A DNA stretch of 32,771 bases from Bacteroidota bacterium (GTDB lineage: Bacteria > Bacteroidota > Bacteroidia > UKL13-3). Below are positions 1 to 32,771 of the stretch, one piece after another. The stretch is taken from positions 1 to 32,771 of the forward strand of contig CANKGI010000005.1 in NCBI GenBank assembly GCA_947481365.1, written 5' to 3'. Position 1 is the stretch's first letter; every line of letters starts with the position of its first letter. Position numbers and translations under genes: made by a program. The notes below the pieces were generated by a model. The model had not been told where the DNA came from and did not search any database. It was given only the letters and a program-made list of their open reading frames with translations.

Positions 1-441
1 GTGCACTACTTGATTATTAAGCTGCGGTTGTGATAATCTAAAAACTACAGGCATCGTATAGCTAACATTCATAGGTTTACCATTTTGTTTCCCAGGAATC
101 CAGTCAGGCATCTGTTTGACAATTCTAATGGCTTCTTCTTCTAAGCCCCAACCTTTATGTGTAAGTGCTTCAACATTTGAAATTTTCCCTTGTTTATTAA
201 TGATGAACTGAACAACTACTTTTCCTTCAATACTATTTTCACAAGCACTTTCAGGGTAACAAATATTATCATTTATAAATTTTACTCTTGCTTCTTCACC
301 ATACTGAAATTGGGGCATTTCTTCAGCATATGTTACAATTGTATCTTCAATTCTTGCAGTAGAACATCCATCTGACTTTTGTGCCTTCAAAAAAGAAACA
401 GTTGAAATCAAAATAAATGCAACGAAGAATATCTTTTTCAT
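1..441 (-). CDS. TonB C-terminal-domain (energy transducer-like) secreted protein, 3' end cut off by window edge
   Basis: Reverse-complement reading from ATG at 441: MKKIFFVAFILISTVSFLKAQKSDGCSTARIED...EGKVVVQFIINKQGKISNVEALTHKGWGLEEEAIRIVKQMPDWIPGKQNGKPMNVSYTMPVVFRL. This is the typical TonB_C pattern (G.V.V.F.I...G.I..v...P.W.PG...G..v....PV.F). No stop before position 1. TATGTTTG box upstream. Confidence 0.88.
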   Translation of the reverse strand, partial: MKKIFFVAFILISTVSFLKAQKSDGCSTARIEDTIVTYAEEMPQFQYGEEARVKFINDNICYPESACENSIEGKVVVQFIINKQGKISNVEALTHKGWGLEEEAIRIVKQMPDWIPGKQNGKPMNVSYTMPVVFRLSQPQLNNQVVH

Positions 442-520
442 AGAAAAAAATTGCTTACTCAAACATAAGAAATTAATATTTTAAGCTTTGAATATTTTTT
501 ATAAAAGAATAATATACCGC

Positions 521-666
521 ACCTACGGAGCTCTTATAAAATATGTAATGTAAATTAGCTATTAAGTTTAATCCCCTAGGGGGATATTTTTGCTGATAAC
601 TTTATCCGTAGGAGTTATATGGTAATAGAAACCAATAAGAATAATACAGAAAGCTCCGTAGGAGCG
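521..666. repeat. Intergenic palindromic-repeat cluster (acctacggagct / tccgtaggag / gctccgtaggagc; plus cccctagggg)
   Basis: Inverted copies at 521-533 and 652-665, a third partial copy at about 604-614, and a perfect 10-nt palindrome cccctagggg at 573-582. Confidence 0.7.
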
Positions 667-712
667 AAACAGAAAATCCACATCGTTACATGTATTGATA
701 ACACAACACATG

Positions 713-1108
713 TTAATTGTTCAGATAATCTTCTTCTTCATTCCCTGAACTTTTTGCAAATGGAACAAAAATAAAACTTGCCAATTTTTCGGTTGCCAGC
801 ATCACACACATAAATTTCTTCGGGTCTTTATAGGCTTTTATAAAATCATTTTTCTTTGTTTCAAGAATTAATTTTGTCTCCACCATTTCGTCAATAGTTG
901 TGGCATATACATTATAAGTTCCTGCCATATCATTTTTATCAATGATGAGTTCGCCAATTTTAACATCGTGCTCGGTAGCAATAAATACAGGGTATTCGGT
1001 AAATCCTTCTGCAATCATATCAGCCGAAACTTCTTTGATCATTTCATCATAAATTTTCAAATCGGCTTTCAGACTTTCTATTATTTTTTTAAATTCTTCT
1101 TCGCTCAT
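713..1108 (-). CDS. Hypothetical protein, 131 aa, acidic
   Basis: Clean ORF with no better alternative frame; lies between intergenic repeats; no family recognised. Confidence 0.7.
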   Translation of the reverse strand: MSEEEFKKIIESLKADLKIYDEMIKEVSADMIAEGFTEYPVFIATEHDVKIGELIIDKNDMAGTYNVYATTIDEMVETKLILETKKNDFIKAYKDPKKFMCVMLATEKLASFIFVPFAKSSGNEEEDYLNN

Positions 1109-1131
1109 TTTATAAATATTCTAAATTTCTA

Positions 1132-1160
1132 TTCTGCGATTATCAGCGCAATCTGCGGGA
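1132..1160. repeat. 9-nt-period intergenic repeat (tctgcgatt-atcagcgca-atctgcggg)
   Basis: Three degenerate 9-mers with an invariant GCG core; a related copy lies at 19954-19982. Confidence 0.7.
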
Positions 1161-1167
1161 AATAATT

Positions 1168-2577
1168 TTACTTCAATTCTAATAAAGCAATATTTTCTAC
1201 ATGATGTGTGTGCGGAAACATATCAACCGGTTGCACTTTTGTTACCGAATACAATTCGCTCATCAATGCAATATCTCGTGCTTGCGTGGCAGGATTACAA
1301 CTGATATACACAATTTTCTTGGCTTTCATTTCAAGTAATTTTGCAATCACACTTTCAATCATTCCGGCACGAGGTGGGTCGGTAATAATTACATCAGGTT
1401 TGCCATGTGTTGCAATAAATTCATCATTCAACACATCTTTCATATCGCCAGCAAAAAATTTGGTATTGGTAATATTATTCATCTCCGAATTTATTTTTGC
1501 ATCGGCAATGGCCTGCACCACATATTCAATTCCAATAACTTGCTTTGATTGATGCGCCACAAAATTGGCAATCGTGCCTACACCGGTATATAAATCGTAA
1601 ACTAGCTCGTTGCCTGTTAATCCTGCAAACTCGCGCGCTTTCGAATACAATTGCAATGTTTGTTTGCTGTTGGTTTGAAAAAATGAACTCGCCCCAATTT
1701 TAAAAACCAAATCTTCTAGTTTTTCTTTGATGTGATCATTTCCCGAATAAACAACGGGCACTAAATCACCCACAGTGTCATTCATTTTTCCATTGATGAT
1801 ATACATCAGCGAAGTAATCTCCGGAAATTTATTTTTGAGAAAACTCATCAGCATTTCTCTTTGCTCAACTATGTCTTCTTTAAAAACAACAATCAGCATC
1901 AACTCTCCCATCACCGAATTACGAATAATGATATTTCGTAAAAATCCTTCTTGCGAATGCGCATTGAAAAATGGAAAATGATGTTCGATGGCAAATTGCT
2001 TAATCGATAAACGTATGGCATTTGAAGGATCAGGTTGAAGGTAACAATGCTCCACATCGAGCACTTTATCAAATCGTCCGGGAATATGAAACCCTAAGCC
2101 AAAATGCTCATTTTCATCCATCGATTCTTTATCACTCACTGCTGTAAGCCATTTACGATCGGTAAAAGTATACTCCAATTTATTGCGATAATACTGTGTA
2201 TCAACTGAGCCTAAAATAGGTTCAAATTCGGGGAAAGGAAATTTTCCGATACGCTGAAATGCATCAAAAACTTGTTGCTGTTTGTATTTAAGTTGAGATA
2301 CATAACTCATGTGTTGCCACTTACAACCACCACAGGTTCCGAAGTGCGAACAAAAAGGTTCTACTCTGTCGGGAGAAGGTTGAATAATTTTTTCAATTCG
2401 TGCAAAACTGAAACTTTTCTTTGATGAAGTTACATTTAAATCAACAACATCTCCTGGTGCTGCAAAATCAACAAGAATAACTTTCTCATCATGTCGGGCT
2501 ACGCTTTTCCCTTCGCTTCCGGCATTAATGATGGTAATATTTTGTAGGGTGTAAGGCTTGAATTTACGTTTTCGCAT
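1168..2577 (-). CDS. rlmD: 23S rRNA (uracil-5-)-methyltransferase, RlmD/TrmA (RumA) family
   Basis: N-terminal TRAM-like region, Fe-S cysteine motif CSHFGTCGGCKWQH, SAM-binding DLYTGVGTIANF, DPPRAGM and YISCNPATQARD motifs. Confidence 0.93.
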   Translation of the reverse strand: MRKRKFKPYTLQNITIINAGSEGKSVARHDEKVILVDFAAPGDVVDLNVTSSKKSFSFARIEKIIQPSPDRVEPFCSHFGTCGGCKWQHMSYVSQLKYKQQQVFDAFQRIGKFPFPEFEPILGSVDTQYYRNKLEYTFTDRKWLTAVSDKESMDENEHFGLGFHIPGRFDKVLDVEHCYLQPDPSNAIRLSIKQFAIEHHFPFFNAHSQEGFLRNIIIRNSVMGELMLIVVFKEDIVEQREMLMSFLKNKFPEITSLMYIINGKMNDTVGDLVPVVYSGNDHIKEKLEDLVFKIGASSFFQTNSKQTLQLYSKAREFAGLTGNELVYDLYTGVGTIANFVAHQSKQVIGIEYVVQAIADAKINSEMNNITNTKFFAGDMKDVLNDEFIATHGKPDVIITDPPRAGMIESVIAKLLEMKAKKIVYISCNPATQARDIALMSELYSVTKVQPVDMFPHTHHVENIALLELK

Positions 2578-2611
2578 GTTAGCTTTTAGCTGTTAGCATT
2601 TAGCTTTCAGC
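2578..2611 (-). repeat. 7-nt-period repeat directly upstream of the rlmD start codon
   Basis: Minus-strand reading GCTGAAA GCTAAAT GCTAACA GCTAAAA GCTAAC|ATG: five GCT-initiated heptamers ending at the ATG. Confidence 0.85.
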
Positions 2612-2674
2612 AATATTTATCTGGCGAAAATAAGTTGAAAAAAGTTAGGAAGAAATTGATTTCAAAAAATGTTG

Positions 2675-3691
2675 TTATACAATATTAACTTCAGGGTTGA
2701 TGGTTACTCCAAATTTTTCTTGAACTGATTTCTGAATATCCATTGCCAAACTCCAGATTTCGTTGCCCGTTGCACCACCGTAATTTACCAGCACCAATGC
2801 CTGATCTTTGTGGGCACCTGTATTACCAACCTGTTTCCCTTTCCAGCCACATTGCTCAATTAGCCATCCTGCAGCTAATTTTATATTTCCTGATGCTACA
2901 GGATAACCTACAATTTGGGGAAATTGAGATTTAAGTTTTAGAAATTGCGCTTCCGATATTTCTGGATTCTTAAAAAAACTACCTGCGTTTCCTAAAATGA
3001 GTGGGTCGGGTAATTTTGATTTACGAATAGCGATAACAGCATCACTTACATCTTTTATACTGGGATTGCTCACCCCATTTTTCTCTAACATTTGCTGAAT
3101 GGCACCATATGAAATGTTGAGTTTTGGATTTTTGCTCAACTTAAATGTTACCGAAACAATGATGTATTTTCCTTTGGCTTCATTTTTAAAAATGCTCTCG
3201 CGATAGCCAAATTTACATTGCTCATTGGTAAACGAAATAATTTCACCTGATTCAATCTCTAAAGCTTCAAGCGCATCAAAAGTGTCTTTTATCTCGGCAC
3301 CATATGCTCCAATATTTTGCATAGGTGCTGCGCCAACATATCCAGGAATGAGAGAAAGATTTTCTAATCCGGCATAACCATTTCCGATGCAATACAACAC
3401 AAACTCATGCCACACTTCACCTGCCATTGATTTTACCCAAACAAAGTCAGTATCTTCTTTTATCTTTTCAATACCTTTTATTGTATTTTTGATAACCATC
3501 CCATCAAAATCTTTTGTTATCAAAATATTACTTCCTCCGCCAATAACTAAAAATTTACGCTCAGTTAAATTAAAGCTACCAACCAGTACAACCAATTCTT
3601 CAACTTTTGATATTTCTACAAACTCTTTAGCATATGCATCGATGCCAAAAGTATTACGGTGCTTAAGTGAAATGTTTTGCTGAATAAACAT
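2675..3691 (-). CDS. murB: UDP-N-acetylmuramate dehydrogenase (MurB)
   Basis: FAD-binding motif GGGSNILI, GLENLSLIPGYVGAAPMQNIGAYG, NAGSFFKNP and the C-terminal NPEVNIV. The track ORF begins at TTG (3700); ATG at 3691 (MFIQQNISLKHRNTFG) is the likelier start. Confidence 0.95.
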   Translation of the reverse strand: MFIQQNISLKHRNTFGIDAYAKEFVEISKVEELVVLVGSFNLTERKFLVIGGGSNILITKDFDGMVIKNTIKGIEKIKEDTDFVWVKSMAGEVWHEFVLYCIGNGYAGLENLSLIPGYVGAAPMQNIGAYGAEIKDTFDALEALEIESGEIISFTNEQCKFGYRESIFKNEAKGKYIIVSVTFKLSKNPKLNISYGAIQQMLEKNGVSNPSIKDVSDAVIAIRKSKLPDPLILGNAGSFFKNPEISEAQFLKLKSQFPQIVGYPVASGNIKLAAGWLIEQCGWKGKQVGNTGAHKDQALVLVNYGGATGNEIWSLAMDIQKSVQEKFGVTINPEVNIV

Positions 3692-3757
3692 AGTGGGCAA
3701 ATAAATAAAAGAGTTTTAAAATGCAATGCTTATTTTTCGAACATTATATTTGCAAAC

Positions 3758-5647
3758 GTGAGTAATTTTTTAAAACATTACATTTTACTTATCAAGCGAA
3801 TAAGCCTTGCTTATTGCATAATGTTTATTTCGCGACTGTTATTTTTCGTTTTCAACTTCTCCTATTTTGGGCATTATGGAGTTGAACAAATCTTTCGTTC
3901 GTTCTTTTTCGGCTTGCTTTTCGACACTTCATCGCTCGTATATTTTAATGCACTATTTATTTTGTTGCACATTCTTCCGTTTCATTTCCGAGAAAATAAT
4001 TCGTATCAAACAACACTAAAAGTACTATTTGTATCAATAAACGCCATTGCACTTTTACTCAATTTAATTGATATCGGTTATTTCCCGTTTAGCGGTAAAC
4101 GAACCGGATTAGAGCTCAGTGGAATGAAAGGCGATATCCTTCCTCATGTTGTAAACTATATCAGCAGTTTTTGGTATCTCACCCTCATATTGATTTTTTT
4201 AATTTGGGTAATCTATCAATGTTATCCTATTGCAAAACCTGAAAATCTTAAAAATAAAAAATCAAAAAACATACTTCTTGAAATTTTCGTGATGATTCTT
4301 TTTATTGGATTATCAGTTCTTGGAGCACGTGGTGGATGGAACCTTAAGCCACTTGGAACTTTTGATGCTGCAAGGTTTGTGCGAACAGAAATGGTTGCAC
4401 TTACACTGAATACGCCTTTTCAAATGATTAATACGATACAACAAGTTGGCGTTTCGGAGAAAAATTATTTACCTGATGATATTGCAAAAAAATATTTTAA
4501 CCCAGTTCATCAACCTCTATTCAATACCGATAGAAATTCTAAACCCAATATCGTTCTTATTATTGTTGAAAGTTTAGGAAAAGAAGATGTTGGTTTTTAT
4601 AACAATGGCGAAGGATTCACTCCTTTTCTAGATTCGTTGATGAAAAAAAGTATTGTTTACCAACATGCATATGCCAACGGTAAACGTTCAATTGAAGGAT
4701 TACCATCAATAATTGCATCAATGCCTTCGTTGATGGAAAACGATTACATGAATAGTTACTACCAATCAAATAAATTAAGTAGCGCAGGTAATTATTTACA
4801 ACAAACGGGATACGATGCATCTTTTTATCATGGTGGTATTAACGGAACAATGAGTTTTAACAATTTTGTGGCGGTAACAAATGGCGGAAAATATTTCGGC
4901 AAGAATGAATACCCCAATCAAAATGATTATGATGGAAACTGGGGAATTTATGACGAACCTTATTTACAATATTTTGCAAACGAATTAGCCCATAAACCAC
5001 AACCATTTTTGTCTACAGTATTTACGCTTTCTTCACATCATCCATATAATATACCTGATGATAAGAAGAATTTATTTATAGAAGGAAAATTGCCAATACA
5101 TAAAGCAATCCGGTATACCGATTATTCATTAAAAAGATTTTTCGAAACTGCACAAAAAATGCCATGGTTTAACAATACTGTTTTTATCATTACAGCCGAC
5201 CACTCGGCCGAAAATGAAAAACCACGATACCAAACTTTTAATGGAATGTTTGAAATCCCATTAGTTATTTATTCGCCATTATTTAATCAAAACGAAATAA
5301 CCGAAAATACTGAAACAGCTCAGCAAATTGATATTCTACCTATCATTTTAAAATATGCACAGTACAATAAAAAATATTTCAGTTTCGGAAATGCAGAAAA
5401 TAAAAAGTCTTTTGCCATTCAACATTTCGGAAATGTATACCAACTCATTTGCTGGCCATACGTCTATCTATTTACAGAAGATAATGGATTTGGATTATTT
5501 AATCTTTCGTCTGATCCGTTATCAAATAAAAATTTATATAATGACCCCTTATTGAATAAAACGAAACTTGAAATGGATACAATTATCAAAAGTGTAATAC
5601 AACAATACAACCACTCACTAATTACCAATTCAACATTTATTCCATAG
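3758..5647 (+). CDS. LtaS-like sulfatase / alkaline phosphatase-superfamily membrane phosphotransferase
   Basis: About 5 N-terminal TM segments, then PNIVLIIVESLGKEDVGFY, ANGKRSIEGLPSIIASMPSL, YHGG, TLSSHHPYNIP and ITADHSAE motifs. The track ORF begins at 3677 inside murB; GTG at 3758 (VSNFLKHYILLIKR) is the likely start. Confidence 0.88.
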   Translation: MSNFLKHYILLIKRISLAYCIMFISRLLFFVFNFSYFGHYGVEQIFRSFFFGLLFDTSSLVYFNALFILLHILPFHFRENNSYQTTLKVLFVSINAIALLLNLIDIGYFPFSGKRTGLELSGMKGDILPHVVNYISSFWYLTLILIFLIWVIYQCYPIAKPENLKNKKSKNILLEIFVMILFIGLSVLGARGGWNLKPLGTFDAARFVRTEMVALTLNTPFQMINTIQQVGVSEKNYLPDDIAKKYFNPVHQPLFNTDRNSKPNIVLIIVESLGKEDVGFYNNGEGFTPFLDSLMKKSIVYQHAYANGKRSIEGLPSIIASMPSLMENDYMNSYYQSNKLSSAGNYLQQTGYDASFYHGGINGTMSFNNFVAVTNGGKYFGKNEYPNQNDYDGNWGIYDEPYLQYFANELAHKPQPFLSTVFTLSSHHPYNIPDDKKNLFIEGKLPIHKAIRYTDYSLKRFFETAQKMPWFNNTVFIITADHSAENEKPRYQTFNGMFEIPLVIYSPLFNQNEITENTETAQQIDILPIILKYAQYNKKYFSFGNAENKKSFAIQHFGNVYQLICWPYVYLFTEDNGFGLFNLSSDPLSNKNLYNDPLLNKTKLEMDTIIKSVIQQYNHSLITNSTFIP

Positions 5648-5993
5648 CTTTTAATTCGGCTTTGAGCTTTTGCGTTAAACTATTTACAACGAGTTCGTAT
5701 GAGTGGTCAACGAGTTTCAAAATCTCTTTATCATTTAAATCGAGATGATAAGTTATGGTGTTCCAGTGTTGTTTATTCATATGATACCCTGGCTTCACAG
5801 CTTCATACTCGGCACGAAGTTCAATAGCTTTTTCTGGGTCGCATTTTAAATTGCAGTTATCGGGTTCCGAAAATGAAGTGAGCGCAAACATCTTTCCCAT
5901 TACTTTAAATACAAGCGTATCTTCACCAAACGGAAATGTTTCTTCCACACCATTTTTTCTCAAACAATATTCTCTGATAATTTCAATATTCAT
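5637..5993 (-). CDS. MmcQ/YjbR family protein
   Basis: 118 aa; EYCLRKNGVEETFPFGEDTLVFKVMGKMFALTS...NLKCDPEKAIELR...VKPGYHMNKQHWNTI is the MmcQ/YjbR (DUF419) signature. Start overlaps the flippase stop. Confidence 0.92.
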   Translation of the reverse strand: MNIEIIREYCLRKNGVEETFPFGEDTLVFKVMGKMFALTSFSEPDNCNLKCDPEKAIELRAEYEAVKPGYHMNKQHWNTITYHLDLNDKEILKLVDHSYELVVNSLTQKLKAELKAME

Positions 5994-7155
5994 TTTTCAT
6001 CGATTGATAAAAATCCACATAAAACCAAATCAGCATTCCGATTTGCGAGAGTGCCATAGAACAAAGTGCCCCTTCGATACCAAAAGGTTTAATGAGTAAA
6101 AAACTAGCTATTGCATTGATAACAATTCCTGAAGAATTTATCAGTATCACTTTTGTGATTTTATTCTCGCCAAAAAAATAAAATGCCACCGGAGTGTACC
6201 AAAATACAGGCATGATACAAACAAAACTGATGAAATAAACTGTTATCGAAAAATCGATATGATAGAAATATTTGATAACCGCAAACTCCAATAAAATGAC
6301 CGACAAAGAAATCAATATTCCTATTTGGTAAAATTGCTTGATGAAGTTTTTTAAACCGTCTTTACTAATTCTGAAAACATTTTTTGCATATGGATAAATA
6401 ATAAACGAAGCCGCTGAAGCGCCCATCAAAATAAGACTTGTTACGATTCCGTATTTAGCCAGTTCTATTTTATCCAACAATAAATTTACAGCCATAGCAT
6501 CGGTTTTTGTTTGTACAACTCCGGTAAAACCAAGCAACATAAAACCCATCGAACTTTTAATCATATTGATTGAAAAACCCCTTGCAAAAAATTTCCTGTA
6601 AAAAAAGGATGAGATCATTGTTCTTAAAAAATAACCGAGAGTTATCAGAAATAAAATGTCTTCAAAAATCAAATCCTTATTAAAAATGCAAATCATTACA
6701 CTTGAAGTAAGAACAGCCAACTCTGAAATCATTAATGGTATAAATTTCTTTTCGAATGAGGCTATTGATTCAAACGATTGCTGAATATGTCTCAGAAAAA
6801 TCCAAATGATAAGATACATGACTCCTTGCAAGTGAATAAACAACAACACAAAAAGTAAAGCAGGAATGACCAACAAAACCGAACGAGTGTTAAACGATTC
6901 GCTCCAAATATTTTTTAATTGCGATGGTGATTTACTAAACTCTCGTAGTAAAAATTCTTTATTACCCCAAATGGTAAATGTTGTAACTACATAATAAATA
7001 ATTTGAAGTTCAACGATATTACCCCACCATGCTGTTTGATAAAAACGGATGATCAGAAATGAATTCAGAATGTTGGATAATCCGGGAAGAGAAAGAAAAA
7101 CTGCGTTTCCTAAAACTGGTTTGATACGATTAAAAAGTTTTTCTCCTAGAAACAA
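5983..7155 (-). CDS. Polysaccharide-flippase-like (Wzx/MATE-type) membrane protein
   Basis: 390 aa with about 10-12 hydrophobic segments; flippase-like pattern (LLGFTGVVQTKTDAMAVNLLLDKIELAKYGIVTSLI). Confidence 0.7.
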   Translation of the reverse strand: MFLGEKLFNRIKPVLGNAVFLSLPGLSNILNSFLIIRFYQTAWWGNIVELQIIYYVVTTFTIWGNKEFLLREFSKSPSQLKNIWSESFNTRSVLLVIPALLFVLLFIHLQGVMYLIIWIFLRHIQQSFESIASFEKKFIPLMISELAVLTSSVMICIFNKDLIFEDILFLITLGYFLRTMISSFFYRKFFARGFSINMIKSSMGFMLLGFTGVVQTKTDAMAVNLLLDKIELAKYGIVTSLILMGASAASFIIYPYAKNVFRISKDGLKNFIKQFYQIGILISLSVILLEFAVIKYFYHIDFSITVYFISFVCIMPVFWYTPVAFYFFGENKITKVILINSSGIVINAIASFLLIKPFGIEGALCSMALSQIGMLIWFYVDFYQSMKNEY

Positions 7156-7161
7156 ATGCTT

Positions 7162-7776
7162 TTATAATTTAATAAAGCGATATCCAAGCGTAAAAATAAA
7201 CATGCTCGAACGAGAAGAATAATTTAACGATGAAATTGTAGGCGATGAATTACTTACAACAACTTTTGCAGCATCGGTAATTCCGGTATCATAACGTACA
7301 TCGAGCGATAACTTCCAGATATCAATACCTGCGCCTGCCTGAAGTCCCAACACAAAACTATTTACCGAAGAGTTGTTGGTATAAGTTGCCAAACTCGATG
7401 CGGTTTCGTTGCCCATTGCAAATTGAAAAACCGGACCGGCATTCACTCTGAAAAATTTAAAAAATTGCTTTCCTGCTAATACGGGAACATCTATGTAATG
7501 AATGGTATTGCTCGCAACTGTTTGTCCTAAATAATTTTGAATATCGCCACCACGTTGTGTGTAGTTAACTTCGGGCATAACAAAAAAACCAAGAAATTTA
7601 AATTTAGTATATAAACCTCCAGTAAAACCAGTAATGGTATTTGCACCGCCAAAATCGGCAAAGTTTTTCACCATCGAACTTCTGGATATTCCTGCATGTA
7701 CACCTAAATCAAATTCCTGACTTTTTGCAGTTGAGATAAAAATGGTAAGCGCTGATAAAAGAAATAACTTTTTCAT
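7162..7776 (-). CDS. Outer-membrane beta-barrel protein, PorT-like family
   Basis: Signal peptide MKKLFLLSALTIFISTAKSQ, then LGVHAGISRSSM...GFTGGLYTKFKFLGFFVMPEVNYTQRGG...DVPVLAGKQFF...VNAGPVFQF; ends in an amphipathic strand. Confidence 0.86.
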   Translation of the reverse strand: MKKLFLLSALTIFISTAKSQEFDLGVHAGISRSSMVKNFADFGGANTITGFTGGLYTKFKFLGFFVMPEVNYTQRGGDIQNYLGQTVASNTIHYIDVPVLAGKQFFKFFRVNAGPVFQFAMGNETASSLATYTNNSSVNSFVLGLQAGAGIDIWKLSLDVRYDTGITDAAKVVVSNSSPTISSLNYSSRSSMFIFTLGYRFIKL

Positions 7777-7807
7777 GTTGTTATATATTTAAGTACTCAA
7801 AAATACA

Positions 7808-7838
7808 AAAGCGCCTGCAATAATTTTGCAGACGCTTT
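7808..7838 (-). terminator. Rho-independent terminator downstream of DPP III gene
   Basis: Stem aaagcgcctgcaa / ttgcagacgcttt with a 5-nt loop. The single internal mismatch becomes a G-U wobble on the minus strand; followed by TTTTGT. Confidence 0.7.
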
Positions 7839-7851
7839 GAATAATTTATCA

Positions 7852-9915
7852 TCAATTATTGTTTGGTAAATATGAATATTTTTTACCAAGCTCAAGTTGT
7901 GTTTGCAAAAAATTATTTGGGTATTCAACTTTTACATCAACCATTTTATCACCGTTCATCACTGGTGTTAACTTAGGTTGAATAAATCCTTTGTATGGTG
8001 CAACATTTAATTTAGCAAAACGATCTTTCACTTCTTTCAATAAATCTTGATCAACTTTTACTCCGTAACCTTCAACTAAAGCAGTTGCTGCAGCATAATC
8101 ACCTTCTGATTTTATTCGTTGAATTTCTTTAAGCAAAGCACCAAAAAGTTCTCTGAGTTTATCGTAGTTATTTATTTTCACAAATGTTTTTCCGTCTTTC
8201 TTCACAAACTCTATCACGTTATCTTTCTTACCCATTTCGTATGCCCATTTTGCATTAAGCTGACGATTTCTCATGTGTGCTTCTTCTAAATTTTCGCCAA
8301 TTTTCAAACGTGTTAATTGTGTAATCAAACCATTGCGTATGTAATTTTCAAATTCGGTTTTACCCACTTCAAGCGAAGGCATCACGCCCATTTCAACAAG
8401 CTTCGGATCGAGTATATAATATAGCGCAACCAAATCAGCACGTGCTTCTTCCAAAGTGCTTGCATAATTTTTTAATGTTTGATCGGGATCACCTATTCCT
8501 TTGTTAATTTTTCCTGAAGCATGTCCGATAACCTCATGCATATCGGTATGTAAATCTCCGGCAAGTGAGCCAAAATCGGTATTGCGTTTTATTTCTTCCT
8601 CGGTTAAAGCAAATTCTTTAAGCATCGGACTTTTTGCAGCAACCACATTATACGAGTGAACAACATTTCCGAGTGAAACAGATTTTGAACCATGTTTCTG
8701 ACGAACCCAATTTGAGTTTGGAAGATTGATTCCGATTGGTGTTGATTGTGCACTGGCACCTGCTTCCTGAACAACAGTAATTACTTTGGCTGTAATTCCT
8801 TTTACAGTTTCTTTCTTGTGCTCTTTCATGATTGGAGAATGGTCTTCAAACCACTGTGCTTCATCGGCAATTTTTTTAATACGTTTGGTAGCTTCCATAT
8901 CTCTGATCGAAACAACCGATTCGTATGTTGCACGTTTTCCTATGGCATCATCGTATACTTCAATAAATCCATTAACCACATCAATTCTCGAATCAACATC
9001 AGCAACCCATGCAATGTTGTATTCATCCCATTTTTTTAAATCGCCTGTTTTATAAAACTCAACAAGCAATAGAAGTGCCTGTTTTTGTTTGTCGTTTTCG
9101 GCAACGGTAATGGCTTTCTCTAACCAAAAAACAATTTTCTCAATTGCATTTGAATACATCCCTCCAACTTTCCAAACCTTCTCTTCAATTTTATTATTTT
9201 GTTTCAAAAGTTTCGAATTCAATCCCCATGAAACCGATTCAAAATCATCTTTCTTAGTTAATGCTGCGTAATAATCTTCCACTTCTTTTTGCGATACGCC
9301 TTCGTAAAAATTATTTGCCGAAGCCTTAACATTATCAATACCTGGAGCGAGGTTAACTTTTTTCACATCAATGTTTGCATCAAAAATAACTGGCTTCATT
9401 AAAGCTAAAAATTCATCCACCGATTTTCCATCGAGTGGAAGATTCTTTGCATCAGCACTTTTTACCAAACCCTTAAAATATTCGAAACTGCACTCGGGTA
9501 CAAATTTGATATTTGAATAATGATGATGAACTCCGTTTGAAAAGAAAAAGCGCTTCGCATATTCTTCAAATTTTGTCCACTCGGCATCATTTGCATCATG
9601 CTTAGTATTTGATTCGTAAATGGCTTCAATTGTTCTGCGAACTATTAAATTGTTTTTATTGTTTTGATCATAAATAATATCACGACCACAATTTGCTGCT
9701 TCGTATAAATAATAACTGAGTTCCTTTTGCTGAGGAGTAAGCTCTTCAAAGCCCGGAATCTCGTAACGTAAAACTTGCAAATCGGCAAATCGATCGCATT
9801 CTACTTCAAAATTGGATGCCCCTTCACCTGCTTTAGTTTTGTGATCACTTTTGCAACTATACATCATTGTTGTTGCACCAATTGCTGTTATCATCATGAT
9901 TTTTGAAATTTTCAT
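7852..9915 (-). CDS. Dipeptidyl peptidase III (peptidase family M49), predicted lipoprotein
   Basis: Zinc motif HEVIGH plus EEARAD. N-terminus MKISKIMMITAIGATTMMYSC resembles a lipobox. The track ORF extends to 9942; the start at 9915 fits the signal peptide better. Confidence 0.92.
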   Translation of the reverse strand: MKISKIMMITAIGATTMMYSCKSDHKTKAGEGASNFEVECDRFADLQVLRYEIPGFEELTPQQKELSYYLYEAANCGRDIIYDQNNKNNLIVRRTIEAIYESNTKHDANDAEWTKFEEYAKRFFFSNGVHHHYSNIKFVPECSFEYFKGLVKSADAKNLPLDGKSVDEFLALMKPVIFDANIDVKKVNLAPGIDNVKASANNFYEGVSQKEVEDYYAALTKKDDFESVSWGLNSKLLKQNNKIEEKVWKVGGMYSNAIEKIVFWLEKAITVAENDKQKQALLLLVEFYKTGDLKKWDEYNIAWVADVDSRIDVVNGFIEVYDDAIGKRATYESVVSIRDMEATKRIKKIADEAQWFEDHSPIMKEHKKETVKGITAKVITVVQEAGASAQSTPIGINLPNSNWVRQKHGSKSVSLGNVVHSYNVVAAKSPMLKEFALTEEEIKRNTDFGSLAGDLHTDMHEVIGHASGKINKGIGDPDQTLKNYASTLEEARADLVALYYILDPKLVEMGVMPSLEVGKTEFENYIRNGLITQLTRLKIGENLEEAHMRNRQLNAKWAYEMGKKDNVIEFVKKDGKTFVKINNYDKLRELFGALLKEIQRIKSEGDYAAATALVEGYGVKVDQDLLKEVKDRFAKLNVAPYKGFIQPKLTPVMNGDKMVDVKVEYPNNFLQTQLELGKKYSYLPNNN

Positions 9916-10012
9916 ATTGTATGATTTTTTTAATTTTCGCATAGCAAAACAACATCATAATAGCTGTAATTCAAAATAGCAGTAGTTTCAATTAAAGAAA
10001 TATGTTTGCGAT

Positions 10013-10786
10013 GTGAATGATGAAAACCTAAAATCTTTCCTGAATAGCAGAGTTAAAATGTATAATCGTGTTTCGTTTATCGATAATGATCCGATTTGTA
10101 TTCCGCATCTCTTTACTAAAAAACAAGACATTGAAATCATGGGATTTTTTGCTGCCGTTTTTGCATGGGGACAACGCGTAACCATTATCAATAAATGTAA
10201 AGAGTTGATAGAAAGAATGGATAAATCACCGCATGATTTTGTGTTGAATCACTCGTCAAAAGATTTAAAAAATTTGATTGGTTTTAAGCACCGTACTTTT
10301 AACGACACTGATTTGTTGTATTTTATTTTCTTTTTCAAACAATGGTATTCAAAACACAAATCACTCGAAGAAGCATTTTCTAATCATATTTTACCAAAAG
10401 ATAAAACTGTTGAAAATGGTTTGATTGGTTTTAGAAATACTTTTTTTTCGTTTGATGATGTTCCTCAAAGAACATTCAAACATGTTTCGTCACCGCTTCA
10501 AAATTCGGCATGTAAGAGAATCAATATGTATTTGAGGTGGATGGTTAGAAAAGACAATTGTGGCGTTGATTTTGGTTTGTGGAACAACATTAAACCATCA
10601 CAATTAATTTGTCCGCTCGACTTACATGTTCATCGAGTTGCACTTAAGTTAAATATATTAGAACGAGAACAAAGCGATTGGAAAGCAGCAATTGAACTAA
10701 CCGAAAACCTTAGAAAAATGGATGCAAAAGATCCGGTGAAATATGATTTTGCTTTATTTGGTTTAGGTATTGAAGAAAAGTTTTAA
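10013..10786 (+). CDS. TIGR02757 (DUF2400) family protein
   Basis: NRVSFIDNDPICIPHLFTKKQDIEIMGFFAAVFAWGQRVTIINKC...KRINMYLRWMVRKD...LICPLDLHVHRVA. GTG start at 10013. Confidence 0.9.
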   Translation: MNDENLKSFLNSRVKMYNRVSFIDNDPICIPHLFTKKQDIEIMGFFAAVFAWGQRVTIINKCKELIERMDKSPHDFVLNHSSKDLKNLIGFKHRTFNDTDLLYFIFFFKQWYSKHKSLEEAFSNHILPKDKTVENGLIGFRNTFFSFDDVPQRTFKHVSSPLQNSACKRINMYLRWMVRKDNCGVDFGLWNNIKPSQLICPLDLHVHRVALKLNILEREQSDWKAAIELTENLRKMDAKDPVKYDFALFGLGIEEKF

Positions 10787-11040
10787 TCCAATTGTTTTAA
10801 ATGTTTTCTCAATGTAATTGTTTTACTAATTACATGCATAAATAATAGTACAGGCCAAATTATTGCCGATTTGTTGGAGTAATTAATTAAAATCAAACTG
10901 GTGATTACGCCAATATTAAAGGCAGCAACCACAATATAAATAATTTGAAAACTCAAACTGTTTGTTTTTACAATTGATAAAATAATAAAAACCAAAAGTA
11001 AAAGCACCGAAATAATTGAAGTAATATATACAATGTTCAT
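10783..11040 (-). CDS. Small hypothetical membrane protein
   Basis: About three hydrophobic segments. Start probably MNIVYITS (11040); the track ORF goes to 11064. TAAATTTG box upstream on the minus strand. Confidence 0.6.
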   Translation of the reverse strand: MNIVYITSIISVLLLLVFIILSIVKTNSLSFQIIYIVVAAFNIGVITSLILINYSNKSAIIWPVLLFMHVISKTITLRKHLKQLD

Positions 11041-11068
11041 ATTTGCGAAATAAAATCGAATCAAATTT

Positions 11069-12508
11069 ATGCATTACAAAGTATCAATATCAAATCCAAC
11101 TGAACATTTTGTTAAACTCGAATGGACCATCGAATACATTCATCAAGATATGATTCATCTTCAATTACCTGCTTGGCGACCCGGCAGATATGAGCTTCAG
11201 AACTTTGCAAAGAACATCAGGTGTTTTGAAATTAAAGACGAAAAAAATAATTTAGTTCCCTATAAAAAAATAACAAAAGATTGTTGGGAGGTTGATACTA
11301 AAAGCAAAAACAAACTTTTTATATCATACGAATATTATGCAAACCAGTATGATGCCGGGGCTTGTTATGCAGATGAAAACCAACTATACATCAATCCGGT
11401 TCATTGTTTTATGTATGTAGTAGGCAGAATGGATGAGCATTATACAATTGAATTATTAGTCCCTGAAAATTATCAAATTGCTTGTCAATTGCCGATTGAT
11501 GGAAAAGTAATTTCTTCTGAAAATTTTGACGAACTGGCTGATAGTCCTTTCATAGCTAGTGCTACCATACAGCATCATTCTTTTAAAGTTTCCGATACAT
11601 TAATGCACTTCTGGATTCAAGGAGCTCATACACTAGATTTAAAACGTTTGGAAACAGACACCATAAAATACACCCAAAAACAAATTAAAATTTTTGGAGA
11701 ACTTCCGTGCAAGGATTACCATTTTTTATATCATATTTTAGATAAACCTGGCAGACATGGAGTTGAGCATGCCGAGTCAACAGTGATTACTTTAGGAAAA
11801 AATCTGGAGCAATCAGATGAGGATTTTTACAACGATTTGCTTGCTATCAGTTCGCATGAATTATTTCATTTGTGGAATATAAAAAGAATAAGACCTGTTG
11901 AAATGTTGCCTTATGATTTTACAAAAGAAAACTACTCCACGCTTGGATATGTATATGAAGGCGTTACAACTTATTATGGCGATTTGATGCTGCTTAGAAG
12001 CGGTGTTTGGAGTTGGGAGCAATATGGTAAGAGTTTTTCGAACGATTTGAAACGACACGTTGATAACCCTGGACGATTTAATTATTCGGTAGCAGAATCG
12101 TCATTTGATACTTGGCTTGATGGTTATGTAGCGGGAGTTACTGGACGAAAGACATCTATTTACATTGAAGGTATGCTTGCTGCCTTTATTGCCGATGTTT
12201 TAATTATGAAACATTCTGAAAACAAATATTCACTTGATCATGTAATGCATGATTTATATGTGCACTTTTACAAGAATAACAAGGGGTACACCGAATCAGA
12301 CTATAAAGCACTTTTAGAAAAGTACAGTGGCATTTCATTCGATAAATATTTTAAAGACATCATTTGGGGAAAAGGAAATTTTGAAAATTATTTAGAAGAA
12401 ATTTCTGAATATATCGGTTGTTCGATTACATTTGCCCATTATCTGCTAACCAAAAGCGATAAACGCTCAGATACTCATAATGAACGCTTTATAAGATGGT
12501 GCGAATAA
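11069..12508 (+). CDS. Peptidase family M61 (glycyl aminopeptidase-like) metalloprotease
   Basis: HELFHLWNIKRIRP zinc motif followed by YEGVTTYYGDLML; N-terminal LQLPAWRPGRYELQNFAKNI typical of M61_N. No obvious signal peptide. Confidence 0.92.
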   Translation: MHYKVSISNPTEHFVKLEWTIEYIHQDMIHLQLPAWRPGRYELQNFAKNIRCFEIKDEKNNLVPYKKITKDCWEVDTKSKNKLFISYEYYANQYDAGACYADENQLYINPVHCFMYVVGRMDEHYTIELLVPENYQIACQLPIDGKVISSENFDELADSPFIASATIQHHSFKVSDTLMHFWIQGAHTLDLKRLETDTIKYTQKQIKIFGELPCKDYHFLYHILDKPGRHGVEHAESTVITLGKNLEQSDEDFYNDLLAISSHELFHLWNIKRIRPVEMLPYDFTKENYSTLGYVYEGVTTYYGDLMLLRSGVWSWEQYGKSFSNDLKRHVDNPGRFNYSVAESSFDTWLDGYVAGVTGRKTSIYIEGMLAAFIADVLIMKHSENKYSLDHVMHDLYVHFYKNNKGYTESDYKALLEKYSGISFDKYFKDIIWGKGNFENYLEEISEYIGCSITFAHYLLTKSDKRSDTHNERFIRWCE

Positions 12509-12561
12509 TTGTTACGTATTTTTAAAACATTTCATATTTTCGAAAAAAAAACTAACCCTAC

Positions 12562-13272
12562 ATGCAAAAGTTATATCAGGATTGTGAAGAGTGTGGAGCC
12601 TATAATATTTCAATATTCAGTAACTGCACTCCCGAACAAATGGATAAAATTACTGCATCAAAAACATGCAGTCATTACAAAAAAGGACAACATATTTTTT
12701 ACGTAGACAATATTCCTCTTGGGGTTTACTGTATTTGTAAAGGAATAGTAAAGCTAGTAAAAACCAATAATGACGGTAAAGAACAAATTTTACGCTTTGC
12801 ACAACAAGGCGAATTTTTAGGTTACCGAGCGTTAATTGCTGATGAACCACTTGTTTCAACTGCTATTTGTATCGAAGATACGATTGCGTGTTTTATTCCA
12901 CGCAAACAGTTTATAGAAATTATGGATGAAAACTCATCCGTAAGTAAACACCTTCTAAAATCATTATCACACGAACTTGGCGTTGTGGAAGAACGCGTTC
13001 AAAGTATGGCACAAAAAAGTGTTCGCGAACGTGTTGCCGAAACATTGCTATTTCTTCATGCTACATTCAAATCAGACAGCAAACAAGACGATTCGGTTAT
13101 ATCAATCACTTTACCACGTGAAGATATTGCCAATATTGTAGGCACTGCAACCGAAACGGTGATTCGACTTTTATCAGAATTTAAAACGGTAAAACTAATT
13201 GCTTTTGAAGGAAAAAAAATAAAGATTTTAAATAAAGCAGGGCTCGAAAAAATATCAAACGCCTCTTTATAA
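12562..13272 (+). CDS. Crp/Fnr family transcriptional regulator
   Basis: cNMP-binding fold (KGIVKLVKTNNDGKEQILRFAQQGEFLGYRAL) and C-terminal HTH (LPREDIANIVGTATETVIRLLSEFK). CEEC and further cysteines near the N-terminus. Confidence 0.92.
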   Translation: MQKLYQDCEECGAYNISIFSNCTPEQMDKITASKTCSHYKKGQHIFYVDNIPLGVYCICKGIVKLVKTNNDGKEQILRFAQQGEFLGYRALIADEPLVSTAICIEDTIACFIPRKQFIEIMDENSSVSKHLLKSLSHELGVVEERVQSMAQKSVRERVAETLLFLHATFKSDSKQDDSVISITLPREDIANIVGTATETVIRLLSEFKTVKLIAFEGKKIKILNKAGLEKISNASL

Positions 13273-13310
13273 CATAAAAAAAGCTGATGTCGCCATCAGC
13301 TTTTTTTATG
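13273..13310. terminator. Bidirectional intrinsic terminator between crp-like gene and folE
   Basis: Perfect 17-bp inverted repeat cataaaaaaagctgatg / catcagctttttttatg with loop tcgc, between convergent stops. Confidence 0.9.
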
Positions 13311-13321
13311 CTTAATTTCTG

Positions 13322-13981
13322 CTAACCCATTTGAACATATTTGAGAAATTCTTCTCTAGTCTTTTGATCGATAAATTTTCCTGAATACTCACTGGTTACA
13401 GTTTTACTGGTAATATCTTGTATACCTCGTGAGGCCACACATAAATGATCTGCCTCTATCAATACGGCAACATCATCTGTTTTCAAAACTTCTTTTAATT
13501 CATTGGCAATTTGTACCGTCATTCTCTCTTGAACCTGTGGACGTGCAGCATAATACCTAACAATCCTGTTTAGTTTTGACAAGCCTACAACTTTTCCGTT
13601 GGATATATAAGCCAAATGGGCTCTACCGATAATAGGAACAAAGTGATGCTCGCAATTACTAAAAAATGAAATGTTCTTTTCGACAAGCATTTGCTTGTAC
13701 TGGTATTTGTTTTCGAACAATTTTGCTTTGGGTTTATTCAACGGATTTAATCCTCGAAAAATCTCTTTAACATACATTTTGGCAACACGATGAGGTGTGC
13801 CTTTCAAACTATCATCACTTAAATCCAAACCAAGGATGAGCATTATTTCTTTGAAATGCTTTTCTATAAGTTCTATTTTAATTTCATCGTCTATATCAAA
13901 AGCATCAGCTCTTAATGGGCTTTCAATATTGCCTGTAAAACCGTGATCATCGATCTCTATTATTTCCTTATTTTCCTTCAT
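13322..13981 (-). CDS. folE: GTP cyclohydrolase I
   Basis: GTPHRVAKMYVKEIF, FFSNCEHHFVPIIGRAHLAYI, GLSKLNRIV, RPQVQERMTVQIA and EADHLCVASRG motifs. Start likely ATG at 13981 (MKENKEII); the track ORF starts at 14008. Confidence 0.96.
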   Translation of the reverse strand: MKENKEIIEIDDHGFTGNIESPLRADAFDIDDEIKIELIEKHFKEIMLILGLDLSDDSLKGTPHRVAKMYVKEIFRGLNPLNKPKAKLFENKYQYKQMLVEKNISFFSNCEHHFVPIIGRAHLAYISNGKVVGLSKLNRIVRYYAARPQVQERMTVQIANELKEVLKTDDVAVLIEADHLCVASRGIQDITSKTVTSEYSGKFIDQKTREEFLKYVQMG

Positions 13982-14378
13982 ATTCAGCAAAATTTCTTTC
14001 TGTTTCATAAAGTTTAACTTTAAGTTTAAATGCTTTATCTATTTTGTTATTTATTATTTTCCAAACTACCACCGCCATATTTTCAACTGTTGGATTCAGA
14101 TTTAAAAATTCAATACAATCCATATTCAGATTTTTATGATCAAATCGTTCAACAATTTCACATTCAATCATCTCTTTAAGGATTTTTGTATCTATTACAA
14201 ATCCTGTCTCAGGATCTATTTTACCAGTTATAGTTACAATTAACGTGTAATTATGCCCATGGTAATTTTTGTTATTGCACAAACCAAAAACCTGCTTATT
14301 TTTTTCTTCACTCCAACTTGCAACGTGCAGCCGGTGAGCCGAATTAAACTGACATTTTCTTGAAATTGATACTTCCAT
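13968..14378 (-). CDS. 6-pyruvoyltetrahydropterin synthase / 6-carboxytetrahydropterin synthase (QueD/PTPS) family
   Basis: FNSAHRLH, CNNKNYHGHNY, GFVIDTKILKEMI, FDHKNLNMD, PTVENMAVVVW and YETERNFAEY motifs. TACCTTTG box upstream. Confidence 0.92.
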   Translation of the reverse strand: MEVSISRKCQFNSAHRLHVASWSEEKNKQVFGLCNNKNYHGHNYTLIVTITGKIDPETGFVIDTKILKEMIECEIVERFDHKNLNMDCIEFLNLNPTVENMAVVVWKIINNKIDKAFKLKVKLYETERNFAEYEGK

Positions 14379-14643
14379 TTTAATTTAACAAAGGTATTAG
14401 CATTATAATAAAATACTTACTAATAATGCTTCTGTTGTAAATCACAAACACGTCTTCTTGTAAAAAGTTTTGGCCAAACATTTTGGATTCAACCTCGATT
14501 TCAATAAAAGACATTAAATATTTGATAACAATTTGGCGAAATGAACACAATATAATCAATTGATTTAATGTATCTTAAACAAATATTGACTGCTAAATTC
14601 ATGAATAATAAAAAAACACTTGCTATTCTAATTTAGAAAGGTT

Positions 14644-14651
14644 TAAATTTG
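14644..14651 (+). promoter_or_regulatory. Bacteroidota-type -7 promoter box (TAAATTTG) for the sigma-factor gene
   Basis: TAAATTTG matches TAnnTTTG, with a TTG at 14620-14622, 21 nt upstream. Confidence 0.55.
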
Positions 14652-14680
14652 TTTAACTTTTTAACATATAAGATAAACAA

Positions 14681-15211
14681 ATGACCGCAATTGAATTTAA
14701 AAACAAAGTACATAAAGAAAGTCGTTCGCTAAAAAGCTATGCGTATCAACTTACCAGAAACACTGAAGATTCAAACGATTTGGTACAAGATACGATGCTA
14801 AAAGCATTTACATATCAAGATAAATTTACTGAAGGCACAAATTTGAAGGGATGGTTGTATACCATTATGAAAAATACATTCATCAACAACTACCGGAGAA
14901 TGGTGAAGCGTAACACTTTTATCGACCAAACAGACAACGACTATTATTTAGACAGTTCGAGCTTGTCGGTAAAAAACGATGGCGAAATTCGATTTATGAT
15001 GAAGGATATTGAAAATGCTATAGATTCACTTCCTATAAGCTTGAAAAAACCATTTACCATGAACTTTAAAGGATTTAAATACCATGAAATTTCTGAAATA
15101 TTACACATACCTATTGGAACTGTAAAAACTAGAATTTTTGTAGCCCGCAGACATTTACGCGAACAATTAAGCGGATACGGCAAACATTATGGTTTGGAAA
15201 ACGTAGCCTAA
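14681..15211 (+). CDS. RNA polymerase sigma factor, sigma-70 family (ECF-like)
   Basis: Region 2 (AYQLTRNTEDSNDLVQDTMLKAFTYQDKFTEGTNLKGWLYTIMKNTFINNYRR) and region 4 (LPISLKKPFTMNFKGFKYHEISEILHIPIGTVKTRIFVARRHLREQL). Confidence 0.95.
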   Translation: MTAIEFKNKVHKESRSLKSYAYQLTRNTEDSNDLVQDTMLKAFTYQDKFTEGTNLKGWLYTIMKNTFINNYRRMVKRNTFIDQTDNDYYLDSSSLSVKNDGEIRFMMKDIENAIDSLPISLKKPFTMNFKGFKYHEISEILHIPIGTVKTRIFVARRHLREQLSGYGKHYGLENVA

Positions 15212-15237
15212 AATATTTTCCATTTTATCTAAAAAAG

Positions 15238-15261
15238 AGCGTCAGAAATGATGCTTTTTTT
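15238..15261 (+). terminator. Intrinsic terminator after sigma-factor gene
   Basis: agcgtca-gaaa-tgatgct (one G-U pair) followed by T7. Confidence 0.75.
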
Positions 15262-15326
15262 GTTTTAAATATTTTACGTTTTCATCTAAAAAAATTTGTT
15301 TCTTTGAATAAGAAAATATTTCTCAA

Positions 15327-16154
15327 ATGAAAAAAATAGTTGTAGTTATCCTAACAGTATTCATTAGTCAATTTTGTCGTGCACAATTTGGGTATTTAAA
15401 AAAAGCTGATCTGGAAAAATTTAAAGACACCCGAACAGTAGTTGTTCTTTTTAACGACAGTTCATATAATGCTTCAATAAAATCAGCAGTCGAAAAATAT
15501 TGGAATTTTACCGGAACTATTTTCGCTTACGATACTGGCTTGAAACAATACAACAAACCTGAATTTTCATTTTTGGTGTTCAGTAAAGGAAAAGGCTCAA
15601 AAATAAAAGCCAAAGTGTGTTCAAGTGAACAAGATTTTAACGGCTTGCAGGTTCTGAAAAAATTTAAAAGGCGTGCAACAAAAGATGAATTGGTTGCTCG
15701 CGCTTTTTGTAGCAATAAAATTGATACTGATAATTGGGCAGCCGAAACTATTAGAGGCGTTCAGATGCTTACAAATTATTTTAACTATGCTGTTGAAGCG
15801 AAAGGCGAACTTACTCCATCAAATTATCCATCAGATAAAAGCCAGATGCTAAACAAAAAATTACTTGTTCCCGAAAAAGTATTACTCATGAAAGGGAAAG
15901 AGGATGCTGCTGCAATATTAGACGGTGAAGTTGAAGAGGTTCCTCGCGAGGATATTGAGAAAAATATTGTTAATCAGGATCAATCGTCAATGTATTATTT
16001 CTATTCGTTTGATGAAAAAGATTGCAACAAACTTGTGCTTACATCCGAAAAAAGTGAGTTAATGTATTTCACTACCGACTCACCTGAAAATTGTTCGTGT
16101 GTAGCTAAAGATTTGAAAGCAATGAAGTCGGCAAAAGTGAAAGCAAACAAATAA
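15327..16154 (+). CDS. Hypothetical secreted protein (275 aa)
   Basis: Signal peptide MKKIVVVILTVFISQFCRAQ; no known domain recognised; full-length clean ORF. Confidence 0.75.
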   Translation: MKKIVVVILTVFISQFCRAQFGYLKKADLEKFKDTRTVVVLFNDSSYNASIKSAVEKYWNFTGTIFAYDTGLKQYNKPEFSFLVFSKGKGSKIKAKVCSSEQDFNGLQVLKKFKRRATKDELVARAFCSNKIDTDNWAAETIRGVQMLTNYFNYAVEAKGELTPSNYPSDKSQMLNKKLLVPEKVLLMKGKEDAAAILDGEVEEVPREDIEKNIVNQDQSSMYYFYSFDEKDCNKLVLTSEKSELMYFTTDSPENCSCVAKDLKAMKSAKVKANK

Positions 16155-16157
16155 TTT

Positions 16158-18557
16158 CTATTTAGAAATCATAAAACGTTTTGCAACAGAGAAACCCGAT
16201 TCGCCTTTAAATACAATAAAATAAAAACCAATTTGGTAGTCCGAAATATCAATCGCTTTATCTGAGTGATATTTAGTTATTTCCCCTTTGTCGGTTAGTT
16301 TTCCTATTTCATCGTACACTTCATAACGAATATTTTCATTCATATTTTCAGTAGCAATATGAATGGTTTCGTTTGCAGGATTCGGATATAAAACAATATT
16401 TGGATTTACTTTTTGCAACGAAGGACCAACAGAAATATAAGATTTCTTATTACTGCCAAAATAATTTAAACCTCCACGAATATTTCCCATGATAATATCT
16501 GGTTTCGAATCGCCATCCAAATCACCAACAAATGGTGATGTTCGTCCACCAAAATTTAATTTATACGTATTTAACGAACTATTATCCGACACAAAAGTAT
16601 AACCATCGTTTATATACAATAAAGTTGATCGAGAAAATACAGTTCCCGGTGTTGTATTTACACCTGTGTATAAATATAAATAACCAGCTTGACATCCAAC
16701 CAACATTTCATAATTCCCATCATTATCCAAATCGCAAACAATTGGTGTGGCATAGGCAGTTTGTCCTGTATCACTATATCCTTGCGCCATCAATGTTACT
16801 TTATTTACTTTTACTTTTCCTAATGTATCGATGGTTGGAACATTGCTAAACTGAGGCACTGCTGTTGTTCCTGTGTTCTGAAAATATTGTATAAACCCTA
16901 GTCGGTTTCCGATAACCAAATCCAATTTACCGTCTTTATTTAAATCAACTAATTGTGGTGCTGCATATCCCTTTACTTGTATGTTTGAGAATGTTGACGA
17001 TTGCAATAGAAATGAATAATTTGTACCCGATGTTTGGTTGGTGTAATACCTTAAATTTCCTGAGGCATCACCTATTATTAAATCTTCTTTTCCGTCACCA
17101 TTTAAATCGCCAAATGTTGGATGCAAATTAATAATTGGTGTAGGTGTACTTAACATTAAAAAATTGGTGTCTGATAAAGTAAAAACTGGCTTCAAAGGAT
17201 CTGCACTAATATTTTTATACAATACCAATCTATCATTGTTGTTTTGAGTTTGGGCATAATCTCCGTTGGTAGCAACAATTAAATCTTTGTCGCCATCATT
17301 ATCAATGTCTATTAATACAGGAGTGGTTCGTGCTCCCAAATCAATCGATTCATTATTGATCATTAAATTATTTCCCTGATAATTAAATATTGGATGTGCT
17401 GTGGTACCCGAATTAGTATATACCCAAACGTTATTCGCATTTTTTACTCCGGTAGGATTATTTGTTGATACGAGTAAATCTTTTTTGTTATCGTTATTGA
17501 TATCGGCATAATAAACTGCCGGTTGCATGATAAAATTAAAAGGAACTGTGTTTGAAGGGAACAATGTATCCTGCGAAACTATTGAATCAACATAAACCTT
17601 TGAATTCTTTTTTCGACTGTTGGTTAACGATACCAAATTCGTGAAACCAATATCGCCATAAATTAAATCTTTTACACCATCACCATTTAAATCAATCATG
17701 GTCATGGTTGTTCCTGCATGTTTTTGTTGTTTGTTATATAATGTAAAACAACCTGCATTTTTAGGTTGGTGAAGTTTAAATCTATTCGTTCCAGCAAACA
17801 CATCAAATGAAACAAACCCCCAACAATCATCACGATAAACAAAAACCACACTATCGTGACCATAATGAATACCTTGATCATTCTTAGTGAAATTCTCATA
17901 ATAAAATGGTGTTATGCTTAATGCACTACTTTGAAAACCGATGATGTCGTTGTCACCATCTCCATCAATATCTTCAATAGCTGTCATGTCGTTGGCTGTA
18001 ATACCAACTTGTGCAGGAGGATATGAACCACCGGGGCCTGCCCAAAAATATCTACCGGTATCATAAACCTGATCATAAATCAATTTAAATTTTACGCCAA
18101 GCGAGTCGGATAAATTTTTAAAAATACGCAAACCATTAACTTGTGGAATGTAACTTGTATCAACCAACTGGTATTGCTCGCGACATATATTTGTGAATAT
18201 TTCTTCTTTACCATCACTATTCTCATCAAGCATTTTCACCCAATCGGTCATTTCCGGGAAACGACTTTCATATTGTGGGTCGTAATAAAATGCATTGTCC
18301 TTCCAAACAAATGTCAACAACTTATGTCCTACCGAATACATCGAACGATCAAAGACAACAAGGTCTTTTATGCCATCGTTGTTTAAATCCACATTCGAAA
18401 ATTGTGGCATATTCATTCCTCCAACAAATGGATATTGCATTGTGTCGTTATTGCTTTTTAAAAATTTTGGGGTATTTGAGTAATAAAACTTAAACGTTTG
18501 TGAAAACGATAATTGTGATACCAATAGAAATAACAAAATGTATATAACTCGTTTCAT
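16158..18557 (-). CDS. FG-GAP/VCBS-repeat secreted protein with T9SS type A sorting domain
   Basis: Signal peptide; about ten DxNxDGxxDL motifs (e.g. DLNNDGIKDLVVFD, DIDGDGDNDIIGF, DLNGDGKEDLIIGD); C-terminal VLYPNPANETIHI...GFYFIVFKG.SGFSVAKRFMISK. Confidence 0.93.
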   Translation of the reverse strand: MKRVIYILLFLLVSQLSFSQTFKFYYSNTPKFLKSNNDTMQYPFVGGMNMPQFSNVDLNNDGIKDLVVFDRSMYSVGHKLLTFVWKDNAFYYDPQYESRFPEMTDWVKMLDENSDGKEEIFTNICREQYQLVDTSYIPQVNGLRIFKNLSDSLGVKFKLIYDQVYDTGRYFWAGPGGSYPPAQVGITANDMTAIEDIDGDGDNDIIGFQSSALSITPFYYENFTKNDQGIHYGHDSVVFVYRDDCWGFVSFDVFAGTNRFKLHQPKNAGCFTLYNKQQKHAGTTMTMIDLNGDGVKDLIYGDIGFTNLVSLTNSRKKNSKVYVDSIVSQDTLFPSNTVPFNFIMQPAVYYADINNDNKKDLLVSTNNPTGVKNANNVWVYTNSGTTAHPIFNYQGNNLMINNESIDLGARTTPVLIDIDNDGDKDLIVATNGDYAQTQNNNDRLVLYKNISADPLKPVFTLSDTNFLMLSTPTPIINLHPTFGDLNGDGKEDLIIGDASGNLRYYTNQTSGTNYSFLLQSSTFSNIQVKGYAAPQLVDLNKDGKLDLVIGNRLGFIQYFQNTGTTAVPQFSNVPTIDTLGKVKVNKVTLMAQGYSDTGQTAYATPIVCDLDNDGNYEMLVGCQAGYLYLYTGVNTTPGTVFSRSTLLYINDGYTFVSDNSSLNTYKLNFGGRTSPFVGDLDGDSKPDIIMGNIRGGLNYFGSNKKSYISVGPSLQKVNPNIVLYPNPANETIHIATENMNENIRYEVYDEIGKLTDKGEITKYHSDKAIDISDYQIGFYFIVFKGESGFSVAKRFMISK

Positions 18558-18638
18558 TTGTTTATGATTTCAATCGTAAAATTACGCAAAATATATTTCA
18601 AAGCATTAACAACTATACTTAAAATATTCTTAATTAAA

Positions 18639-19943
18639 ATGGATATCACACCTATTTATTCGTTGTATTTGGCACATCCAACCATTTCAACAGATACCCG
18701 AAATATTGAAAATGGTTGCATTTTCTTTGCTCTCAAAGGACCAAATTTTAACGCCAATAGTTTTGCTCAAGAAGCTTTAAACAAAGGAGCTGCATATGTT
18801 GTGATTGATGATTCAACATTTAAGATTAGCGAAAAATGTATTTTAGTTGATGATGTTTTAACTACACTTCAGCAACTAGCAAAACACCACCGCCAACAAT
18901 TAAAAATACCTGTTATTGCCATTGTTGGCTCCAATGGAAAAACTACAACAAAAGAATTGATCACTTCGGTTTTGAGTCAGAAATTCACGGTACTTTCAAC
19001 ACCAGGGAATTTTAATAACCACATTGGTTTGCCTTTAACTTTATTGAAATTAAATGCCAACCACAAAATGGCAGTGATTGAAATGGGTGCAAATCATATT
19101 GGAGAAAATGCTTTTTTATGCGAGATCGCATGTCCTGATTTTGGTATCGTAACCAACAACGGCAAAGACCATTTAGAAGGATTTGGAAGTATGGAAGGTG
19201 TAGCACAATCAAACAGTGAATTGTATTATTATTTGCTAAAAAATAACGGACTCTCATTTGTAAACGCTAATGATGAATGGCTAATGCGTATGGCATCTCG
19301 ATTAGAAAAAAAAGTAACCTATGCTGCCAATGACGAGAAAAAAAATGAAGAAGCTGATTACATAGGAATTGCAAAATCATTACGACCACAAATACAATTC
19401 TTAAATCGAAAATCTGAAATCTTAATTACAAGCTGCCTAAGCGGTGATTACAATTTCGACAACATTATGGCTGCAGTTTGTATAGGCAAACATTTTGGTT
19501 TAAATGAAGAAGAAATAAAAAAAGGAATTGAAATATATGAACCAAAAAACAACCGTTCGCAAGTTGTAAAAAAACAATTCAACACCGTTTACATGGATGC
19601 TTACAACTCCAATCCGAGTAGCTTAGAAGCCTCATTACGAAATTTTGCAGCCATGCCATTTGAAGGAAAAGTTGCCATTATTGGAGACATGTTTGAGTTG
19701 GGAAAATATGCCGAAGAAGAACACCAGAATATGATTGCATTGTGCAACGAACTAAAACTTGAAAATGTAATTTTTGTTGGAGAAGAATTTATGAAGCAAA
19801 ACAAAAATTCGGCCTACACATTTTTAAAAACAAATGAAGCTGCCATTGATTTTGTGAAACAATTAAATCTAATAAGCAAAAATATTTTCATGAAAGGCTC
19901 ACGAGGAATGAAGCTAGAAAGTATTGCTGAAGTAATTAGTTGA
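18639..19943 (+). CDS. murF: UDP-N-acetylmuramoyl-tripeptide--D-alanyl-D-alanine ligase (MurF)
   Basis: STDTRNIENGCIFFALKGPNFNAN, GSNGKTTTKELI, STPGNFNNHIGLPLTLL, EMGANHIGE, DAYNSNPSSLEASL. The track ORF begins at TTG 18558; ATG at 18639 is the likelier start. Confidence 0.95.
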   Translation: MDITPIYSLYLAHPTISTDTRNIENGCIFFALKGPNFNANSFAQEALNKGAAYVVIDDSTFKISEKCILVDDVLTTLQQLAKHHRQQLKIPVIAIVGSNGKTTTKELITSVLSQKFTVLSTPGNFNNHIGLPLTLLKLNANHKMAVIEMGANHIGENAFLCEIACPDFGIVTNNGKDHLEGFGSMEGVAQSNSELYYYLLKNNGLSFVNANDEWLMRMASRLEKKVTYAANDEKKNEEADYIGIAKSLRPQIQFLNRKSEILITSCLSGDYNFDNIMAAVCIGKHFGLNEEEIKKGIEIYEPKNNRSQVVKKQFNTVYMDAYNSNPSSLEASLRNFAAMPFEGKVAIIGDMFELGKYAEEEHQNMIALCNELKLENVIFVGEEFMKQNKNSAYTFLKTNEAAIDFVKQLNLISKNIFMKGSRGMKLESIAEVIS

Positions 19944-19953
19944 CGATATTTTT

Positions 19954-19982
19954 TTCTGCGCAAATCTGCGTTATCTGCGAGA
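19954..19982. repeat. 9-nt-period intergenic repeat (tctgcgcaa-atctgcgtt-atctgcgag)
   Basis: Three 9-mers sharing TCTGCG; fill most of the 44-bp gap between the convergent murF and folB stops. Confidence 0.75.
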
Positions 19983-19987
19983 AAAAA

Positions 19988-20356
19988 CTAGAAACTTTTA
20001 ATCAAACTCACCGATGCGCTTCCGCTTTTAAATAATCCACCCGGATTAAGTTTGGTAATTTTTATTTCGGCAGTTTGTATGCGATGGATTCGGGAGCCAA
20101 TTGTATCGAGAATATTTTTAGCAACTGTTTCTATTAATTCTTTTGGTTGGTCCATTTCAAATTTAACAATCGCAAATAGCTGTTCGTAATTAACTACTTC
20201 AATCAACCGTTTCATCGATGCATTGTCATTCATTTCCTGTTCAACACATAAATCAACAAGAAACTTCCCTCCTATCAATTTTTCTTCAGGATATAATCCA
20301 TGAAAAGAAAAAAACTCAATATCATTTATGGCAGTTTTGTACTTCATTTTACTCAT
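19988..20356 (-). CDS. folB: Dihydroneopterin aldolase (FolB)
   Basis: FFSFHGLYPEEKLIGGKFLVDL...VNYEQLFAIV...ELIETVAKNILDTI...KITKLNPGGLFKSGSASV. Start probably MSKMKYK (20356) or MKYK (20347); the track ORF goes to 20392. Confidence 0.92.
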   Translation of the reverse strand: MSKMKYKTAINDIEFFSFHGLYPEEKLIGGKFLVDLCVEQEMNDNASMKRLIEVVNYEQLFAIVKFEMDQPKELIETVAKNILDTIGSRIHRIQTAEIKITKLNPGGLFKSGSASVSLIKSF

Positions 20357-20407
20357 TTTTAAATCAACACAAATAACATATTTTCGCCACACTTATTTTC
20401 AAAATAT

Positions 20408-21628
20408 ATGAGTACTGATTCAAAAGAAAATTTTACCCGTTCGAACAAGCTAGACCAATACATTCAGCCTGATTATTATGTGCTTGACGATTTATTAACC
20501 GAAGAGCATAAACTCATTCGTGCGAGTGTTCGTGAGTATGTTAAGCGTGAGCTTTCGCCAATTATCGAAGATGTTGCACAAAAAGCACAATTCCCATATC
20601 ATATTTTAAAACAGCTTGGCGATGTTGGTGCATTTGGCCCACAATTGCCTGCCGAATATGGTTGTGGCGGAATGGATTATATCACTTACGGAATCATCAT
20701 GCAAGAGCTAGAGCGTTGCGATTCGGGCATTCGTTCAACTGCTTCTGTTCAAGGTTCGTTGGTTATGTATCCAATTACAAAATTTGGTAGCGAAGAACAA
20801 AAACATAAATATTTACCACGTTTGGCTAAAGGTGAAATTATGGGTTGTTTCGGTTTAACAGAACCAAATCATGGTTCAAATCCGGGTGGAATGACAACTA
20901 ATTTTAAGGATGCCGGAGATGGAAAACATGTGATATTGAACGGTGCAAAAATGTGGATCTCGAATTCTCCATTTGCTGATATTGCTGTTGTTTGGGCAAA
21001 AAATGAGCAAGGTATTATTCACGGACTGATTGTAGAGCGAGGCATGGAAGGATTCACCACTCCTGAAACACATAACAAATGGAGCTTACGTACATCAGTT
21101 ACTGGTGAACTTGTTTTCAATGATGTGAAAGTTCCAAAAGAAAATATTTTTCCTGGAGTTACAGGTTTAAAAGGTCCGTTGACCTGTTTAAATTCTGCTC
21201 GTTTTGGAATTGCTTGGGGTGCATTAGGTGCTGCAATGGACTGCTACGACACAGCTTTGCGTTATTCGAAAGAACGTATTCAATTCGGAAAACCAATTGG
21301 CGCATTTCAATTGCAACAAAAAAAATTAGCCGAAATGATTACTGAAATTACCAAAGGACAATTATTGGTTTGGCGTTTGGGAGTGTTGATGAATGAAGGC
21401 AGAGCTACACCGGCACAAATCAGTATGGCAAAAAGAAACAATGTAGAAATTGCACAAAACTGCGCACGTAATGCTCGTCAAATGCTTGGCGGTATGGGTA
21501 TCACAGGTGAGTATCCAATTATGCGCCACATGATGAATTTAGAATCGGTGGTAACGTATGAAGGAACACACGATATTCATTTGCTGATTACCGGAATGGA
21601 TGTGACTGGTGAAAATGCATTTAATTAA
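20408..21628 (+). CDS. Acyl-CoA dehydrogenase, glutaryl-CoA dehydrogenase-like
   Basis: CFGLTEPNHGSNPGGMTTNFKDAG, GAKMWISNSPFADIAVVWAK, YSKERIQFGKPIGAFQLQQKKLAEM, MLGGMGITGEYPIMRHMMNLESVVTYEGTHDIHLLITG. Confidence 0.95.
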   Translation: MSTDSKENFTRSNKLDQYIQPDYYVLDDLLTEEHKLIRASVREYVKRELSPIIEDVAQKAQFPYHILKQLGDVGAFGPQLPAEYGCGGMDYITYGIIMQELERCDSGIRSTASVQGSLVMYPITKFGSEEQKHKYLPRLAKGEIMGCFGLTEPNHGSNPGGMTTNFKDAGDGKHVILNGAKMWISNSPFADIAVVWAKNEQGIIHGLIVERGMEGFTTPETHNKWSLRTSVTGELVFNDVKVPKENIFPGVTGLKGPLTCLNSARFGIAWGALGAAMDCYDTALRYSKERIQFGKPIGAFQLQQKKLAEMITEITKGQLLVWRLGVLMNEGRATPAQISMAKRNNVEIAQNCARNARQMLGGMGITGEYPIMRHMMNLESVVTYEGTHDIHLLITGMDVTGENAFN

Positions 21629-21657
21629 ATTATAAATTTTTAGAATAGAATTATTTT

Positions 21658-21685
21658 GCAGAGACGTTTCATGAAACGTCTCTAC
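21658..21685. repeat. 28-nt near-perfect palindrome (24-nt perfect core agagacgtttcatgaaacgtctct)
   Basis: Core at 21660-21683 equals its own reverse complement; lies between the acyl-CoA dehydrogenase stop and the phosphohexomutase start. Confidence 0.85.
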
Positions 21686-21704
21686 TTATGTTAAAATAAA
21701 AAAT

Positions 21705-23108
21705 ATGTATCAAATAAAATTTGGAACCGATGGTTGGCGCGGAATTATTGCCAACGAATTTACCGTTGACAATGTAAAACGTGTTGCGCAAGGAACAGCC
21801 GAGTACATCAAAAAAAATCATGCAAATAATTTATCCATTGTGCTTGGTCACGATTGCCGTTTTGCCGGAGAATTATTTGTTGAAACGGTTGCACAAATCA
21901 TGTGTGCTAATAATATCAAAGTAAAACTGGCAAAAGATTTTGTTTCAACACCGATGGTGAGTTTTGGTGCAGTAACTTATAAAGCTGCATTGGGAGTTAT
22001 TATCACTGCCAGCCACAATCCCGCATCATATAATGGATATAAATTGAAAGCGCATTATGGCGGACCATCAAATCCGGCAACCATAGATGAAGTTGAAAAA
22101 AATATTCCTGAAACGGTTGAGTTGAAATTAAAATCAGTGAGTGAATTAGTGAAAGCAGGAATGATTGAATATGTTGATCTTGAAACGTTGTATGTAAAAG
22201 AAGTGGAAAGCAAATTTGATCTCGATGCAATCAGAAATTCGAAAATGAATTTTGCGTATGATGCGATGTTTGGAGCAGGACAAAATGTGATGAAACGTTT
22301 GTTTCCCGAAATTACAAAATTGCATTGCGAATACAATCCAAGTTTTAACGGACAAGCTCCTGAGCCTATTCATAAAAATTTAGCTGAGTTTTCAAACCTT
22401 ATCAAAACCTCCGGAAATATTGATTGTGGTTTGGTTACAGATGGCGATGCAGATAGAATTGGTTTGTACAATAAAAAAGGTGAGTTTGTAGATTCACATC
22501 ACATCTTGTGTTTGCTTGTGCATTACTTGCATAAATATAAAGGTATGAGCGGAAAAGTAATCACTACTTTTTCGGCAACATCAAAACTTACTGCTCTGTG
22601 TAACGCTTACAATCTACCTATTCAAATTACAAAAATTGGCTTTAAATACATTTGCGAATTTATGGTTACCGAAAATGTTTTGGTTGGTGGCGAAGAGAGC
22701 GGAGGTATTGCCATTAAAGGATTTATACCTGAGCGTGATGGCATTTGGATTGGATTAACATTATGGGAATTCATGGCTAAAACCGGAAAAACTTTGGATG
22801 AATTAATTGAAGAAGTTTATGCCGTAGTTGGAAAATTTGCCATGGGAAGAAATGATTTACATATCACCGAAGAAATAAAATTAAGTGTGTTGGAAAATTG
22901 CAAAGAAGGAAAATATTCATCATTCGGAAATTATAAAATTGAGAAAGTGGAAGACCTTGATGGTTTTAAATTTCTGTTTCCAAATAACGAATGGGTAATG
23001 ATACGTGCAAGCGGAACAGAGCCTGTGTTGCGCATTTACAGCGAATCGTCAAGTGATGAAGGTGCTGCAAAAATATTGGAAGCAACCAAGAATGCGATAT
23101 TGAATTAA
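21705..23108 (+). CDS. Phosphoglucomutase/phosphomannomutase family protein (phosphohexomutase)
   Basis: FGTDGWRGIIANEFT, ITASHNPASYNGYKLK, GDADRIGLY, GGEESGGIAIKGFIPERDGIW, RASGTEPVLRIY. Confidence 0.94.
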   Translation: MYQIKFGTDGWRGIIANEFTVDNVKRVAQGTAEYIKKNHANNLSIVLGHDCRFAGELFVETVAQIMCANNIKVKLAKDFVSTPMVSFGAVTYKAALGVIITASHNPASYNGYKLKAHYGGPSNPATIDEVEKNIPETVELKLKSVSELVKAGMIEYVDLETLYVKEVESKFDLDAIRNSKMNFAYDAMFGAGQNVMKRLFPEITKLHCEYNPSFNGQAPEPIHKNLAEFSNLIKTSGNIDCGLVTDGDADRIGLYNKKGEFVDSHHILCLLVHYLHKYKGMSGKVITTFSATSKLTALCNAYNLPIQITKIGFKYICEFMVTENVLVGGEESGGIAIKGFIPERDGIWIGLTLWEFMAKTGKTLDELIEEVYAVVGKFAMGRNDLHITEEIKLSVLENCKEGKYSSFGNYKIEKVEDLDGFKFLFPNNEWVMIRASGTEPVLRIYSESSSDEGAAKILEATKNAILN

Positions 23109-23130
23109 TTTCTTTTTTGTAAATTTTTAA

Positions 23131-23155
23131 ACGCAGAGGCGCAAAGACCGCTGAG
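23131..23155. repeat. Short-period intergenic repeat acgcagaggcgcaaagaccgctgag
   Basis: Three degenerate 8-9-nt units, just downstream of the phosphohexomutase stop. Confidence 0.6.
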
Positions 23156-23191
23156 ATTTTTACATAACACAAATAAGCTATTCATCACATT

Positions 23192-23407
23192 TGAATGACA
23201 GATTCCTCAATGCTTTCTTTCAAAATATGAAAAAAAAGATTCCTCACTACGTTCGGAATGACAGTCGCTTAAAATAAAATTGGGCTCGCTTCGCGTGTTA
23301 TCAAAACCTGCGTGTGTTGCCATTCCGAACAGAGTGAGGAATCTCAATTTTTAAGTATGTGTAACCTATAATCAGATTCCTCTCTGCGCTTGGAATGACA
23401 GCCGCTT
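23192..23407. repeat. Cluster of gattcctc(n)9ggaatgaca-type repeats, direct and inverted
   Basis: Copy 23238-23270 (gattcctcactacgttcggaatgacagtcgctt), inverted copy about 23320-23345 (cattccgaacagagtgaggaatctc), copy 23374-23407 (gattcctctctgcgcttggaatgacagccgctta), and a fragment at 23192-23215. Confidence 0.85.
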
Positions 23408-23413
23408 ATTAAA

Positions 23414-23446
23414 AAAAGCGCCACACGAAATTCGTGTGGCGCTTTT
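23414..23446. terminator. Bidirectional intrinsic terminator between phosphohexomutase and giant T9SS gene
   Basis: aaaagcgccacacgaa-a-ttcgtgtggcgctttt, a perfect 16-bp inverted repeat flanked by an A-tract and a T-tract. Confidence 0.9.
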
Positions 23447-23465
23447 ATTTAAGTTAAAACTGTGT

Positions 23466-26400
23466 TTATTCTTTTACAATTTTCTGAACAGTTTCTGTTC
23501 CGTTCACATTGATCTTAATAAAATAAACTCCGGTATGTAAATCATTCATGTTGTCAAACACAAAATTATTTTCACCTTTTGATACTTTTACTTCTTTGGT
23601 ATCAATCATTTTTCCAACAATGTTAAACACGCTAATATTTGCTGTTCCTGCATTCTCGGTAGTTAATGCAATATTGATGTTTGAATTAAATGGATTGGGA
23701 TAAACACTAACTGCATTCGAATTCTCATCATCAAATCTTACCATTCTCACTTGCGAGTATTCAAACTTTCCGTCTTTGTCAACCATTTTCAAACGATAGA
23801 AAACTACTTTTGATGAACTGGAAACAACAGGTTTATAATCGGTGTAAAAATATTGCTTCAAGCTGTTGCTATTTCCTGCTGCCTGAAGTTTGTTTATGGC
23901 TTCATATGATTTTCCGTTAAACGATCTTTCAACTACAAAATAATCACTGTTCATTTCTGATGCAGTTTTCCAATCGAGCAACGCATCTTTACCAATTCGT
24001 TTTGCATTAAATGCATTCAACTGAATTGGCAATGGATTCATCATATCTGTTCCTGTATAATCTGCAGTTGCCGATAAAAATGTTGTACCTATACTTCTTG
24101 CCACTGTATCAAGTGTATATGTCGAACTGTAGAAAGCTGTCCATGGCGAACCTACACCTGGTCGTGATGTAAGTGCAAGATTTGTTTCGCTCGGAACAGT
24201 TCCTAACATGGTTGGTTTGTAATTTAAGTTTAGGTTGTAATAATAACTTAAACCAGTACCGCTCTGTACAAAACTCCAATAACAATTTGTTACATTATAT
24301 CCAGTTGATGAAGGAGGATTTGTTCCTGAATAATATCTAACATTAAATGTATTTGGTAAAACACCAAATGCAATCCAATTTACATTTGCAATAGTATCAC
24401 CAAAAGATGTATAATATTGTGTTGCACTATACGCAGGTGAAGTACTAGCTACAGCAAATGGTGGTGGTACACTTGGAGTAAACTCGAATGCACCAATATC
24501 AGGAGCTCCGGTTATTACATCGTTACTTCTGAAATTTCCATTATAATCTGATGTCATTTGGAATACCTGTAAACCTCTTCCATTAAGTGCCCACGAATTA
24601 CTATCGGATAAACTTGGTAATAAATTAGTAGCCGATGTAAATACGATTGGAGCGGTTAACGAATGATTATCACATCCATAAAATAATTTATTTTTCATTG
24701 AAGCAAAATTGGCTGGGCTGTAAGGTGAGCCACTCATTGTACTTAATGCAGATATGTATGTACCAGCAGAATAATACAAATTATAATCCATCACATTCAA
24801 TGCAGCGTTTGCGTAAATGTCATTGGTATAAAATGCATAACCTGATTGAACTTTCACAAGATTATTCACAAATTGAATATTGTTTGATGCCGGATACAAA
24901 GTTGCTCCCGAAGTAAAACTTGCATTTCCTACAATATAAACTCCATATGAACTTGCAGATGTTGAACTGTTGTTGATGGTATTATTAAACATATAAATCT
25001 GCGAAGAATTATTGATAGAGATACCATACGAACTTGCAGCTGTTGATAGAAGATTGATCGTATTATTTGCAATCGTTAAATTTCCTGGTATTGCATAATA
25101 TGCTTCCATATTGATGTATATACCATATGTACCTGCAGGATTTTGAATATTGTTCCCGCTAATTTCACTTTGCTGTCCAACACCAGAAAGATATAATCCG
25201 TATGAAGCGGTATAAGCTGATGACAAATTAATCTGGTTCTTTCTGATGAAATTAGAAAACCTGTTTGTTAAATAAAATGCTGCATAATATTGATTCGTGA
25301 ATGTGTTCGAATCAGCTACTAAGCCAATTGTATTTTGATTAACAACATTCGGACCGCTAACTGTAATTGCTATTGAGCCATTATTAAACGCATTACTTAC
25401 AAACCTTAAATTAGCTGGTGACTCATTTGTTGGTGCATAAATAATAGCATACTGATCGGCTGTACTAGCTACAGTTGAACCATTGAAAACACAATTCCTG
25501 AATTCAATATCCGAACAATTGATATTGCTTAATGTATTTTTATTTAAAGCAATAATTCTCGAATAAGTTGCATTTGCATTTTGGAATGTGATATACCTGA
25601 ATGTTGTATATTTTAATCCAACAGGATTGATTGTGTAATTGGTAATTGATGTAGAAGTTGAAGACGTAATGGTAACACTTGCAGGATTATTTGTTGCCGA
25701 TTTAAACAGAATGGTGTTTGTGGCACTTGTTCCTACAATTGCTGGTATTAGAAGCTGTCCTGTGTATGTTCCAGCGGCAATATTAAATGTAACCGGACCA
25801 TAAACTCCACCGCAAGTTAACTTATCAATTGCCGATTGTATAGTTGTAAAATTAGTTGAACCCGAACCTGCTGGATCAATGGTATAATTTCCAGAAAGAC
25901 CTCCACAAATACTTAATTGTGTGCTGTCATTTATATTCATAGAATCGACAACAAAGTTTGGATTAGAAGTCCATGCAGTAATATTTACTAAACCTCCGGT
26001 AAAGTTATATTGTTGACTTGATGAACTTGGTCCGCTGGTTGAATTAAATGTAACGGTATCATAATTTCCGGCAGCTATGGTGTTATAAAATGTTTGCGTA
26101 TTTATTGTTGCACCTATTTTATAAGAAACATCAACTGATGTTAATGGCATTGTTCCATAATTTCTGATTAGCACTCTTACATCACTCAATCCTGGAACTA
26201 ATGGTTGTGTTGGAACTAATATAGAAACAGCACCTGCATCATTTGCCGGTTTCGAAAATTCGTAAACACCGATATCAGGATTTGTTACACTTCTAATATT
26301 TCCATCTATATCATCAATAACAGTTGAAATAACAGCTGCTGCTCCATCAAGTTGAGGGGAGATTGACCTTAAATTTGTTGATGAGAAAAATGTTGGCAAC

Positions 26401-29400
26401 ATATACAAACTAGCAACATTGTTACCCGGTAATACGGTGCCTAACATATTTGCTCCAGTTGCAAAACTTACAAGATTTGTTGTAACAAAACCACCGGCCC
26501 TAAACGGATAGGTTCCTGTAGAATAGTAAACATTATTATCTATTGTGTATAATGCTGTACCAACGTTAGCCGGAGTAATAACATAAATTGATTGTTCGCC
26601 TTGTGGTGAAACAAAAATATTATTCATAATTTTCACATTGGTATATGTAGCAGGAACAGTGTTGTTTGTTACCATTGCTCCACCTGCATTACTTGCATCG
26701 GCAGTATTTAATTTTACTGTATTATATACCACATCGAGGTATGCATTATTTACTTCATAAATACCATAAGTTACATATGATGCAGCTCCAATCTGAATCA
26801 TATTGTTTGCAATCGTTTGTCTGAAAGATGCATTTCCTAAACCTGTTGAAGCATATATTCCATAACCACCAAGCGTGTTCGAAATACTATTTTTGGTGAT
26901 TGTGTTTCCGTTTTCAGAAGATGAAAGATATATACCATATGGGGAAGTATATCCTGCATTTATACCAATCGAATTAATGTTATTTTTTGTAACAGTTATT
27001 CCATTTTGATAATACAAATACATGCCACTTAAATATGCATTACTCATTGTTGAATTTCTGAAAATATTACCTGTTCCTTTTGGTGAAACAGAATTTCCAT
27101 AAACCACAACTCCGTAATAACCTCCAACAGAAGTACAACTATCAAATAAAATATAATTGGCATTGTTTCCTGCAGTTGTAGGGCTAGTTAATGACCCTGA
27201 TACAACAAATGGATTTACCAATGATGTTGTACCAATTGGAACACGGAAAGTACATTTTACAAATGTATTACTGTCGGCAGCATTTGTAAGTTCGGCAGCA
27301 AATGCATTCGATGTACTCAACCCGTCAAAAGTGAAATTTCTAAAAACTAAATTTCTAACACCACTTAGTAAAAGTGTTGCAGGTTGTGCTGCATTTCCGC
27401 TATAAGCAATTTTACAAAGAGATGAATCTCCACCATCAAAAATCAGTTTATTTGATCCTGATAAACCTGGTATAGCTGATGTAATTGCCAATTGCTGATT
27501 ATAAACTCCGGAAGCTACGTTTACTGTTACCGGACCACTAATACCACAAGTTTGTAACACCTGAATGAGTGAAGCAAAAGATGTGTAATTTGTAGTTGAA
27601 GCCGCTGAACTTGGATTTATAGTAAGTGTTCCTGTTAAAGGTGTACATACTGTATAGTTGATTGTATCATTTAATGGAAAACTATCATTAAGTGTATTTG
27701 GCAAACTCGACCAAACTTTTAAATTATAAATACCATTGGTTGCAAAATTATATGAACCAATCATGCTTGAAGAAGTATCGCCTGGATTGGCTGAGCCATA
27801 CCAATAATATGTTGGTTGACCAACAGTGTTTACGGTCCAATCAATGTTTGCACTATATAAAATTGACGTTCCATAATTTTTCAATGTTGCTGTTACATTT
27901 TGGTATCCTACACTTATTGGATTCAACGGACCCGTTATTCTAGAGATACCTGCATCATTTCCGGGAACCGAAAATTCATATGCACCGAAATCGGGTGTTG
28001 ATGTTCTACCTATTCCTAAAATATCTGTTGGAACTAAAGTTAAAATATTGGCACCTTTATTATTCAACGTATCATTTGATGGCTGATAAAAATCGGGTGC
28101 GATGTATAATCTAAAGTTAGGATTTGCAAAATAACTTGCCTGATCATACAAACCAGCATTTGCAGTTTTCCAATTTGCTAGTGTTTGGAAGTTTGCAGCA
28201 TAATATCCAACATATCCTGTTGATGAATTATTCACCATGTAATAACCATTGTTATTGATAACAAAAGTTCCTGAAGGTGTAAATGCTGATGGAATGTAAA
28301 TACAATATTTGCTACCTGTTCCTCCTCTATTTACATAAACCAAATTATTTCTGAAAGCAAAATTGTTGGTTGTTGCTGTACCTGTAAAATATAAACCATA
28401 CGTTGCACTTGCAGTGGTTGCAGTTGGATCATCTAACACAATTGTATTGTGGTAAAAATTCAGGTAATAAGATGATGAACCATAGAATCCATATTGAACT
28501 CCCTGCCCTTTAATATTGTAAATAACATTATTCCTTACAACTTCAGGAGCGGTTGTACTTCCATATGCAGCCGAAGAGAAATACATTCCATACATGGTGT
28601 TTGTGTTGGTAGGAGTTGCTTTATAAATATCATAAATCTGATTTTTTTCAATAGTATCACCATAATAAATTGATGAATTATAAAAACCATAAAATGTAGT
28701 AGTAGTAGTTCTAGTAGGCATACTAATTCTGTTACCAGAATATAAATTTTTGTAACCATATTGAAGATAGTACGAATACACATATGGATCTCTCATATCA
28801 TTTCCTACAAACTGATTGTACTGAACAACCGAAGTGTATTCACTACTTCCTCCCATATTGGTAATTCCATAATATGGGCCACCTGCGGCATTACCTTTTA
28901 ATATATTATTACGTATAATATTTCTAATTCCATTGTGAGTAGTACCACTTGTTGTAACGGAATTCGTTGAGCCTGAAAATGCAATAAACGCATTGGTTGA
29001 ACTTGTTCCAAGATTGGTAAAATCAATTGTATTATTCTCAATAACATTTGAATCGGCATGATTCGATAATAAAATTCCTATGCCATAAGTTACATTAAGT
29101 GTTTTAATAGTAAGTCCATTGATATTCATGTTATCAGTACCATTCAACATTAATATAAAGCAATTGCTAGCATCCGGATTTGCTTGCAGTATATTTCCAT
29201 TTCCATTTATTGTTATTTTATTTGTAGCGGATGCACCATTGATCACATTGAACATAATTTGTTCAGTATATGGTCCACTTCCGGGCACAACATTCACAGT
29301 TATCGGACCTGAAATTCCTCCTCTGTTGCAAGCATCTTTCAATACAGTAAACGATTGAAAGTTTGAAGAACTGGCAGCTGCACCTGCATTTAATGTATAA

Positions 29401-32111
29401 GTTCCTGCACTTACTGCACAAAATGAATTAATTAAATATGCGGTATCATTTGAATTATTAGGATCGGTTGTCGTATTAGGATTAGTCGTCCATGCTGTGA
29501 TATTAACAGGAACACCTGTTGTATAATTTACCGTTCCCAATAAAATGTTTGAAGAAACTCCTGCTGCACTAAGTGAGCCAATCCAAGAGAATGGTGTTTG
29601 AGGAACTCCATTAAAAGTCCAGTTAACAGTTGCAGATGTTATTGTTGTTAATCCCGAATTTCTGATTGTAACATTAATTGGAATTACACCTGCTGCAAAT
29701 GGTGCAACTGGAATTACAACTGAGTTAACTCCTGCATCCACACTAATAGTTGGAGTAAATTCGTATGCTCCCGGATCAGGTGTTGTTGTTCTTGTAGCAC
29801 CAATAAAATCAATTCCAACTATTGATGATAAGTTTGCTCCTTTATTATTGATAAATCCTTCTTGTGGTGTAAGGTCACCTGTAGAAGGACTCAAGAAATT
29901 TGGAAAAATATTTATCGATGCTGCATCAAATATTCCGCTATTTGCAGATCTCCAATCTAAAAATGTTTGATAATTACTTAAGTAATATCCAACGTATGAA
30001 TTTGCACCAGAAACATTGTAAACGTTATTATTAAAATTGTACAAGGTTCCTGCTACTGATAAATTTACAGCATATTTAAAACTCGTACCACTTCTTGTAA
30101 TATTAAAGATATTGTTTCGCACATCTAAACCATTTCCGCTTATCAAACCATTATGAAATAATGCTACTGTTTGATATGCATTTGTAACAGCTGATGCTGC
30201 ATGATCAAAGCAAAACGAATTATGATAAATTTTAAAATTAGTTGAAGAACTAATATAAAAACCATAAACACTGCCACTGGATTGAATGTTGTAAAACTTA
30301 TTATTGGCCATTACAAAATCACTACCAACAGGTGTATTCGTTGATGCAGCATATACACCATAATAAGTATTGGTTGTAGTTGTTACACCACCATAAGGGT
30401 TTGTAAAAGTGTTTCCCCATAATGTATCTTTCTGACTTCCATTCACAGCATATATATTATATACAGTAGTAACAGAAGTTCGAGTTGGATTTCTGAAAAT
30501 ATTATTTTTTAAGAGCGTTCCGTTTGTGTAGTACATATACAATCCGTACACGTAAACATTCTCGATTATATTATTGATTAATTTATTGTTTGAAACAGTA
30601 GCTGCACTTGCTTGCGGACACAAAGTAATACCATAATAAGGGCCACCAGTTGTTGGATGTCCTTTTACATAACAATTGATAATGGTATCATATTTACCAT
30701 TAGCACCTGTTGTTGTTGCAGATGATAGAGAGTTACTAAAGACAATTCCTGCTGTGGATGTTGCAGTTCCCGTAACAAGTGCAAAATCAATTGTACATCC
30801 GTTAAATGTATTGTAATCGGCATTGGTATAAAAATGAATTCCCCAAGCATAAGTTGCATTTAATGGCTTAATGGTTAAATTATTAAATTTATAATAAGTA
30901 CCTGCTTGTAATCTAATAACCGAATAGTTTGCTGCATCGCAATTATATTGTATGGTACTTCCATTACCATTAAAAGTAATTGTATTGGTAGCTGAAGCCC
31001 CTGTAATTGCAGGAAAAATTAAACGCTCTGTGTAAGTTGAGTTTGTAACGTTAAACACAACTGGACCGGAAATTCCACAAGACATCATTGCTGAATCGGC
31101 AGCACCAAATGTTAAAAAATTAGTTGTTCCCGAACCTGCTGGATTGATTGTATACGTTCCACTTAAAGGTCCAGAACAATACACCTGAAAACTTCTACAT
31201 GTTGTATCATTTGAAGGAGAAACTGAACCAAATCCATTTGGATTTGTTGACCAAGCCCTCATACTATAAGCACCAGTTGCAGGAATAGCTAATAAAGTAG
31301 TAAATGTTGCATTGTATGTTGCACCAGGTGCAACTGATAATCCGGTTAAAGATTGATAAACCGGTGTATTGGATCCTAGCTGGTATCCAATATCTATTGA
31401 TGTTAATGTTACTGAAGAAAAATTCTTAATTGCAATGCCGATAGTGTTATTTCCAGAAATAAAACTTGCCGGAGATGAAAATCCGGTACTCATGGTTTCG
31501 ATAGTTGGAGAAGGCACCAATAAAGTGTAATCTTCGAACTCCGCAGAATACACGGTTGGACCACATGGTGTTGGAATGTTTGTTAATCCATCACTTGCAA
31601 TTCTAATTCTGTATATTCCTGCAGCTTGACCAACTGGTATTGTAAAAGTTCCTGTAACAATTGTATTTACAGCCAATCCTGTTGTTGAAGTATAAACCAA
31701 TTCTGGAGCAGTGGTTGCAAATGTTCCATCATTATTGTAGTCTATATAAATCCTAAAAGTAGTTGAGTTTCCTGCACCTACTTTTATCGAATAATTTACT
31801 ACAACACCAGCACCTGCTGTTAACACCTGACTAGTATAATCAAAATAAATTGGTGAACCCGTTCCACTCCCTGTTGTATTATTAATTTGCGTAGGTGCAG
31901 CAACTGTATTTAAGGTAACATTTTGAATACCCATACTATAACTACCAATGCTTGTTGCAGTGGGCAAACAGTATGTAGGTGCCGAATAGCACTGAGCATT
32001 ACTCACGTTAACGTGTATAAAAAGTAATAGGAATGAAAAAATAAAAATTGAGAAATTGCTGGTTGTGGTAGAAAAAGAACCACCAGTTAGAGTATCATTT
32101 TGCCTTTCCAT
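23466..32111 (-). CDS. Giant (2881 aa) secreted modular protein: GEVED-like domain, four tandem CARDB-like/parallel beta-helix modules, T9SS type A sorting domain
   Basis: Single uninterrupted ORF. Signal-peptide-like N-terminus ending SNAQ; IYIDYNNDGTFA...YRIRIASDG (GEVED-like); repeated ...TSxxVxW/Y... NITAWTxNPN ... GISGPVxxNV ... YGIYxS..N.I..N.I ... PDxGAYEF modules; C-terminal VSVYPNPFNSNINIAL...GVYFIKINVNGTETVQKIVKE. Confidence 0.93.
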   Translation of the reverse strand: MERQNDTLTGGSFSTTTSNFSIFIFSFLLLFIHVNVSNAQCYSAPTYCLPTATSIGSYSMGIQNVTLNTVAAPTQINNTTGSGTGSPIYFDYTSQVLTAGAGVVVNYSIKVGAGNSTTFRIYIDYNNDGTFATTAPELVYTSTTGLAVNTIVTGTFTIPVGQAAGIYRIRIASDGLTNIPTPCGPTVYSAEFEDYTLLVPSPTIETMSTGFSSPASFISGNNTIGIAIKNFSSVTLTSIDIGYQLGSNTPVYQSLTGLSVAPGATYNATFTTLLAIPATGAYSMRAWSTNPNGFGSVSPSNDTTCRSFQVYCSGPLSGTYTINPAGSGTTNFLTFGAADSAMMSCGISGPVVFNVTNSTYTERLIFPAITGASATNTITFNGNGSTIQYNCDAANYSVIRLQAGTYYKFNNLTIKPLNATYAWGIHFYTNADYNTFNGCTIDFALVTGTATSTAGIVFSNSLSSATTTGANGKYDTIINCYVKGHPTTGGPYYGITLCPQASAATVSNNKLINNIIENVYVYGLYMYYTNGTLLKNNIFRNPTRTSVTTVYNIYAVNGSQKDTLWGNTFTNPYGGVTTTTNTYYGVYAASTNTPVGSDFVMANNKFYNIQSSGSVYGFYISSSTNFKIYHNSFCFDHAASAVTNAYQTVALFHNGLISGNGLDVRNNIFNITRSGTSFKYAVNLSVAGTLYNFNNNVYNVSGANSYVGYYLSNYQTFLDWRSANSGIFDAASINIFPNFLSPSTGDLTPQEGFINNKGANLSSIVGIDFIGATRTTTPDPGAYEFTPTISVDAGVNSVVIPVAPFAAGVIPINVTIRNSGLTTITSATVNWTFNGVPQTPFSWIGSLSAAGVSSNILLGTVNYTTGVPVNITAWTTNPNTTTDPNNSNDTAYLINSFCAVSAGTYTLNAGAAASSSNFQSFTVLKDACNRGGISGPITVNVVPGSGPYTEQIMFNVINGASATNKITINGNGNILQANPDASNCFILMLNGTDNMNINGLTIKTLNVTYGIGILLSNHADSNVIENNTIDFTNLGTSSTNAFIAFSGSTNSVTTSGTTHNGIRNIIRNNILKGNAAGGPYYGITNMGGSSEYTSVVQYNQFVGNDMRDPYVYSYYLQYGYKNLYSGNRISMPTRTTTTTFYGFYNSSIYYGDTIEKNQIYDIYKATPTNTNTMYGMYFSSAAYGSTTAPEVVRNNVIYNIKGQGVQYGFYGSSSYYLNFYHNTIVLDDPTATTASATYGLYFTGTATTNNFAFRNNLVYVNRGGTGSKYCIYIPSAFTPSGTFVINNNGYYMVNNSSTGYVGYYAANFQTLANWKTANAGLYDQASYFANPNFRLYIAPDFYQPSNDTLNNKGANILTLVPTDILGIGRTSTPDFGAYEFSVPGNDAGISRITGPLNPISVGYQNVTATLKNYGTSILYSANIDWTVNTVGQPTYYWYGSANPGDTSSSMIGSYNFATNGIYNLKVWSSLPNTLNDSFPLNDTINYTVCTPLTGTLTINPSSAASTTNYTSFASLIQVLQTCGISGPVTVNVASGVYNQQLAITSAIPGLSGSNKLIFDGGDSSLCKIAYSGNAAQPATLLLSGVRNLVFRNFTFDGLSTSNAFAAELTNAADSNTFVKCTFRVPIGTTSLVNPFVVSGSLTSPTTAGNNANYILFDSCTSVGGYYGVVVYGNSVSPKGTGNIFRNSTMSNAYLSGMYLYYQNGITVTKNNINSIGINAGYTSPYGIYLSSSENGNTITKNSISNTLGGYGIYASTGLGNASFRQTIANNMIQIGAASYVTYGIYEVNNAYLDVVYNTVKLNTADASNAGGAMVTNNTVPATYTNVKIMNNIFVSPQGEQSIYVITPANVGTALYTIDNNVYYSTGTYPFRAGGFVTTNLVSFATGANMLGTVLPGNNVASLYMLPTFFSSTNLRSISPQLDGAAAVISTVIDDIDGNIRSVTNPDIGVYEFSKPANDAGAVSILVPTQPLVPGLSDVRVLIRNYGTMPLTSVDVSYKIGATINTQTFYNTIAAGNYDTVTFNSTSGPSSSSQQYNFTGGLVNITAWTSNPNFVVDSMNINDSTQLSICGGLSGNYTIDPAGSGSTNFTTIQSAIDKLTCGGVYGPVTFNIAAGTYTGQLLIPAIVGTSATNTILFKSATNNPASVTITSSTSTSITNYTINPVGLKYTTFRYITFQNANATYSRIIALNKNTLSNINCSDIEFRNCVFNGSTVASTADQYAIIYAPTNESPANLRFVSNAFNNGSIAITVSGPNVVNQNTIGLVADSNTFTNQYYAAFYLTNRFSNFIRKNQINLSSAYTASYGLYLSGVGQQSEISGNNIQNPAGTYGIYINMEAYYAIPGNLTIANNTINLLSTAASSYGISINNSSQIYMFNNTINNSSTSASSYGVYIVGNASFTSGATLYPASNNIQFVNNLVKVQSGYAFYTNDIYANAALNVMDYNLYYSAGTYISALSTMSGSPYSPANFASMKNKLFYGCDNHSLTAPIVFTSATNLLPSLSDSNSWALNGRGLQVFQMTSDYNGNFRSNDVITGAPDIGAFEFTPSVPPPFAVASTSPAYSATQYYTSFGDTIANVNWIAFGVLPNTFNVRYYSGTNPPSSTGYNVTNCYWSFVQSGTGLSYYYNLNLNYKPTMLGTVPSETNLALTSRPGVGSPWTAFYSSTYTLDTVARSIGTTFLSATADYTGTDMMNPLPIQLNAFNAKRIGKDALLDWKTASEMNSDYFVVERSFNGKSYEAINKLQAAGNSNSLKQYFYTDYKPVVSSSSKVVFYRLKMVDKDGKFEYSQVRMVRFDDENSNAVSVYPNPFNSNINIALTTENAGTANISVFNIVGKMIDTKEVKVSKGENNFVFDNMNDLHTGVYFIKINVNGTETVQKIVKE

Positions 32112-32204
32112 AAATTTAGGTTTAGTTTAGAAGTCCAAATTATATTAAAAAAACATTAAAAGCAAGCAACTTATATTGTCGGCAGATGGGCGAAATGAAT
32201 AGAG

Positions 32205-32771
32205 TTAATAAGCGTCAAGCCATTTTTTAAATTCAGATGAGCGTTCTCTGCTCACAACTATTTCATCATCAATATTTGGAAGCAAAATTACCTTCAGTTT
32301 ACCATTGAAAGATTGATGTACCGACTGTATTGATTTTATGGATGAGATGTATTGACGATTTAATTGAAAAAAATCAATAGGGTCGAGCATCTTTATTAAT
32401 TTATCAATTGAAAAATCTGTAATGTATTTACGCTCATCATGTGTTACCAAGTAGACTGCCTTTTCTTGTGCAAAGAAATAAGCAATATCACTAGTTAAAA
32501 CCGTCAATAATTTGGTTCCTGATTTAATCAAAAACCTTTTTTTATATTTAGCTTCTGTTTGATTAACCGCATTTAAAAAATCATCAATTTTAGCTGCATA
32601 ATTTATGCTTGTTGTAGTAATTGATTTTAATTTATGAAATGCATTTTTGAGTTCATCTTTATCAATAGGTTTTAGCAAATAATCAATACTATTTACTTTA
32701 AAAGCTTTCAAAGCAAATTCATCGTATGCTGTTGTAAAAATTATTGGGCAATTAATTTTTACATGATTAAA
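32205..32771 (-). CDS. LytTR-family two-component response regulator, 5' part outside window
   Basis: The reading frame is open to the window edge (NHVKINCPIIFTTAYDEFALKAFKVNSIDYLLKPIDKDEL: end of the receiver domain), followed by a LytTR DNA-binding domain (FLIKSGTKLLTVLTSDIAYFFAQEKAVYLVT...FFQLNRQYISSIKSIQ). The track's start at 32711 is an artefact of the edge. Confidence 0.93.
   Translation of the reverse strand, partial: FNHVKINCPIIFTTAYDEFALKAFKVNSIDYLLKPIDKDELKNAFHKLKSITTTSINYAAKIDDFLNAVNQTEAKYKKRFLIKSGTKLLTVLTSDIAYFFAQEKAVYLVTHDERKYITDFSIDKLIKMLDPIDFFQLNRQYISSIKSIQSVHQSFNGKLKVILLPNIDDEIVVSRERSSEFKKWLDAY

Follow-up and report, generated by a model that had tools for sequence, protein, structure and literature searches.

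Giant surface proteins exported by the type IX secretion system (T9SS) include the SprB-type gliding adhesins of Flavobacterium. Cargo proteins of Prevotella intermedia carry a T9SS signal together with one to three pectin-lyase-fold domains, forming tandem beta-helices whose function is mostly unknown (PMC11969387). The adhesin-like proteins of methanogens combine repeated right-handed beta-helices with an Ig-like stalk on a surface protein for which binding has been inferred; they are archaeal and membrane anchored, and their helices are typically N terminal and followed by a run of Ig-like domains (PMC11532034). CshA-type fibrillar adhesins have a GEVED domain near the N-terminal tip, a stalk of CshA repeats, a C-terminal LPXTG anchor, and a history of domain shuffling, and stalk-protein tips are the main location of GEVED domains (PMC10952558). 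GEVED by itself is no adhesin marker, since it is also present in a secreted M4 protease (PMC10178186). PfbA of Streptococcus pneumoniae, a beta-helix surface protein with one helix, a sortase anchor, and known protein ligands, provides a precedent for an adhesin that is lyase-like but for which no lyase activity was seen (PMC3718772).

Here we describe a giant gene on a 32,771-nucleotide stretch of DNA from a Bacteroidota bacterium, referred to below as the window. Like the P. intermedia cargo, its product has a T9SS signal and tandem beta-helices, but there are four helices (up to 10 in relatives), which alternate strictly with CARDB-like Ig domains, and a GEVED tip is added. The methanogen proteins share the repeated helices and Ig-like domains but not the alternation, and neither T9SS nor a GEVED tip is described for them. 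Compared to CshA-type adhesins, which likewise have a GEVED domain near the tip, the stalk is made of beta-helices rather than CshA repeats, and the tail is that of a T9SS protein rather than LPXTG. The repeated stalk domains expected of a fibrillar adhesin are present as four tiled modules. In known fibrillar adhesins, GEVED is partnered by the NR2 adhesive domain. Neither NR2 nor any further N-terminal domain was recovered by Pfam or NCBIfam in the approximately 80 residues before GEVED, and membership in the CshA/NR2 adhesins was rejected on this ground. PfbA is a structural neighbor of the C-terminal model in Foldseek, with no sequence match found to the giant protein. Compared to the SprB type, the giant protein has a type A tail, from which attachment to the surface by PorU is predicted. 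T9SS cargo and methanogen proteins already exemplify this kind of protein; the alternating CARDB/helix array with a cassette-like tip was not found in the open-licence literature searched. The original prediction had named this protein the best candidate in the window for undescribed function, which stands insofar as the search yielded no full-length homologue of described function but does not extend to the protein class.

Gene and domain architecture

The gene is a single unbroken ORF on the minus strand (23466-32111) that starts with ATG and encodes 2,881 aa, and the plus strand across this interval contains stops throughout. The coordinates agree exactly with those predicted originally, to which the strand is now added. 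The G+C content of the gene, 34.4%, is close to the 33.8% of the window, so it is compositionally no stranger there. The window is the entire contig C5 of a 2.67-Mb assembly in 245 contigs that is approximately 90% complete. Full-length or near-full-length single matches (40 to 46% identity, E=0) were found in eight of 34 other same-family genomes, and the match was present in pieces in two (G015 and G033). Judged by the full-length relatives in these eight genomes, the ORF cannot be a product of chance. The giant gene is also carried by contigs L035, L036, L037, and L040, all from metagenome-assembled genomes.

The domain architecture given in Table 1 is near certain. Pfam identified GEVED (PF20009) at aa 119-197 (E 3e-14), Beta_helix (E 6e-8), and Por_Secre_tail (PF18962) at aa 2803-2879 (E 6e-13), and NCBIfam identified the T9SS type A sorting domain (TIGR04183, E 4e-12) and a choice-of-anchor Q domain; the sorting domain also gave a profile match to the solved C-terminal domains (CTDs) 8glk and 8glj. 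The GEVED-like and sorting domains proposed from the initial reading were thus both recovered, the latter as type A, and the Asn/Thr/Tyr/Ser-rich composition noted then was borne out (T 11.8, N 11.4, S 10.4, and Y 6.9%). Orthologs have a common start ending in AQCY, and the combination of C2 and CTD is seen again in many T9SS proteins encoded by this genome.

Table 1. Features of the giant protein and their positions in the window
Feature	Residues (aa)	Position	Strand	Basis
Putative signal peptide	1-39	31995..32111	(-)	Long n-region, hydrophobic core, probable cleavage between SNA and QC; read by eye from translation
Tip: N-terminal beta domain + GEVED domain (AEFEDY motif)	40-117 + 118-200	31512..31994	(-)	Pfam PF20009
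Putative tip cassette: GEVED + Ig1 + beta-helix 1 N-terminal cap	40-380	30972..31994	(-)	Sliding identity, conflicting trees, AU tests
Module 1: Ig1 + beta-helix 1	201-317 + 318-785	29757..31511	(-)	Self-comparison, profile tiling, AlphaFold
Module 2: Ig2 + beta-helix 2	786-902 + 903-1380	27972..29756	(-)	Self-comparison, profile tiling
Module 3: Ig3 + beta-helix 3	1381-1493 + 1494-1952	26256..27971	(-)	Self-comparison, profile tiling
Module 4: Ig4 + beta-helix 4	1953-2070 + 2071-2544	24480..26255	(-)	Self-comparison, profile tiling, AlphaFold
Beta domains C1 + FN3-like pre-CTD C2	2545-2700 + 2701-2802	23706..24479	(-)	C2+CTD recurrence; model strands
T9SS type A C-terminal sorting domain	2803-2881	23469..23705	(-)	PF18962, TIGR04183

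Four copies of an Ig/beta-helix module

Residues 200 to 2544 consist of four seamless copies, each of approximately 580 aa, of one module made of a CARDB-like Ig domain (113 to 118 aa) and a right-handed beta-helix (459 to 478 aa). The repeats were detected by cutting the protein at PDxGAxEF motifs and comparing the pieces; a self-BLAST of the uncut protein listed no match other than that of the whole protein to itself. The four helices are mutually 25 to 40% identical (BLAST E 4e-12 to 1e-81), the Ig domains also match one another, and a profile of the four units tiled without gaps over residues 200-785, 786-1380, 1381-1952, and 1953-2544, each copy covering nearly all 579 positions. No DNA-level tandem repeats were found within the gene, because the modules are too diverged. 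By sequence, the Ig part weakly matched PDB entries 2kl6 and 3idu (E approximately 1e-3); by fold, Foldseek matched it to the CARDB domain 3idu (TM 0.67 of target).

AlphaFold models were obtained for aa 40-902 (mean pLDDT 83.9, pTM 0.68) and aa 1945-2881 (mean pLDDT 80.3, pTM 0.69), the respective inputs being 29 and 27 sequences from the window and its relatives. Both models contain the short regular strands typical of a parallel helix and support the predicted beta-helix fold, so that the original prediction withstood its own structural check; the several long beta-helix segments first proposed are correct yet understated, being four copies of one module. Among the PDB neighbors of the aa 1945-2881 model in Foldseek were GH28, GH87, tailspikes, and AlgE4, as well as the adhesin PfbA, and alginate lyase was also among the neighbors of the fold; global TM-scores are low due to the many-domain query, and these matches identify the fold and not the function. 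The top matches of the N-terminal model (transglutaminase, protein 4.2, and RbmA) reflect an Ig-sandwich likeness at TM 0.1 to 0.3 and are functionally uninformative, and viral fold matches were equally weak.

Relatives and history of the array

A tree of 86 modules grouped those of 12 four-module proteins by position: for each of modules 1, 2, 3, and 4 there were 2 label changes, compared to about 11.4 when labels were shuffled, and none of 500 shuffles gave so low a value. The rows departing from strict grouping by position are members of this protein family that are incomplete or split. Since module 1 groups with module 1, module 2 with module 2, and so on, the four-module order is, by the evidence of this tree, ancestral, with an array that predates the genus splits and has been inherited in order. 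The number of modules in relatives ranges from 2 to 10, and other family members (L057 to L064) have 9 to 10 tiled modules in frames of approximately 6,000 to 7,000 aa. Three of these (L058, L059, and L064) begin directly with a helix, like the tipless four-module proteins described below. Of 297 Bacteroidota genomes, 60 contained a match to the module profile at E <= 1e-20, in many cases to the helix part only. Three paralogues in the same genome, L010, L011, and L012 (on contigs C29, C53, and C2; 2,334, 1,702, and 1,980 aa), have 2 to 3 module copies and T9SS tails but no GEVED tip. The four-copy module, its ancestral order, the 9- to 10-module relatives, and the exchangeable tip considered below were all missed by the original prediction.

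Export and neighboring genes

The genome encodes SprA (SprA_N), and two PorU-like Peptidase_C25 proteins and has 116 Por_Secre_tail matches that pass the cut-off, which together with the type A CTD agree with the export through T9SS that had been predicted for this protein. In the T9SS model, PorU cleaves the CTD and attaches the new C-terminus to surface polysaccharide (PMC11969387). By analogy with this established biology, the CTD of the giant protein would be cleaved and the protein anchored at the surface, an anchor predicted from the type A tail. With PorU anchoring the C-terminus, the N-terminal tip would be outermost.

Among the 20 neighbor proteins scanned, the majority were housekeeping proteins and none was a polysaccharide-degradation enzyme, and the reading of the region as a polysaccharide utilisation locus was rejected. 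A LytTR response regulator gene (32205-32771, minus strand) lies directly upstream of the giant gene and is cut by the contig end; it was set aside as a partner, as no homologue occurred in the relatives' flanks examined. FolE, a PTPS/QueD-like protein, an ECF sigma factor, and a 275-aa protein form one block (13322-16154) located 7 to 10 kb from the giant gene. L037 and L040 have the same block near their orthologs of the giant gene, which fits vertical descent of this gene. The ECF sigma factor in this block is 78% identical and the 275-aa protein, which has no Pfam match and may be a sigma-factor partner, 53% identical. The window also encodes a second T9SS protein of 799 aa with FG-GAP repeats and a Por_Secre_tail (16158-18557, minus strand) and a 390-aa ORF (5983-7155, minus strand), without a Pfam match at E 0.001, that adjoins an outer membrane beta-barrel protein.

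Conflicting phylogenies of tip and stalk

GEVED is the most conserved part of the protein in orthologs (65 to 72% identity, compared to 34 to 53% for the helices and 24 to 38% for the CTD). Five four-module orthologs (L019 to L023) lack GEVED and Ig1, and in these helix 1 comes first; two of them, L019 and L020, are 32 to 40% identical to the window protein at residues 331-380 and 18 to 60% identical afterwards. Compared to the giant protein of a genus-mate genome (G001), identity was 52 to 74% over aa 31-380 and 12 to 43% beyond, with sliding identity falling from approximately 63% to approximately 26% near aa 380. By these sequence comparisons the same tip is found on non-orthologous stalks; most of the tips in the long giants were missed by phmmer and found by blastp. 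The tip (aa ~40-380) behaves as a cassette that appears to have been lost in some orthologs and is present on other stalks.

The tip tree placed the giants L063 and L038 with the four-module tips (support 100/99), while in the helix 1 tree (from aa 381) all giants formed one group (support 100/100). We tentatively propose a two-part recombining adhesin system, in which stalks of 2 to 10 modules would keep their order over long periods while a tip of approximately 340 aa is swapped by recombination within the conserved first-helix cap, with a junction near aa 380. For the cassette part of this proposal, a slowly evolving tip, a fast first helix, and simple tip loss could together produce the same discordance. 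Loss by itself would explain the tipless orthologs, and L038 has a long branch in the stalk tree. Rate differences alone, however, yield no conflicting clades, and each data set rejected the groups of the other: the AU test on the stalk data rejected the tip group (p 0.00075, or 0.041 without the long-branched L038), and that on the tip data rejected three stalk groups (p 8.7e-6, 4.5e-9, and 4e-134), all of these p-values being somewhat optimistic because the groups were picked after the trees were seen. The four-module tips as one group did survive the test on the tip data (p 0.088), as unequal rates would allow, so the cassette may have moved in either direction in the window's own lineage. 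We consider the unequal-rates explanation unlikely.

Probable function

The giant protein is probably a T9SS-anchored modular stalk adhesin with its tip outermost, a reading that the tiled modules, their ancestral order, the fold models, the T9SS genes, the conserved yet exchanged tip, the variable module number, and the lack of an enzyme family match make likely. Adhesion, the tip as the binder, and a glycan ligand are inferred from the architecture, with the GEVED tip as the candidate ligand-binding domain. The same fold is used by enzymes, and at least one beta-helix module could be a lyase or hydrolase of an unlisted family, with the other modules and the tip holding the substrate. GH28, GH87, alginate lyase, and AlgE4 among the fold neighbors are consistent with this, as are some charged residues conserved at single module positions in BH2 to BH4. 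In contrast, searches of Pfam and NCBIfam to a cut-off of E 0.1 gave no CAZyme-type or catalytic family, in line with the absence of an obvious catalytic domain noted originally, and the columns that do not vary among 19 modules consist of Asn, Gly, Tyr, and Ser plus an end cap, D..R..E. From the alignment these columns are structural, and there is no catalytic set common to the modules. Considered together with the lack of polysaccharide-degradation enzymes among the scanned neighbors, an enzymatic role is improbable. A slightly better, though still small, chance is given to self-association, in which the helices would bind the same protein on adjacent cells in an Ag43-type handshake or form a surface coat or the matrix of a biofilm, without involving a foreign ligand. 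The helices are long and almost uncharged (K+R+D+E, 7 to 9% of each), several paralogues in the genome carry the same modules, and the persistence of tipless orthologs implies that the stalk alone must be useful. Against this, it is the tip and not the helices that is most conserved, and tip exchange suggests selection on what the tip meets.

Under the favored adhesin reading, the protein would be exported through Sec and T9SS, lose its C-terminal sorting domain by cleavage, and be joined to the cell surface by PorU. The four CARDB-Ig/beta-helix modules would form an extended stalk that presents the GEVED tip outward for specific contact with a surface such as a glycan, particle, alga, or other cell, and the faces of the beta-helices may add multivalent glycan contacts. 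Lineages would lose the tip cassette or exchange it between stalks, so specificity and stalk length could evolve separately. If the two-part system is correct, specificity would change without a change of stalk, much as in phage fibre-tip swapping. The clean repeat unit, conserved order, and exchangeable tip resolve an opaque giant ORF into parts suited to separate expression and testing. With 116 tails in a 2.67-Mb assembly, this Bacteroidota group invests heavily in T9SS surface proteins, whose large architectures are barely described, and an exchangeable tip would offer a testable rule for how such bacteria alter what they adhere to.
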